Shown here: piece by piece, positions 1 through 64,000 of the stretch | Layout of the letters: each line of letters opens with the position of its first letter | Position numbering within the stretch: position 1 is the stretch's first letter | Assembly: GCA_025054935.1 (NCBI GenBank) | Contig: JANWZD010000003.1 | Span: 186,001 to 250,000, forward strand | DNA: 64,000 bases | Reading direction: 5' to 3' | From: Dehalococcoidia bacterium | GTDB taxonomy: Bacteria > Chloroflexota > Dehalococcoidia > SpSt-223 | Made by a program: the position numbers and the translations under genes | Notes under the pieces: generated by a model | What the model was told of the DNA's origin: nothing | What the model saw: the letters and a program-made list of their open reading frames with translations, nothing else | Databases searched by the model: none

Positions 1-112
1 CGAGCCGCCGCCGCCGCCGCTCCCCGACGAGGTGATTGCGGCAATGGCCGCGCGCTATCGCGAAGCCTACCGGCGGTTGACTGGTGAGGAGATTGAACGT
101 GTGGCTCGCTAA
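1..112 (+). CDS. purC: SAICAR synthetase, C-terminal end only
   Basis: The window opens inside a gene whose last 36 codons (in frame from base 2, stop at 110-112) end in LPDEVIAAMAARYREAY followed by RRLTGEEIERVAR. This resembles the C-terminal helix of phosphoribosylaminoimidazole-succinocarboxamide synthase, which joins aspartate to CAIR in purine synthesis. A run of five prolines precedes the helix. The next gene is purS, which starts inside the last 14 bases of this one, an order common in bacterial purine operons. The call rests on the short tail and on this neighbour. Only the 3' end is present. Confidence 0.7.
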   Translation, partial: EPPPPPLPDEVIAAMAARYREAYRRLTGEEIERVAR

Positions 113-347
113 AGTGATCGTCAGCTTGAAGCCGGTAGTCAATGACCCGCCTGGAATCACCATCCAGGGCGCGCTGCAGACGCTCGGATTCTCCGGCGTT
201 CGCTCGGTCCGCTCCGGCAAATATTTCGAAGTGCGGCTCGAGGCCGCCGACGAAGAGAGCGCGCGCCAGCAGGTCGACGCAATGTGCAAGCAGCTGCTCG
301 CGAACCCCGTGATCGAGGAGTATCGCTTCACGGTAGAGCCGCTCTAA
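99..347 (+). CDS. purS: Phosphoribosylformylglycinamidine synthase subunit PurS
   Basis: 82 aa. PurS is the small structural subunit of the PurS-PurQ-PurL FGAM synthase, the fourth step of purine synthesis, and helps pass ammonia from PurQ to PurL. The protein reads MWLAKVIVSLKPVVNDPPG, has the conserved GALQTLGF and GKYFEVRLEA segments and ends NPVIEEYRF, all typical, and the length is usual for the family. I chose GTG at 99 because the family begins at MW. An upstream in-frame GTG at 84 would add five atypical residues. It overlaps the end of purC by 14 bases, which suggests translational coupling. The purQ and purL genes do not follow; the next gene is on the other strand. Confidence 0.95.
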   Translation: MWLAKVIVSLKPVVNDPPGITIQGALQTLGFSGVRSVRSGKYFEVRLEAADEESARQQVDAMCKQLLANPVIEEYRFTVEPL

Positions 348-394
348 TCGCGGCAGCCCGACGCGCTCCCTCTCGCGCAGAGACCTGAGGGCGT

Positions 395-889
395 TCATCC
401 GGAAGCGAGGCGGGCGAGATAGCGCGCGCGTGCCTCTTCAAGCACGCGGAGGGCGAAGGCCGCGTCCCGCCAGCCGACGATCTCGCTCCCTTTGCCTTCT
501 AGGCTCTTGTATGTCTGGAAGAAGTTTTCGATTTCGCGCTGCCAATGAAAGCCCAGCGCTTCGAGCGAGTCGATATGCGAGAGCCGCGGGTCGCCCACCG
601 GCACCGCGATCAGCTTTCGGTCTTGGCCTTTGTCATCGATCATGTCGAGGCAGCCGATCGGAATTGCGGCGACATGGCAGCCCGGGAAGGTCGGCTCGTG
701 AACGATCACGAGCGCATCGAGGGGGTCGCCATCCGGCTCGAGCGTTTCGGGGATGTAGCCGTAGTCGGCTGGATAGTGAACCGAGGAGTACAGCACGCGG
801 TCGAGCCGAAAGACCCCGCGCCGATGGTCATACTCATATTTGTTGCGGCTGCCCGCCGGAATTTCGATCACGACCTCAATCGGGTTCAT
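395..889 (-). CDS. ppa: Inorganic pyrophosphatase (family I)
   Basis: 164 aa, the usual length for a soluble family I pyrophosphatase, which hydrolyses PPi to two phosphates and so pulls biosynthetic reactions forward. It starts MNPIEVVIEIPAGSRNKYEY and has the Mg2+-binding signature DGDPLDALVIV plus the DDKGQDRKLIAVP segment that carries metal and phosphate ligands. The open frame runs upstream to 1015, but the family starts at MNP, so ATG at 889 is used. This start lies inside the 3' end of the upstream GGDEF gene (14-base overlap), making it the last gene of the tilS-hpt-ftsH-GGDEF-ppa unit. It converges on purS. Confidence 0.96.
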   Translation of the reverse strand: MNPIEVVIEIPAGSRNKYEYDHRRGVFRLDRVLYSSVHYPADYGYIPETLEPDGDPLDALVIVHEPTFPGCHVAAIPIGCLDMIDDKGQDRKLIAVPVGDPRLSHIDSLEALGFHWQREIENFFQTYKSLEGKGSEIVGWRDAAFALRVLEEARARYLARLASG

Positions 890-2237
890 TGTCCAATCGT
901 CTTTTCTGCCGACGCTTCGCGCGGTAGAGTGCGCGGTCGGCTCGGTGGAGAAGCGTTTCGGCGGAGGCGCCATCAGCAGGAAATGCTGCCCCGCCCACGG
1001 AAAACCAGACGGCAATGCGGTGTCCCTTCCAGGTGAGGGCGAGCGGGAGAGTTTGGCGGAGGCGGTGAATCACTAGCCGAACGCCGCGCCGGTCGGCATC
1101 GGGGAGGAGAACGGCGAACTCGTCGCCGCCGATCCGCGCCACAAAGTCGCTCGCCCGCGTCGCCCCCACGAGGGCGCGGCCAACCATCCGGAGAGCGGCG
1201 TCGCCGGCGGCGTGGCCGAACTGGTCGTTGATCGCTTTCATTCCGTCGATGTCGGCCATCACGACGCCGTACGCTTGAGCGGCGCGCTGGGCCCGCGCAT
1301 GCTGCCGTCGCAGCGTATCTTCGAAGGCGCGCCGATTGGCGATGCCGGTCAGGGGGTCGGTCAGTGCCTCGCGAGCGAGCCGTTCGACCAAGTCGGCGCG
1401 CTCGAACGTCGTCGCGATCTCGTCGCAGATCGCCTCCACCATCGCGAGGTAGTCGGGAGAAAACGGCCCGACGGGACGAGTGTAGCCTAGCAGGAGCACC
1501 CCCCGCGGCCGGCCGCTGCCGAGGAGGGGCGCGGCGATTGCGGCGCGGAGGGAGGGAAACGACGCGCCGTCGCGGCGAGGAAGGTCGGTCGCGCAGGGCA
1601 CCACGATCGCTTCGCGGGCGCGGAGCGCGAGGAGTACGAGCGGTTCATGCTCCCCTGCCCGCTCGACAAGCGCTGCCGGGTCGGCTCCCCAGCTGCCGAG
1701 GACGTGCAGCATCTCGTCGTCGTCGATCGTGTAGAGGGCGCCGACTTCCGCCTCGATGAGGGGAGGGAGCTGGTGGACGAGCGCGGCGACCGCATCGTGC
1801 AGCCGGTCGATACGGGCAAGCGTCCGCGAGAGCCGCTGGAGCCCTTCGAGCTGCCGCTGGACCCGGACGTGATCGGAAATATCTTCGACGAGCAGGACCA
1901 CGCCGGACGCGCCGTCGCGGATCCGGGTGCAGAGAAATTCGACCGTCCGTCCTGACTGCGCGAGGGTAGAGCGAAACGAGAAGCGAGCAAGCGCTCCCTC
2001 CGCGACGCGGCGGAGCCCGTTCACGAGGCGAGCAGTCTCGCCCCGAAGAACGTCGTCGATGGGAACGCCGGCGAGCAGCCGCTGCTGGCTGGCGAGGTCG
2101 GGCGCGAACTGCTGGGCCGCTGCGTTGGAATAGACGATCCGCAGCTGAGCATCGAGCGCGAAAACAGCATGGTCGATGGAGTCGAGAATGGCCTGGAGGG
2201 TAGGCTGGGCTGACGGTGCCGCTACGTCGAACGTCAT
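876..2237 (-). CDS. PAS-GAF-GGDEF protein, probable diguanylate cyclase
   Basis: 453 aa. An N-terminal PAS-like region (about 10-125, with ILDSIDHAVFALDAQLRIVY) is followed by a GAF-like region (about 145-290) and a C-terminal GGDEF domain (about 300-450) with an intact IGGDEF motif near residue 370. The upstream DIDGMKAINDQFGH segment carries the metal-binding Asp. Enzymes of this type make cyclic di-GMP from two GTP. No EAL or HD-GYP domain and no transmembrane segment is visible, so it should be a cytosolic sensor-cyclase; the ligand is unknown. I see no RxxD inhibitory site immediately before GGDEF. A GGGGAGG-like ribosome site precedes the ATG. It lies 34 bases after ftsH and overlaps ppa. 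Confidence 0.9.
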   Translation of the reverse strand: MTFDVAAPSAQPTLQAILDSIDHAVFALDAQLRIVYSNAAAQQFAPDLASQQRLLAGVPIDDVLRGETARLVNGLRRVAEGALARFSFRSTLAQSGRTVEFLCTRIRDGASGVVLLVEDISDHVRVQRQLEGLQRLSRTLARIDRLHDAVAALVHQLPPLIEAEVGALYTIDDDEMLHVLGSWGADPAALVERAGEHEPLVLLALRAREAIVVPCATDLPRRDGASFPSLRAAIAAPLLGSGRPRGVLLLGYTRPVGPFSPDYLAMVEAICDEIATTFERADLVERLAREALTDPLTGIANRRAFEDTLRRQHARAQRAAQAYGVVMADIDGMKAINDQFGHAAGDAALRMVGRALVGATRASDFVARIGGDEFAVLLPDADRRGVRLVIHRLRQTLPLALTWKGHRIAVWFSVGGAAFPADGASAETLLHRADRALYRAKRRQKRRLDNEPD

Positions 2238-2271
2238 CCAGCCTCCCCGAAAGCTTCTCGCACGCGGGCGG

Positions 2272-4134
<1,863 letters not shown>

Positions 4135-4187
4135 GCTGCTCTTTCCCGACGCCGGCCTCGGCCGACCAGGCCAGCAAGGAGAGTATA

Positions 4188-4748
4188 TCAAAGGGGTTCC
4201 GGCATTCCGCCATCGTCGCTCACAAGGCGCAACTCGGCGACGAACGGGAGATTGCGGTAGTTCTCGGCGTAGTCGAGCCCGTAGCCGACCACAAACCGGT
4301 TCGGGATGAGAAAACCAGTGTAGTCGAGCGCGACGTCCGCGCGGCGCGGCGCCTGTTTGTCGAGGAGCGCGCACACCCGCAGGCTCGCCGGGCTCCGTGC
4401 TTGAAGATAGTCAAGAATGTAGCGCAGGGTGAGCCCGCTATCGACGATATCTTCAACGACGAGGACGTCTTTCCCTTCGATGCTCTCGTCAAGATCTTTG
4501 AGAATGCGAACGATCCCGCTCGTCTCAGTGCTCGGGCCGTAGCTGCTGATCGCCATGAAGTCCATGGTCACCGGCAGCTCGATCGCGCGGGCAAGGTCAA
4601 CGAGGAACATCGCCGCGCCTTTCAGGACCCCAACAAGAACCACCTCGCGCCCGGCATAGTCACGGGTGATCGCTGCGCCCAGTTCGCGGACGCGGCGCTG
4701 GATAGCCTCCTCAGTTAGGATCGTCTCGCCCAGCTCTGCTCTGGCCAT
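4188..4748 (-). CDS. hpt: Hypoxanthine phosphoribosyltransferase
   Basis: 186 aa. Transfers phosphoribose from PRPP to hypoxanthine (and usually guanine) in purine salvage. The PRPP-binding loop VVEDIVDSGLTLRYIL (about 97-112) is intact, and the substrate-loop region VGVLKGAAMFLVDLARAI and the DFMAISSYG segment are typical. ATG at 4748 lies 38 bases inside tilS, so the two are probably co-translated. The order tilS, hpt, ftsH matches many bacteria. Confidence 0.96.
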   Translation of the reverse strand: MARAELGETILTEEAIQRRVRELGAAITRDYAGREVVLVGVLKGAAMFLVDLARAIELPVTMDFMAISSYGPSTETSGIVRILKDLDESIEGKDVLVVEDIVDSGLTLRYILDYLQARSPASLRVCALLDKQAPRRADVALDYTGFLIPNRFVVGYGLDYAENYRNLPFVAELRLVSDDGGMPEPL

Positions 4749-6150
4749 CGCCTTCCCCGGCGCTAGACTGTAGCAGAGAGCTGGCTCCAGCGTCGCGCCG
4801 CGCCTCGATCCACGTCGCCGGCGCGCCCTCCATCACCGCCTCCTCGGCGCTGACCCGGCTGCCGACAAGCCACACGATCCGCTCTTCCGCGGTTACCACG
4901 GGCAGGAAATCGCGCTCGTCGCGCGGCGTCTTCCGATTCACGAGTTCGTCCTGGACCTTCACCGTTCCCGCGCCGCCAAGCGGACGAAAGCGGTCGCCGG
5001 GGCGGCGAGCGCGGATGAGGAACGGCCCCGCGCTGCGCACCCAGACACTGAGGGGACCGCTTGTGCGGCGGACATCGGTGGCGATGCGGCGGTCGGCGCG
5101 CAGCTCCCAGGGGCCGAAACGCGCCGTCCCGGGAACGGTTAGGAGAACGGCAGGCGGCGGTGCCGGCGCGCGCCGCCGCCGTAGTTCGAGAAGGGGGCCG
5201 GTAATAACAGCCTCGAGGTCGCGAGGGAGGTGGAGGCGGCGCGGCGCGCCAGCGCGCGCGGCGTCGAGCACGCGCGCGACGTGCTCGAGCGTGAGCGGCG
5301 AAGGCGGGCCGGTCAGCTGCTCGGCGGCGCGCCGGATCGCCTCGCTCGCCAGCGCGGCCGGCCAGCGCGTGAGCGGATCGACGCGCAGTGAGTGCTCGCT
5401 CGGGCCGGCTACCTCGCTCCAGCGGCGCTCGACCTCGCTCCGGATGAAGGCATGCTGGTCGCGCAGCAGCGCCATTGTTGCGGTGAGGCGCTCGCGCAGA
5501 CGCGGGTTCTCGCGAAGGAGTGCCGGCAGGAAGCGCCGCCGCAGGCGATTTCGGAGAAAGCGGTCAGAGACGTTCGAGGTGTCGAGACGGGGCTCGATCC
5601 CCTGCGCGCGGCAGTAGGCGAGAGTGGCATCGCGGGGGACGTCGAGCAGAGGGCGGACGATCGGAAGGTCGTCGCCAGTCAGCTGCGTGAGGGAGGCGCG
5701 CGGCGCCATTCCCCCGAGGCCGGCAGGACCGGCACCGCGGAGGAGGCGAAGGAAGAGGGTCTCGATCTGGTCGTCGGCAGTGTGACCGACTGCGATCGCG
5801 GCGGCGCCGACGGCACGGGCGGTTCGGGCGAGAAAAGCGTAGCGCTCCGCTCGAGCCCGTTCCTCGAGGTTGCCGCGCTCAAAGCGCGTGGGGTCGGCGC
5901 GCTCAACATGGAGCGGAATGCCGCGAGCGCTCGCAATTGCGCGCACCGCCGCTTCGTCGTCGTCAGACTCCTCGCCGCGCAGGCGGTGGTTGAGGTGAGC
6001 GGCGACGACGGGCAGCGCGGCGGCGTGGAGCGCGAGGAGCAGGGCGACCGAGTCTGGGCCGCCCGAGACGCCGACGACGACCCGCTGGTCGCGTGCAAGC
6101 AGCCCGCTCGCAAGGGCGTGCTGGACTGCCGCCGTGACCGGGTCCGTCAT
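4711..6150 (-). CDS. tilS: tRNA(Ile)-lysidine synthetase TilS
   Basis: 479 aa. TilS attaches lysine to C34 of the CAU-anticodon isoleucine tRNA, switching it from methionine to isoleucine decoding. The N-type ATP-pyrophosphatase P-loop SGGPDS is at 29-34 and is followed by AHLNHRLRGEESD and VGHTADDQIETLFLRLLRG, all diagnostic. The C-terminal substrate-binding domain includes RRPGDRFRPLGG. I start at MTDPVTAAV (6150); the frame extends nine codons further. The extreme C-terminus, beyond about residue 455, looks low-complexity. The gene begins 28 bases after an initiator tRNA-Met on the same strand and overlaps hpt. Confidence 0.95.
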   Translation of the reverse strand: MTDPVTAAVQHALASGLLARDQRVVVGVSGGPDSVALLLALHAAALPVVAAHLNHRLRGEESDDDEAAVRAIASARGIPLHVERADPTRFERGNLEERARAERYAFLARTARAVGAAAIAVGHTADDQIETLFLRLLRGAGPAGLGGMAPRASLTQLTGDDLPIVRPLLDVPRDATLAYCRAQGIEPRLDTSNVSDRFLRNRLRRRFLPALLRENPRLRERLTATMALLRDQHAFIRSEVERRWSEVAGPSEHSLRVDPLTRWPAALASEAIRRAAEQLTGPPSPLTLEHVARVLDAARAGAPRRLHLPRDLEAVITGPLLELRRRRAPAPPPAVLLTVPGTARFGPWELRADRRIATDVRRTSGPLSVWVRSAGPFLIRARRPGDRFRPLGGAGTVKVQDELVNRKTPRDERDFLPVVTAEERIVWLVGSRVSAEEAVMEGAPATWIEARRDAGASSLLQSSAGEGDGQSRAGRDDPN

Positions 6151-6178
6151 CGGTGAGGACGGAAACTGCTGACGCACG

Positions 6179-6253
6179 TGGTGGCGGGGGTAGGATTCGA
6201 ACCTACGACCTCCGGGTTATGAGCCCGACGAGCTGCCACTGCTCTACCCCGCG
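6179..6253 (-). tRNA. Initiator tRNA-fMet (anticodon CAU)
   Basis: A complete cloverleaf folds on the minus strand. The 5' acceptor strand CGCGGGG is at 6247-6253, the anticodon loop CTCATAA has CAT at 6219-6221, the T arm is GTAGG-TTCGAAT-CCTAC, and the 3' acceptor strand is CCCCGCC followed by discriminator A and an encoded CCA (6179-6181). Two features mark it as the initiator, not elongator, species. Position 1 and 72 are C and C and cannot pair, and the anticodon stem has three consecutive G-C pairs (GGG/CCC) next to the loop. It lies between its own promoter and tilS. Confidence 0.96.
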
Positions 6254-6263
6254 GTACACGCAT

Positions 6264-6292
6264 AGTATACCAAGTCGGGCACTCCGCTTCAA
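6264..6292 (-). promoter_or_regulatory. Promoter of the initiator tRNA
   Basis: On the minus strand TTGAAG (6287-6292) is separated by exactly 17 bases from TATACT (6264-6269). These match the sigma-70 type consensus at 4 of 6 and 5 of 6. The -10 box ends 10 bases before the mature tRNA 5' end, so transcription should start a few bases before it. With no obvious terminator between the tRNA and tilS, it may also serve the tilS-hpt-ftsH cluster. Confidence 0.7.
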
Positions 6293-6333
6293 TGCTTCAC
6301 CCCGCTTTCCGGTTTGCCGGTGGCTCCCCGCAG

Positions 6334-6339
6334 TAGAAT
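6334..6339 (+). promoter_or_regulatory. -10 box just before the M50 protease start (leaderless candidate)
   Basis: TAGAAT (5 of 6 matches to TATAAT) stands five bases before the ATG at 6345, and no Shine-Dalgarno sequence is visible. Transcription from it would start at or next to the start codon. I see no good -35 box at 17-18 bases. Confidence 0.4.
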
Positions 6340-6344
6340 TAGAA

Positions 6345-7520
6345 ATGAATGCTCGCGCGGCGAGCAAAGAGCATGGCTATGATATGAACGGAACTGCGTC
6401 GACCAACAACACGTCGCCCCGCCGCGACCCGCCGCCGACGATGGGGTCGTTCACCATCGGCCGGGTGTTCGGCATTCCGATCCGGATCCATTTCACCTTC
6501 TTCTTACTCCTCGCATTTTTAGGCTGGCTGGAAGCGCAGCAAAGCGGCAATGTCTTCCTCGAGCTGGCGTTCATTGTCTCACTGTTCGGCTGCGTTCTGC
6601 TGCACGAACTGGGGCACGCCTTGACCGCGCGCGCCTACGGCATCCGCACGGTTGACATCACGCTCTATCCGATCGGGGGCATTGCGCGGCTGAGCAGCAT
6701 GGGGAAGCCGAACCAGGAGTTCTGGATCGCCCTTGCCGGACCGATGGTCAATGTCGCGATCGCCGCGGTCTTGTGGGGAGGCATGGTGGTGGTGGTCGGG
6801 CGTCCGCCAGCGCTCGGCCCCTTCTTCACCGAAGATTTCGTCCAGCGCGTCTTCATCGCGAATGTCTTGCTGGCCGCCTTCAACCTGCTGCCGGCATTTC
6901 CGATGGATGGGGGGCGCATCCTTCGCGCGCTTCTTGCGCAACGGCTGGGAATTGCCCGAGGAACGCGGATCGCGGCGACGGTCGGCCAGATGTTCGCGGT
7001 CGTCTTCGGCATCGTCGGGCTCTTTTCGCTCAATCTGTTCCTCGTGCTCATCGCGTTCTTCCTCTTCATTGGCGCATCAGGCGAAGCGGTGATGGCCCAA
7101 ACTCAGGATGTGCTCGCAGGCGCGCGGGTGCGGGATGCGATGATCACGCGCTTCGACACGCTCCGCCACGGCCAAGTCTTGGGCGATGCCGCCGAACTGT
7201 TGATCTCCGGCACCCAGCAGGACTTTCCGGTCGTCTTTGGGGATCAAGTGCTCGGCGTGCTGCCGCGTGACCGGTTGCTGGCGGCTCTCGCGCGCGGAGG
7301 ACGCGACACTTATGTCTCCGAGGCGATGGTGCGCGATTTCGTGCGTGTTACGCCGAATGATGACCTCGCCGTCGCTCTCGAGCATTTTGCTTCGAGCCGC
7401 ATTCCCCTCTTGGTCTTCGACGATGGCCACCTCGTCGGCATGCTCACCCCGGAAAACGTCAGCGAGTTTGTCATGATCCGTCAATCGCTGGCGCAGGCAA
7501 GCCTCATGAGCCGAATGTGA
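6345..7520 (+). CDS. Site-2 protease family (M50) membrane metalloprotease with CBS domains
   Basis: 391 aa. This is an intramembrane zinc protease of the SpoIVFB/S2P-like type, which cleaves membrane-bound substrates, often anti-sigma factors. The zinc motif HELGH is at 87-91 in a hydrophobic segment, and the third ligand motif, NLLPAFPMDGGR, has Asp at 188. Five or six hydrophobic segments lie between 45 and 260. A C-terminal cytosolic part (about 260-385) looks like two CBS motifs, which often bind adenine nucleotides. Start choice is uncertain: ATG at 6345 has a -10 box five bases before it, while ATG at 6384 would remove 13 residues and ATG at 6441 would start at MGSFTIGRVFGIPIRIH, the conserved part. 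The substrate is unknown. Confidence 0.9.
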   Translation: MNARAASKEHGYDMNGTASTNNTSPRRDPPPTMGSFTIGRVFGIPIRIHFTFFLLLAFLGWLEAQQSGNVFLELAFIVSLFGCVLLHELGHALTARAYGIRTVDITLYPIGGIARLSSMGKPNQEFWIALAGPMVNVAIAAVLWGGMVVVVGRPPALGPFFTEDFVQRVFIANVLLAAFNLLPAFPMDGGRILRALLAQRLGIARGTRIAATVGQMFAVVFGIVGLFSLNLFLVLIAFFLFIGASGEAVMAQTQDVLAGARVRDAMITRFDTLRHGQVLGDAAELLISGTQQDFPVVFGDQVLGVLPRDRLLAALARGGRDTYVSEAMVRDFVRVTPNDDLAVALEHFASSRIPLLVFDDGHLVGMLTPENVSEFVMIRQSLAQASLMSRM

Positions 7521-7636
7521 AATGCGCTCAGTACTCGGTATAAATAGCGGGACACTCGTGGTACACTACACCTGATTCCCTCACGCGGCTACTGCGCGCT
7601 CGCGCCTGTCGAAGGAGAAAACGGGAGTTGGGGACA

Positions 7637-7948
7637 ATGCCCTGGTCTAGCCGGCGCCGCTCAAACGACCGTGGCAGCGGCATGGTGCTCGTACATCCCG
7701 ACGTCATCCGCGAATGGGTGGAAGCGCATGGCGGCAAACCGGGCCATCTTGCCAACACCTATGTCGGCGATGAGGTCGGCATTCTTCGTATTTGGTTCCC
7801 CGGCCACACGTTCGCTCGCTTTGTCCCGCTCACCTGGGATCGCTTTCTGAAGAAGCTTCAGGAGAAAAATCTCGCGCTCTACTGCGAGGAGGATCCGCGA
7901 ACGGGGCGGCCCTACACGCGGATCGTTCCTGCGCCCCAACTGCGCTAG
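7637..7948 (+). CDS. Small conserved protein of unknown function, paralogue 1
   Basis: 103 aa, cytosolic, no signal or membrane segment. I do not recognise a named domain. It shares a clear pattern with the protein at 45319-45678: WVEAHGGKP near the N-terminus, an ILRIWFPG core, a PLTWDRFLKKLQEKNLAL helix and a final RPYTRIVP strand. The compact alternation of helix and strand looks like a small alpha/beta fold. Similar small proteins, as far as I recall, are annotated as hypothetical in several phyla. ATG at 7637 has GGGAG nine bases before it; a TTG at 7628 behind AAGGAG is an alternative that adds three residues. Confidence 0.75.
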   Translation: MPWSSRRRSNDRGSGMVLVHPDVIREWVEAHGGKPGHLANTYVGDEVGILRIWFPGHTFARFVPLTWDRFLKKLQEKNLALYCEEDPRTGRPYTRIVPAPQLR

Positions 7949-7960
7949 ACGACCCCGCTC

Positions 7961-9019
7961 TTAGCGGAACGTCGCCACCGACGGCCAGAAGGGCACGGCG
8001 TCGACCAGCCGGAGGCCGGGGATCCAGCCAAGGAGCGCGCCGGCGACCACGAGCGCAATGACGAGCAGCACCGCCAGCGCGGCGGCAGCGACGAAAGAGC
8101 AGCCGCGGATCACAAGGGTGCGCCCCGACGGCGCGGCAGCGCGCTCGGCTGCCGTCGTCATCGGACGGGGAGAGGGATCGTCGCGCGCGCGCGCAGCAAG
8201 GCGGAGCGTCTGCCGCCCCGTCGGCTCAAGCGCGTCCCCGTTCGCCGATGCGCCAGCGGGAGCGATCTCCTCGATCCGCGCCACGATGACGCTGATGTTG
8301 TCGGAGCCGCCAGCATCGTTGGCGAGGGCGATCAAGTCCGCCACCGCCGCTTTCGGGTCCGCTTGCTGGAGAAGTGTCGCGCGCATCGCCTCCTCGCTTA
8401 CCTTGCCCGACAGTCCGTCGGAGCAGAGCATGAGAATGTCGCCAAGGAGGGCGCGTTCCTGTCGGACCTCGACTTGGACCGTGGGCCCGTGGCCGAGAGC
8501 GCGGGTGATCACGTTAGCCATCGGGTGGTGATCTGCCTCGGCGGCGGGGAGGACCCCCTTCTCCACCCATTCCTCGACAAGGCTGTGGTCGCGGGTGAGG
8601 CGGGTGAGCACCCCGTTGCGCAGCAGGTAGGCGCGGCTATCCCCGACGTGGGCAACTGTCAACTCATCGCCCCGCAGGACGACAGCAACACAGGTGGTGC
8701 CCATGCCGCGCTGCTCCGGGCGCTCCGCTGCCTGCTGGAAGATTTTTTGGTTGGCGAGCGTCACCGCTTGGATCAGCGCTTCGGTCGGGTCATCTGCCGG
8801 GCTGTCGTAGTACCTCGTTAGGATCGTCTCCACCGCGAGCTGCGAAGCGACCTCGCCGGCAGCATGTCCTCCCATTCCGTCGCAGATAACGAGGAGGATC
8901 CCCTTGCGGTCGGCAACCTCGCCCGCATCTGGCACTCGGAGGCCGTAGTTGTCTTCGTTGTGGCTGCGAGTGCGACCGACGTCAGTCGCTGCGCCGACCC
9001 GGATACGGGTGCGGCCCAT
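7961..9019 (-). CDS. PP2C-type Ser/Thr protein phosphatase with C-terminal membrane anchor
   Basis: 352 aa. Metal-dependent phosphatase that removes phosphate from Ser/Thr residues. The family motifs are present in order: RSHNEDNYGL (18-27), ICDGMGGHAAGEVAS (about 46-60), VAHVGDSRAYLL, LMLCSDGLSG and NDAGGSDNISVIV. The catalytic domain ends near 255, followed by a linker and one transmembrane helix (about 308-333, VAAAALAVLLVIALVVAGAL), so it should face the cytosol from the membrane. It probably opposes kinases such as the one at 53046, although the two are not linked. GAGGAGG precedes the ATG. It is divergent from sucC across about 200 bases. Confidence 0.94.
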   Translation of the reverse strand: MGRTRIRVGAATDVGRTRSHNEDNYGLRVPDAGEVADRKGILLVICDGMGGHAAGEVASQLAVETILTRYYDSPADDPTEALIQAVTLANQKIFQQAAERPEQRGMGTTCVAVVLRGDELTVAHVGDSRAYLLRNGVLTRLTRDHSLVEEWVEKGVLPAAEADHHPMANVITRALGHGPTVQVEVRQERALLGDILMLCSDGLSGKVSEEAMRATLLQQADPKAAVADLIALANDAGGSDNISVIVARIEEIAPAGASANGDALEPTGRQTLRLAARARDDPSPRPMTTAAERAAAPSGRTLVIRGCSFVAAAALAVLLVIALVVAGALLGWIPGLRLVDAVPFWPSVATFR

Positions 9020-9217
9020 CCCTTTCCTCCTCGGGATCGCGGCCGAGCGCGCCTTATCGCCGTCGGAGCGCGACCTAGGTGGGGACAGTGCTGCCCAATT
9101 GTACCACCCCCCTCGCCCGGAGCCGGCGCTATGCTACACTGCCGTGGCGAGCTACGACACGCTCCGAGACGCTCGCCCGCCAGGCCGCGCCTTCCACGAA
9201 CCCAGCGGGGATCGACA

Positions 9218-10375
9218 ATGAAGATCCATGAATTCCAAGCGAAATCGTTGTTGCGCGACTACGGTATTCCCGTCCCAAAGGGCGCGGTCGCAGATACCGT
9301 TCGCGAAGCCATCCAGATTGCCGACGACATCGGCTATCCGGTCGTTGTCAAAGCCCAGATCCACGCCGGCGGCCGGGGCAAAGGGGGAGGCATCAAACTC
9401 GCCGCCAATCGCGATGAACTTGAGGCGGCGGCGCGGTCGATCCTCGGCATGAAGCTGAAAACCCCCCAGACCCGCCCAGAAGGCCAGCATGTCCATCGCG
9501 TCCTGATTGAAGAAGCGATGTCCCCCGCGCGCGAACTCTATCTCGGCATCACGCTGGATCGGAAAGTCGGCCAAGTGGTCGTGATGGCGAGCGAGGCGGG
9601 CGGCATGGAGATCGAAGAGGTTGCCGCTGCGTCGCCTGAGAAGATCCTGCGCGCGCATGTCGACCCGACGATCGGCTTCCTCAGCTTCCAAGGGCGCGAC
9701 CTCGGCTTTCGAATGGGGTTGCCGTGGGAGCAGGTGCGCCAAGTGGCGGATCTGATCGGCCGCTTGGTTCGGCTGTTCGAAGAGAAAGACTGTTCCCTCG
9801 CCGAGATCAATCCCCTCGTTGTCACCCACGACGGGCGGGTGCTGGCGCTCGACGCCAAGATCACCTTCGATGACAATGCGCTCTTCCGCCATCCAGAGAT
9901 CCGCGCGATGCGCGATCTCGACGAGGAAGACCCGCTCGAGGTCAAGGCGTCGGAGACCGGCGTTGCTTATGTCAAACTCGACGGCTTTGTCGGCTGCATG
10001 GTCAACGGGGCCGGCCTCGCGATGGCGACGATGGACGTGATCAAGCTGGTGGGCGGCGCGCCCGCCAACTTTCTCGATGTTGGGGCGGCGAGCGCTGACC
10101 GGGTGGCGAGCGCTTTTCGCGTCATCCTCTCTGACCCGGACGTGAAATCGATCCTGGTCAACATTTTTGGCGGCATCGCCCGCGGCGATACTATCGCGAC
10201 CGGGATCATCGAGGCGGTGCGCGAAGTCGGCCTCAACCTTCCCCTCGTTGTTCGGCTCGATGGCACCCGCGCCGAAGAAGGAAAGCGCATGCTCGCCGAG
10301 TCGGGGCTGCCGATCATTGTCGCGACCGACCTGCTCGATGGTGCTCGGAAAGCGGTCGAGGCGGCCCGCCGATGA
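9218..10375 (+). CDS. sucC: Succinate-CoA ligase, beta subunit
   Basis: 385 aa, normal length. With SucD it converts succinyl-CoA, ADP (or GDP) and phosphate to succinate, CoA and nucleoside triphosphate in the citric acid cycle. It starts MKIHEFQAKSLLRDYGIPVP and has the ATP-grasp nucleotide loop GGRGKGGG (51-58), the SLAEINPLVV metal-site segment, and the C-terminal FLDVGAAS and VNIFGGIARGD phosphate and CoA-interface motifs. The frame is open well upstream, but the family start is ATG at 9218. sucD follows after 24 bases, so the two form one operon. Confidence 0.97.
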   Translation: MKIHEFQAKSLLRDYGIPVPKGAVADTVREAIQIADDIGYPVVVKAQIHAGGRGKGGGIKLAANRDELEAAARSILGMKLKTPQTRPEGQHVHRVLIEEAMSPARELYLGITLDRKVGQVVVMASEAGGMEIEEVAAASPEKILRAHVDPTIGFLSFQGRDLGFRMGLPWEQVRQVADLIGRLVRLFEEKDCSLAEINPLVVTHDGRVLALDAKITFDDNALFRHPEIRAMRDLDEEDPLEVKASETGVAYVKLDGFVGCMVNGAGLAMATMDVIKLVGGAPANFLDVGAASADRVASAFRVILSDPDVKSILVNIFGGIARGDTIATGIIEAVREVGLNLPLVVRLDGTRAEEGKRMLAESGLPIIVATDLLDGARKAVEAARR

Positions 10376-10399
10376 GATCTACTGCTGAAGGAGACGGTT

Positions 10400-11290
10400 G
10401 TGGCGATCTTGCTTGACCGCACCTGTCGCCTCGTGGTCCAAGGGATTACCGGGCGCGAGGGCAGCTTTCATGCCCGCATCAGCCGCGAGTTCGGCACCAA
10501 CGTCGTGGCCGGCGTCACCCCGGGCCGCGGCGGCGCCAACGTCGAGGGGGTTCCGGTTTTTAACACAGTGGAACAAGCAGTGCGCGAGACAGGCGCGAAC
10601 ACTAGCCTCGTCTCCGTGCCGGCAGCAGGGGTTGCCGACGCCATCGTAGAAGCGGCCGATGCGGGCATCTCTCTTATTGTCTGCATCGCTGATGGCGTGC
10701 CAACGCTCGACATGGTGAAGGTGAAACCGTACCTCGCCAAGCGAGGGGCGCGGCTGATTGGTCCAAATTGTCCCGGCGTCACCAGCCCCGGCGAGAAGGC
10801 GCGCGTCGGGATCATGCCGACCTATATGTTTCGCCCCGGCGGGGTCGGTGTCGTCTCGCGCAGCGGGACGCTCACCTACGAAGCAGTCGCTCTTCTGACT
10901 CACAACGGCCTTGGGCAATCCACGGCGGTCGGGATCGGGGGCGACCCGGTTAACGGGACGAATTTCATCGAAGTGCTCGCGATGTTCGAGGCCGACCCGG
11001 AGACGCAGGCGATCGTCCTTGTCGGGGAGATCGGCGGCACCGCCGAAGAGGATGCCGCTGCCTTCATCAAGGAGCATGTGACCAAGCCCGTGGTCGCTTT
11101 CATTGCCGGCCGGAGCGCTCCTCCCGGCCGGCGGATGGGGCACGCCGGCGCGATCATCAGCGGCGGCACCGGTACCGCGGAGAGCAAAGTGGCGGCGCTT
11201 GAGGCCGCCGGCGCCGTCGTTGTCGATACCCATGTCAAGCTGGGAGAGACGATGGCGCGGGTGCTGCGCGAGCGCGGGATCTCCGCCTAG
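10400..11290 (+). CDS. sucD: Succinate-CoA ligase, alpha subunit
   Basis: 296 aa. This is the CoA-binding, phosphohistidine-carrying partner of SucC. It starts at GTG 10400, six bases after an AAGGAG ribosome site, and reads [18 protein letters not shown]. The N-terminal Rossmann CoA domain has [10 protein letters not shown] and [15 protein letters not shown]. The catalytic His is H248 in [17 protein letters not shown]. The stop overlaps the end of the convergent membrane-protein gene by four bases, leaving no room for a separate terminator. Confidence 0.97.
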
Positions 11291-12033
11291 TCCGGCGTCG
11301 ATGAGGTTGCCCCGCCAGAAGCGAGGCGACCAGCCCGCCGGCGCATCAGTTCCCAAAAGTCGCTTTCCCAGGGCGACTGTCCGGGGGCCACGGGCAGCGC
11401 GCGGTATACCCCGAGCGCTGCGTAGGCGAATACGGCGAGGAGCAGCGCGATCTCGGGGACGGCGACGACGCGCATGATCGCATTGACCTGGGCGACCTGC
11501 TGATTGAACGCCTCGGTTCCGAACGGAGCGACAACGATCGTCAGGTTGAGCCAGAAGTTGAGCGCCGCCAGCGCCGCGTTCACGCCGGCGAACGCGACTG
11601 TTCCGGTCAGAAACCGGCGGAAAATCGGCGGCTGCCGGATCAAGTCGCGCAGCTCCTGCTCGTCGGCGCGTGTCGGAGGAGCCAAGCCTTGGATGAGGAA
11701 ATACTGCAAGAGCGGCCTGCCGACTGCGGCTGAGCCGCCAAACAGCAGCGCGCTCAGCGCGATGCCGACCGTGTCCTTAATCGCGAAGAGGAGCCCATCG
11801 ACAAACCAGAAGGCGAGGGCGCCACGGACGACCGCCGACAAGCCGGTGTAGCTCGTGATGAAGTTGAACCGTTTGGTGAGAAAAATGAGGTCGGCGATCA
11901 CCCAGCCGACCGGGATCAGCGCCGAGACGACATAGGCAACCGGCGGCGTGAGCGGGCCGGACAGCCACTGCAGGACGGCAATCGGAAGAACTGCCCCCAT
12001 CAGCACGTCGAGCAGCAGTTTGAACGAGCGCAT
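11287..12033 (-). CDS. Multi-pass membrane protein, VC0807-like
   Basis: 248 aa with about six hydrophobic segments (near 8-25, 32-50, 70-90, 95-112, 145-165 and 200-222). The pattern, including [17 protein letters not shown] and [10 protein letters not shown], resembles the VC0807 / intracellular-septation-like family of uncharacterised membrane proteins; I cannot assign a function. No ribosome-binding site precedes the ATG. A weak -10-like TAGCAT lies eight bases upstream (12042-12047). It converges on sucD with a four-base overlap. Confidence 0.6.
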
Positions 12034-12349
12034 CGCCCGGTATGCTACCGCTTCGGCGGGCGGTTGGGCAGCATCAGCAGGCGCGGCGCGGAGCGCTGCG
12101 CGCGAACGGAGGAACGGCCGGCTGCGCTATGCGCCCGTAGGAAGGCGCTGCGATCATGCGCCGCTGCCCGCTGAGTGCAGCCGCGTTCTGGAAGCAGCAG
12201 GGTTGCTGCTTGCGGGTCCGCTTTGTGCCCTGAACTCGCCGCAGGAGCGCGCCGGACGCAGCCGCGCGTTTTGGCGGCGTTCGGCGCCAGCCTCCGCGCC
12301 TCACGGCTGCGGCATCGGAGGCGCCGCACGGGGTGAACGGGCGCGCGTT
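12034..12349. other. Intergenic region with no gene seen
   Basis: 316 bases between two leftward genes, the end of pckA and the start of the VC0807-like gene. The open frames across it are rich in Arg, Ala and Pro and look like GC-driven shadows. I see no tRNA, repeat or clear terminator. The last bases before 12034 hold the weak -10-like element of the membrane-protein gene. Confidence 0.5.
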
Positions 12350-13957
12350 TTAGACGCGGGGGCCGGCGTTGCGCACCTCGTCCGTCGTCCCGGCGGCATA
12401 TTTTTGAAAGTTTTCCACAAACATCCGGGCGAGCTTGCGGGCTTGCGCGTCGTAGGCGTCTTTGTCGGCCCAGTTCTGGCGCGGGTCGAGCAGGTCGGAC
12501 GGGATGCCCGGGCAGGAGCGGGGAACGTGCACCCCGAAGATGGGATGGGGCGTGGTCGGCACGTCCTCGAGGTCGCCGTTCAGTGCCGCGTTGAGCAAGG
12601 CGCGGGTGTGGCGGATGGAGATCCGCTGGCCGACGCCGTACGGCCCGCCTTGCCAGCCGGTGTTGAGCAGCCACACCTTCGCGCCGTGCCGGGCGATCTT
12701 CTCACCGAGCAGCCGCGCATACACTCCCGGCTCGCGCACCATGAATGGCGAGCCGAAGCAGGTGCTGAACGTCGCCTCCGGGTCGGTAACGCCCTTCTCG
12801 GTCCCGGCAACCCGCGCAGTGTAGCCCGAGAGGAAATGGTACATCGCCTGCGACGGGGTCAGCTTGGCGATCGGCGGCAGTACGCCGAAGGCGTCGGCGG
12901 TGAGGAAGACGATGTTCTGCGGGTGTCCTCCTCGGCCCGACGGCTCGATGCCGGGAATGAAGGAGAGCGGATAAGCGGCGCGCGTGTTCTCGGTCTTCGA
13001 TTGATCGTCGAGCAGCATCTCGTGGGTGTCTGGGTCGAGGACGACGTTCTCGAGGACCGCGCCGAACCGGTTGATTGCGGCGTAGATCTGGGGTTCGGCT
13101 TCAGGCGACAGATTGATCACTTTGGCGTAGCAGCCGCCTTCGAAGTTGAAAATCCCGTCATCGCTCCAGCCGTGCTCATCATCGCCGATGAGGGAACGGT
13201 TCGGGTCAGCGGAGAGGGTTGTCTTCCCCGTGCCAGACAGCCCGAAGAGGATCGCGACATCGCCTTTCCGGCCGACATTCGCGGAGCAGTGCATGGGAAA
13301 GATGTTCTGCGCCGGCAGGAGGAAGTTCAGAGTGGTGAAGATCGACTTCTTGATTTCGCCCGCGTAGCTTGTTCCCCCGATCAGGATGAGGCGGCGGGCG
13401 AAGTTCAGGATGATGAAGGTGCCGGTGCGCGTACCGTCACGCTCCGGGTCAGCGAAGAAATTCGGCGCCGAGATGACCGTAAATCGGTTCGGGTGGTCTC
13501 GACCCTCCGGCTCCGCGATGGCGGAGGAAGGGATGAACAGCTGGCGCGCGAAGAGGTTGTGCCAGGCGATTTCGTTGATGACGCGGACCGGCAGCCGGTA
13601 GGCCGGGTCGGCGCCGGCGTAGCAGTCGAGGACGTAGACGTCCCGGTTCTGCAGATAGGCAAGCACCCGGCTGAGCAGGGCGTCGAACTTGGCTGGGTCG
13701 AACGGTTTGTTCGCCTTCCAGTCGATCTCTGCTTCGGTCGAGGGCTCGCGGACGATGAACTTGTCGTTCGGCGAGCGGCCCGTGTGCTCCCCCGTCTCGA
13801 CCACCAGGGCGCCAGTGCTGGCGAGCTGCCCCTCGCCGTTGCGAATTGTGATCTCGTAGAGGGCGGCAGGCGGCAGGTTCCAGAAGATGTTGCGGAGGTT
13901 TGTTAGCCCCAGCGCTTGGAGCCCGGTGTCGGTGATGGGGCGGTCTTGCAACTGCAT
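12350..13957 (-). CDS. pckA: Phosphoenolpyruvate carboxykinase (ATP)
   Basis: 535 aa, typical for the ATP-dependent enzyme. Converts oxaloacetate and ATP to PEP, CO2 and ADP, the entry step of gluconeogenesis. The kinase-1a P-loop [16 protein letters not shown] lies near residue 245, followed by the LIGDDEHGW metal-site segment. The oxaloacetate-binding TGRSPNDKF near the N-terminus and [16 protein letters not shown] are also present. It starts [12 protein letters not shown] after an AAGGA ribosome site and has a well-formed promoter 29 bases upstream. Presence with pgi and the class I aldolase suggests growth on organic acids. Confidence 0.97.
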
Positions 13958-13992
13958 CGACGGGTTCCTTTCCTTGGATGGCGGCTGCCCGA

Positions 13993-14022
13993 GTTATATC
14001 ACTGGATTTCTGGTCGTATCAA
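13993..14022 (-). promoter_or_regulatory. Promoter of pckA
   Basis: On the minus strand TTGATA (14017-14022) and TATAAC (13993-13998) are 18 bases apart, each matching consensus at five of six positions. This is one of the best promoters in the window. Transcription should start near 13986, giving a leader of about 29 bases before the pckA ATG. Confidence 0.7.
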
Positions 14023-14118
14023 ACGGGCGGCCGGCGGCCGGTTCTCCGCGCGCCGTTTGCCCCTCGTTTCCGGACAGGAGCGCTAGAATTGCCGAAGAAG
14101 GTGCGAGGAGGAAGCGGC

Positions 14119-15138
14119 ATGCGCGCCGCCGTGCTCTACTATCCGCGCGAGCTCCGAATTGAGGACCGCCCTGAGCCGCCGGTCGGACCGACCGATGTCA
14201 AAGTGGCCGTGCGCCTGTCGGGGATCTGCGGCACCGATGTCCACATCTACGAGGGCCGCTACCATCCAGTAGGCACCCCCTTTCCTGCGCGTGTCCTCGG
14301 CCATGATTTTGTCGGCATCGTCACGGAGGTCGGCGAGAACGTAACGAGCGTCCGCCCGGGAGACCGGGTCACGTTCGAGCCGTCGCGGTCGTGCGGGGCG
14401 TGTCCGGCCTGCCGCGCGGGGGCAGCGAACCTCTGCGTCAACTGGGCACACATGGGCATGACCATCGACGGCTGCCTGCAGGAGTATGTCGTTGCTCCGG
14501 AGCGGTACGTTCACCATATCCCGCCGTCGCTGAGTGACGAAGAAGCGGCGACCCTCGAGCCCGTAGCGGTTGCGCTCCATGTCTTCGACGCTCGCCTTGC
14601 CGACCGGCGGGGCGACGAGACGGTCGTCGTAATTGGCGCCGGACCGATCGGGCTTGCCACGGTCGAGGTCGCAAAGCTGCGCGGCCACCGCGTTATCGCG
14701 GTCGAGATCGTCCCGGAGCGGCTCGCCCTCGCTGCCCAGCTCGGCGCGGACGAGATCGTTAATCCGCGCGATGGCGATGCCGCCAAGCGCATCCTCGCGC
14801 TCTCTGGGGAAACGCCGAACCTTATCATCGAAACTGCCGGCACGGAACAAAGCGCCCAGCTGGCGATGGATGCGGTCAGCTGGTATGGCCGGATCATTTT
14901 TGTCGCGCTGACGGCGGTTCCTCAGTCGCTCCGCGTTCTCGTCTCGAAAGAGGTGTGGATGACGGGCGCGCGCACCGGCTACGGCTCCTACCCGGAGGCT
15001 ATCCGCCTGATTGCCGAAGGGAAAATCCGGGTCGGCGAGATGATCACCCACCGCTTTCCTCTCGCGCACCTGCGGGAGGCGTTCGAGCTGCTGCTTGCGC
15101 GTCCCGGCGAGGCGTTCCGCGTTGCCATCGAGCCCTGA
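14119..15138 (+). CDS. Zinc-dependent alcohol dehydrogenase, sorbitol/threonine dehydrogenase-like
   Basis: 339 aa medium-chain dehydrogenase/reductase that oxidises a secondary alcohol with NAD(P). Catalytic zinc ligands are visible as C37 in GICGTD and H62 in GHDFVG, which has Asp in the usual GHE position. Structural-zinc cysteines are C92, C95, C98 and C106. The Rossmann motif VIGAGPIGLATVEVAKLRG follows near 172. The substrate cannot be read; sorbitol, threonine, butanediol or similar polyols are possible. ATG at 14119 follows GAGGAGG; the frame stays open upstream to 13978 without family similarity. It converges on the SDR gene five bases later, so the two might act on related substrates. 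Confidence 0.88.
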   Translation: MRAAVLYYPRELRIEDRPEPPVGPTDVKVAVRLSGICGTDVHIYEGRYHPVGTPFPARVLGHDFVGIVTEVGENVTSVRPGDRVTFEPSRSCGACPACRAGAANLCVNWAHMGMTIDGCLQEYVVAPERYVHHIPPSLSDEEAATLEPVAVALHVFDARLADRRGDETVVVIGAGPIGLATVEVAKLRGHRVIAVEIVPERLALAAQLGADEIVNPRDGDAAKRILALSGETPNLIIETAGTEQSAQLAMDAVSWYGRIIFVALTAVPQSLRVLVSKEVWMTGARTGYGSYPEAIRLIAEGKIRVGEMITHRFPLAHLREAFELLLARPGEAFRVAIEP

Positions 15139-15143
15139 GCTGC

Positions 15144-15806
15144 TCAGCCCATCCAGCGGCCGCCGTTGATATCGAGGATCGCTCCCGTGATCGAGGCGGC
15201 AGCCGGCGACAGCAGAAAGAGGATAGCCGCCGCGATCTCCTCCGGGGGAATGAGCCGCGGGATCGGGGTGCGCTCGGTGAAGAACCGCTTCTCCTCTTCG
15301 GTGAGCGGAGCGAGCATCGGCGTGTCGACCAGCCCCGGCGCGACGCAGTTGACGCGAATGCCGTCTGCCGCCAGGTCGGTCGCCAAGTGCCGCGTCACAT
15401 TGATCACGCCTCCTTTTGCTGCCGCGTAGGCAATCCCTGTCAGTCGGTTGCCGCCATTGCGTCCCGCCGTTGAGCTGGTCAGCACGATCGCGCCCCCGCC
15501 GGCAGCGCGCATGCTCGGGATGACGGCGCGGCAGGTGACAAACACCGACGTCAGATTGTCGTCGAGAATGCGGTACCAATCCGCGAGGGTGTGCTCTTCG
15601 ATGCTCCCTTTATGCACCGTGCCGGCGACATGGACAAGCGTCGTGATCGGGGGCTTGTCGCGCAGAAACGCCGCAACTTGGTCAGGGTCGGCGGCGTTCA
15701 CGCCGCTTGCGCGGTCGAGCCCAACGACTACATGACCGTGTTCGCGGAGCAGCGCCGCCGTTGCCCGTCCTATGCCGCCATCAGCCCCAACGAGGAGCGT
15801 CGCCAT
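15144..15806 (-). CDS. Short-chain dehydrogenase/reductase
   Basis: 220 aa, slightly short for a classical SDR. The nucleotide-binding glycine motif is VGADGGIGRATAALL (7-21), in place of the usual TGxxxGIG. The catalytic residues are the Ser of LTSSTAGR and the AYAAAKGG Tyr-Lys pair, and the PG motif VAPGLVDTPM is present. It should reduce or oxidise a carbonyl or alcohol with NAD(P)H; the substrate is unknown. CGGAGGA precedes the ATG. It is divergent from gnd across 171 bases. Confidence 0.88.
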   Translation of the reverse strand: MATLLVGADGGIGRATAALLREHGHVVVGLDRASGVNAADPDQVAAFLRDKPPITTLVHVAGTVHKGSIEEHTLADWYRILDDNLTSVFVTCRAVIPSMRAAGGGAIVLTSSTAGRNGGNRLTGIAYAAAKGGVINVTRHLATDLAADGIRVNCVAPGLVDTPMLAPLTEEEKRFFTERTPIPRLIPPEEIAAAILFLLSPAAASITGAILDINGGRWMG

Positions 15807-15977
15807 CTTTCCTCCGGGTGTTCCCGATCGCGCCCGGACGTCACTTCTGCCGAGCGCCTGCAGTGTACCGCGCTCGCGGTGCAGGGATCTTCTCGTCTCT
15901 TCCTCTTCCCGCTACGATCGCGGAGGGGAACGAGGCAAAAGCCTAACGCCTCTGAGACGGTGAGAGAGGGCGAGTGA

Positions 15978-16997
15978 ATGCAGCTCGGGATGATCGGGTT
16001 AGGCCGCATGGGCGCGAACATGACGCGCCGGTTGCTGCGGGCAGGACACGACTGCGTCGTCTACAACCGCAGCCGCGCCCCGGTCGAAGCGCTCGTGCGC
16101 GAAGGGGCGAGAGGGAGCACCGACCTTGCAACGTTCGTCCAGCTGCTTGAGCCGCCGCGGCACATCTGGCTGATGGTGCCGGCGGCGGCGGTTGATCCGG
16201 TGATCGAGCGTCTCCTCCCGCTGCTTTCGGCCGGCGATACCATCATCGACGGGGGCAACACTCACTATCACGATGATATCCGCCGCGCTCGGCTGCTGCG
16301 GGAGCGGGGTCTCCACTACGTCGATGTGGGGACGAGCGGAGGCGTCTGGGGGCTTGAGCGGGGCTATTGCCTGATGATCGGCGGCGAGCAGGAGATTGTG
16401 CGGCGGCTGGACCCGATCTTCCGTGCGCTCGCGCCGGGCGTTGCTGCCGCGCCGCGGACGCCGGGCCGGCAGGGTGACCCGGCGCCTCCAGAATGGGGCT
16501 ACCTCCATTGCGGACCGCATGGCGCAGGCCACTTCGTCAAGATGGTCCACAACGGCATCGAGTACGGCATCATGGCCGCCTACGCCGAAGGGATGAACAT
16601 TCTGAAGAATGCCAATATCGGGACGTCCCGCCGCGCGAGCGATGCTGAGACGTCCCCCCTCCGTCAGCCGGAGCTGTATCGCTACGACTTTGATCTTCCG
16701 GCGATCGCGGAGCTGTGGCGGCGCGGCAGCGTGATCGCGTCCTGGCTGCTCGACCTGACTGCGCGCGCCCTCCATGACGACCCCGAGTTGGCCGCCTTTG
16801 TCGGCCAGGTCGCCGACTCCGGCGAGGGACGGTGGACGGTCATGGCGGCGATCGACGAGGGGGTGCCGGTTCCGGTCTTGAGCGCGGCGCTCTACGCGCG
16901 CTTCACCTCCCGCGGAGCGGACGAGTTTGCCAATAAGCTGCTCTCAGCGATGCGCTACGGCTTCGGCGGCCATGTCGAGAAGACGAGCAGCGAATGA
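15978..16997 (+). CDS. gnd: 6-phosphogluconate dehydrogenase, short type
   Basis: 339 aa. Oxidatively decarboxylates 6-phosphogluconate to ribulose 5-phosphate with NAD(P)+. It has MQLGMIGLGRMGANMTRRL with the dinucleotide fold, VDVGTSGGVWG for substrate binding, and HFVKMVHNGIEYGIMAAYAEGM with the catalytic Lys. It lacks the long C-terminal helix domain of the roughly 470-aa enzymes, so it belongs to the shorter form. A proline-rich insert (about 155-172) precedes GYLHCGP. The tal, pgi and GH15 genes follow on the same strand after a 657-base gap; zwf and pgl are absent from the window. Confidence 0.93.
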   Translation: MQLGMIGLGRMGANMTRRLLRAGHDCVVYNRSRAPVEALVREGARGSTDLATFVQLLEPPRHIWLMVPAAAVDPVIERLLPLLSAGDTIIDGGNTHYHDDIRRARLLRERGLHYVDVGTSGGVWGLERGYCLMIGGEQEIVRRLDPIFRALAPGVAAAPRTPGRQGDPAPPEWGYLHCGPHGAGHFVKMVHNGIEYGIMAAYAEGMNILKNANIGTSRRASDAETSPLRQPELYRYDFDLPAIAELWRRGSVIASWLLDLTARALHDDPELAAFVGQVADSGEGRWTVMAAIDEGVPVPVLSAALYARFTSRGADEFANKLLSAMRYGFGGHVEKTSSE

Positions 16998-17654
16998 GGC
17001 GGGCGAATAACACCGCGTCTCGCGGAGGCACGGCGCGGGCGCTCGTCGCACGCCGGTCTTCTCTCCGTCCCAGTCGATGGTGAAGCACGGCGCCGCTCCA
17101 TCAATGGCACCCGCGGCACTGTCGCGCCGCTTCGTCGGCCGGCCCGACTGCGGGGCGGTCAACGCGGTCCGCGTTCGTCCCGCCCCTGCGGTCAGGGCGC
17201 TCTCGGCGCGCGGCCATCGCTTTCGGCTGGAGCGCCCTGTTCGACGCGCTGCGCTCGGCGAGCAGAGGGATGATCCGGGCGCGGAGCGGTCTCGTCTGCT
17301 CTGTGGGAGGCGCTTGCGCTGTCCTCGGGTGGCGGTGGCCATCCTTTCGGGGGGGCGATGCCGCGTCGCTGCAGGATGCCGCGCCGACGCCGCCGTGCCG
17401 TTGGAGGCGCGCTGCCAGCCATCGCGCTGCGGCCGGCACTGCGGCGCGAAGACGGCGTGCCGGGGACGCCGCCGGGGCGGTCGGGGGACGGCGGTCGTCC
17501 TGCGCCGCGGTTCGCGCGATGGAGCGGCGGCCGCCGATCGGTGCGCCGGCCCTGCCCCTCGAGCGGACCGCGACCTTCTCGGCTACGATCGCCCCGCGCT
17601 TCTGCAGCCGACGCGCCGAGGCGTCTCATTTCCCGGGGATCAAATGGAGGCTCG
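16998..17654. other. Long intergenic region between gnd and tal
   Basis: 657 bases, very GC-rich, inside an otherwise co-directional sugar-phosphate cluster. Open frames exist on both strands, but their translations are dominated by Arg, Ala, Pro and Cys and show no domain. I see no terminator with a T tract, no tRNA and no repeat. A GGAGG ribosome site for tal closes the region at 17645-17649. It may hold the tal promoter or a badly decayed gene. Confidence 0.5.
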
Positions 17655-18734
17655 ATGAACCGAACTCAGCAACTGCGCTACGCTGGCCAAACCATCTGGC
17701 TGGACTTTATTACCCGTCGTCTGGTGCGGAGCGGCACCCTGAAGCGCTACATCGAGGAACTGCACGTCACGGGGCTGACATCGAACCCGACGATCTTTGA
17801 CAACGCGCTGCGCGCGACGCCGGACTACGATGAAGCGATCCGTCAGCGTCTTGACGCCGGGCTGAGCGACGAAGAGCTGTTTCTGGAGCTGGCGATCGAG
17901 GATGTGGCGGCTGCAGCCGACCTCTTCCGGCTGATCCACAACCGGACGGCGGGGGTCGACGGCTGGGTGTCGCTCGAAGTGTCGCCGCTGCTCGCCTACG
18001 ACACCGAGAGCACGCTCGCCGCGGCGAAACAGCTGTTTGCCCGGGTGGGACGGCCGAATGTGCTGATCAAGATCCCCGGCACGGCGGCGGGGCTGCCGGC
18101 CATCGAGGAAGCGATCTTTGCCGGCATCCCTGTCAATGTGACGCTCCTTTTCTCTCCCGAGCAGTATCAAGCGGCAGCGGACGCCTACCTCCGCGGTCTC
18201 GAGCGCCGGCAGGAGGCTGGGCTCAACCTCGCTGTCGGTTCGGTCGCGTCGGTCTTTGTCTCGCGCTGGGATCGCGCCGTGATGGGGAGCGTGCCGGCTG
18301 ACCTTGCGGGCCAGCTCGGGATCGCCATCGCCAAGAAGACGTATCGCGCCTACCGCGACCTGCTGAACTCCGAGCGCTGGAAGGCACTCGCCCGACGCGG
18401 CGCGCGCGCGCAGCGGCTGCTCTGGGCAAGCACCAGCACCAAAGACCCCTCCCTCCCCGACACGTGGTACGTCAGCGCGCTTGTCGCGCCGAATACCATC
18501 AACACGATGCCGGAAGAGACCCTGCTCGCATTCGCAGACCATGGCGAAGTAGGGGCGCTGCTCTCGCCCGAAGGCGCGGACGATCTGCTCGCGCGGTTCA
18601 CCGCCGCTGGGGTCGATATCGCCGTGCTGGCCGATCGGCTGCAGCAGGACGGCACGGCAGCCTTCGTCGCCTCGTGGAACGACGTGACCAGCCGCGTCGC
18701 TGCCAAGCGGGCGGAGTTCGCCGCGCACCGGTGA
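17655..18734 (+). CDS. tal: Transaldolase
   Basis: 359 aa, matching the longer transaldolase form. Transfers a dihydroxyacetone unit between sedoheptulose 7-phosphate and glyceraldehyde 3-phosphate in the non-oxidative pentose phosphate pathway. The signature GLTSNPTIFDNAL is at 40-52, and the Schiff-base Lys is K139 in VLIKIPGT. ASTSTKDPSLPDTWYV near the C-terminus is also typical. ATG at 17655 follows GGAGG. The frame extends about 100 codons upstream with low-complexity sequence, which is not part of the gene. pgi follows after 120 bases. Confidence 0.95.
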   Translation: MNRTQQLRYAGQTIWLDFITRRLVRSGTLKRYIEELHVTGLTSNPTIFDNALRATPDYDEAIRQRLDAGLSDEELFLELAIEDVAAAADLFRLIHNRTAGVDGWVSLEVSPLLAYDTESTLAAAKQLFARVGRPNVLIKIPGTAAGLPAIEEAIFAGIPVNVTLLFSPEQYQAAADAYLRGLERRQEAGLNLAVGSVASVFVSRWDRAVMGSVPADLAGQLGIAIAKKTYRAYRDLLNSERWKALARRGARAQRLLWASTSTKDPSLPDTWYVSALVAPNTINTMPEETLLAFADHGEVGALLSPEGADDLLARFTAAGVDIAVLADRLQQDGTAAFVASWNDVTSRVAAKRAEFAAHR

Positions 18735-18854
18735 GGCATGTGACGGAGTGGCCTGCTCCTTAGCGCCGCCGCGGTGGTCGGCGGGACAGAAGAGCGGGCT
18801 ACCCTTCTTCGCTGCCGGCGTTGCGCTCTCTTCGGCTCGGAGAGGCAGAACCCC

Positions 18855-20516
18855 ATGAAAGACGATGCAATGCCGCCGCGCGCCACTCCGCGCCTCACGC
18901 AGCGCCCAGAGTGGCAGGCACTCCGCGCCCACTACGAGCGGATTAAGGACGTCCACCTCCGCGATCTCTTCGCTGCCGACCCCCAGCGCGGCGAGCGCCT
19001 CGCTGTCGAGGCCGTCGGTCTCTATTTCGACTATTCCAAGAACCGGCTGACCGACGAGACAATCCGGCTGCTGGTCGAGCTCGCGAAGGCGTGCGGTCTT
19101 CGCGAGCGGATCGACGCGATGTTCCGAGGCGACGCTATCAATGTCACGGAACGACGCGCCGTTCTCCACATCGCTCTGCGTGCTCCACGCGATGACGAGA
19201 TCGTGGTCGACGGCGTCAATGTCGTTCCGCAAGTGCATGCCGTTCTCGACAAGATGGCCGCTTTCGCCAGCCGTGTCCGTCAAGGCGAATGGCGCGGCCA
19301 CACCGGCAAGCCGATCAAGAACATTGTCAACATCGGCATTGGCGGCTCGGACCTCGGGCCGGCGATGGCCTACCACGCGCTGCGCTGGTACAGCGACCGT
19401 TCGCGCGTCTTTCGCTTTGTCTCGAACGTTGACGGGAGCGACTTCGTCGAAGCAACCCGTGACCTTGCGGCGGAGGAGACCCTTTTCATTATCTCCTCGA
19501 AGACGTTCACAACGCTCGAGACGATGACGAATGCGCGGACGGCGCGTGACTGGCTGCTCCGCCAGCTTGGAGACGAGCAGGCGATCGCCAAGCACTTCGT
19601 CGCAGTCTCAACGAATGCGAAGGCGGTCGCCGACTTCGGCATTCATCCCGCCAATATGTTCGAGTTCTGGGATTGGGTGGGAGGACGGTTCTCCCTCGGC
19701 TCTGCGATCGGGCTCTCCCTGATGATCGCCATCGGCCCGGAGCGCTTTCAGGAGCTGCTGCGCGGCTTTCGGGCGATGGATGAGCATTTTCGGACTGCGC
19801 CGTTCGAGCGCAATCTGCCGGTACTGCTGGGACTGATCGGCATCTGGTACAACAACTTCTTCGGCGCGGAGACGGTGGCGATCCTCCCCTACGACTACTA
19901 TCTCGAGAAGCTGCCCAGCTATTTGCAGCAGCTTGAGATGGAGAGCAACGGGAAGTCGGTCGATCGCGACGGAGCGCGCGTCGACTATCAAACCGGGGCG
20001 ATCATCTGGGGCCAGCCCGGCACGAACGGGCAGCACGCCTTCTACCAGCTGATCCACCAAGGCACGAAGCTGATCCCCTGCGACTTCATCGGTTTTTGCC
20101 GCCCGCTCAACCCGCTGGGCGACCACCATGACCTGCTGATCGCGAACCTCATTGCCCAGACGGAGGCGCTCGCTTTCGGCAAGCCGGTCGACGACGTGCG
20201 GGCCGAGGGCGTGCCGGAGCATCAGGCGGCAGCCCGGGTGTTCGAGGGCAATCGTCCTTCGAACACGCTTCTGCTCGACCAGCTCACCCCCGAGAACTTG
20301 GGCAAATTGATTGCGCTCTACGAACACAAGGTGTTTACCCAGGGCGCGATCTGGCAGATTAACTCGTTCGACCAGTGGGGGGTTGAGCTGGGCAAGGCGC
20401 TTGCGCTTGCCATCATCCCGGAGATCCGCGCTCCCTCTGAGCCGCCGCTCCGGCATGACAGCTCGACCAATGCGCTCATCCGGCGGGCTCGCATCTTTCG
20501 GCAGGGAGGCTCCTGA
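18855..20516 (+). CDS. pgi: Glucose-6-phosphate isomerase
   Basis: 553 aa, normal for the classical enzyme, which interconverts glucose 6-phosphate and fructose 6-phosphate. The sugar-phosphate segments [18 protein letters not shown] and [14 protein letters not shown], the signature [17 protein letters not shown] with its catalytic His, and [11 protein letters not shown] are all present. ATG at 18855 is the best start, with GGAGAGG before it. A second, unrelated-subfamily PGI/PMI gene lies at 32169, so the genome has two phosphoglucose isomerase activities. It sits between tal and a GH15 enzyme. Confidence 0.97.
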
Positions 20517-20683
20517 TGCGTCCGCGCAAGAGCGGGAAGACGCTGGGAACGGGGTGACCCGCGCGCGTCGCCCCGCTTCTCTCGTTCTCGCTCGCGCCGG
20601 CATCGCCCGCGGCAGGAACCGGGCTGCGCACCGCATCCGAACTGGCCGGTGGCCGGGCGACCAGGAACCGCTCGGGAGGACCG

Positions 20684-22531
20684 ATGCCGTACCGCGACTT
20701 GGAAGACTATGGGCTGATCGGCAATCTGGAGACCTGCGCGCTGGTGAGCCGGGACGGCAGCATCGACTGGCTGCCGCTGCCGTATCTGGAGTCGCCCTCC
20801 GTGTTCGCTGCCCTCCTCGATGACGCAAAGGGCGGCCGCTTCCAGATCTGCCCGGTCAACAAGTATGCCTCAGTGCAGAGCTACCTCGGCGAGACGAACA
20901 TCCTCCAGACCACTTTCGTCACCTCCTTCGGCACGCTCGTCATCACCGACTTCATGCCAGTCAACGATGGGACGGCGGGCGACGCGCTTTGGACGGTGCT
21001 GCGGCGGGTCGAATGCACGCGCGGGCGCATTCGTGCCGAGATCGTGTTCGACCCGCGCTTCGACTATGCGCGGGCAATGCCTGCCTTCGAACTCGTTCCG
21101 GGCGGCGCGCTAGCGACGGCCGGCAGTGAACAGCTCTTTCTCCAATCGCCGTTCTCCCTTGCAGGGTCCGCGCAAGGGCTTCGCGCCGAGTTTGAGCTCG
21201 ACGAGGGCGAACGCCGCTGGGTGCTCCTGCACTATCAGCAGCGTCGGCCCCGCACGGACGCGTGGTGCGAGGAAATGCTGGCCGCCGTTCACCGCTATTG
21301 GACGCGCTGGTCTCAGGGCTGCGAGGTGTGCAACGAGACGATCAATCCGATATGGAGGCAGGTGCTCAGCCGTTCGTGCCTTGTCCTCAAACTGTTGATC
21401 TGCCCAGAGACGGGTGCCATCGCCGCCGCGCCGACCACCTCGTTGCCGGAGGAGATCGGCGGCGAGCGGAATTGGGACTACCGTTTTGCGTGGATCCGCG
21501 ACTCGGCGTTCACCATCCAGGCGCTCTACCAAACCGGCCACGAAGAGGAGGCGATCGCCTTCCGCCGCTGGCTGAGAAACCGCGTTGTCCGCGCGCCGAA
21601 CCTCCCCGCCCTGCGCGTGCTCTATCCGCTCCACGACGGCGATATCCCACAGGAGCAAGAACTCGGTCATCTCGAGGGCTATCGCGGCTCCCGCCCAGTG
21701 CGGATTGGCAATGGCGCGGCCGACCAACTGCAGCTCGATATCTTCGGCGAGGCGCTCGAGGCGGTCTACGAAACGACCCGCTACGGCGAAGAGGTCCGCC
21801 CCGAACACTGGCCGTACTATGCCGCCATCGCCGACTATGTCTGCTCGGCGTGGCAGCAGCCCGACTCCGGGATCTGGGAGGTGCGCACTGAGCCGCGCCA
21901 CTTTGTCTATTCCAAACTGATGTGCTGGGTTGCGCTCGACCGCGCAATTCGGATTGCCCGCCGGCGCGGCTTCGAAGCGCCGCTCGCCCGCTGGCGCGCC
22001 AGCCGCATGGCGATCCGGCAGGCGATTGAAACGCACGGCTTCAATCCGCGTCGGAACAGCTTCGTGCAGGCATTCGGCGATGAGGACGCGCTCGACGCGG
22101 CAAACCTGCTCATTCCCCAGCACGGCTTCCTGCCTTATCACGACCCGCGGGTGCAGGGCACAATCGAGGCGACCAAACGGTTTCTGCTCTCAAAAGACGG
22201 CTTGGTCTACCGCTACAACGCGGACGATGGGGTAGCGGGGGGCGAGGGCGCCTTCGTTCTCTGCTCTTTCTGGCTCGTCAACGCCCTTGCCCTCTCTGGC
22301 CGCGTCGAGGAGGCAATGGCGCTGTTCAATCGGCTAATCCGCTATGTTAGCCCGCTCGGATTGCTCGCTGAACAAGTCGACCCGGAGACAGGAAAGCAGC
22401 TCGGTAATTTCCCGCAGGCATTCAGCCACATCGGCTTGATCAACAGTGTCATCTATCTCGAAGAGGCGCTCGGCAAGCGGCATAAGGGACCGATGCCGGT
22501 CGGGATGGATCATCCGCCTCGCGACGACTGA
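20684..22531 (+). CDS. Glycoside hydrolase family 15 protein (glucoamylase or trehalase)
   Basis: 615 aa. GH15 enzymes release glucose from alpha-glucans or trehalose with inversion. The N-terminal beta-domain begins YGLIGNLETCALVSRDGSID, a typical GH15 opening. The (alpha/alpha)6 barrel has NWDYRFAWIRDSAFT (about 263-277), the general acid in SGIWEVR (about 400) and the base in LLAEQVDPETG (about 563). No signal peptide is present, so it should act in the cytosol, perhaps on storage glycogen or trehalose. GGGAGGA precedes the ATG. The neighbouring pgi would take the product once phosphorylated. Confidence 0.9.
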   Translation: MPYRDLEDYGLIGNLETCALVSRDGSIDWLPLPYLESPSVFAALLDDAKGGRFQICPVNKYASVQSYLGETNILQTTFVTSFGTLVITDFMPVNDGTAGDALWTVLRRVECTRGRIRAEIVFDPRFDYARAMPAFELVPGGALATAGSEQLFLQSPFSLAGSAQGLRAEFELDEGERRWVLLHYQQRRPRTDAWCEEMLAAVHRYWTRWSQGCEVCNETINPIWRQVLSRSCLVLKLLICPETGAIAAAPTTSLPEEIGGERNWDYRFAWIRDSAFTIQALYQTGHEEEAIAFRRWLRNRVVRAPNLPALRVLYPLHDGDIPQEQELGHLEGYRGSRPVRIGNGAADQLQLDIFGEALEAVYETTRYGEEVRPEHWPYYAAIADYVCSAWQQPDSGIWEVRTEPRHFVYSKLMCWVALDRAIRIARRRGFEAPLARWRASRMAIRQAIETHGFNPRRNSFVQAFGDEDALDAANLLIPQHGFLPYHDPRVQGTIEATKRFLLSKDGLVYRYNADDGVAGGEGAFVLCSFWLVNALALSGRVEEAMALFNRLIRYVSPLGLLAEQVDPETGKQLGNFPQAFSHIGLINSVIYLEEALGKRHKGPMPVGMDHPPRDD

Positions 22532-22557
22532 GCGGCGCGTCCGCGTGAGAAGCGGCC

Positions 22558-23604
22558 TCAGCCGCGCTTGCGGCCGCTGGTCACCCATAGCCCGGCGCGC
22601 GTCGGCCGCTCCTCGATGTCGCAGAAGCCTGCGGCGCGGAGCAAGGCAGGGTAGTCGCGCAGACCGGCTTGCCGCCAGTAGGGCTCGCCGTTGTGCTCAG
22701 TCTGCCAGTCGGACGAGAAACGGCGGAACGGGTCGAGGTGACGATACGGCACGGTGTCGCCGATCTGGAAATAGCCGCCCGGCTTTGTGAGGCGGTAGCC
22801 CTCGGCGATCACATTGTACGCCGCCTCGTCGGGGATCTCGTGGAAGAGAATGCAGGAGGTGACGACATCGAACCAGTTGTCGGGGAAAGTCGTCTGTTCG
22901 GCGTTCTGCTGGCTCAAATGGAGTGCCAGCCCCAGGTGCTCGGCCAGCTTGTGGGCATACTTCAAGAGTGGCGCCGCGAGGTCGATGCCGTATACCTCGG
23001 CAGCGGGAAAGCGCTCCTTGATAGGGATGATGCTCTGGCCGATGCCGCATGCCATGTCGAGGATGCGCTCATAGGCGCCGTCCGGGATCATCTCGGCGAC
23101 TGACCGCTTCAGGGCCCAGCGGTCGTTGCGGCCGGCGTGATAGACCACTTGGCCGGTGGCGAGAACGAAGGGGATCAGCGGCTGGCGGTGCATCCCGCCC
23201 GGCTGGATGTGGTACTCCACTTCGAAGTAGGCCGGGATCTCGAGAGCAGGGTCGAGGGTGAGCGAGCCGAGCGGCTGCGGGACCGGCTCGTCCAGCCAAG
23301 CGAGCAGCTCTGCAGCGTGGCGGCTGGTGGCCTCGAACAAGCGGGTCCACATCATCTCTTGGGTCTGGCGAGCGATGAAGCGGTCGGCCTGCCAGCGGAA
23401 ATCGGGCGAAACGAGCGCGGCGACCTCCTCGACGGTGAGCGGGGACGCGCCGGCGTCGCGCCGACGCTCGGCCTCAGCGTCGACGCGCGCCGCAAGCGCT
23501 GCGCTCAGCGTCGCGGTCGTGTGTGCCTTGAGGGTCTTGATGAATTCCATGGTGGCGCGGTCAGGCTGGTCGAGCAGCACCTCGCCGGCGTCGAGCACGG
23601 CCAT
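22558..23604 (-). CDS. Class I SAM-dependent methyltransferase, paralogue 1
   Basis: 348 aa. The C-terminal half is a Rossmann methyltransferase: ILDMACGIGQSIIPIKERFP (motif I, about 180-200), EVYGIDLAAPLLKYA, FDVVTSCILFHEIPDEAAY and LTKPGGYFQIGD. The N-terminal 170 residues form an extra helical domain with FRWQADRFIARQTQEMMW and YHIQPGGMHRQPLIPF. The whole protein, including the N-terminal domain, is a close paralogue of the gene at 39420. The substrate is unknown. A GGAGG site precedes the ATG. It is divergent from the aldehyde dehydrogenase gene across 187 bases, with TACAAT at 23670-23675 as a possible -10 box. Confidence 0.82.
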   Translation of the reverse strand: MAVLDAGEVLLDQPDRATMEFIKTLKAHTTATLSAALAARVDAEAERRRDAGASPLTVEEVAALVSPDFRWQADRFIARQTQEMMWTRLFEATSRHAAELLAWLDEPVPQPLGSLTLDPALEIPAYFEVEYHIQPGGMHRQPLIPFVLATGQVVYHAGRNDRWALKRSVAEMIPDGAYERILDMACGIGQSIIPIKERFPAAEVYGIDLAAPLLKYAHKLAEHLGLALHLSQQNAEQTTFPDNWFDVVTSCILFHEIPDEAAYNVIAEGYRLTKPGGYFQIGDTVPYRHLDPFRRFSSDWQTEHNGEPYWRQAGLRDYPALLRAAGFCDIEERPTRAGLWVTSGRKRG

Positions 23605-23791
23605 CCCCTTCCTCCTCTCTCGCCTCCGACGGGGACGCCGAGGCGGACGGCTCAGGATGTCGATTGAACATTGTAGACCGAAGAGGCAGCGCCGGCGACC
23701 CGCACGATCTCCCTAGGAGCGCGCCGGCCGGTGAGCGCGCTGCAACGACGCAGCGGGAAGCGCGTTGCTATAGTCAGCGCAGGAGGAGGGG

Positions 23792-25171
23792 ATGCCGATC
23801 CACTCAATCAATCCAGCGACCGAAGAGCTTATCGAGACATTTCCCGAGGCAACAGCCGACGAGATCGATTCCATCCTCGAGGCGGCGCAGGCAGCCTATC
23901 GGGTGTGGTCGCGGACGCCGATCGAGGCGCGCGCCGAGCGGGTCGGCGCGCTCGCGGCCGTTCTCCGGGCGGACAAGGCCCGCTGGGCAGCGCTGATCAC
24001 CGAGGAGATGGGCAAACCGATCGTCGAGGCAGAGGCAGAAGTCGAAAAGTGCGCTTGGAATTGCGAGTACTTCGCAGCGAATGGCCCGCGCTTCTTGGCC
24101 GACGAGCCGGTGCCGACCGAGGCGCGCGAGAGTTATGTCGCATTCGACCCGCTCGGCGTCGTCTTGGCGATCATGCCGTGGAACTTTCCCTTCTGGCAGG
24201 TCTTCCGCTTCTTGGCGCCGACGCTGGTTGCCGGCAATACAGCTGTCCTCAAGCATGCTGCCAATGTCCCGCGCTGCGCGCTCGCCATCGAAGAGATCGT
24301 GCGTCGGGCGGGGCTGCCCGATGGGACGCTGCGGGCGCTGCTCGTTGGGAATGAGGCTGTCGACGCGATCATCGGCGACCCGCGCATTGCGGCGGTCACC
24401 CTTACCGGCTCGAGCGCTGCCGGAGAGAAGGTGGCTGCCGCTGCCGGACGGCGTCTCAAGAAGCAGGTGCTCGAACTTGGCGGCTCCGACCCGTTCATTG
24501 TCCTTGCTGATGCCGACCTCGATGCGGCAGCGCAGACCGCTGCCCGAGCGCGCAATCAGAATGCCGGGCAGAGCTGTATCGCTGCCAAGCGTTTCATCGT
24601 CGAGGAGCCCGTCGCCGACGCCTTCCTAGAGCGGTTCACCGCCGCGGTCCAAGCGCTCCGGGTCGGCGACCCCGCTGATCGCACGACCAATGTCGGGCCG
24701 CTTGCCCGCGCTGACCTGCGCGACACGCTCGCCCGCCAAGTCGAAGCAAGTCGCGCCCACGGGGCGCGGCTCGTTCTCGGCGGCGCGCCGCTTGCGCGGC
24801 GCGGCTTCTTCTATCAGCCCACCATTCTCGATAGGGTGCAGCCAGACATGCCGGCGTTTCGTGAGGAGACATTCGGTCCCGTCGCGGCGGTTATCCGGGC
24901 GCGGGAGAGCGAGGAGGCGATCGCGCTCGCCAACGCCAGCGAGTACGGCTTGGGAGCAGCGCTCTGGACGGCCGACCTTGACCGCGCCAAGGCGCTCGCC
25001 CGCCGGATTGAGGCAGGGCTCGTGTTCATCAACGGTCTCGTCGCCTCAGACCCTCGCCTGCCCTTCGGCGGCATCAAGCGTAGCGGCTACGGCCGCGAGC
25101 TCGGCGTCTTCGGCATCCGCGAGTTCACGAACATCAAGACGGTCTGGGTCGGGCCGAGTACGCCGCGCTGA
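23792..25171 (+). CDS. gabD: NAD(P)-dependent succinate-semialdehyde dehydrogenase-like
   Basis: 459 aa aldehyde dehydrogenase. It starts MPIHSINPATEELIETFPE, typical of the succinate-semialdehyde group, and has PWNFPFWQVFRFLAPTLVAG, the catalytic Glu in LELGGSDPFIVL and the catalytic Cys in NAGQSCIAAKRF. The C-terminus PFGGIKRSGYGRELGVFGI is also typical. It should oxidise succinate semialdehyde or a related short aldehyde to the acid, feeding the citric acid cycle near SucCD. AGGAGGAGG precedes the ATG and TATAGT is 18 bases before it. Related aldehyde dehydrogenases cannot be ruled out. It is divergent from methyltransferase 1. Confidence 0.85.
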   Translation: MPIHSINPATEELIETFPEATADEIDSILEAAQAAYRVWSRTPIEARAERVGALAAVLRADKARWAALITEEMGKPIVEAEAEVEKCAWNCEYFAANGPRFLADEPVPTEARESYVAFDPLGVVLAIMPWNFPFWQVFRFLAPTLVAGNTAVLKHAANVPRCALAIEEIVRRAGLPDGTLRALLVGNEAVDAIIGDPRIAAVTLTGSSAAGEKVAAAAGRRLKKQVLELGGSDPFIVLADADLDAAAQTAARARNQNAGQSCIAAKRFIVEEPVADAFLERFTAAVQALRVGDPADRTTNVGPLARADLRDTLARQVEASRAHGARLVLGGAPLARRGFFYQPTILDRVQPDMPAFREETFGPVAAVIRARESEEAIALANASEYGLGAALWTADLDRAKALARRIEAGLVFINGLVASDPRLPFGGIKRSGYGRELGVFGIREFTNIKTVWVGPSTPR

Positions 25172-25435
25172 TGGCAGACGGGGGCATGCTTGCGAGCGAG
25201 GAAGCGCTTTCCGCCGCTGTGCTCCCCTGCTGGGGACGGCGCCTAGGATGGCGCGCCCGCGCTTGTCCTCGCGAAGGAACGGCGGGCGCGGGCGTGCCGG
25301 CGGCATACCCCAGCTGCGCGAACGCCGGGAGCGCAGCGTGCCGATCCTGCTGCGGCGAACTGCGCACTCGGCGGCTTGCTGCCTTGCGGATCAGCGCTCT
25401 CGGCAGCGCCTGACCAGCTCCGCGAAGCGGCTGCG

Positions 25436-26236
25436 TTAGCGCGCAGCGATGAGCCGATCGATCGTGGGCTTGGCGGAGGAAACTGCAATTGCGAGGTTGA
25501 TCCCTTGAACGGCGCGTCCGGCGTCGGAGGTGATGCGGGAGGTGACGATGCCGACGACTTCGCCGCGCGAATTGACGAGCGGCCCGCCGCTATTGCCTGG
25601 GTTCACCGCTGCATCGGTCTGAATGTACTGCAGGTCGGTGCGCTGAGCATTGCGAATTCCTGAGACAAGGCCGCGGCTGACGCTTGGCTCGCCCGGCAGG
25701 TTGAGGGCATAGCCGATCGCGATGACGTCGTCCCCGGTTCGCAGCGTTGTGGAGTCGCCGAGGCGGACGGTGGGCAGGTTCTGCGCTTCGACGCGGACGA
25801 TGGCAAGGTCGCGGTCCTCATCGCGAGCGACGACCCGGCCTTGGAGGGTGCGGCCGCTGCTCAGGCGGACAGTGACGGTGGCGGCGCGGCCGACCACATG
25901 CGCGTTTGTCAGGATGTTGACGACGTTGTCGAGGATCATGCCGCTGCCGGTAGCGTTGTTGGCAGAAATCTGGACGACCGCGGGTTTGACGCGCTCTGCG
26001 ATTTGGGCGGCGGTGAGGGGAGGGCTGGAGGTGGCAGTTGGCGCAGGCGTGCGCGGGACGGCGGTCGGCGTTGCCGGCGGGGCGCTGACAGCGCGCGCGG
26101 TTGGCGAGGGGGTCGGGCCGGGGCTGACGAGCGGCGCGGCGCTGATGGCGACGATGAGCGCCCCCACGCCGATCGCCATCAGGAGCGTCGTGATCGCCCC
26201 CAGCGCGTAGCCCAAGCAGAAGACGCCGCCGCGCAT
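25436..26236 (-). CDS. Membrane-anchored trypsin-like serine protease (HtrA/DegP-type, no PDZ)
   Basis: 266 aa. One N-terminal transmembrane helix (about 8-33) is followed by a Pro/Thr/Ala-rich linker (to about 75) and a trypsin-like S1C domain. The catalytic triad is visible as His in LTNAHVVG, Asp in DEDRDLAIVRVE and Ser in NPGNSGGPLVNSRGEVVG. It stops soon after the catalytic domain, so the usual PDZ domain is missing. It should act outside the membrane in protein quality control. Its ATG overlaps the mfd stop in the sequence TGATG, implying translational coupling to mfd. Confidence 0.9.
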   Translation of the reverse strand: MRGGVFCLGYALGAITTLLMAIGVGALIVAISAAPLVSPGPTPSPTARAVSAPPATPTAVPRTPAPTATSSPPLTAAQIAERVKPAVVQISANNATGSGMILDNVVNILTNAHVVGRAATVTVRLSSGRTLQGRVVARDEDRDLAIVRVEAQNLPTVRLGDSTTLRTGDDVIAIGYALNLPGEPSVSRGLVSGIRNAQRTDLQYIQTDAAVNPGNSGGPLVNSRGEVVGIVTSRITSDAGRAVQGINLAIAVSSAKPTIDRLIAAR

Positions 26237-29200
26237 CAGGCTGTCACCGCCTCAACGGTCTTGCGCAAGGTTTCGGCCCACCCGTTTCGGCCCCGCGGAA
26301 TGTGAACTTGGCTGACCCCAATCCGGACAGACCGGCCGAGAAGCCGCTCGAGCTTTGCCCGGTCAAGCCGGCCCGCTACCTGAACCACGATAGCACCATC
26401 TCGCGTCGCGATTGTCTCAACCCCTCGCCCGGCGGCCAGCGTGCGTAGGGTGGCGATGAAGAGCAGATTGCGCGCCGGCTCGGGCAGCTCGCCGAAACGG
26501 TCGCGAATCTCGTCGGCAAGGTCCTCCACCTCGCCCGGTGTCCGCGCTTCGACCAATCGCTGATAGAGGAGCAAGCGGGTGGTCTGGTCTTCCACAAAGT
26601 CGGGCGGCAGGTACGCTGGGAGCCCGAGGTCGATCAGCGGAGCCGGCGCCGGCGGGGGCGTCGGTGACTCGACCGGCCTGCCCTCGAGCGAGGCTTTCAG
26701 CTCCGCAATCGCTTCTCCAAGCAGGCGGGTGTAGAGATCGAAGCCGACCGCATCGATATGACCACTCTGCTCGACGCCGAGCAGGTTGCCGGCGCCCCGG
26801 ATCTCGAGATCGCGCAGCGCAATCTGATAGCCTGCTCCCAGTTCGCTCGCTTCAAGGATCGCGCGCAATCGCCGCTCGGCCACTTCGCTCAGCCGCTGGT
26901 CGCGCGGGAAGAGGAGATACGCATACGCCCGGTTCGCGCCGCGTCCTACCCGGCCCCGCAGCTGATACAGCTGAGCGAGGCCGAAGCGATGAGCGTCGGT
27001 GATGATGATCGTGTTCGCGTTCGGGAGGTCGAGCCCCGATTCGATAATCGTCGTGCAGACCAGCACATCGTAGGCGCCGGCCGCAAAGTCGATCATCACG
27101 CGCTCGAGCTGCTCCTCCGGCATCTGGCCGTGCCCGACCGCAATCCGCGCCTCCGGCACTAGCCGCCGCAGCCGCTCCGCAGCCGCCTCGATGGTCGCGA
27201 CGCGGTTGTGGACGTAGAAGACTTGGCCGCCGCGATCCAGTTCGCGCAAGATCGCCTGGCGGACAAGCGTCTCGTTATACTCGGCCGCCGTCGTCTTGAT
27301 CGCAAGCCGCGCTTCGGGCGGCGTGTCGATCCGGCTGAGGTCGCGCACGCCGACAAGCGCTTGGTGCAAGGTGCGCGGGATCGGCGTTGCAGTCATCGTG
27401 AGGACGTGCACTTCCGCCCGCATCCGTTTCAGCTGCTCTTTGTGCACGACCCCAAAGCGCTGCTCTTCATCGACGACCACGAGGCCGAGGTTCTTGAACT
27501 GCACATCCTTCTGGATCAGCCGATGGGTGCCGATCACGATGTCGATGCTCCCCTGAGCAAGACCGGCGAGGATCCGCTGCTGCTCCTTCTCGGATTTGAG
27601 ACGGCTGAGCATCTCGATCGTAACAGGGAACGCGGCCAGCCGCTCCTGAAAGGTGTGCAGATGCTGCTGCGCTAGCACCGTGGTCGGCACGAGAACCGCA
27701 ACTTGCGCTCCTTCTTGCACGACTTTGAACGCAGCGCGAATGGCGACCTCCGTCTTCCCGTAGCCGACATCGCCGCAGATCAAGCGGTCCATCGGCCGGG
27801 GACGCTCGAGATCGCGCTTTGTCTCCTCGATCGCGATCAACTGGTCGGGCGTTTCGACATAGGGGAAGGAGTCTTCCAGCTCGCGCTGCCACGGTGTATC
27901 CGGGCCGAAGGCGCGCCCGGGGCTGACGGCGCGGAGCGCGTAGAGCCGCAGGAGGTCGCGCGCAACCTGCTCGACAGCTTTCTTCACCCGCGCCTTGCTG
28001 CGCGCCCACTCGCCGCTCGAAAGCCGCGTCAGCGACGGCGTTCGCTCGGCGCCGCCGATATAGCGGCTGACGCGATCGAGATGGTCTGTCGGCACCAGCA
28101 GCCGGTCACCCTCGGCGTACTCGAGGATGAGATATTCGCGTGCCGCTCCTCCCTCGATGCTGCGGGTGGTCAGACCGGCAAAGCGGCCTATCCCGTGCTC
28201 AACGTGCACCACATAGTCGCCCGGCTTCAGGTCGGCGAGGAAGTTGGCGGGCGGCGGCGCAGCGCGCGGGCGCTCGGGGGCGAGGCGGCGAACCTTAGCC
28301 AGCCCAAAAAGTTCTCGGTCGCTGTAGAGGACCAGCCCGCCCTCGAGCTGCCAGCCTTCCTCGATCGTCGCGCTGGTCAGGACGATCTCGCCGGGAGCAG
28401 GAGGCGAAGGAGAGTCGTCGACCCGCGGGGTGAGCCCGCGCTCCTCCAGCAACTCGCGCAGCCGCCCGGCCTGAAAGCTGGTGACGACGATCGGCCGGCC
28501 AGCCCGTCGGTCGTCGGCAAGCCGGCGGAACCACTCGTTCAGCCGACCGGCAAATGCTTCCACCGGACCGAGAGGCAACGACCGCGCGCGCGGGTCTTCC
28601 GCTCCCCACGCTGTCAGCTCGAGACGGCAGCGGTGCCGCTCAATTGCCGTCAGGAGCTCATCGACCGAGAGGTGCGGCAGCGGGAAGGAAGGCGGGATCT
28701 CCCGTCGGGCGATCAGCGCATCTCGCAGCGACATGGCTTGCTCCACCAGCCCTTCTGCCGCGAGGCGAACGTCGCGCGGGTCATCGACGACCAGCACCGC
28801 GCCCGGCGGCAGGTAGTCGAAGATGCTGGCGTGGGGAAGCAGTCCCGCGTAGAAGTCGATCCCGTCGAACGTCTCGCCGGCGCGCAGCCGGTCGAGGTCG
28901 GCGCGCAGCCGCCCTCGCGCCTCCTCGCTCAGGCCGCTCAGGTCGAGTTCCGGGATCGCCGTCGCCAGATGTTCTCGCGCCGGCCCGATGGTGACCTCGG
29001 TCACGAGCGCTGTCGACCGCTGGGAGACCGGGTCGAACGCGCGCAGGCTCTCAATTTCGTCGCCGAACAGCTCGACCCGCACCGGCGCCGCTTCGGTTGG
29101 CGAAAAGATGTCGAGAATGCCGCCTCGGCGGGCGAACGTGCCGGCAGCTGTGACGGCGGCGGCCGCTTCGTATCCTGCGTCGACAAGAAAGGCGAGAAGG

Positions 29201-29658
29201 GCCTCAAGGCGCACGCGGTCGCCGACGCGAAGAACGCGCCGACGTCCTTCGAGGTCGCGACGGCGGAGGGTAAAGGGAAGGATGGATTGCACCCCCGCCA
29301 CCACGACAGGATGCGGGCTGTGGAGGAGAGCATCCAACGCGCGCAGCCGCCGCTGCGCAGTGATCGGATCGGGCAGCGCGCGCTCGTAGGGCAGCCCTTC
29401 TGGTTCTGGGAACAGGAAGATACGCCTCTGGTCGGGCATCCAGAGCGTCAGCTGATCTGCCAGCGCCTTGGCGCGCTCGGTGCGTCCGGTCACGATCAGC
29501 AGCGGCCGCCCGCTGGACTCGGACAGCGCCGCAACAAGGGCCGGCGTTGCGGCCCGAAGGGCGCGCAGCACGACCGGCCGGCCCGCAGCCATTTCTGTCA
29601 GGAGGTCGGTAAAGGCGGGCTGGTGCCGGAGAAGGCCGAGCAAACCGGCGAGGTTCAC
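26236..29658 (-). CDS. mfd: Transcription-repair coupling factor Mfd
   Basis: 1140 aa, the usual size. Mfd pushes RNA polymerase off lesions and recruits UvrA. The N-terminal UvrB-like part includes LFPEPEGLPYERALPDP. The RNA-polymerase-interaction domain starts YVVHVEHGIGRFAGL. The RecG-like translocase has Walker A GDVGYGKTEVAIRAAFK, the DEEQ box VVDEEQRFGV, and SGLDLPNANTIIITDAHRFG. The C-terminal UvrA-masking domain follows. I use GTG at 29658 (VNLAGLLGLLRHQPAF), the family-like start. The frame is open to GTG 29700, but a TACACT -10-like box lies in that extra stretch. The next gene, a protease, is coupled through TGATG. Confidence 0.96.
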   Translation of the reverse strand: MNLAGLLGLLRHQPAFTDLLTEMAAGRPVVLRALRAATPALVAALSESSGRPLLIVTGRTERAKALADQLTLWMPDQRRIFLFPEPEGLPYERALPDPITAQRRLRALDALLHSPHPVVVAGVQSILPFTLRRRDLEGRRRVLRVGDRVRLEALLAFLVDAGYEAAAAVTAAGTFARRGGILDIFSPTEAAPVRVELFGDEIESLRAFDPVSQRSTALVTEVTIGPAREHLATAIPELDLSGLSEEARGRLRADLDRLRAGETFDGIDFYAGLLPHASIFDYLPPGAVLVVDDPRDVRLAAEGLVEQAMSLRDALIARREIPPSFPLPHLSVDELLTAIERHRCRLELTAWGAEDPRARSLPLGPVEAFAGRLNEWFRRLADDRRAGRPIVVTSFQAGRLRELLEERGLTPRVDDSPSPPAPGEIVLTSATIEEGWQLEGGLVLYSDRELFGLAKVRRLAPERPRAAPPPANFLADLKPGDYVVHVEHGIGRFAGLTTRSIEGGAAREYLILEYAEGDRLLVPTDHLDRVSRYIGGAERTPSLTRLSSGEWARSKARVKKAVEQVARDLLRLYALRAVSPGRAFGPDTPWQRELEDSFPYVETPDQLIAIEETKRDLERPRPMDRLICGDVGYGKTEVAIRAAFKVVQEGAQVAVLVPTTVLAQQHLHTFQERLAAFPVTIEMLSRLKSEKEQQRILAGLAQGSIDIVIGTHRLIQKDVQFKNLGLVVVDEEQRFGVVHKEQLKRMRAEVHVLTMTATPIPRTLHQALVGVRDLSRIDTPPEARLAIKTTAAEYNETLVRQAILRELDRGGQVFYVHNRVATIEAAAERLRRLVPEARIAVGHGQMPEEQLERVMIDFAAGAYDVLVCTTIIESGLDLPNANTIIITDAHRFGLAQLYQLRGRVGRGANRAYAYLLFPRDQRLSEVAERRLRAILEASELGAGYQIALRDLEIRGAGNLLGVEQSGHIDAVGFDLYTRLLGEAIAELKASLEGRPVESPTPPPAPAPLIDLGLPAYLPPDFVEDQTTRLLLYQRLVEARTPGEVEDLADEIRDRFGELPEPARNLLFIATLRTLAAGRGVETIATRDGAIVVQVAGRLDRAKLERLLGRSVRIGVSQVHIPRGRNGWAETLRKTVEAVTA

Positions 29659-29726
29659 GCTGGGAGGGCTCCGCGACTGCGTCTGCAACAAGTGTAGCAC
29701 GCGCCTCGTTCTGCTCCGGCTGCCGC

Positions 29727-29732
29727 TACAAT
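29727..29732 (+). promoter_or_regulatory. -10 box just before the DUF971 start (leaderless candidate)
   Basis: TACAAT (5 of 6) lies six bases before the ATG at 29739, and no ribosome site fits in between. Only about 80 bases separate this start from that of the divergent mfd gene. A leaderless transcript is the simplest reading. Confidence 0.4.
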
Positions 29733-29738
29733 GCTGGT

Positions 29739-30074
29739 ATGCACCAGCCGCGACCGCGCGTTATCCGCAACGATAAAGAAGGGCGGCGCCTTATCACGGA
29801 ATGGGCCGACGGCCGCCAAGGCGTAATTGAGTGGGAGCGGCTGCGCTGGGCCTGCCCCTGCGCGATCTGCGCCGGAGAGATGGGGGTCCCCGGCCGGCTG
29901 GCGAGGGTCACGACTCTCACCGACGACGAAAGGACACTCGAGCAGATCCGGGGGGTCGGCAATTACGCGATCGCCGCGCTCTGGAAAGATGGCCACGATA
30001 CAGGGATTTATCCGTTCACCCTGCTCTATGCGCTCGCCTTTCCTGAAGCGGCGGAGCGTCAGTCGTCGCTGTAG
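29739..30074 (+). CDS. DUF971 (GBBH-like N-terminal domain) protein
   Basis: 111 aa single-domain protein. The family pattern is clear: RRLITEWADGRQGVIEWERL, then the cysteine cluster LRWACPCAICAGEMG, and IRGVGNYAIAALWKDGHDTG followed by IYPFTLLYALAF. The fold is that of the N-terminal domain of gamma-butyrobetaine hydroxylase; stand-alone copies occur near iron-sulfur and cofactor genes, but the role is not established. The cysteines could bind zinc or iron. It is divergent from mfd and overlaps the convergent FxLYD-like gene by 16 bases. Confidence 0.88.
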   Translation: MHQPRPRVIRNDKEGRRLITEWADGRQGVIEWERLRWACPCAICAGEMGVPGRLARVTTLTDDERTLEQIRGVGNYAIAALWKDGHDTGIYPFTLLYALAFPEAAERQSSL

Positions 30075-30820
30075 GCGCGGACGGTGAAGCTGGTTGTGCC
30101 CGGCGCCCAGTAGACGAGGATGGAGAAGCTCGCCGATTGCCCGGGCGCGAGGACCGCTGCGGCCCCGCTGACCCCCGTGTTGACCAACGCGCCCGACTGG
30201 TTGTAGAGCGCGACCGACACCCGGACGTTGCGGATCGGCACGGCGCTCGCATTCACGACCGTGCCCTCGACGAGGTAGTTGTCGGTGCGCACCCTGACCC
30301 GCTCGACGTAGTAACAATCCTCCGTTTCGGGGTCGCAGTCCTCCCGCACGAAGATGCGGTCTTCCCCGATCTCCTCGAAAGCGCCGCGCCGGTCGACGAT
30401 GCGGGCGCTGCCGATCGGTTGGTCGGAGACGCTCGGCGTTCCTTTGGGCTCAAGCGCTGCCAGCCGGATGTAGGGAGGAGGATCGACAACAGTGACGCGG
30501 AACGTCGAGACTTCTCCCGGCCGAAGATAGGACGCATCGAGCGGCGCTTCTGCGGTGAGCGCGAGCACGCCCGCAGGGTCGACGAAGCGCGCAACCACCG
30601 AGGGCTGCAGCAGCACGCTCGAGCTGGTATTGGCGATCTCGCCGACCACCCACAGGACCTGATCGCCGTAGGTGTAGACATGCCAACTGACGACGCGCGC
30701 GCCGGCGACCTCTTCGGCAACAGCCGCTGGCCGAGCAGGCGCGAGCGGGGCCGCATTCGCGGGAAGGGCGAAGCTCAGAGCAGCGGCGAGGGTGGCGATT
30801 CGATGAACGGTTCGCATCAT
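30059..30820 (-). CDS. Secreted protein with two FxLYD-like domains
   Basis: 253 aa. MMRTVHRIATLAAALSFALP followed by ANAAPLA is a cleavable signal peptide. The mature part looks like two immunoglobulin-like repeats of the FxLYD type: one (about 45-135) with VLWVVGEIANTSSSVLLQPS, and one (about 170-253) with NYLVEGTVVNASAVPIRNVR and SGALVNTG. A short region with two Cys (EDCDPETEDCYYVE) joins them and could form a disulfide. Function is unknown; such domains are found on exported proteins that bind surface material. A GGAGGG site lies upstream of the double ATG at 30820. It follows cinA after 90 bases. Confidence 0.68.
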   Translation of the reverse strand: MMRTVHRIATLAAALSFALPANAAPLAPARPAAVAEEVAGARVVSWHVYTYGDQVLWVVGEIANTSSSVLLQPSVVARFVDPAGVLALTAEAPLDASYLRPGEVSTFRVTVVDPPPYIRLAALEPKGTPSVSDQPIGSARIVDRRGAFEEIGEDRIFVREDCDPETEDCYYVERVRVRTDNYLVEGTVVNASAVPIRNVRVSVALYNQSGALVNTGVSGAAAVLAPGQSASFSILVYWAPGTTSFTVRAYSDD

Positions 30821-30910
30821 CTGGCAGTCCCTCCGGCGCTGGAGTAGGGCAGCGGCGACGCTCCCACTAAGTGTACTGAGCAGCAAGGAGCAAAGTTTCT
30901 GATTTTGGCG

Positions 30911-32122
30911 TCAGAGCGGCCGATGAGTGAGGGAGCGCCAGATCAGGTTGAGCGCAGCGTAGGTCGCCCAGCGGCGCACTTCGGCGGGAGAAGAGACGCG
31001 GACGATCGATTGGCTCTCGCGGCGCTCGTGGTCGATGGCGATGGCGATCGTCCCGGGCTCGGCGGTGCCGATCGGGGTCGGCCCGGCAACCCCGCTCACG
31101 CCGATGCCGACCTCGGCGCCGAACCGTTCGCGGGCAAGCGCGGCAAGCGCCCGCGCTTCTGCCTCGCTGCCGGGCTGGCCGAGCGGAGAGCCCCAAGCCG
31201 TGCTGGTCGGCGCGGCGGCGACGAGCGCGCCGGCGAGCGCCTCGGCGAGCGCCGGTGTCTCGGCGAGGGTGGCGCTCAGCTCGCCGGCGGTCAGCGCATC
31301 GACGATCGCGAACCGTCGCTCTCCGAGGGCGCGCGCGATCACGCCGCCGATCGTCTCATCGTCGACCCCGTAAATATCCGGCTCAAGCCGCGCCCGCACT
31401 TCCCGCTCGAGGGGGGCGAGCAGCGCCTCGGCTTCGGCGGCGCTGCCCGCTTTTGCTGAAAGCCGAAGGTGAATCCCGTCTGCCTTGGCGTAGGTAGCGA
31501 TGGTGGGGTTGGCCGACGTGAGGAGATCGCGCACCGCTTCTTCGACCGCCGACTCGCCCTTGCCCAAGATCTTGACGGTGCGGGTGAGGATGATGCCCCC
31601 GGCGCCGCGCGCGCGCAGCCGCGGCACAACTTCGTGCTCCCACATGCGCGTCATTTCGCGCGGCACGCCCGGCATCGCGACAGCGATTGCGCCGTTCGGC
31701 AGGTCGACCCACCAGCCTGGTGCAGTGCCAAGGGGGTTGGGCAGCGGCGTTGCCGAACGGATCAGGGAGGCTTGGCGCAGGTTCCGCGGCGGCATCGGCA
31801 GCTGGCGCCGCTCCCAGAACGCGCGCTGGGCAGCTTCGAGCGCGGGGTCGAGATACAGCTCCTCGCCGAGCGCCTGCGCGATCGCCTCGCGGGTCACGTC
31901 GTCCTCGGTTGGGCCAAGCCCCCCGGTGAAGATTGTCACGTCTGACCGCGCGAAGGCGCGCGCCGCTCCTTCCGCGAGCCGGTCGAGGTTGTCGCCGTAG
32001 GTAGAGATGTAGAACAGGTCGATCCCGAGGGCGGCGAGCTGCTGGGCGAGATAGACAGCGTTCGTATCGACGAGCAGACCGAGCAGCAGCTCGGTGCCGA
32101 CCGAGATGATTTCTGCGCGCAT
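30911..32122 (-). CDS. cinA: CinA family protein, nicotinamide-nucleotide amidohydrolase / pyrophosphatase
   Basis: 403 aa, normal for the two-domain CinA. The N-terminal molybdopterin-binding-like (COG1058) domain begins MRAEIISVGTELLLGLLVDT and contains FTGGLGPTEDDVTREAIA. The C-terminal domain (about 250-400) is the PncC-like NMN amidohydrolase, with TAGELSATLAETP and GVSGVAGPTP. CinA proteins recycle damaged pyridine nucleotides and deamidate NMN; the link to competence is only historical. It is the last gene but one of the metK-led leftward group. Confidence 0.92.
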   Translation of the reverse strand: MRAEIISVGTELLLGLLVDTNAVYLAQQLAALGIDLFYISTYGDNLDRLAEGAARAFARSDVTIFTGGLGPTEDDVTREAIAQALGEELYLDPALEAAQRAFWERRQLPMPPRNLRQASLIRSATPLPNPLGTAPGWWVDLPNGAIAVAMPGVPREMTRMWEHEVVPRLRARGAGGIILTRTVKILGKGESAVEEAVRDLLTSANPTIATYAKADGIHLRLSAKAGSAAEAEALLAPLEREVRARLEPDIYGVDDETIGGVIARALGERRFAIVDALTAGELSATLAETPALAEALAGALVAAAPTSTAWGSPLGQPGSEAEARALAALARERFGAEVGIGVSGVAGPTPIGTAEPGTIAIAIDHERRESQSIVRVSSPAEVRRWATYAALNLIWRSLTHRPL

Positions 32123-32168
32123 GGAGGCTCCCTCGCTCAGGATCAGAGTGCAGAGCGGCAGTCGTCGG

Positions 32169-33230
32169 CTAGCCGCTGGGCGAGGCGGCGAGCAGCGCCT
32201 TCAGGCGGTCGATCGGGTCGATGCGTGTCGGGTCGACGCCGCGCAAGCCGGCCAGATAGTAGCTGACCCAGTCGCCAAGATGAATGAGGGTCAGCTGGTC
32301 GGCGAGGAGCGAGCGGCCTTCAGCAGTGATGACGCGCTGGCGGACCCCGGCCTGCTCGAGGAGCGCCGCCGTCGCCCGCTCGCGCATCCGGATCCGCTCG
32401 GAAAGGAGGGGCGAGGAGAGGAAGACGACCTCAACAAGCCGGGCAACTTGGGCGGGCTGCGCGATCCCCACAATAACGTTGTGGTTCATCTCGGGCAGCA
32501 GTTCGGCAACGGCCCACCCCTCGGCATTCTCGTTGATCTGCCCCTTCCAGCGGAGAGCGACCGGCGCGAGGTGCCCGCCGGCGATGAACACCGGCAGCCG
32601 CTCGTGCAGTGCCCGCGCCAGCAGCTTGGCGGAGTTGGCTGCCTCTGGCGTCTCAAGCGCCCAGCGGTCACGCGCTGCCTGCACTGCGCGCGCCGCCTCG
32701 ACCAGTTCGGCGGACCGATCGTCGACAATGCCGAGCCGGGCCAGCACGCGGAGGAGCGGCAGAAAGAGATGCGCGATTGCTGCGCGCGGCTTTGCCGGAT
32801 AGGTGACCGGGATGGCTGTTCCGCCCGCCGCGGTGACGAGATCGGCAAGGGGACCGCCAGTAGTCAGCGCGAGCGGCGTCGCCCCGGCACGGATCGCGGC
32901 GGCCATCGCGCTCAGCGTCTCTTCGGTTGTGCCGGAATAGCTGGCGCCGATAGCAAGCGTCCCCGGGCCGACCCAGCGCGGGGGGGCGTAATCGCGAATA
33001 ACCAAAATCGGCACCCGCGCATCGCGCTCCGTCAGTGACCGAACGAGGTCCCCGCCGATCGCCGAGCCGCCCATCCCGAAGATGACCACGTTCGTCAGCG
33101 TGGGGATCGCGGGGAGCGGCGCTTGCCCCGCCGCTTCCCACGCCACGAGGCATTGCTCCGGGAATTCCCGGATCCGTCCTTCCATGTTGCTCGGGTCGTT
33201 GGCGCGCAGCCGTTCCGGATGGTCGAGCAT
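32169..33230 (-). CDS. Bifunctional phosphoglucose/phosphomannose isomerase (SIS family)
   Basis: 353 aa. The N-terminal SIS domain has NVVIFGMGGSAIGGDLVRSL (about 48-67), the signature of PGI/PMI proteins, and GASYSGTTEETLSAM. The C-terminal PGI/PMI-type SIS domain has ENAEGWAVAELLPEMNHN with the conserved E-x-NHN pattern. It interconverts glucose 6-phosphate, fructose 6-phosphate and mannose 6-phosphate. In this operon it is well placed to supply mannose 6-phosphate to the adjacent nucleotidyltransferase. A phosphomannomutase, needed between the two, is not in the window. The first part, before NMEGRIREFP, may be a few residues too long. Confidence 0.9.
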   Translation of the reverse strand: MLDHPERLRANDPSNMEGRIREFPEQCLVAWEAAGQAPLPAIPTLTNVVIFGMGGSAIGGDLVRSLTERDARVPILVIRDYAPPRWVGPGTLAIGASYSGTTEETLSAMAAAIRAGATPLALTTGGPLADLVTAAGGTAIPVTYPAKPRAAIAHLFLPLLRVLARLGIVDDRSAELVEAARAVQAARDRWALETPEAANSAKLLARALHERLPVFIAGGHLAPVALRWKGQINENAEGWAVAELLPEMNHNVIVGIAQPAQVARLVEVVFLSSPLLSERIRMRERATAALLEQAGVRQRVITAEGRSLLADQLTLIHLGDWVSYYLAGLRGVDPTRIDPIDRLKALLAASPSG

Positions 33231-33281
33231 CGCGACTCCACAGGGAGCGGCTTCCCTCCCGCCGCTCGAGAGAGGGCGATC

Positions 33282-34385
33282 CTAGCCGAAGGTGAGGGTA
33301 TCGCGCTGAATCACGCGGTCGGGCCAGATGCGGATGCCGCAGTCGAGCCGATTGCCCGGCTCGATGACAACATTTGCGCCGATGAGAGCGTTGAAGGCGG
33401 TGCAGTCGACCCGGCTGTCGTTCGCGATGATGCAGTCGCTGACGATGGCGCCGTCGCCAATCCGCACATTCTCCCAGAGGATGGAACTGGTCACGTTGGC
33501 GTTCGCGCCGACAACACTGCCCGCCCCGATGACGGTCGGGCCGGCGATGACAGCGCCCGGCCCGATCTGGACCCGGTCGCCGAGGACGACCGGGCCGGTG
33601 AAGGTTGCCGATTCATCGATATCGCAGCCGTGGCCGACCCAGAGCCCCTGATCGCGCGGGCGCCCGAGATGGAGGTGGAGCCGTCCTGCCAGCAGGTCGC
33701 GGTGCACTTGGCGGTATTTCTCTGGTGTGCCGATATCGATCCAATAGCAGTCTGAGGGATAGGCGAGCAGCCGCTCGCCGGCCGCGAGAAGGTCGGGGAA
33801 GAGGCCGCGCTCAAACATCCAGTACTGTCCGCTCGGCACCCGCTCAAGCACATGCGGCTCGATGAGATAGGTGCCGGCGTTGATCAGATTGCTCCGCACC
33901 TCCTCCCGGCGCGGCTTTTCGGAAAACTTCGTGATCCAGCGGTTGGCGTCGAACTCGACGACGCCGAACTGCGTCGGGTCGTCGACCGGAGTTAAGGCGA
34001 TCGAGACGGTCGCCTTTGCCTGCCGGTGGGCGGCCAGCATCGCGCCGAGGTCGAGGTCGGTGAGGATATCGCCGTTGAAGACGAAGCAGGTCTCGTCGAG
34101 GTGGCCGGCGGCGAGCTTGACAGCCCCTGCCGTCCCAAGGGGCGAGTCCTCAACCGAGTAGGTGAGGGTGACGCCGAGCTCTTGTCCGTCGCCGAGCCGC
34201 TCCCGGATGCGGTCTGGCAAGTAGCCCATCGCGAGCACGATGTCGGTGATCCCATGGCTGCGGATCCACGCGATCATGCGCTCGAGGAAGGGACGGTTGA
34301 CGATCGGAACCATCGGCTTGGGAAGACGCGAAGTCAGCGGCCGCAGGCGCGAGCCTTCGCCGCCGACAAGGATCACTCCTTTCAC
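33282..34385 (-). CDS. Sugar-1-phosphate nucleotidyltransferase, probably mannose-1-phosphate guanylyltransferase
   Basis: 367 aa. The nucleotidyltransferase domain begins VKGVILVGGEGSRLRPLTSR with the GGxGxRL(x)PLT signature and KPM at 23-25. The C-terminal part (about 240-355) is a left-handed beta-helix of hexapeptides such as IGPGAVIAGPTVIGAGSVVG. Specificity is inferred: the SIS isomerase and a GDP-mannose-type reductase next to it favour GTP and mannose 1-phosphate, but glucose 1-phosphate with dTTP or UTP is possible. GTG at 34385 overlaps the upstream gene's stop (GTGA), so translation is coupled. The longer frame to 34418 has no family residues. Confidence 0.88.
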   Translation of the reverse strand: MKGVILVGGEGSRLRPLTSRLPKPMVPIVNRPFLERMIAWIRSHGITDIVLAMGYLPDRIRERLGDGQELGVTLTYSVEDSPLGTAGAVKLAAGHLDETCFVFNGDILTDLDLGAMLAAHRQAKATVSIALTPVDDPTQFGVVEFDANRWITKFSEKPRREEVRSNLINAGTYLIEPHVLERVPSGQYWMFERGLFPDLLAAGERLLAYPSDCYWIDIGTPEKYRQVHRDLLAGRLHLHLGRPRDQGLWVGHGCDIDESATFTGPVVLGDRVQIGPGAVIAGPTVIGAGSVVGANANVTSSILWENVRIGDGAIVSDCIIANDSRVDCTAFNALIGANVVIEPGNRLDCGIRIWPDRVIQRDTLTFG

Positions 34386-35338
34386 GGCCGTACCTTCATG
34401 CCAAACTGGGATCGCCAATAGGCGAGCGTATCGCGAAGGGTCGTACGGAGATCGATCTCAGGGCGCCAGCCGATCTCGCGTTCGATCTTGCGCGTGTCGC
34501 AGAGGACGACCGGCGTATCGGCCGGCCGAAGGCGCTCGGGGTCGACTTCGACCTGAATGGGGCGTGCGGCCATGCTGAGCAGCATCTCAAGCAGGTCGCC
34601 GATGCGGTAGGCTTGGCCGCGGCCGATGTTGTAGGCGTCGCCCGGCCTTCCCCGAGTGACGAGCAGCCGATAGCCGCGAACAATATCGCGGACGTCGGTG
34701 ATGTCGCGGGCGGAGTCGAGGTTGCCGACCCGCAGGATCGGCTCTTGTTCCCCCGCCTCAATCGCGGCGATCTGGCGAGCGAAGCTCGCGATGGCAAAGT
34801 CTGGCCGCTGCCCCGGGCCGACATGCATGAACGGCCGAACGCGGATTGTCCGCAAGCGCCGGCTGACGGCGTACTGGTAGGCAAGGTAGTCTTGCGCCAC
34901 CTTGCTCGTCGCGTAGGGATTGGCTGGGCGAAACGGGGCGCTCTCTCCGAGCGGCTGTTCCTCAGGGCGCGCTGCGCCGAACATCTCGTTCGACCCGACC
35001 ACCAGCACCACCGGATCGATGCCCGCTGCCAGCACCGCTTCGAACAGGACGATGGTCGTCTCGACATTCGCCTCGAACGTTCCCACGGGGTCGGTCCACG
35101 AGAGCGCGACCGACGCTTGGCCGGCGAGGTGATAGATGCAGTCAGGCTGCACCTCGCGGATAAGGGCTCGCACGGTCGCCGCGTCAAGCAGCTCGGCGGG
35201 CCGCCAGTCGATGCTGTCGTGCGTGGCGGGGGGAAGGCCGGGCTTGTAGACGCCGCAAATCTCATCCCCTTCGGCCAGAAGGTGACGGACGAGATGGCGG
35301 CCGACAAACCCGGCGGCGCCGGTGACCAGCGCTTTCAG
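34382..35338 (-). CDS. NAD(P)-dependent GDP-sugar epimerase/dehydratase (GMD/RMD-like), CTG start
   Basis: 318 aa if it starts at CTG 35338, reading KALVTGAAGFVGRHLVRHL with an intact Rossmann glycine motif. The catalytic pair is YATSK, and GSNEMFGAARPEEQP is the GDP-mannose 4,6-dehydratase / GDP-6-deoxy-mannose reductase-like substrate segment. The ARDITDVRDIVRGY segment is also typical. The first standard start codon, GTG at 35173, would delete the NAD-binding motif, so it cannot be the true start. No ATG, GTG or TTG exists between the motif and the in-frame stop at 35354-35356 (which is also the metK stop). At 318 aa it fits reductase (RMD) better than dehydratase. Confidence 0.82.
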   Translation of the reverse strand: MKALVTGAAGFVGRHLVRHLLAEGDEICGVYKPGLPPATHDSIDWRPAELLDAATVRALIREVQPDCIYHLAGQASVALSWTDPVGTFEANVETTIVLFEAVLAAGIDPVVLVVGSNEMFGAARPEEQPLGESAPFRPANPYATSKVAQDYLAYQYAVSRRLRTIRVRPFMHVGPGQRPDFAIASFARQIAAIEAGEQEPILRVGNLDSARDITDVRDIVRGYRLLVTRGRPGDAYNIGRGQAYRIGDLLEMLLSMAARPIQVEVDPERLRPADTPVVLCDTRKIEREIGWRPEIDLRTTLRDTLAYWRSQFGMKVRP

Positions 35339-35353
35339 GGCGACCCCAGTAGG

Positions 35354-36589
35354 CTACCCGACGGTAGCGACGCCCGCTTCTGCGCGAAGCAGCGCTGCCT
35401 TGTCGGTGCTTTCCCACGGTGCATCGATGTCGTCGCGGCCAAAGTGCCCGTAGGCTGCGGTCTTCCGGTAAATCGGGCGGCGCAGCTTCAGGTCGCGAAT
35501 GATCGCCCCCGGCCGCAGGTCGAAGTGCTTCTTGACGAGGTCGACAATCACCTCATCCGGAACGTGCCCCGTGCCGAATGTCTCGACGAAGATCGAAACG
35601 GGGCGCGCGACCCCAATCGCGTAGGCAAGCTGAATTTCGCAGCGGTCGGCCAAGCCGGCGGCGACGATGTTCTTGGCGACCCAACGTGCGGCATAGGCAG
35701 CCGACCGGTCGACCTTGGTTGGGTCTTTGCCGGAGAAGGCGCCGCCGCCGTGCCGCGCCATCCCGCCATAGGTGTCGACCATGATCTTGCGGCCGGTCAG
35801 ACCGGCATCGCCCATCGGGCCGCCGATAGCGAACTTCCCCGTGGCGTTGATGAAATATTTCGTGCTCTCGTCGAGGAAGTCGGCGGGGATGCACGCGTTG
35901 ATGACGTGCTCCCGGATATCGAGCGTCAGCTGCTCGCGCGAGACGGCCGGATCGTGCTGGGCCGCGATCACAATCGTATCAACGCGAACCGGCCGGCCGT
36001 AGCGGTACTCGACGGTCACTTGCGACTTGCCGTCTGGCCGCAGGTAGGGGAGCTTGCCGGAGCGGCGCACCGCCGCGAGCTGGCGGGTCAGCCGGTGGGC
36101 CAAGGCGATCGGCATCGGCATCAGCTCCGGCGTCTCGTTGCAGGCGAAGCCGACCATCATCCCTTGGTCGCCCGCCCCGAAGCGCTCCGCCTCGTCGACA
36201 ACTTGGCTGCCGCGCACCTCAAGAGCGGTATTGACGCCTTGAGCGATGTCGGGGGACTGCGTGCCGATCGCGACGATGACGCCGCAGGTCGCCGCGTCGA
36301 AGCCGAACGCCGAGTTCGTGTACCCAATCTCGGCGACCGTTTGGCGAACGATCTCTGGGTAGTTCACCACTGCGCGCGAGGTGATCTCGCCGAGGACGAC
36401 AATCAAGCCGGTGGTCGTCGCGGTTTCGCACGCGACTCGCGCCTCCGGGTCCTGAGCGAGGTGCGCGTCCAAGATCGCGTCGGAAATCTGGTCGCACATC
36501 TTGTCGGGGTGCCCCTCGGTCACCGATTCCGAGGTGAAGAACAATTGCGGGGAACGCATGAAGGTGGTGCTACCCATCGGGTCGTTCAC
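35354..36589 (-). CDS. metK: S-adenosylmethionine synthetase
   Basis: 411 aa. Makes SAM from methionine and ATP. It has [20 protein letters not shown] with the ATP-binding His, the hexapeptide GAGDQG in [13 protein letters not shown], and the glycine loop [22 protein letters not shown] at 36589 is preferred: GGAGGGAG lies eight bases upstream, whereas ATG 36577 is too far from it. The frame continues upstream to 36892 without family residues. SAM supplies the two methyltransferases of the window. It heads the epimerase, nucleotidyltransferase, isomerase and cinA group; the epimerase start lies 15 bases after the metK stop. Confidence 0.97.
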
Positions 36590-36653
36590 GTGAAGATCTC
36601 CCTCCGATTTCTCCACCCAGGCGAGGCTGCTGGCCTCGGAATCGTTGTTCCGA

Positions 36654-36682
36654 AGCTTAGCGGCTGTTCCCGATCGCGACAA
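36654..36682 (-). promoter_or_regulatory. Possible metK promoter
   Basis: On the minus strand TTGTCG (36677-36682, 4 of 6) and TAAGCT (36654-36659, 3 of 6) are 17 bases apart, about 60 bases before the GTG. The boxes are weak; the spacing and position are the main support. Two small hairpins lie in the leader after it, at 36623-36637 and 36638-36653. Confidence 0.3.
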
Positions 36683-36773
36683 GGCGACACGATCGCCGCA
36701 CGGCGCACGCGATCGAAGCGCCTCCGCTCTCACGTTGCGGTCCGCCGCCATCCCGCGGCGCGCGACAGGGAGC

Positions 36774-36809
36774 GGCCGCAGCGCGGAGCAGCCCTGCCGC
36801 GCTGCGGCC
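36774..36809 (-). terminator. Perfect 13-bp hairpin between the hydrolase gene and metK
   Basis: GGCCGCAGCGCGG (36797-36809 read on the minus strand) and CCGCGCTGCGGCC (36774-36786) pair perfectly around a ten-base loop. It lies about 40 bases after the end of the dienelactone hydrolase gene and 185 bases before metK. There is no T tract, so it is not a textbook intrinsic terminator; it may be a GC-only terminator or an RNA stability element. Confidence 0.4.
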
Positions 36810-36846
36810 TCGAGACGGCTCCTGCTTTCTGCGCGGCCGCTCTCGA

Positions 36847-37611
36847 TCAGGCGCGGGAATGCTCGCGGATGAAGGCGAGGCAGCGCTGCCACGCATCCGC
36901 GGACGCCTCGGCATACTGCTCGTACGCCCGGTCGAAGAAGCTGTGCGGCGCGCCCGGATAGACGACGACCTCGTGCTTCAGCCCGGCCTCTTGGAAGGCC
37001 TGCCGCAGCTCATCGACCGCCTCCGGCGGAATCCCGGGGTCGGCGCCGCCCATCAGCGCAAGCACGGGGCAGGTCATCTCTTTCGCGCGCGCCGCCGGAC
37101 CGGGCGCGCCGTCGCGGGTCGGGCCGGGCCGTCCGTAGAAGCCAATCGCGCCGGCGAGGCCGTGGCCATTCGCCGCCTGCAGCCACGAGTGGGCGCCGCC
37201 GAAGCAGAACCCCACCGTGAAGATGCTTCGGCACGACCCTCCCTCGGGCGACCGGAGATACTCGACCGCCGCGCGGGTGTCGGCAGCGACCCCGGCGGCG
37301 GTGGTCTGCGCGACATGATCCAGAAAAGGGAAATCGGCGTCGCGTTCGCCTACCCCGGCCGTTCGGCCGAAGTAGTCGATGGCGACCGCGTTGATCCCCT
37401 CTTCGGCGAAGCGGACGGCAAGCTCCTCGTAGAACTTGAAGAGACCGCGAACGTCGGGGAGGATAACAACCCCGGCCCCGCTCGGGGCGGCCGACATGGC
37501 GGCGAAGGCGGCGAACCGATTCCCGTCGCTCGCTGTCAGCGTGATCAGCTTCGTCTCAACCTTCGCGCCGTTGGATCGGATCGGCGGCTCGGCATCCGGA
37601 GGAACGCACAT
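36847..37611 (-). CDS. Dienelactone hydrolase family protein
   Basis: 254 aa alpha/beta hydrolase. The nucleophile is Cys in VGFCFGGAH, as in dienelactone hydrolases, with Asp in [10 protein letters not shown] and His in GAPHSFFDR completing the triad. The N-terminal core [25 protein letters not shown] and the [10 protein letters not shown] segment also fit. The natural substrate is not clear; many paralogues hydrolyse small lactones or esters. A GAGGTG site precedes the ATG, and TATGAT is about 60 bases upstream. The gene stands alone between two unrelated genes. Confidence 0.88.
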
Positions 37612-38042
37612 CGGTCAGCACCTCAATCACGCGCTCCGCTGCGCAGCGGGCATCCGACATCATAGCGCGACAGCAGCTCCTGCCGACGGCGGCACTCGCC
37701 GCGACAGCATCCACACCGTCGGATGGGCGAGGCGGTTGATCGCGCCGGCGGGGCGAGGCTCCCGAACGCGAAGCGGCGCTGCGTCGCCCGCAGCAGAGGG
37801 AGGGTCGAGGCTGGAGCGGCAGGCAGGCGTTCCGCCGGCGTCCCGCGACGCCGGCGCGCGCCAGAAGTGAAGGGGCTGGATGCATCGTGCTGCGGCGCGG
37901 GCGCGCCGAGACCGCGGCAGTTGGGGACGCGCCCGATCTCCCGCAGGGGAGAAAAGAGGGCGCCAAGGCGGCGGGCGGAGGCAGCACCAGAGCGGTTTCT
38001 CCTCTCTGCTCTCGGGAGCGGCGCAGCGCAGGGCGGTGCTGC
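37612..38042. other. Intergenic region with no gene seen
   Basis: 431 bases between the end of the capA gene and the start of the dienelactone hydrolase gene, both leftward. Only Arg/Ala/Gly-rich shadow frames cross it. The part next to the hydrolase holds the -10-like TATGAT (minus strand, near 37660). I see no terminator, RNA gene or repeat. Confidence 0.5.
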
Positions 38043-39236
38043 TCAGGGGGTGCGTGAGAGGAACGGCCGAGCGAGCAGCTGAAGGCTGGCGTCGCGCATT
38101 CGCTTGAGCACCGCTTCAGCGTCGGCGCCCTGCAGCAGCCGGGGCTGCGTGTAGTCGTCGAGCAGCGTCGGGAAGTAGTGGGCGCTCACGAGCCAGCGGT
38201 CGTAGAAGACGTAGCGGCCGATCACCCCCTCTCGAACATCGCGCTGGAACATCTGGTCGAAGAGGAAATTGCCATGGGAATAGGCGATCAGCTTCCCTTG
38301 GTAGATCTCGATGCCTTGAACCACGTGCGGATGGTTGCCGACTACGAGGTCGGCGCCGGCGTCGATCGCGAGCCGCCCGATCTCGCGGGGGTCGTCGTCG
38401 GCCACGCCCGGTTCAATGGCCGGCGTCGACACATACTCCTTGCCCCAGTGGAATTGGACGACAACGACCGTGGCCGCGCGCCGGGCCTCGGCGACTTGGC
38501 GGCGGATCTTCTCCCGGTCGAACCGCACGCCGATGCCGTTGTAGCCGAGGAAAGCGAAGCGCACGCCGCGCACATCGAGGTAGGCGATCTCGCCCCGGCC
38601 GGTCACGCCGATATTCGCCGCCTTCAGATGCGCGATCGTCTCCTCCACCCCTTCAACGCCGTAGTCGCCGGCGTGATTGTTGGCGAGATTGACCATATCG
38701 ATCGCGGCCCACTTGAGCGCCTCGACAAAGCGGACATCCCCGCAAAACTGGTAGCCGCTGGTGACAACCGGGCAGCGCCGAAGAAGCGGCGCTTCGAGAT
38801 TGATGAACCGCACGTCCCCGTCCTTCAGAACGTCGATGGTGGCGCGGAAGGGGTAGATGAAGTCGCCGCGCGCGGTCAGCTTGTAGTTGACGTAGCGTGC
38901 TGGGATGACGTCGCCGGTGACGATCAGGGTGCGCACGCGCCGCGGGTCGACCCCGGCAGGAAGGGGGGCTCGCGTCGTGGTCAGCAGGTCGGCGACGCGC
39001 AGCGGCGGCAGCTCCGGCGGCCGGATGCCGACCGGAGAGGTCGGCGTCGGCGAGGGGGAGGCCGTTGCTGTCGGAGGAAGGGGGGTGAAGGTGGGGGTGG
39101 CGAACGCGGCAGCCACGAGGTCGCCGCCGCTGCCTTGGACGACGACATAGCCCGCGCTGCTGACGGCGAGCGCGACGAAGGCGACGCCGAGCAGCACGCA
39201 GCCTCCTCCGATCCATCGCGTCCAGCGGCTGGGCAT
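38043..39236 (-). CDS. CapA family protein (PGA_cap-type metallophosphatase fold)
   Basis: 397 aa. One N-terminal membrane helix (about 10-33, WIGGGCVLLGVAFVALAVSS) is followed by a Pro/Thr-rich linker to about 78. The CapA domain starts near 100 with TLIVTGDVIPARYVNYKL and has FINLEAPLLRR, VNLANNHAGDYGVEGVEETI, VVQFHWGKEYV and DLVVGNHPHVVQGIEIY, the conserved metal-ligand pattern of the poly-gamma-glutamate capsule family. It should face outward; such proteins take part in surface polymer synthesis or cell-wall processing. There is no ribosome site; GATACT lies six bases before the ATG. Confidence 0.9.
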   Translation of the reverse strand: MPSRWTRWIGGGCVLLGVAFVALAVSSAGYVVVQGSGGDLVAAAFATPTFTPLPPTATASPSPTPTSPVGIRPPELPPLRVADLLTTTRAPLPAGVDPRRVRTLIVTGDVIPARYVNYKLTARGDFIYPFRATIDVLKDGDVRFINLEAPLLRRCPVVTSGYQFCGDVRFVEALKWAAIDMVNLANNHAGDYGVEGVEETIAHLKAANIGVTGRGEIAYLDVRGVRFAFLGYNGIGVRFDREKIRRQVAEARRAATVVVVQFHWGKEYVSTPAIEPGVADDDPREIGRLAIDAGADLVVGNHPHVVQGIEIYQGKLIAYSHGNFLFDQMFQRDVREGVIGRYVFYDRWLVSAHYFPTLLDDYTQPRLLQGADAEAVLKRMRDASLQLLARPFLSRTP

Positions 39237-39242
39237 GCGCGG

Positions 39243-39248
39243 AGTATC
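39243..39248 (-). promoter_or_regulatory. -10-like box just before the capA start (leaderless candidate)
   Basis: GATACT on the minus strand (4 of 6 matches) is six bases upstream of the ATG at 39236, and no Shine-Dalgarno sequence is seen. Confidence 0.3.
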
Positions 39249-39419
39249 GAAGCGATGCGCTCCCGCTTCAAGCGCCGGCAGCGCCGCGATCGCGCGTCTC
39301 GGCGGCAGCCCCTGCGCTCAAGACAGCAGGCCCGCTCCTAGCGGCATCTCCTCTGCCGAGCGGAGCGCAGGCGCCCTGCCACACGCTGAGAAGCCGGCGC
39401 GGCGGGGGGCGCACGGCGG

Positions 39420-40481
39420 CTACTTGCGGCCTTGGGTTGTGAACAGGATTGCGTCCGGCTCGACCGGCGCTTGGGTCACCTCACGGAAGCCGGCGGCGCG
39501 GAACATCGCTTCGAGGTCGCGCATTCCGTGGGAGCGCCAGTACGGCTCGCCATTGTTCTCTGTCTGCCAGTCGGCAAAGAAGGCGCGGTAGGGGTCGAGC
39601 TTCCGGTAGGGGCCGATGTCGCCGACATTAAAGATGCCGCCCGGCTTCAGGAGCCGATAGGCCTCGCGGATGACATTTTCGGCGGCTTCATCGGGAATTT
39701 CGTGGAACAGGATGCAGCACGAGACGACATCGAAATACTCGTCCGGGAAGTCGGTCGCTTCGGCATTCTGCTGGCTGAGATGGAGCGCGATCCCGAACCG
39801 CTCGGCGAAGCGGTGGGCGTACTTCAAGAACGGCGCGGACATATCGACGCCATACACCTCGGCGTCGGGGAAGCGCTCCTTGAGGACGATAACGCTCGAC
39901 CCCATGCCGCAGCCGAGGTCGAGGATCCGCTCATAGCGGCCCTCGGGGATCGCCCGCGCCACCTTCGTCTGCTGTTCCCAGCGGTCGTTGGCGCCCGAGT
40001 GGTAGATGGCACGGCCGACTTCCATGACCCACGGGATCATCGGCTTGCCGTGCATCCCGCCGGGCTGGATGTGGTAGTCGATCTCGTAATAGGCGGGATA
40101 CTGCAGGTCGGGATTAAGGCGCAGACTGCCCTTCGGGTTCTCCACGGGCGCCTCAAGCCGCTGCAGATACTGTTCCTCCTCGGGCAGGAGCGCCTCAAAC
40201 AGCCGCGGCCAGAGCATCTCTTGCGCCTGGCGAGAGATAAAGCGGTCGGCCTGCCATTCGAAGAGCGGATTGATGAGGTCTGCCACTTCGCGCGGCGTGG
40301 AGGGCGGCTGGCGGCCGGCAGCAAGCGCCTCGCGCACGGCTGCTTCGTAGCGCTCGCGCGCCACTCTGCCGACGACGGCAGCGCTGACCGTCTTGATGTT
40401 CTTCAGAAAGTCGAGCGTCGCGCGGTCCTCTTGCTTGAATTTGGTCTGCTCCGATGGCACAAACGTATCCGTGATGCCCAT
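39420..40481 (-). CDS. Class I SAM-dependent methyltransferase, paralogue 2
   Basis: 353 aa, a close full-length paralogue of the gene at 22558. Shared blocks include the N-terminal FEWQADRFISRQAQEMLW, YHIQPGGMHGKPMIPW, motif I ILDLGCGMGSSVIVLKERFP, LHLSQQNAEATDFPD, FHEIPDEAAENVI and DWQTENNGEPYWRS. The methyltransferase core is therefore fused to the same N-terminal domain in both. The substrate is unknown. It is divergent from a class I aldolase gene, just as paralogue 1 is divergent from an aldehyde dehydrogenase gene. The start follows AAGGAG; a promoter is visible upstream. Confidence 0.82.
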   Translation of the reverse strand: MGITDTFVPSEQTKFKQEDRATLDFLKNIKTVSAAVVGRVARERYEAAVREALAAGRQPPSTPREVADLINPLFEWQADRFISRQAQEMLWPRLFEALLPEEEQYLQRLEAPVENPKGSLRLNPDLQYPAYYEIDYHIQPGGMHGKPMIPWVMEVGRAIYHSGANDRWEQQTKVARAIPEGRYERILDLGCGMGSSVIVLKERFPDAEVYGVDMSAPFLKYAHRFAERFGIALHLSQQNAEATDFPDEYFDVVSCCILFHEIPDEAAENVIREAYRLLKPGGIFNVGDIGPYRKLDPYRAFFADWQTENNGEPYWRSHGMRDLEAMFRAAGFREVTQAPVEPDAILFTTQGRK

Positions 40482-40530
40482 TGCTGCTCCTTGTGCCGGC
40501 GCCGCCGACGGAGAAAGATTGAAATTCTTC

Positions 40531-40543
40531 TGCTAGTCTAGCA
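40531..40543. repeat. Perfect inverted repeat over the -10 box of methyltransferase 2
   Basis: TGCTAGTCTAGCA is a perfect six-base palindrome with a one-base centre. It covers the -10 hexamer of the promoter at 40535-40563. A second short palindrome, ATGCAT, lies directly beside it (40546-40551). The position suggests an operator, but no regulator gene is adjacent. Confidence 0.35.
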
Positions 40544-40563
40544 TCATGCATAGAGCGGTTCAA
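40535..40563 (-). promoter_or_regulatory. Promoter of methyltransferase 2
   Basis: On the minus strand TTGAAC (40558-40563) and TAGACT (40535-40540) are 17 bases apart, each 4 of 6 to consensus. The expected start of transcription is near 40528, about 47 bases before the ATG at 40481. Confidence 0.5.
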
Positions 40564-40682
40564 TCAACGCGCGCGCTGCACGTTCTGTCCCGAGGCGCGA
40601 GCACGACTGGCGCCTGACCAGGCATAATGATCGCCGGCTGGCGACCCCAGCACGTGAGGACGAGCCACAAAGGAGTGTGCCC

Positions 40683-41768
40683 ATGGTTGTCGCAAGTGAA
40701 CGGGCCATTGACCGCATTGTCCGCCTTCTCGGCGATGAAGCCGAGTCGCTGCTCTCTCACCAGTCGCGCACCATCGACCGCTCGTTGCTGCACTTGCCCG
40801 GTCCCGACTTTCTCGACACGGTGTTCCAGCCGAGCGATCGCAACAGCCAGACATTGCGCAATCTTCACGCGCTTTTCAACACCGGCCGTCTTGCCGGCAC
40901 CGGCTATGTCAGCATTCTCCCCGTTGACCAGGGGGTCGAGCATAGCGCCGGCGCGAGCTTCGCGCCGAACCCCATCTATTTCGACCCGGAGAACATCGTC
41001 AAACTGGCGATCGAAGGCGGCTGCAACGCTGTCGCCTCGACCCTCGGCGTTCTCGGCGCTGTCAGCCGGCGCTATGCCCATAAAATTCCCTTCATTGTCA
41101 AGATCAACCATAACGAGCTGCTCACCTACCCGAATAAGTACGACCAGATTCTGTTTGCGAGTGTCAAGCAGGCGTGGAATCTCGGCGCGGCAGGCATCGG
41201 CGCCACAATCTACTTCGGCAGCGAAGAGAGCAGCCGTCAGATCGTCGAAATCAGCCAGGCGTTTGCCCAAGCGCATGAGCTGGGGATGTTCACCGTGCTC
41301 TGGTGCTATCTCCGCAACAGCGCGTTCAAGGCCGATAAGGACTACCATCTCGCTGCCGACTTGACCGGTCAAGCAAACCATCTTGGCGTGACGATCGAGG
41401 CCGACCTCATCAAGCAAAAGCTGCCCGAGAACAACAACGGCTACGGCGCGCTGAGCGTCAACGGCGTGAAATACGGCCAGACGAGCAAACTGGTCTACAC
41501 CCAGCTCACCTCCGACCACCCGATTGACCTCTGCCGCTACCAAGTGGTCAACTGCTACATGGGGCGCGCGGGCTTGATCAACTCCGGGGGCGCTTCGGGC
41601 GCGAACGACCTTGCTGAAGCGGTGCGCACGGCGGTTATCAACAAGCGCGCGGGCGGCATGGGGCTGATCAGCGGGCGCAAGGCGTTCCAGAAGCCGATGA
41701 AGGAGGGGATTGAGCTGCTGCACGCGATCCAAGACGTCTATCTCTGCCCGGACGTGACGATCGCCTAA
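40683..41768 (+). CDS. fbaB: Fructose-bisphosphate aldolase, class I (FbaB/DhnA type)
   Basis: 361 aa. Cleaves fructose 1,6-bisphosphate to triose phosphates through a Schiff base and needs no metal. The core [22 protein letters not shown] and [21 protein letters not shown] are diagnostic of the FbaB/DhnA family. Later segments include [20 protein letters not shown] and [21 protein letters not shown] at 40683 lies seven bases after AGGAG; GTG at 40677 is too close to that site. No class II aldolase is seen in the window, so this may serve glycolysis and gluconeogenesis with pckA and pgi. Confidence 0.93.
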
Positions 41769-41774
41769 GCGGGC

Positions 41775-42059
41775 TCACGGCCCGAAAGAAAAGCCGGAGC
41801 CGAGGAAGTAGGCAGCACCACCGGCGAGGGCAACCCCCACGCAGAAGACGACGACGAACCCGACAACGGCAGCGAGACAGCAGCCGGTCATGCTCGATTG
41901 CCGCGCTGCCGGCGCAGCGGCCCGCTCACCCTGAGCGGCGCTGCTGCTCGGCGCTGCCGGCGTCGCTAGGATGACGTGGGCGCCGCATTGGTCACAGAAG
42001 CGTTGGGAAGGCGCGAGCGGCGCGCCGCACTGAAAGCAGCGTTGGACCGCGCTTGGCAT
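41775..42059 (-). CDS. Small zinc-ribbon membrane protein
   Basis: 94 aa. The N-terminus has a CxxC-x11-CxxC zinc ribbon (CFQCGAPLAPSQRFCDQCGA). An Ala/Ser-rich linker (about 30-55) leads to one hydrophobic segment, CCLAAVVGFVVVFCVGVALA (about 60-80). It should be a membrane-anchored zinc-ribbon protein facing the cytosol; no function is known. A GGAGG site lies before the ATG. It ends six bases after the aldolase stop, convergently. Confidence 0.7.
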   Translation of the reverse strand: MPSAVQRCFQCGAPLAPSQRFCDQCGAHVILATPAAPSSSAAQGERAAAPAARQSSMTGCCLAAVVGFVVVFCVGVALAGGAAYFLGSGFSFGP

Positions 42060-42157
42060 GGGTCGCCTCCTCGCTGCGCCATCATAGCGTCTTGGCGAAC
42101 TTGACGCCGTGACGAGCGCAGCGTATGGTCAGTCGCGCCAACGGAGGAACGCTCGCC

Positions 42158-43357
42158 ATGCCTGGCCCTCTTGCCGGTGTGCGCATCATCGACCTGAGCG
42201 AAGGCGTCGCCGGCCCCTTTGCCGCCAAACAGCTTGCCGACCTCGGCGCGGATGTCATCAAGGTCGAACGGCCGGGAGGCGACCCGGCACGCCGGTACGG
42301 TCCCTTTCCCGGCGACATTCCGCATCCGGAGAAGAGCGGGCTGTTTATCCATCTCAATACCAACAAGCGCTCGGTCGTGGTCGACCCCGCAACGCCGAGC
42401 GGGCGAGCGATCATCCTCCAGCTCGCTGCGCGCGCCCATGCCCTTATCGAGAGCTTTCCTCCCGGAACGCTGGCTGCGTGGGGACTAGGGTGGGACGACC
42501 TTGCCGCCGTTAATCCGCGGATCGTGCTCACCTCGGTCACCCCGTTTGGAACGGCCGGTCCAGCAGCTCATCGGCAGGCAACCGACCTGACGCTTGCCGC
42601 CCGCTCCAGCTTCCTCATCGCTGCCGGCGAGCCAGACCGGGAGCCGGTGAAATATCCCGGCCGCCAAACCGAGCTGGTTGGCGGGCTGCATGCGGCTTGG
42701 GGAACGATGGTGGCGCTCTATCATGCCGATGTCACGGGCGAGGGCCAAGTGGTCGACACCTCGATTCTCGAAGCAGCAGTGATGATCTCCGACCAGAATA
42801 TGCTGAGCGTCGCCTACTGGAACGGCGGGGGACGCGCCCGCGCCGGCCGGCGGCCGCTTCGCTTCCCGCCGATCGTGATGCCGGTCCTCGACGGCTATGT
42901 CTCGCTGCTCGTCACCGATCTGCAGTGGCCCCGCTTCTGTCGGATGGCCGGTCTTGAGGCGTATGCCCATGACCCCCAGCTCGCTACCCAGCGCGGTCGT
43001 ATCGAGCGGCTCGAAGAGCTCGAGGTCGCCTTTCTGCCCTGGTTTCTCAGCCATACCAAGCGCGAGGTGTTCGAGATCGCGCAACGGCACGGCGTCCCAA
43101 TCGCGCCATTCAATACCATCGCTGAGGTGCTCGACGACCCACAGTTCCGCGCGCGGGGATATTTCCGGAAGATGGTGCACCCCGTGCTGGGCGAGATCAC
43201 GCTCACCGGGCCGCCGGCGCTGTTGACGGAGACCCCCTGGGAGCTGCGAAGGCCGGCGCCCCTGCTCGACCAGCACGCCGAGGAGATCTTGTGCGGGGAG
43301 CTCGGGTACCGCCCGGAAGAGCTCCTTGCGCTGCGCGCCGAAGGAGCGACCGGATGA
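42158..43357 (+). CDS. Family III CoA-transferase (CaiB-like), subunit with Glu in place of catalytic Asp
   Basis: 399 aa. CaiB/BaiF-type enzymes move CoA between carboxylic acids. The N-terminal GVRIIDLSEGVAGPFAAKQLADLGADVIKVERPGG region is classical, cut here at known residues 8-41. The catalytic Asp of formyl-CoA transferase (in GDSNTG) aligns with E172 in RQTELVGGLHAAWG, so this subunit may not be catalytic or may use Glu. ATG at 42158 is supported by GGAGG ten bases upstream; an ATG at 42125 has no such site. Its stop overlaps the start of a second CoA-transferase gene (ATGA), so the two are likely co-translated and may form a heterodimer. Confidence 0.85.
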   Translation: MPGPLAGVRIIDLSEGVAGPFAAKQLADLGADVIKVERPGGDPARRYGPFPGDIPHPEKSGLFIHLNTNKRSVVVDPATPSGRAIILQLAARAHALIESFPPGTLAAWGLGWDDLAAVNPRIVLTSVTPFGTAGPAAHRQATDLTLAARSSFLIAAGEPDREPVKYPGRQTELVGGLHAAWGTMVALYHADVTGEGQVVDTSILEAAVMISDQNMLSVAYWNGGGRARAGRRPLRFPPIVMPVLDGYVSLLVTDLQWPRFCRMAGLEAYAHDPQLATQRGRIERLEELEVAFLPWFLSHTKREVFEIAQRHGVPIAPFNTIAEVLDDPQFRARGYFRKMVHPVLGEITLTGPPALLTETPWELRRPAPLLDQHAEEILCGELGYRPEELLALRAEGATG

Positions 43358-44667
43358 ATGTGCTGACTGATCTGCCGGGCGCCCTGCGCGGCATCCGCGT
43401 GCTCGACTACACGACGGCGTGGGCGGGACCGCGGCTGACGACCTATCTTGCCGAGATGGGCGCCGAGGTGATCCACGTCGAGTCGATCCAGTATCTCGAT
43501 ACGCACCGTGGCTGGAGCAAGTGGGCGTGGGGCGCCTCCGGCAACATGCCGAACAACGACCCCGGTCGTCGGCCTTGGGAACGCAACTCGCAATATAACG
43601 AGTTCAATAAAAACAAGCTCGGGATCACGCTCAACCTCGCCGACCCGGACGGGGTCGCCCTGTTCAAAGAACTGGTCAAGATCTCTGATGTCGTAGTGGA
43701 TAACTACAAAGCGGGCACCACTGCCCGCTTCGGCGTCGACTACGACACCTTGCGGAAGATCCGTCCCGACATCATCCAAGTTTCGCTTCCGGCGTTCGGC
43801 TCGACCGGCCCCTACCGCGACTACACCGCGTGGGGGAATCAGGTGATGGCGCTCTGCGGCCAGGGCCTGCTGCTGAACTACGAGGGCGAGGAAGAGCCCG
43901 AGCCGGGCGGCACCTATGCCGATCCGCTGGCCGCGATCACGGGCGCGTTCGTCGTGGTGGCGGCGCTCTTTCACCGCCGGCGCACCGGCCAAGGGCAGTA
44001 CATCGAATTGGCGCTTAGTGAGGTCAGTCCGCCGCTCCTTCCCGAGGCTTTCGCTGAGTACACCATGAACGGCCGTCAGCCCCTTCCGCGCGGCAACAGC
44101 GTCCCTGAAGCGGTGCCGTGGAACGTCTACCCCTGCCAGGGCGAGGATGCCTGGATTGCCATTTGCTGCCGCACTGATGCGGAGGCGCTGCGGCTGTTTG
44201 AGATGATGGGCCGGCGCGATTTTCTCGAGCGTTTCGCGACGATCCCCGCGCGCCTTGCCGCGCGCGCCGAGATCGACGCTGCAGTCGCCGCGTGGACGGC
44301 GCCCCAGGAGAAATATCAGCTTGCCGATCGCCTGCAGGCGGCCGGGATCCCTGCCGAGGCAGCGGCGCAGTACGCCGAAGTCCTTGTCGACCCGCAGCTG
44401 CAGGCGCGCGGCTTCTTTGTCGAACTCGATCACCCGGAATGCGGGGTCTATCCCCATCCGCTGCAGGCGGTGCGGCTCTCGAAAACGCCGCCGATCGATT
44501 ACCGCGCCGCTCCAACGTATGGTCAGCACAACGCCGAAGTCCTCGGGGGGCTGCTCGGAGTGAGCCAAGAGCGCTTGGAGGAGCTGGCGGCAAAGCAGGT
44601 GATCGGCACCGAGCCGCTCGAGGACGAGGAGCGCCGCCGCCGCGATCGCGCCTGGGGGGTCAGCTGA
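43354..44667 (+). CDS. Family III CoA-transferase (CaiB-like), subunit with catalytic Asp
   Basis: 437 aa. It starts MNVLTDLPGALRGIRVLDYT. The CoA-binding N-terminal fold is followed by the GPYRDYTAWGNQVMALCGQG segment, and the catalytic-Asp motif is YADPLAAITGAF with D190 aligning to Asp169 of formyl-CoA transferase. The TGQGQYIELALSE motif follows. The region 50-85 (SKWAWGASGNMPNNDPGR) looks like an insertion relative to short family members. Substrate acids cannot be read from sequence. It begins in the last four bases of the previous gene. A short leftward open frame ends at 44660, eight bases inside this gene. Confidence 0.85.
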   Translation: MNVLTDLPGALRGIRVLDYTTAWAGPRLTTYLAEMGAEVIHVESIQYLDTHRGWSKWAWGASGNMPNNDPGRRPWERNSQYNEFNKNKLGITLNLADPDGVALFKELVKISDVVVDNYKAGTTARFGVDYDTLRKIRPDIIQVSLPAFGSTGPYRDYTAWGNQVMALCGQGLLLNYEGEEEPEPGGTYADPLAAITGAFVVVAALFHRRRTGQGQYIELALSEVSPPLLPEAFAEYTMNGRQPLPRGNSVPEAVPWNVYPCQGEDAWIAICCRTDAEALRLFEMMGRRDFLERFATIPARLAARAEIDAAVAAWTAPQEKYQLADRLQAAGIPAEAAAQYAEVLVDPQLQARGFFVELDHPECGVYPHPLQAVRLSKTPPIDYRAAPTYGQHNAEVLGGLLGVSQERLEELAAKQVIGTEPLEDEERRRRDRAWGVS

Positions 44668-45318
44668 GCCGTTCGATATTCACCTTGCTGAACGACTGAG
44701 GCTCAAACCCCGCGGCCCCCACAACGCATGGCCGGCTCTTCAGAATGTGGCAGTTCGCCATTTGCGGCGACGTCCGGTCGAGCGTGGTGGTAGAGCGCCG
44801 CGCGATCGCTCGAAGACGTTGTCGACCTCGGCAGGGTCAGCGGAAAGGGGCGCCGCTCTTGGGAGCAGCACGTTGCGCTGGGGCCCGTCCTTGCGCTCGA
44901 CGAAGAGCACCCCTGACGTGGCGGGCGTGCGGACGTGGCGCGCCTTTCAGTGGGTCGCTGTTGGTCTGCACCCGCACCTGAAAGTCAGGTTCTGGAACAG
45001 TGCTCCCCTCGGTGGTAGAGGGCCGCCCGCTCGCCGAGAGCGTGCTCAGGAAGCTGCTGGCCGTGCCGAAGGCGAGAAACTCACGGATGGCGCTGCGGTC
45101 GCGTCGTTCGTCCCGCTCTCTCCTTGCTCGGGCGCCTGCCGATGGTCGCGGCATCGGCGCCTGTTCTCGGAGGGAGAAGGCGCAGTGTCCAGCCGCTCCG
45201 CTCATCTTCTTCGCCGCTGGCAGGAGGCTGCGCAGAAAAATCCGTCAAAAACCGTAGGTCATGGGTCGGTCCTCCTCGCTACGCTCCGCGTGGCTGATAC
45301 GTCTCTCAGGGGGACACG
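44668..45318. other. Long intergenic region, possibly with decayed coding sequence
   Basis: 651 bases between the second CoA-transferase and the small paralogue 2. On the minus strand three frames in turn give short stretches that look more protein-like than random. In one frame the tail before the stop at 44660-44662 reads MANCHILKSRPCVVGAAGF and then EPQSFSKVNIERLS. In another, around 44800-44930, SGVLFVERKDGPQRNVLLP is followed by ADPAEVDNVFERS. In a third, near 44960-45010, there is VPEPDFQVRVQTNSDPLK. A weak similarity exists between 44785-44812 and 45011-45033 (GGTGGTAGAG). I cannot identify a product. Confidence 0.3.
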
Positions 45319-45678
45319 ATGTATCGCTGGCGCCGACGTGGCGAGGGGTTTGTGCTCGAAGATTATGAGGAGATCCGCCGCTGGGTTGAGCAGCATGGAG
45401 GCCGGCCGGCGCGGCTTTCCGGGACCTCCTCTGGCGATGACCCCGGGCTGATCCGCATCTGGTTCCCTGGGCAAATTGTCGGCCGGCTTGAGCCGATCAC
45501 CTGGGAGCAGTTCTTCGCGAAGATGACTGAGAAGCGGCTCGCCCTTCGGTGCTGGGAGGGCGAGCGCGGCTCCCGCCCCTTTGCCCGGATCGTCTCGCGC
45601 CCAAGCGAGCGTGCTCTCCGCCTCGAGGCGGGCGCCTCCGCGGAGGGGCAGGGCGCGCGTCATCGCGTGAGCGGCTAG
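45319..45678 (+). CDS. Small conserved protein of unknown function, paralogue 2
   Basis: 119 aa. A paralogue of the protein at 7637: RRWVEQHGGRPARLSGT, LIRIWFPGQIVGRL, PITWEQFFAKMTEKRLAL and SRPFARIVS line up in the same order. It has about 18 extra C-terminal residues rich in Ala, Gly and Arg with no visible structure. No membrane segment or catalytic motif is seen. The ATG follows AGGGGGAC. Its end overlaps the convergent gene at 45675 by four bases. Confidence 0.75.
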   Translation: MYRWRRRGEGFVLEDYEEIRRWVEQHGGRPARLSGTSSGDDPGLIRIWFPGQIVGRLEPITWEQFFAKMTEKRLALRCWEGERGSRPFARIVSRPSERALRLEAGASAEGQGARHRVSG

Positions 45679-46289
45679 AACAGCCCGCGGCGAAGGGGGA
45701 GCCCGCCGAAGACTGCTCCCGCCTCGAAAAAGGCGTAAACCCGTCGGAATGCCGCAAAGTCGGGGGGATCGCGCCGCGCAGCGACATGCCAGACCGCGCA
45801 CTCGATCTCCTCAAGCCGCTGGGAAAGTACGAAAGGAGAGGTGGGCACCGGAATGTCGCGGTAGCTCGGCAGTCCTGGGCCCGGGAAAGAAACTGCCCGC
45901 GGCGGCACGCGGGGAACGAGGCTGAGCACGACTTTGGCATGATTGGCCGCCTCGATTTCGGTCAGGTCGGGGCGGCGCAGTTCGCTGCCGCGGCCGTCGG
46001 GACTGTCGGTGCAGTCGATCAAGTCGGCAGGGCGAAGCACGGCGCGCCACTCCGCGACACTCGCTTCCGACGCGCGCGCCGTCTGGCGGACCCCCTGCTG
46101 CACCCATTCCACGTGGGTCAGCGTTTCGCTCGCGAGAAAGTCGGCGGTCTCCGCGTCGACGTCGCCGGTCAGATACTGTCGCAGCGCTTCTCGCGTCTCC
46201 TGAAACAGCCGCTGAAGGCGCAGCAACGCTCGCAGGCCATCACCCGACAACGCCATACGTCCCTCAGCAGAGGCGACGCGCTCACCCAT
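45675..46289 (-). CDS. Uncharacterised protein
   Basis: 204 aa. Mostly helical in the first half (about 12-75) with ETLTHVEWVQQGVRQ, then an extended middle (PGLPSYRDIPVPTSPFVL) and a helical end with LSQRLEEIECAVWHVAARRD. The arrangement might be a four-helix DinB-like or maleylpyruvate-isomerase-like fold, but I cannot see metal ligands and do not assign it. GGGAG precedes the ATG by 11 bases; the ATG at 46289 follows a GTG. It overlaps the small paralogue 2 by four bases at its 3' end. Confidence 0.6.
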   Translation of the reverse strand: MGERVASAEGRMALSGDGLRALLRLQRLFQETREALRQYLTGDVDAETADFLASETLTHVEWVQQGVRQTARASEASVAEWRAVLRPADLIDCTDSPDGRGSELRRPDLTEIEAANHAKVVLSLVPRVPPRAVSFPGPGLPSYRDIPVPTSPFVLSQRLEEIECAVWHVAARRDPPDFAAFRRVYAFFEAGAVFGGLPLRRGLF

Positions 46290-46541
46290 CACCGTCTGCG
46301 CTCCCGAGCGCGGTCGCCTCGGTCATGAACGTTCCCATTGGTATATCGTGCAGCCAAGCAGGAGTCAAGAGCGTGTTTCGGCACGCCGCCTGACCGCAGC
46401 GGAGAGCGCGCGGCTCCCGGCACGCGCTTGCCGCTCCGTATGCGGCGGACGGCTGTGAGCAGCCGGCGGGTCAGACGAGGTCGCCGCACCGTGCTGCTGC
46501 CCCGAGCACTGTCCCGACGCGTTGATGCGATTTGCGGGTAC

Positions 46542-46547
46542 TATCTT
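46542..46547 (+). promoter_or_regulatory. -10-like box just before the transporter start (leaderless candidate)
   Basis: TATCTT (4 of 6) is five bases before the ATG at 46553; an overlapping TACTAT (46539-46544) is eight bases before it. No ribosome-binding sequence is present. Confidence 0.3.
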
Positions 46548-46552
46548 CTGGC

Positions 46553-47881
46553 ATGACGACGACCGAGAAGCGCGGCGCGACACCCCGCTGGGCAGGGCTG
46601 CTCTATGCCGAAGGCGCCTTCGGCTTCAATGTCCTCCACCAGATGCAGACGCTCTGGCTGGTCTATTTCTATGCTCCTCCGCCCGAAAGCGGACGGCCGG
46701 TGCTCGCGCCGATCGCCCTGCTCACCCTGCTTTTCGCGGTCGGCCGGGTGGTAGAAGCGTTCGATGACCTGCTGATCGGGCATTGGAGCGATGTCACGCG
46801 CTCGCGCTGGGGACGGCGGCTGCCGTTCATCGTCGGCGGCGGCCCCTTTGTTGGGGTGCTGTTCATCCTACTGTGGTTTCCGCCCCCGCTCGAACCGGTC
46901 TGGATGGCGATCTACGTTTTTCTTGTCCTCCAAGCCTATTTTCTGGCGGCGACGGTCGTCCAGCAGCCGTATGAGGCGGTTCTTGCCGAAATGAGCCGCG
47001 ATTCGGCGACACGGGTGCGTGTCGCGACGTGGAAAGTCGCGTTCGGGATTGTGGGCGCCGCCGTCGGCTTGATCGGCAGCGGCCTCTTGATTGAGCGCAT
47101 CGGCTTCGGGCCAACGGGCGCCGTCTTTGCCGCGATCGCGGTCGGGAGCGTGCTCCTCTCCGTAACCGGCATCCGGCGGCTGCCGCGCGCGCCGGCGCTC
47201 GAGAAGCGCATCTCGCTTCCCCGCGCGCTCCTCCTCACGACGACGAACCGGCAGTTCTTGGTCTTCGTGACGAGTTCGGTCCTGTTCTTCCTGGGGCTCA
47301 ATTTGCTCACTCTCTTGCTGCCCTACTTTGCGACTGTCGTCCTGCGCCGGAATGAGGGGCTGGTGTCGCTGCTCACCGCGACCTTTACCGCGGTAGCGTT
47401 TCTCTCCCTGCCGCTGGTCGGGCGGCTGGCGGCGTGGCGCTCGAAGGCCTTCGCCTACAAGGCGGCGATGGCGGCGCTCGGTCTCCTGCTGCCCGGGCTG
47501 TTCTTCATCGGCTATCTCCCCGGGATCGACCCGCTCATGCAAGGGTTTTTCTACGTCGCGCTCTTGGGCGTGCCGATGGCTGCACTGTTCGTTCTGCCCA
47601 GCCCCTTGATCGCCGACATCATCGATGACGACGCCCGCCGAACCGGCTTGCGGCGGGAGGGCATGTACTACGCGGCCGATGTGACGGTGCGCAAGCTCGG
47701 CTTCGCCCTCTCAACGGCGATCTTCGGCGCTGTCCTCGCCACCTTCGGCTTCTCGGTGGAGCAGCCGCTCGGCGTGCGGCTCATCGGCCCGATCGCAGGG
47801 CTTGGCGTGCTGCTCGGCCTGCTCCTCTTCGCCGTCGGCTATCGGCTGCCCGACCGGATCGATCCGGACCCGGTTAAGTAG
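46553..47881 (+). CDS. MFS transporter of the glycoside-pentoside-hexuronide (GPH) type
   Basis: 442 aa with about 12 hydrophobic segments. The conserved cytoplasmic loop GHWSDVTRSRWGRRLPFIVGG lies near 70-95 (the motif read as G-x-SD-x-TRSRWGRRxP), which marks the GPH/MelB-like group, normally cation-coupled sugar importers. The middle has VATWKVAFGIVGAAVG and the second half IADIIDDDARRTGLRREGMYYA, the family's second motif. The sugar is unknown. The start is leaderless-like. Its last 43 bases overlap the convergent alpha/beta hydrolase gene. Confidence 0.87.
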   Translation: MTTTEKRGATPRWAGLLYAEGAFGFNVLHQMQTLWLVYFYAPPPESGRPVLAPIALLTLLFAVGRVVEAFDDLLIGHWSDVTRSRWGRRLPFIVGGGPFVGVLFILLWFPPPLEPVWMAIYVFLVLQAYFLAATVVQQPYEAVLAEMSRDSATRVRVATWKVAFGIVGAAVGLIGSGLLIERIGFGPTGAVFAAIAVGSVLLSVTGIRRLPRAPALEKRISLPRALLLTTTNRQFLVFVTSSVLFFLGLNLLTLLLPYFATVVLRRNEGLVSLLTATFTAVAFLSLPLVGRLAAWRSKAFAYKAAMAALGLLLPGLFFIGYLPGIDPLMQGFFYVALLGVPMAALFVLPSPLIADIIDDDARRTGLRREGMYYAADVTVRKLGFALSTAIFGAVLATFGFSVEQPLGVRLIGPIAGLGVLLGLLLFAVGYRLPDRIDPDPVK

Positions 47882-48870
47882 GCGATCGCCTGCACGACGA
47901 AACGCCCGAGCGTAAAGAGATCGCGCAGGCTGGCGAGCGAAAGCGCCGCGCGCGGCTGCACATGTTCGAACAGGTCGACGAGCGCAAAGGCGAGAACTCG
48001 CGGGCCGAGCGCGCGGGCAAGCTTGAGCGACTCTGAGTAGTGCACCATCTGGTCTTGCACGTCGTGGAGAATAAGCACCGGCGCGCGCACGCGATCGAGG
48101 ATCGGTGCGGGGTTAAGCGCCTCGAGAACCGCGCGCTCGCGAGCCGGGATCGCCTCCAGCGCTCGGCGGGCCTCCTCTTGGCTGGCGGAGGGAAACATCC
48201 GCAGGAGGCCGGGAGCGCGCAGAGCGGCGATTACGGCGAGCAGATGCTCCATTGCGCCGGCGCTCGGCCGCCAGCGCCTGCCTGCGCCGTCGGCAACGCC
48301 CGCTGCAGCCGCGACGAAGAAATCGAAAATGTCGTAATACCCTCCAAAGAAGACCACGGCCCGAATGCGGTCGGCAATCCTCGGATCGGCGGAGGCGACG
48401 AGGGCGGTTGAGCCGCCGACGGAAAAGCCGAGGAGGCTGATCCGCCGTGGGTCGACCGCCGGGTGCTGGGCCAGGGTCTCAACGGCGCGCACGAACGTCT
48501 CGGCCTGCTCGATCCCGGGCCGCCCTCGGTCGAGCGCGACGAGCCGCGGCCAGCAGACCACAAAGCCGAGCCGGGCGAGCGACGTCGCAAACCGGCCGAT
48601 CACAGGCCGGTCATGGGGCGCGGTGCGGACGCCCATCGCGATGATGATCGCTGGCCGGCGGCCCCGCCACGGCGCGCCGGGCAGCCAGCAATCGGTTACG
48701 ACCGGTCCCCCTGGCGAGGGGGCGATTGTGCGCGAGCGTCCCGGCGCGGCGGTCACGAGGCGCAGCGGTTTCAGCGGGACAGGAAAGACGTCGAAAAGAA
48801 GAAGGAGCGCCTTAACGAGCGCGATCGCTTTCTCCAGCGCAGCGCAGAGCAGTGGCAGAAGGCTCGTCAC
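47839..48870 (-). CDS. Alpha/beta hydrolase (dienelactone-hydrolase-like or prolyl-oligopeptidase fold)
   Basis: 343 aa. The catalytic Ser is in LLGFSVGGSTALVAS (about 150), the Asp in HDVQDQMVHYSES and the His in LFEHVQPRAA. The first 35 residues are hydrophobic and could be a signal or membrane anchor, followed by a core with PAIIIAMGVRTAPHDRPVIG. The substrate is unknown. GTG at 48870 has GACAAT six bases before it and no ribosome site. The 3' end overlaps the transporter gene by 43 bases, so the C-terminal 14 residues and the transporter's tail share DNA. Confidence 0.82.
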   Translation of the reverse strand: MTSLLPLLCAALEKAIALVKALLLLFDVFPVPLKPLRLVTAAPGRSRTIAPSPGGPVVTDCWLPGAPWRGRRPAIIIAMGVRTAPHDRPVIGRFATSLARLGFVVCWPRLVALDRGRPGIEQAETFVRAVETLAQHPAVDPRRISLLGFSVGGSTALVASADPRIADRIRAVVFFGGYYDIFDFFVAAAAGVADGAGRRWRPSAGAMEHLLAVIAALRAPGLLRMFPSASQEEARRALEAIPARERAVLEALNPAPILDRVRAPVLILHDVQDQMVHYSESLKLARALGPRVLAFALVDLFEHVQPRAALSLASLRDLFTLGRFVVQAIAYLTGSGSIRSGSR

Positions 48871-49358
48871 GTCACGATTGTCGCATCTTGCGCCGCGTTC
48901 CGGAAGGCACCGCTCACCGAGGCGGGCGCAAGGGGTATCATGCCTAGCCGGCGCGGAGGTGCGGGGCTGGCAGAGCGCGCGGCCGAACTGCGGTGCGGTT
49001 TTGCGTCGGCAGCGCCTCGCCGCACCTCGGCGCTTGGCTGGTTAGCAGTGCGCTGTCGCCTAGTGACGCAAGCTGGTCCCCTCGCCTTGCCCGGCTCGGG
49101 AACAGATGGGCGCGCAGCAGGCGTTCACAGACTACTGCTGCCGAATGGACCGGCTCCCCCTCGTGTCCTCAGGGGGTGACCAGCCGGGCGCATGAGGGAG
49201 GAGGCGGCCAGCGCCGATACGAGGAGCGGGCTGGTTCGGTAGAGAGGAGCGATTGGAGTGCGCTTCCGCCTGTGGTCGTGGCCCGTCGCCCGCCTGCTGC
49301 GATCAGCTGCCTCCTCCTCCGGGCGGCGGAACTGCCGGTACAATTCGGGAAGAGTGAG
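48871..49358. other. Intergenic region with no gene seen
   Basis: 488 bases between the divergent hydrolase and histidine-kinase genes. It begins with GACAAT (minus strand, 48877-48882) as a possible -10 box of the hydrolase, and ends with TACAAT (49339-49344) and GGGAAGAG before the kinase ATG. The body between shows only Arg/Ala-rich shadow frames and no RNA gene or repeat I can support. Confidence 0.5.
48877..48882 (-). promoter_or_regulatory. -10-like box just before the hydrolase start (leaderless candidate)
   Basis: GACAAT on the minus strand (4 of 6) is six bases before the GTG at 48870, and the bases between give no Shine-Dalgarno pairing. Confidence 0.3.
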
Positions 49359-50891
49359 ATGAGCGACGCTCCGGACATCCTTCCTCCGCTCGACCTGCCC
49401 GACCAACCGGACGTACGCGCCCTCCTCGACTCGGTGATCGCGAACGTCACGCGGCTCGCGGGAAGCGAGGCGGGCCTTGTTTCGATCTGGGACCCTGGTC
49501 GCGGCCGGCTACGCGCGACCTCGAGCTACGGGCTTGCGCCGACCGACGAAGAGCGGATCCAGCGGACGCTCGATGTCGTGCTGCCCGCGCTCCTTGAAGA
49601 GGGACGCGATATCTCTGAGCTTGGACAGGTGCTTTCCCCGCCGAAGGACGAAAAGATCCTCGCGCTGCCTCTCCGCGCGCACGGGCGAACGGTCGGACTG
49701 CTCTGCCTCTTCCTGCCGAAAGATCGTCCGGCGCTCCCCGGCGACAGCGGCGTCGTGGACGTGCTGAGCGACCACGTTGACGTCATCCTGCGCAATGCGC
49801 AGCTGCTGCAGGGGATTATCGAAGAGAAACGATGGCTGGAAGCGATCGTCAACAGCACTGGCGAAGGGCTGCTCATCCTTGACGCTGAGGGCCGGATCCT
49901 CGGGGCGAACCCTGCTTTCTATCGGATGACCGGCCTCTCCTCCGACCGGATCACGGGGCGGACGCTCCCTGAGGTCTTTGACATCCCGCCCACGCCGCCG
50001 GACGAGCCGCTCGTCGAGGTGCGGGTGCGGCCAGCAGGCCGGCGCGTCTTCGAGGCCTACCGCGCGATCATCCGCGGAGAGAACGACGAACCGATCGGCG
50101 GGGTCGTCTCGCTGCGCGATGTCACCGCTCGCCGGGAGGCCGAGGAACTGCAATCGACCTTTTTTTCGGTCATCTCGCACGAATTAAAGACGCCGATCGC
50201 TGTCATTCGCGGGTATGCTGATCTAATCGCCGAGTCGGCCAACGACCCGGACCCGGATCAACTGCGCCGCCAAGCGCGCGTGATCCAAGATGAGAGTGAA
50301 CGGCTGGCGCGGATGGTTGAAAACCTGCTCGAAGCAACTCGCATCCAGAGCGGGGCATTAGAATTGGCCCCGGAACCGGTTGCGCTCGGCCCGCTCATTG
50401 CGCGGCTGGTACGGCGGATGCGGCGGGTCAGCGGCGGACGACGGCTCATCTTCCGCGATCCTGGCGCTCTGCCCCCTGTGCTCGCCGATCCGCAGCGGAT
50501 CGAAGAAGTGCTCGCGAATTTGCTCGACAACGCGATTAAGTATTCGCCGAGCGGCAGCCGGATTACCGTCTCGGTAACCGCAACCGGACATGAGGTGATC
50601 GTGCGGGTGGCAGATGAGGGGGAAGGCGTCCCGGAGTCGGAGCGCGAGCGGATTTTCGAGCGCTTTTCGCGGCTCGACTCGCGCGTTGTTCGCCAAGCGA
50701 AAGGCGCGGGGCTTGGGCTGTTCATCTGCAAAGCCATCGTCGAGGCGCACGGTGGCCGGATTTGGGTCGAAGAGACCCCCGGCGGCGGGGCAACCTTCGC
50801 GTTCAGTCTGCCTCGCGAATGGCCGGCTGCGCTGCCCCAGCATGTTGGCTTCGCGGGGCTGCTCGCCCGGCCGGAGGACCGCCATGAGTGA
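49359..50891 (+). CDS. Sensor histidine kinase, GAF-PAS-HisKA-HATPase, soluble
   Basis: 510 aa. A GAF-like domain (about 10-150) is followed by a PAS domain (about 160-250, with [20 protein letters not shown]), the dimerisation domain with phospho-acceptor H274 in [17 protein letters not shown], and a HATPase domain with N box [31 protein letters not shown] and [18 protein letters not shown]. No transmembrane segment is seen, so it should sense a cytosolic cue. ATG at 49359 is preferred; upstream codons are not conserved-looking. Its stop overlaps the response-regulator start by eight bases, so they form a cognate pair. Confidence 0.93.
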
Positions 50892-51606
50892 CGAAAAGAA
50901 ACTGGCCGAGACGATCCTCGTCGTCGACGACGAACCGACCCTCGTCGACCTCACCCGCACGACCCTCGAGCGAGAAGGGTATGCTGTCATCGAAGCGTCC
51001 AACGGCCGCGAGGCGGTCGCGAAGGTGCGCGATTACCTGCCCGACCTCGTCCTGCTCGATGTCATGATGCCTGACATGGATGGGTTTGAGGCGCTCAAAG
51101 CGATCCGCGAGTTCTCAAGCGTGCCCATCATTATGCTGACAGTCCAAGATAGCGAGGCGAGCAAGGTGCGGGGCCTTGAGCTTGGGGCAGACGATTACGT
51201 CCCGAAGACCGCCGGCCGCCGCGAACTGGTCAGCCGCATTCGCGCCGTGCTGCGTCGCGCTCGCCTCGCCCAGCCGCCCAGCCGCGCCCTCGTCCGGATC
51301 GACGATGACCTGACCGTCGATTTTGACCGGCGCGAGGTGATCGTTCGCGGCGAGGCGGTCAAGCTCCGGCCGACGGAATACAAGCTGCTGCACCATCTCA
51401 TCCAGAACGCCGGCCGGCTGCTGACGCATGAGCAGCTGCTGACGAAGGTCTGGGGACGCGAGTACCGCGACGATACGCAGCTGCTGCGCCTGTATATCAC
51501 CTATCTTCGGCAGAAGATCGAGCCCGAGCCGTCGAAGCCGAAATACATCCTCAATGAACGGGGAATGGGCTATCGCTTCGCCGAGTTTGCTGCCGAGAAG
51601 CGGTGA
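50884..51606 (+). CDS. OmpR-family response regulator
   Basis: 240 aa. The receiver domain (about 8-120) has the acidic pair D15-D16, the phospho-acceptor D59 in [12 protein letters not shown]86 in MLTVQDS and K108. The usual K-P after the Lys is K-T ([10 protein letters not shown]), a small departure near the output surface. A winged-helix DNA-binding domain follows (about 140-235) with [25 protein letters not shown] and [16 protein letters not shown]. It should be phosphorylated by the kinase just upstream. The next gene starts in its stop codon (GTGA). Confidence 0.94.
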
Positions 51607-52952
51607 GCGGGCTCTCGCGCCTCCCGGAACCAGAGTGGCCGTGGCGCGCCGTTGACCTGATCGCCGAGAAAGCGGCGGGCGGCCGGCTCCCCGCTGAGGC
51701 GATCCGCTGGCTTATCGAGCGCTATACCGCCGGGGAGATCCCCGACTACCAGATGAGCGCGTTCCTCATGGCAGTCTGCTGGCGCGGCATGACCGACGAT
51801 GAGGTGACCGAGCTGACGCTCGCGATGGCGGCGAGCGGCCTCCAGATTGACGTGTCCGATATCGCGCCTGTTGTCGCTGACAAGCACAGCACCGGCGGCG
51901 TTGGCGACAAGACGACGCTCGTTGTCGCGCCGCTGGTCGCCCATCTCGGCCTGCCGGTCGCCAAGATGAGCGGCCGCGGGCTTGGCCACACCGGTGGGAC
52001 GATCGACAAGCTGGAGTCGTTCCCCGGCCTCCGGGTCGAGTTGACGGTCGACCAGTTTCGCGAGCAGCTCCGGCGCCTCGGCCTCGTTATCGCCAGCCAG
52101 TCGGCCGACCTCGCGCCGGCTGACGGCAAGCTTTATGCCCTGCGCGACGCAACGGCGACGGTCGGGTCGATCCCGCTCATCGCCAGTTCGGTGATGGCTA
52201 AGAAGATCGCTGCCGGCGCGACGGTGATCGGGCTCGATGTCAAGTGCGGTCGGGGCGCGTTCATGAAGACCCCTGCCGAGGCAGCGCAGCTTGCCGAACT
52301 GATGGTCGCCATCGGCGAGAAGGCCGGGCGACGGGTGGTCGCTCTCGTCAGCGGAATGGACCAGCCGCTCGGTGAGGCCATCGGCAATCTGATCGAGGTA
52401 GAAGAGGCGATCGCGACCCTGCAGGGCGCGGGGCCGCCAGATCTGCGGGAGCTGTCGGTGGCGCTCGCGAGCGACCTGCTAGCGGCAGCCGGCCGCTTCG
52501 AGGAGCACGAAGCGCGGCGGCGCGCCGAAGCGGCGCTCGCCTCGGGGGCGGCGCTGGAACGGCTTGCCGACCTTGTCGAGGGGCAAGGAGGACGGCGCGA
52601 CGATGTCTACCATCCGGAGCGGCTGCCCCACGCGCCCGTCGCGCGTCCGGTGTTCCCGCCGCGCGCGGGCGTTGTGACTGCTCTTGAGACCGAACAGATC
52701 GGACGGTTGGCGATGCGGCTTGGCGCCGGCCGCGCTCAGAAGGGGGGCGTTCTCGACCATCGGGTTGGTATCCGGCTGCTCCGCAAGGTCGGTGATCCCG
52801 TCCACCCGCGCGACCCCCTCGCGGTCCTCTATACTGCAAGCGAGCGCGATGCCGACCTGGCAGTCCCGCTCCTGACGTCGTTCATCCAGATTGGCGACGA
52901 GCCAGTGACGCCGCCGCCTCTTCTCCTTTCGCGTCATCGTTCCGTACACTGA
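51603..52952 (+). CDS. pdp: Pyrimidine-nucleoside phosphorylase
   Basis: 449 aa. Phosphorolyses thymidine or uridine to the base and (deoxy)ribose 1-phosphate. The signature [20 protein letters not shown] is complete; [38 protein letters not shown] and [13 protein letters not shown] are also conserved. GTG at 51603 overlaps the stop of the response-regulator gene (GTGA), so it is in the same operon as a two-component system. That linkage suggests control of nucleoside catabolism by the kinase. deoA would be an equally fitting name. Confidence 0.93.
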
Positions 52953-53045
52953 TCGGCGAAGAGTACGGCGCGTACCGGCATCCTATCGCGGCCGTTGCGC
53001 TCTGTCGGCGCGAAGGAGCGGCCGCGCGCGGAGGCGAGCGCGCTC

Positions 53046-54668
53046 ATGGACCCGTTGATCGGCCGCAGCCTCGGCCAATATCAGATCGTCGAACTCCTCG
53101 GAAGCGGCGGGATGGCGACGGTCTATCGTGCGCTGCAGCCGGCACTCAACCGCTCCGTCGCGATCAAAGTCCTCCCGCCCGTGCTTGCGAACGATGACCT
53201 TTTCGTCGCCCGGTTCCGCCGCGAAGCGATGGTCGTTGCTGGCCTCGCCCACCCGAACATCTTGCCGGTCTACGATTTCGGCATCTTCGACGGCTATCTC
53301 GCCATCATCATGATGTATGTCCGCGGCGGGACGCTGCGGACCCGGCTCGGTGAGCCGATGCCAGTCGCGACGGCTGTCCAGATCGCGGCCCAAGTCGCCG
53401 ACGCGCTCCGCTATGCCCACGAGCGCGGCATCGTCCACCGCGACGTCAAGCCTTCGAACATCCTGATGGCGCGCTCAGACTGGGCGCTCCTGGCGGACTT
53501 TGGGATCGCCCAGCTTGCTGATCAGCGGACGTTGACCCTCACCGGCGCCAAAGTCGGGACCCCGGAATATATGAGCCCTGAGCAAGCGGCTGGCGACCCG
53601 GTCGATGCCCGCAGCGATCTCTACTCGCTCGGCATCGTCCTCTACGAGATGCTGACGGGACGCGTGCCGTTCAGCGCGCCGACAACGTTAGCGACGCTCC
53701 AGCAGCAGATCCATACGCCCCTGCCGCCGATCACGACCTTCCGGCGCGACCTGCCGCCCGGTCTGATCGAGGTGGTGAAGCGCGCCTTGGAGAAGTCGCC
53801 GGCGGCGCGCTTTGCCACCGCCGCCGAGTTCCACGACGCTCTTCTCGCCTCCCTCGAGCCGGCGCCGGTTGAGGCGACGGTGGTCCCCGTCGAGCAGCGG
53901 GCGCCGCCTCCTCCTGCCATTGGGACGCCCCCCGCGTCCCCGAGGCAGACAACTTGGCTGCCCATGGCGCTTGGAGGGGTCGCGATCGGTGCCGTGCTCG
54001 CCGTGCTCTGCGGCGGATTGGCGCTTGCCGCAGCGAGTGGCATGGCTGGCCGAGTGCTTCCCATCGCGCTCTCCACGCCTGTCGCTCGCCCGAGCGAGAC
54101 CCCCACCCCCGCCCCCATCGGGGGCGTGCTGTATCAGGCGGATTTTTCCTCCCCGGCCCGGGCACAGTGGGCGCTCGGCGACGGAAGCGAAGCGACGATC
54201 GAGGGCGGACGCTTATTCGTGACCTCGCTGCAGGCAAACCGCGCTTTCCGGGTCTGGCCCGAGCGCGCGCCGCTCGTCGAGGATTTCATCCTCGAGGCGG
54301 AGATCACCAAGCTGACCGGCCCGAACAACTTCGGCTATGGCGTGACCTTTCGCGATGACGGCAAGGGGTCGTACTTTTTCTTCTCGATCACCGGCAACGG
54401 CTCCTTCAAGCTCGAGAAGTGGGTTGCTGCTTCCGGCGAATGGGTCACCTACGTCAACTGGACGTCTTCCAACGCCATCAATCGGGGAGATAACGTCCCG
54501 AACGTCCTGCGGGTGATTGCGACCGGCTCCCAGATCAAGCTGCTGATCAACGACCGCCCGGTCGCCACCGCTACGGACGACGCGCCGGTCCGCGGCAACA
54601 CGGGCATTCTCGTCGGGACGACTGGGCTGCGCGTCGCGGTCTCCTCCTTCCAGATCCTCCAGCCGTAG
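53046..54668 (+). CDS. Membrane Ser/Thr protein kinase with extracellular beta-sandwich domain
   Basis: 540 aa. Hanks-type kinase domain (about 8-270) with the glycine loop GSGGMATVY (19-27), ATP-binding K41, HRDVKPSN (131-138), DFG at 151-153 and the APE-like SPEQAAGDP. A Pro-rich linker leads to one transmembrane helix (about 302-326). The outer part (about 345-540) is a concanavalin/LamG-like or DUF1080-like beta-sandwich with a YGVTFRDDGKGSYFFFSITG segment, a likely glycan or ligand sensor. ATG at 53046 follows GGAGG-like sequence. It comes 93 bases after the phosphorylase gene. The PP2C phosphatase at 7961 is a plausible partner. Confidence 0.9.
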   Translation: MDPLIGRSLGQYQIVELLGSGGMATVYRALQPALNRSVAIKVLPPVLANDDLFVARFRREAMVVAGLAHPNILPVYDFGIFDGYLAIIMMYVRGGTLRTRLGEPMPVATAVQIAAQVADALRYAHERGIVHRDVKPSNILMARSDWALLADFGIAQLADQRTLTLTGAKVGTPEYMSPEQAAGDPVDARSDLYSLGIVLYEMLTGRVPFSAPTTLATLQQQIHTPLPPITTFRRDLPPGLIEVVKRALEKSPAARFATAAEFHDALLASLEPAPVEATVVPVEQRAPPPPAIGTPPASPRQTTWLPMALGGVAIGAVLAVLCGGLALAAASGMAGRVLPIALSTPVARPSETPTPAPIGGVLYQADFSSPARAQWALGDGSEATIEGGRLFVTSLQANRAFRVWPERAPLVEDFILEAEITKLTGPNNFGYGVTFRDDGKGSYFFFSITGNGSFKLEKWVAASGEWVTYVNWTSSNAINRGDNVPNVLRVIATGSQIKLLINDRPVATATDDAPVRGNTGILVGTTGLRVAVSSFQILQP

Positions 54669-54923
54669 TGCCTGCAAAGGCGCAGCCGCCGCCCAAAGCG
54701 GCCTTGGCGGCCGGCGGCGAGCGGCAGGTCGAGGCGTGGGCTGGAGAGCGCGCAGACGCAACGCGCAGGCTGAGCGTGGAGCGACGCTGGAGTGCACTTT
54801 TGCTCTAGGATCCCGCCGGCGTGTGGCTGTCTTCCCCATGCGCCCGTGCTGGCCGGCGGCTCGCTCCTGAACGCGGGCAGGGGTAGCCAAAACTGTTCCG
54901 GCCACACTCGGGAGATCGCTGCA

Positions 54924-55838
54924 ATGTGGGCACGTCCCTTCGTGACGGTGGGGTTCGTCCTCATCCTGCTCTCTCTCGCCTGTCTTCCCCAGCCGACCGC
55001 CGGCGGCGCACCCTCGGTCGCTTCCCCAGCCCAGACCCGCCCCCTCGTTATTGGCGGGATCCCCGACCAGGCGCCGGCAACCCTCGCGCGCTCCTTCGAA
55101 GGGTTCGCAAAGCTGCTCAGTGAACGGACCGGCCTTCCCGTCAAATACCAGCCGGCACAAGATTACGCCGCGATTGTCGCCGCATTTCGGCGCGGTGAGG
55201 TGCATCTTGTCTGGTTTGGCGGCCTCACCGGCGTCCAAGCGCGGGAAGCCGTTCCCGGCGCCCGAGCCGTCGCGCACCGCCCGATCGACGCCGAATTCCG
55301 CTCCGTGTTCATCGTCCACGCTGACAGCAAGGCGGAACGGCTGACCGACCTGCGCGGGATGACCTTCACCTTCGGCAGCGAAAGCTCGACGTCCGGTCAT
55401 CTGATGCCGCGCTATTTCCTGCTTGAGGCGGGGATCGATCCAGACAGAGACTTCCGCGGCAAGCCGAACTTTTCCGGCGCGCACGACCGGACGTATAAGC
55501 TGGTCGAGGCGGGCTCCTTTCAGGCCGGCGCCTTGAACATGGCGGTGTGGGATGCGGCGGTGCGGAACGGCCAAGTGGACACGACCAAGGTGCGCGAGTT
55601 CTACCGGACGCCGCCGTACTTCGATTACAACTGGACGATCCATCCTGATGTCGACAAGATCTGGGGAGCCGGCGCTTCCGAAAAGCTGATCCAAGCGCTG
55701 CTTTCGATCCGCGCAAGCGACGGGCCAGAAGCGAAGGAAATCCTCGACCTCTTCGCCACCGACCGGTTTGTTCCCACCCAGAACTCGAATTACGAAGCGA
55801 TCCGCCGAGTTGCCGAACAGCTCGGCATCCTCCGGTGA
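54924..55838 (+). CDS. phnD: PhnD-type substrate-binding lipoprotein
   Basis: 304 aa. A signal peptide with lipobox LSLAC (cysteine near 20) anchors it outside. The mature protein matches the phosphonate/phosphite/phosphate PhnD family: LVIGGIPDQAPATLARSFEG, FRRGEVHLVWFGGLTGVQA, FTFGSESSTSGHLMPRYFLL and ALNMAVWDAAVRNG. The ligand cannot be fixed from sequence; phosphonate, phosphite and phosphate are possible. ATG at 54924 follows GGGAG. The gene ends inside the start codon of the ATPase gene (GTGA). Confidence 0.88.
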   Translation: MWARPFVTVGFVLILLSLACLPQPTAGGAPSVASPAQTRPLVIGGIPDQAPATLARSFEGFAKLLSERTGLPVKYQPAQDYAAIVAAFRRGEVHLVWFGGLTGVQAREAVPGARAVAHRPIDAEFRSVFIVHADSKAERLTDLRGMTFTFGSESSTSGHLMPRYFLLEAGIDPDRDFRGKPNFSGAHDRTYKLVEAGSFQAGALNMAVWDAAVRNGQVDTTKVREFYRTPPYFDYNWTIHPDVDKIWGAGASEKLIQALLSIRASDGPEAKEILDLFATDRFVPTQNSNYEAIRRVAEQLGILR

Positions 55839-56584
55839 CCGAGGCTGTCCGCCTTGAAGCCGTTGCGCTCCGCTATCCGAGCGGCGGCGGAATTCAGCCG
55901 CTCTCGCTCACCATCGCCGCGGGCGAGACGGTGGCGCTCGTGGGGCCGTCCGGCGCTGGCAAGACGACCCTGCTCTCGCTGCTCGCTGGCGAGATCTCGC
56001 CGGAGAGCGGCCGCGTGATCCTGCACGGCCGGCCGCTCGCCGCGCTTGCGCCTGGCCGCGAGTTGGCGCGGCTGGTCGGCATCATGCATCAGCAGTTTGA
56101 TCTCGTTCCCCATCTCCCCGTCCACAGCAACGTGCTCGCTGGGCGGCTCGGCGAGTGGGGGCTTGCTCGCTCGCTGCTCTCTCTCCTCTTCCCTCAAGAT
56201 GCTGGCCTCGCCCGGCGGGCCCTCGCTCGGGTCGGCCTGCTCGACCGCTGGAATGAGCGCACCGCGCGCCTCTCCGGCGGGGAACAGCAGCGGGTAGCGC
56301 TCGCTCGCCTCCTCGTCCAGAACCCGCGCATCCTTCTCGCCGATGAGCCCGTCTCCTCGCTTGACCCAGCGCGCGCTGAGGATCTGCTCGCGCTTCTGAC
56401 CGGGATTGCGGCAAGCGACGGGAAAACCCTCATCGCCAGCCTGCATTCTGTCGGGCTGGCGCGACGCTTCTTCCAGCGCATCATTGCCTTGCGCGCGGGC
56501 GCGGTGCAGTTTGACCGCCCGGCAGCGGCGGTGGGCGACGACGACTTGGCGCGGCTCTACGCCCTCGCGCCGGCGGCGGAATGA
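55835..56584 (+). CDS. phnC: PhnC-type ABC transporter ATP-binding protein
   Basis: 249 aa. Walker A GPSGAGKTT (about 35-43), the ABC signature LSGGEQQRVALARLL, Walker B LLADEPVSSLDP and an H-loop HSVGLA are all present. It powers uptake through the two permeases that follow. GTG at 55835 shares bases with the phnD stop (GTGA), and its own stop overlaps the next start (ATGA), so the genes are tightly coupled. Confidence 0.92.
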   Translation: MTEAVRLEAVALRYPSGGGIQPLSLTIAAGETVALVGPSGAGKTTLLSLLAGEISPESGRVILHGRPLAALAPGRELARLVGIMHQQFDLVPHLPVHSNVLAGRLGEWGLARSLLSLLFPQDAGLARRALARVGLLDRWNERTARLSGGEQQRVALARLLVQNPRILLADEPVSSLDPARAEDLLALLTGIAASDGKTLIASLHSVGLARRFFQRIIALRAGAVQFDRPAAAVGDDDLARLYALAPAAE

Positions 56585-57366
56585 GCAGCGCTGTTTCGGG
56601 ACGCACGCTCCTCACCCTGCTGCTCGCTGCGGCGTTCGGCTGGAGCCTCGCCGCGGTCGATTGGCGGGCAGGGGTGGTCAACGACCAGGGGCTGCCAGCC
56701 TTCGCCGAGTTCCTCGTTGCCGCCCTTCAGCCGGATCTCCGTCCCTCTTTCGTGGGGCGCGTGATTGGCGCGCTCTGGCAAACTGTCGCCTACGCCGTTG
56801 CGGGCATGACAGTGGCCATTGTCATCGGCGGCATCCTTGGACCAGTCGCGTCGGGCGCGCTGGCGCGGCGGCGGGTAATGCGGTGGGCCCAGGTGACCGG
56901 GGCGCGGGCACTGCTCGGGTTCTTCCGCGCGATCCACGAGCTCGTTTGGGCGTGGCTGTTTATCGCCGCGCTCGGCCTCTCCCCTCTTGCCGGCGTGCTC
57001 GCGCTCGGGGTGCCATACGGCGGGATCCTCGGCCTGATCTACGCGCAGCACCTCGCGGATGTGCCCGCCGCTCCGCTGCGCGCGCTCCAGACGACCGGAG
57101 CGCGCCCTTGGCAGGTGTTTTTCTACGGGCGGCTGCCGCTTGCCTTGCCGGATCTCGTCAGTTACACGCTCTACCGCTTTGAGTGCGGGCTGCGCGCTGC
57201 GGCAGTCTTCAGTTTTGTCGGGCTCGGGGGGCTCGGCGCAGAGATCCAGCTCTCCCTGAGCGAACTGAACTACCGTGAAGTGTGGACCCTGCTCATCACG
57301 GTGATCGCTCTCATCCTCTTTGTCGACTGGTGGAGCGGCGAAGTGCGCCGGAGGATGACAACGTGA
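56581..57366 (+). CDS. phnE: PhnE-type ABC transporter permease 1
   Basis: 261 aa with about six transmembrane segments. The EAA-type loop includes LQTTGARPWQVFFYGRLPLA and the final FVGLGGLGAEIQLSLSEL is typical of PhnE. Start ATG overlaps the ATPase stop (ATGA). A second permease follows with an overlap. Confidence 0.9.
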   Translation: MSSAVSGRTLLTLLLAAAFGWSLAAVDWRAGVVNDQGLPAFAEFLVAALQPDLRPSFVGRVIGALWQTVAYAVAGMTVAIVIGGILGPVASGALARRRVMRWAQVTGARALLGFFRAIHELVWAWLFIAALGLSPLAGVLALGVPYGGILGLIYAQHLADVPAAPLRALQTTGARPWQVFFYGRLPLALPDLVSYTLYRFECGLRAAAVFSFVGLGGLGAEIQLSLSELNYREVWTLLITVIALILFVDWWSGEVRRRMTT

Positions 57367-58232
57367 CCGTCGGCCGGGCAGCCGGCCGTGTCAGCAGGCG
57401 CTGCAGGCTGTCGTTCGGTCGCGTCTCGGTCGCTGTCCTCCTCCTGTTGCTTGCTTTCAGTTGGGTGTGGGTGGTCACCGAGGAGCGTGCGCGGGGGAGC
57501 GCCCTCGTGTCCGCGGAGTCAGTTGAGCATGTCGGACGGTTTCTCCGCGATCTGGTCGGGTGGGGGGCAGCGCGGCCGCCGGCGTACCTCCGGCCTGAGC
57601 GATGGGGAGCGATGGCAGGCCTTGCGCTCGAAACGCTCGCCATGAGCATCTTGGCTGCGGGGATAGCGGGGGGAGGGGCAGTGCTCCTCGCTCTCTTCGC
57701 GGCGCGCAACGTTGCGTTCGGGGCGCTGCGTCCCTCTTCCTCGCTCATCTGGCCTCTCGCCTATCTGCTAGCGCGCGGCGCGTTCGCCGTCACGCGCGCG
57801 CTCCCCGAGTTGGTCTGGGCGCTGCTCCTGCTCTTCCTCTTCCTCCCCGGCCTTCTTCCGGGCGCGCTCGCACTCGGCCTCCACAATCTCGGGGTCGTCG
57901 GAAAGCTGAGCGCGGAAGCGGTCGAGAACGTGCAAGTCCGTCCTCTCCAAGCGCTCCAACGGAGCGGCGCCCGTCCCGGTCAAGTGCTTGCCTACGGGGT
58001 CTTGCCTGCGCTCCTGCCCCAGCTGCTGACCTATCTCTGCTACCGCTGGGAAGTGATCATCCGCTCTACCATGATCGTCGGCTTTGTCGGCGCTGGCGGG
58101 TTAGGCTATGAATTTCGCCTGCGGATGAGCTATTTCCACTACACCGAGGTGACGCTCATCCTGCTGGTCTATCTCCTGCTCGTCGTTGGGGTGGACCTGA
58201 TCTCGGCGGGGCTGCGGCGCTTGGCGCGCTAA
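57363..58232 (+). CDS. phnE: PhnE-type ABC transporter permease 2
   Basis: 289 aa. An N-terminal hydrophobic segment (about 20-40) is followed by a permease domain with LQRSGARPGQVLAYGVLPAL and STMIVGFVGAGGLGYEF, homologous to permease 1. The two may form a heterodimer. GTG at 57363 overlaps the first permease stop (GTGA). The gene ends 40 bases before the convergent rsh gene. No phosphonate-cleaving or phosphite-oxidising gene follows, so the substrate is unresolved. Confidence 0.9.
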   Translation: MTVGRAAGRVSRRCRLSFGRVSVAVLLLLLAFSWVWVVTEERARGSALVSAESVEHVGRFLRDLVGWGAARPPAYLRPERWGAMAGLALETLAMSILAAGIAGGGAVLLALFAARNVAFGALRPSSSLIWPLAYLLARGAFAVTRALPELVWALLLLFLFLPGLLPGALALGLHNLGVVGKLSAEAVENVQVRPLQALQRSGARPGQVLAYGVLPALLPQLLTYLCYRWEVIIRSTMIVGFVGAGGLGYEFRLRMSYFHYTEVTLILLVYLLLVVGVDLISAGLRRLAR

Positions 58233-58272
58233 GAGACGGCGGAAATTCGGCCTTCCCGAGGAGGCTGCGGGC

Positions 58273-60453
58273 TTAGCCGGTCTCGCGGCTGACGGTGATG
58301 ATGCCTTTCACTGCCTCCAGCTTGCCTAGCACGCGGCTCAGCTGCTCGATCCCGGTGGTGTCGAGTTTCATCGAGATCGTCGCGGTGCCGTCGGGGTTGC
58401 TTTCGGTGTGGACAGCGCTCATGTTGATGTTTTCGGCAGCGATGACGGCGGTCACGTCGCTCAGCAGGCCGACGCGGTCCCACGCATCGACGCGAATGCG
58501 GGCAGGAAAGACGTGGTCTTTGCTCAATGCCCAGTCGACGCGGACAATCCGCTCGGGTTCTGCGAGGTTGCGGAGGTTAGGGCAGTCGGCGCGGTGAACA
58601 GTCACGCCGCGAAAGCGGGTGATGTAGCCGACGATCACATCGCCCGGCACTGGCGAGCAGCACCGCGCGATCGTCGTAACGAGGTCTCCCACGCCCATCA
58701 CGGCAATGCCGCCGTTCGGCGCGCTGCCGTCGCGCTTGGGGGTGACGGGCAGCGTCATCGGCCGCGGCTCGGCCGCAGCGATCTTCACTGCGATCTGCCC
58801 GGGGTTGATTTCACCGACGCCGATTGCGACGAGAAAATCCTCGAGCTTGTCGTATTTGAACAGCTTGGCGATCTCTTCGAGCGGCTTCTGGATCGCCAGC
58901 CGTTTCAGCTCCTTCTCAAGCAGCTCGCGGCCCCGCTCAAGGTTCTCTGCGCGCTCTTGCCGGCGGAACCATTGCCGGATCTTCTCGCGCGCGTGGGAGG
59001 TTTTGACATAGCCGAGATTCGGGTTGAGCCAGTCGCGGCTTGGGCCGCGGCTCGACTTTGGGGCGATGATCTCGACCTGGTCCCCATTCTTGAGCGGCGT
59101 ATTGAGAGGCACGAGCCGGCCGTTCACTTTCGCGCCGACGCAGCGGTGGCCGAGATCGGTATGGATGCGATAGGCGAAGTCGAGCGGCGTTGCGCCCGCC
59201 GGGAGGTCTTTGATCTCGCCGCGGGGGGTATAGACAAAGACCTGGTCGCGGAACAGGTCGGTCTTGACGGAGTCGACAAACTCCTGCGCGCCCCGCACCT
59301 CTTTCTGCCATTCAAGGAGCTGCCGCAACCAAGCGACGCGCTCCTCGAATTTGATGTCAGGCTTGCGGTTCCCCTCTTTGTAGCGCCAATGGGCAGCGAT
59401 GCCGTATTCGGCGACCCGGTGCATTTCGTGAGTGCGGATCTGGATCTCGAGTGGCTTGCCCTCCTCGGCGATAACCGTGGTGTGGAGCGACTGGTACATC
59501 GACTGCTTGGGATTCGCGATGTAGTCGTCGAACTGCCCAGGCACCGGATGCCACAGCGTGTGCACGACGCCGAGCGCGTGATAGCACTCGGGCACGGTGT
59601 CAACAAGAACGCGGACAGCGAGCAGGTCGTAGATGTCGTCGAACTGGCGCCCGATGGTTTCGTAGGCGCGCATCTTCCGGTAGACGCTGTAGAGATGCTT
59701 GGTTCGCCCCGACACCTCGCCTTTGATAGTGGCTTCCTCAAGGGCGCGGCGCAGTTTTTGGATCACCCGCGAGAGATATTGCTCCCCGGCAGCGCGCCGC
59801 TTGGCGACGAGATCGGCGATCTCGCGGTACTTTTCGGGCTCGAGGTAAGAGAAGGCGAGGTCCTCGAGCTCCGACTTCACTTGGTAGATCCCGAGCCGAC
59901 CCGCAAGAGGAGCGAAGATCTCCATCGTCTCTTGGGCGATCGCGCGCTGCCGTGCCGGCGGGAGCGCCCACAGCGTGCGCATGTTGTGCAGGCGGTCGGC
60001 GAGCTTAATCAGAACAACTCGGACATCCTCCGCCATCGCGATCAGCATCTTGCGGAGGTTCTCCGCTTGGGCAACCTCTTCGCCGGCTTTGGCGGAACCG
60101 CGGGTGTCGTGCGCGAACGAAGTGACCTTGGAAAGCTTCGTGACGCCATCGACGAGGCTCGCGACCTCCCGCCCGAACCGCTGTTCGATCTCCTCGATCG
60201 GGACGCCGCAGTCTTCGGGCACGTCGTGCAGAATGGCGGCGGCGATCGCGTTCTGATCAAGATGCAGTTCGGTCAGGATGAGCGCGGCAGCGACGGGATG
60301 CTCAAGGTAGGGCTCTCCCGATTTCCGTCGCTGGCCGTCGTGGGCGACAGCGGCAAACTGATAGGCCCGGTCGATGATCTCAATCGATCCTGGAGGCAGG
60401 TACTGAAGCGCTCGCGACCGAAGCAGCTCAAACGACATTGCTTCTTGCGCCAT
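58273..60453 (-). CDS. rsh: RelA/SpoT homologue, bifunctional (p)ppGpp synthetase/hydrolase
   Basis: 726 aa, full length. The N-terminal HD hydrolase domain has EHPVAAALILTELHLD and ILHDVPEDCGVPIEEIE (HD present). The synthetase domain has YDLLAVRVLVDTVPECYHA and YQSLHTTVIAEEGKPLEIQI. A TGS domain (VFVYTPRGEIKDLPAGATPL), a linker helical region and an ACT domain (about 650-720) follow. It should make and degrade ppGpp in response to starvation. ATG at 60453 lacks a clear ribosome site; ATG at 60438 is an alternative. tatA lies 67 bases upstream. Confidence 0.95.
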   Translation of the reverse strand: MAQEAMSFELLRSRALQYLPPGSIEIIDRAYQFAAVAHDGQRRKSGEPYLEHPVAAALILTELHLDQNAIAAAILHDVPEDCGVPIEEIEQRFGREVASLVDGVTKLSKVTSFAHDTRGSAKAGEEVAQAENLRKMLIAMAEDVRVVLIKLADRLHNMRTLWALPPARQRAIAQETMEIFAPLAGRLGIYQVKSELEDLAFSYLEPEKYREIADLVAKRRAAGEQYLSRVIQKLRRALEEATIKGEVSGRTKHLYSVYRKMRAYETIGRQFDDIYDLLAVRVLVDTVPECYHALGVVHTLWHPVPGQFDDYIANPKQSMYQSLHTTVIAEEGKPLEIQIRTHEMHRVAEYGIAAHWRYKEGNRKPDIKFEERVAWLRQLLEWQKEVRGAQEFVDSVKTDLFRDQVFVYTPRGEIKDLPAGATPLDFAYRIHTDLGHRCVGAKVNGRLVPLNTPLKNGDQVEIIAPKSSRGPSRDWLNPNLGYVKTSHAREKIRQWFRRQERAENLERGRELLEKELKRLAIQKPLEEIAKLFKYDKLEDFLVAIGVGEINPGQIAVKIAAAEPRPMTLPVTPKRDGSAPNGGIAVMGVGDLVTTIARCCSPVPGDVIVGYITRFRGVTVHRADCPNLRNLAEPERIVRVDWALSKDHVFPARIRVDAWDRVGLLSDVTAVIAAENINMSAVHTESNPDGTATISMKLDTTGIEQLSRVLGKLEAVKGIITVSRETG

Positions 60454-60520
60454 CGCGCTACGACGTCCGTTCAGCCGCTAGGACAGCCAAGCGGCAGAAA
60501 GTATCGCTTCTAAGTGTACG

Positions 60521-60751
60521 TTAGGATTTCGGCCGTTCGCTCGTCGAAGCAGCATTGCTGGCGGTCGAGGCGGCGGAGCGCTCGCCGGTGCCGGCCGCAG
60601 ACGGTTCCTCCTCGCCGCTTGCGGCTTTGCGAAATTCTCGGATCCCTTTGCCGAAGCTGCCAAACACCTCGGGTAGCCGGCCGACGCCGAAGATGATCAT
60701 GACGACCGCCAAGATGAGGACCAACTCCATCGGCCCAATGCGAAACGGCAT
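60521..60751 (-). CDS. tatA: Twin-arginine translocase subunit TatA
   Basis: 76 aa. TatA oligomers form the pore that exports folded proteins with RR signal peptides. It has an N-terminal membrane helix (about 8-26, [20 protein letters not shown]), the hinge and amphipathic helix [17 protein letters not shown], and an acidic/Ser-rich tail. The start follows GAGGAGGAAGG. tatC and tatB are not in the window. It lies between the cysteine-dioxygenase-like gene and rsh on the same strand. Confidence 0.93.
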
Positions 60752-61012
60752 GTTCCTTCCTCCTCGAGGGGAGCTTGTTGAAGAACCGTAGCACGCCTGC
60801 CGGCGCTATGCCACCATCAGCGTCCGCTGGCTTCTCTGAAGACGGTCGACGGCGCAGGGGCTTGCCGCAGTTCTCTCGCCTTCAGGGCATGAGCATACTG
60901 CGCAGCCGAAACGCGGCGGCGACGCTTGCCGGAGAGGACGCGGGCGTGAGCCTGCAGGCGGGCCGGCGAGGCGTACTAGGCGCCCGGAGGAGGCGCAAAT
61001 GAGGAAGAGGGG

Positions 61013-61564
61013 TTAGACGCGGCTGACAACCGGCAAGTCGTAACGGCGCCGAATGCTTGAGCCGAGCTTGCCGATATCGGCACCGTAGATGTGAATCGAG
61101 ATGGTCAGGTCGGTGCTCCGGTTCGCCACCTTATGGATATCCCCCGGCGGGGTGAGCGCTGCGATGGCGCCGACGTCGGAAGTCACTGTCTCGAGCTCGA
61201 TCAGGGCGTTGCGGCCGGCATCAAGCCGGTAGCGGGTCTCATCCTCGCGCCCACGGTGGACGCCGACGACACACCACGACACGTGGTCATGGATGCTCGT
61301 CTCCTGTCCACGGGTCCAGACGAGAGAGACGATCGAGAAAGCGCCGTCTTCTTCAACGTGGAGGATGTGCTGCCGATAGCGGGTGGGGTCGGGCTCTTCT
61401 TGGCTGGGAAGGAGCAGGTCGGCTCGGCCGAGATAGGGGCGGAGGGCCTGCGCGACATCTCCCGCAACCCTGCCCGCTTCCCCGCCAGCGCGGACAATCG
61501 CCCGGATCTCCTGCACTAAGGCGCTTAGCGTTGGAGAGCCGATGCGCGGCGACGCCATTGTCAT
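61013..61564 (-). CDS. Cysteine dioxygenase family protein (cupin)
   Basis: 183 aa. A single cupin domain: the first iron-ligand motif is SIHDHVSWCVVGV and the third His is in PPGDIHKVAN. The family oxidises cysteine or 3-mercaptopropionate to the sulfinic acid. The Cys of the mammalian Cys-Tyr crosslink cannot be confirmed. Start ATG 61564 follows AGGAGG, and the guaB stop is 15 bases upstream, so it is in the guaB operon. A thiol other than cysteine is a possible substrate. Confidence 0.8.
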   Translation of the reverse strand: MTMASPRIGSPTLSALVQEIRAIVRAGGEAGRVAGDVAQALRPYLGRADLLLPSQEEPDPTRYRQHILHVEEDGAFSIVSLVWTRGQETSIHDHVSWCVVGVHRGREDETRYRLDAGRNALIELETVTSDVGAIAALTPPGDIHKVANRSTDLTISIHIYGADIGKLGSSIRRRYDLPVVSRV

Positions 61565-61579
61565 CGCGGGAACCTCCTC

Positions 61580-63190
<1,611 letters not shown>

Positions 63191-63257
63191 TTAGCGGCCA
63201 CGCCGCAGCCTCTCCCGCCGTCGGATGGCACCATCCAGCGCACTGCAAGGGTGGGAC

Positions 63258-63611
63258 ATGGCTAAGTATAGATCGCGGCTTCTCGGCTTGACGAGATGCT
63301 CGCCCCGCAGGAAACTGGTAGTAGTGATGAAGGCGCTTGGCCAACCGTGGTGGCCTCACGTTCAGCTCCGAACGGCTGCCTATTGGCGCGGGCGGGCGTG
63401 GCTGTTCCGCGTCGTCGCCGAGGCAACACTCGAGTTTGCCGACCGACTCGAAGTGTACGAACTGGACGACGCCGAGTTCGAGCGGTTGCAGCAGCTTTCC
63501 TATCACGACCGAATTGCGGCGCTGCTCAACCGGCGTCCCGACCGCATCGAGCGCAAGCTTCCCTCGCTCTCTCCGCCTGCTCCGGCCGGCGACCCGTCCC
63601 CCTCCCCCTAG
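63258..63611 (+). CDS. Small uncharacterised protein
   Basis: 117 aa from ATG 63258. I do not recognise a domain. The first part (MAKYRSRLLGLTRCSPRRK) is basic. A middle section WPHVQLRTAAYWRGRAWLF continues into an acidic helical stretch RLEVYELDDAEFERLQQLS and ends in a Pro/Ser tail. ATG 63327, just before KALGQPWWPHV, is also possible and would give 94 aa. It is divergent from guaB; both starts lie next to the guaB promoter region. Confidence 0.5.
   Translation: MAKYRSRLLGLTRCSPRRKLVVVMKALGQPWWPHVQLRTAAYWRGRAWLFRVVAEATLEFADRLEVYELDDAEFERLQQLSYHDRIAALLNRRPDRIERKLPSLSPPAPAGDPSPSP
63265..63294 (-). promoter_or_regulatory. Promoter of guaB
   Basis: On the minus strand TCGTCA (63289-63294, 4 of 6) and TATACT (63265-63270, 5 of 6) are 18 bases apart. 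Transcription would start near 63258, giving a leader of about 170 bases. The boxes lie within the first codons of the small divergent gene if that gene starts at 63258. Confidence 0.5.
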
Positions 63612-63617
63612 CGCGCC

Positions 63618-64000
63618 TCAGACCGATGGGCGCGGCTTGGGTGCGCCTCTCCACCACCATGCGATGACAACTGCCGCGCTCGCGAGCGGGAGGAGGAGGA
63701 GGAGCGGCGCCACAATCGCAAGAATGGTCGTAGTGCCGGCGAGGACATCTTCGATTGCGCTGACAACCGGCGTGGCGATGCCAAACGTGAGGGCGGTCAC
63801 CACTGGCCGGGCGGTCGCCTTGACGGCGTGGACACTGCCGGCGGCAAGGACCCCGAGGAGAATGGCGAGCGCGGGATGGATCTCGCTGATCACATTGCCG
63901 GCCGCCGCGAACAAGATCGCGCCTGCTGCCGGCCGGAGAACCGTATTGAGCACGTCGTTCGCGTGATCAACCCCTGGGATTTTGTCGGCGAAGAACTCGA
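63618..64000 (-). CDS. DUF4126 membrane protein, N-terminus cut by the window edge
   Basis: The frame is open through the end of the window, reading EFFADKIPGVDHANDVLNTV before VLRPAAGAILFAAAGNVISE and ALAILLGVLAAGSVHAVKA, then a final hydrophobic segment (ILAIVAPLLLLLPLASAAVVIAWWW). This is the pattern of the DUF4126 family, small membrane proteins of unknown function. The GTG at 63953 is internal. It converges on the preceding small gene with a six-base gap. Confidence 0.75.
   Translation of the reverse strand, partial: EFFADKIPGVDHANDVLNTVLRPAAGAILFAAAGNVISEIHPALAILLGVLAAGSVHAVKATARPVVTALTFGIATPVVSAIEDVLAGTTTILAIVAPLLLLLPLASAAVVIAWWWRGAPKPRPSV

Follow-up and report, generated by a model that had tools for sequence, protein, structure and literature searches.

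A candidate one-site heterodimeric family III CoA-transferase encoded by overlapping genes in a Dehalococcoidia bacterium

Many genes are annotated as family III CoA-transferases, each of them being treated as an enzyme in its own right. Malate CoA-transferase is a two-gene member of this family, and DddD is a two-domain fusion which carries the Asp in its second domain. According to PMC9813914, the enzymes of family III are interlocked dimers in which each active site is located at the subunit interface, the Asp forms an acyl anhydride first and then beta-aspartyl-CoA, and Asn100 of Mct holds the CoA arm. In the case of benzylsuccinate CoA-transferase (BbsEF), the title of the PDB entry 9fol mentions a 'D178-CoA adduct', and counting along the BbsF row of the alignment puts D178 at the column of Asp190 of the second gene of the pair described here. 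From the entry title and the sequences, BbsEF appears to work from its F-type chain. This is consistent, for BbsEF, with the statement of the original prediction that asymmetric active sites have been described in two-gene pairs. A literature search which left subscription journals mostly outside listed no paper describing the structure of BbsEF or an A/B rule for the whole family, and this result is not proof that such work is unpublished.

The window, that is the whole stretch of 64,000 nucleotides that was analysed, contains two consecutive genes of this family, named A and B (Table 1). It had been proposed that two family III CoA-transferase genes overlap by ATGA, and this was borne out by the coordinates and by the Pfam searches, in which PF02515 was the sole match in each protein (338 bits for A and 311 bits for B; cut-off 23.3). 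A purine-rich stretch is located just 5' of both starts (GGAGGA before position 42158 and GGAG before position 43354), and the overlap could allow the translational coupling of A and B. In the genus, represented by the window and two other genomes, the orthologues of A are 90% and 84% identical to the window protein. Neither A nor B reached the NCBIfam equivalog cut-offs for SUGCT, Frc, succinyl-CoA:mesaconate, mesaconyl-CoA or carnitine CoA-transferases, so that a named substrate does not follow from these family models.

Table 1. Positions of the A and B genes and of the residues discussed, in window coordinates.
Feature	Positions	Strand	Description
Gene A	42158-43357	+	399 aa, BbsE-like (A-type) family III CoA-transferase subunit, without catalytic Asp
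Gene B	43354-44667	+	437 aa, BbsF-like (B-type) family III CoA-transferase subunit, catalytic Asp present
ATGA overlap, A stop (TGA) / B start (ATG)	43354-43357	+	read from the sequence
Glu172 of A, codon GAG	42671-42673	+	aligned with the catalytic Asp of solved enzymes
Asp190 of B, codon GAT	43921-43923	+	expected nucleophile; aligned with the catalytic Asp of solved enzymes
Ser99 of A, codon AGC	42452-42454	+	Asn in most B-type and single-gene enzymes
Asn117 of B, codon AAC	43702-43704	+	column of Ser99 of A

Alignments with solved Asp-bearing enzymes confirmed the earlier assignment of Glu (E172) in A and Asp (D190) in B to the catalytic column; these alignments used other solved enzymes than the O. 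formigenes Frc, whose 'Asp169' was taken from PDB entry titles. No Asp was found within ten residues of E172 in A, and Glu172 is conserved in all three genomes compared within the genus. Among PDB sequences, A scores highest with chain A of BbsEF (9fn0_A; 207 bits, and 162 bits for chain B), and B scores highest with chain B of the same enzyme (205 bits; chain A, 75 bits). With a profile of twelve B-type proteins BbsF came first (381 bits, the next one having 302 bits), and with a profile of twelve A-type proteins SUGCT (304 bits) preceded BbsE (288 bits). Single-chain models of moderate confidence (pLDDT 75.8 and pTM 0.63 for A; pLDDT 74.3 for B) resemble the solved chains of family III along most of the sequence, the B model being nearest to BbsF and the A model being about equally near to BbsE and to SUGCT, a single-gene enzyme. 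The moderate confidence of the A model, its equal nearness to SUGCT and the higher profile score of SUGCT count against the reading of A and B as a heterodimer of the BbsEF type.

The relatives of the pair were taken from 20 loci from genome contigs and from A-type profile searches of the class and the phylum of the window. In the class search, 88 of 119 genomes had an A-type match at E <= 1e-110 and only the loci of the best matches were used; in the phylum search, 9 of 201 genomes had a match at E <= 1e-115 and only the top candidates of each genome were scored. After removal of duplicates and of partial domains below 330 aa, the tree input comprised 149 rows, four of them being solved references. 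The tree contains two clades, the A-type one (69 rows) including BbsE and the B-type one (64 rows) including BbsF. Their support was 100/99 and 100/100, respectively, on the careful site-homogeneous tree, and 99 and 100 on the quick mixture-model tree. The catalytic column is Asp in 64/64 B-type domains and 16/16 other relatives, compared with 14/69 A-type domains, and the asymmetry between E172 and D190 cannot be put down to chance since it recurs across the family and in the loci fetched later. At least 27 residue changes have occurred at this column in the A-type clade versus none in the B-type clade. The A-type residues are E (16), Q (15), D (14), L (6), Y (5), H (4), S (3), A (2) and W, M, C and F (1 each). 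Given the 14 domains that keep Asp, the A site cannot be taken as dead in every pair. The history of Asp in the A-type clade requires 8 changes from an Asp-less ancestor, 10 from an Asp ancestor and 11 if only losses are allowed; in the sub-clade containing the window A protein, Asp is found in none of 29 domains.

The losses are not limited to the catalytic residue. With thresholds that were the analyst's choice, nine columns that B-type chains have in common with the single-gene enzymes are not retained in A, including the catalytic Asp and the Asn of the Ser99/Asn117 column, and seven columns that A-type chains have in common with the single-gene enzymes are not retained in B, including K-x-E-x-P-G near residues 35-41 of A. 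These complementary losses indicate that both chains are specialised, as expected of obligate partners. Matched by its motif, the Ser99/Asn117 column probably corresponds to the CoA-arm-binding Asn100 of Mct, and Asn occupies it in 59/64 B-type domains, 12/16 other relatives and 20/69 A-type domains. Within the A-type domains no link between Asp and Asn was found, Asn being present in 5 of the 14 domains with Asp versus 15 of the 55 without it, a comparison that includes few independent pairs. As Asn is no commoner in the Asp-bearing A chains, the Asp that they carry does not establish a second site, and the lack of a link would argue, short of proof, against these chains being simply full second sites. 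Since they share other A-type losses, such as that of the CoA-binding Asn, the 'two-Asp' pairs may also use one site.

These counts bear on the reading in which the heterodimer has two working sites, Glu172 of A being a second nucleophile, perhaps for a different substrate. Glu is an acidic residue and the commonest one in the A-type clade, and its conservation in the genus counts against a dead site in A; D or E is found in 30/69 A-type domains, and family I CoA-transferases use Glu as nucleophile (PMC9813914). However, the column is variable among the A-type relatives, with Q, L, S, Y, H and other residues. The closest relatives of the window A protein have Q, L and S, which means that Glu172 arose among non-acidic residues, and A has likewise lost the CoA-binding Asn (S99). 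The D169E variant of formyl-CoA transferase is reportedly inactive. That such a variant was made and solved (1vgr, from the PDB title) was also weighed against a nucleophilic Glu172, and we consider two working sites to be highly improbable.

The arrangement of the genes was then compared over the split A-type genes, 60 of 62 of which adjoin a B-type domain on the same strand (55 with A before B and 5 with B before A); this rate applies to the A-type clade and not to all PF02515 proteins, the relatives having been found by similarity to paired A-type proteins. Among the B partners of the 60 paired genes, Asp is present in 59, and the remaining one ends at the locus edge before the column. The two unpaired genes are located at a contig edge (L075) and in the own genome of the window (L056). 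That genome has 24 PF02515 matches, read as 23 domains because two matches belong to one domain, and they are distributed over 11 single-domain genes and six fusions of 773-836 aa that join an A domain to a B domain. In each of the six fusions (L058 to L063), the first half falls in the A-type clade and has no Asp (Tyr in four, Glu in two), and the second half falls in the B-type clade and has Asp; none of them reached an NCBIfam cut-off. A second split pair, on contig C1 at 352-355 kb, has Ala in its first gene and Asp in its second. In total, Asp is present in 0/9 A-type domains, 9/9 B-type domains and 5/5 other single domains of this genome.

As another possibility, A and B could each form homodimers, B being a normal CoA-transferase and A having another function or decaying. 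Mct and other solved single-gene relatives are described as interlocked homodimers (PMC9813914), and the own genome does have an A-type gene without an adjacent B gene. At this locus, a B-type gene with Asp (L056:2955-4430, plus strand) and an A-type gene with Ser (L056:15343-16599, minus strand) have no adjacent partners and lie about 11 kb apart; it is possible that they are partners in trans. The frequency of pairing, the natural fusions and the reciprocal clades matching BbsE and BbsF speak against separate homodimers, as do the strong conservation of A in the genus and the complementary losses in A and B, and this explanation is barely plausible. At L027:1-10656, nine consecutive CaiB-type genes on the same strand alternate between B-type and A-type, all of them with Asp; part of this array is also present in genome G053, contig C57.

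An independent check was carried out with plasmids. A tblastn search of plasmids with one of the fusions matched 1197 records, and 8 of the 30 listed were taken, originating from Betaproteobacteria, Alphaproteobacteria, Deinococcota and Actinomycetota, with their domains placed by the tree. All six A-type domains of these loci are without Asp (T, Y, F, S, Y and S), and Asp is found in 7/7 B-type domains and 2/2 others. For one of the seven B-type domains, that of Rhodococcus (L116), no A-type partner occurs within the region retrieved. On plasmid 2 of Aromatoleum aromaticum EbN1 (L113:221-4236), an A/B pair follows UbiX/UbiD-type genes, a context which may point to an aromatic acid as substrate. 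On a Variovorax plasmid (L111:4486-10325), a single gene cluster contains hydratase and thiolase genes together with both a fused and a split A/B pair.

Taken as a whole, the clades, the Asp counts, the pairing and the fusions support the heterodimer with one active site that the original prediction had offered as an inference. As judged from sequence comparison, A and B would form an obligate heterodimer whose sole working site is in B, with A as a non-catalytic partner, and we give this reading a probability of about 0.8. In the proposed mechanism, A and B would be co-translated and their products would assemble into an obligate heterodimer, as in BbsEF. Asp190 of B would attack the donor acyl-CoA, with an acyl anhydride as the first intermediate and a beta-aspartyl-CoA thioester as the second, and the CoA would be passed on from the latter to the acceptor carboxylic acid. 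A would keep the fold, interlock with B and complete the active-site cavity of B, and it probably helps to choose or to gate the acceptor. The own site of A would be dead, with Glu in place of Asp at position 172 and Ser in place of the CoA-binding Asn at position 99.

The substrate was sought in the gene context. An aldolase gene of the DeoC/LacD family (40677-41768) is located directly upstream of the pair, and all three genomes compared within the genus have aldolase, A and B in this order. To our knowledge, this type of aldolase has no link to CoA transfer, and the gene context gave nothing useful on the substrate, the conserved upstream aldolase indicating no pathway. At 42101-42129 there is one promoter-like consensus hit, with 0.3 expected, which is not taken as evidence. 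In the genome of the window, which is 96.8% complete, no match to the glycyl-radical enzyme families PF01228 and PF02901 was detected. Benzylsuccinate was considered as a substrate and is unlikely, no Gly_radical or PFL-like match having been found; as the search gave no glycyl-radical enzyme of a fumarate-addition pathway, the substrate is probably another acid. The pair is accordingly not classed as benzylsuccinate CoA-transferase proper, which acts after a glycyl-radical benzylsuccinate synthase encoded in the same genome. It was also considered that the heterodimer, like DddD, couples the CoA transfer to a further lyase or isomerase step, which A would shape. The authors of the SAR202 study suggest lyase functions for some paralogues (PMC5395668), but the neighbours of the pair, with the aldolase upstream, provide no pathway for such a reaction, and a coupled activity seems unlikely.

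The one-site heterodimer could be extended to the family in a more tentative way: a single ancient duplication may lie behind a superfamily of obligate A-B CoA-transferases, its A chains having been non-catalytic since the common ancestor and having diversified as the subunit choosing or gating the acceptor, a proposal that we regard as somewhat doubtful. If the A/B rule is true, roughly one gene in two of these paired expansions encodes a non-catalytic partner, and such genes should be annotated and expressed jointly with their neighbours. An A chain freed from chemistry would explain the many pairs per genome, the tandem arrays and the fusions of Dehalococcoidia-type genomes and, if A is the acceptor-choosing subunit, mixing of A and B chains would be allowed. 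The contribution of a dead subunit to substrate choice in an interlocked dimer is thereby made a testable question.

Several known systems can be compared with the pair. The CaiB/BaiF CoA-transferases of SAR202 Chloroflexota belong to the same family and are present in many copies per genome, but A/B pairing and a lost Asp are not mentioned for these paralogues in the available part of the report (PMC5395668). An Asp is essential in DddD, which belongs to the class III CoA-transferases (PMC4437653); the window pair consists of two genes, and the two systems are likened by description. Frc, SUGCT and Mct share the Pfam family and the fold with the pair, and the catalytic Asp with B, but each of them is encoded by one gene, and A, being without Asp, is classed as a homologous subunit rather than as an enzyme of its own. 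BbsEF (PDB 9fn0, 9fol and 9fun) is made of two family III chains, A grouping with BbsE and B with BbsF, and its Asp is confined to the F-type chain as in the window pair; it differs by Tyr in BbsE at the column where A has Glu172, and the window pair is only about one third identical to it. BbsEF is thus the known case of such an enzyme and the window pair is a further, uncharacterised example, the main added interest being that the one-sided loss of Asp extends over a large family whose members are numerous in each genome.
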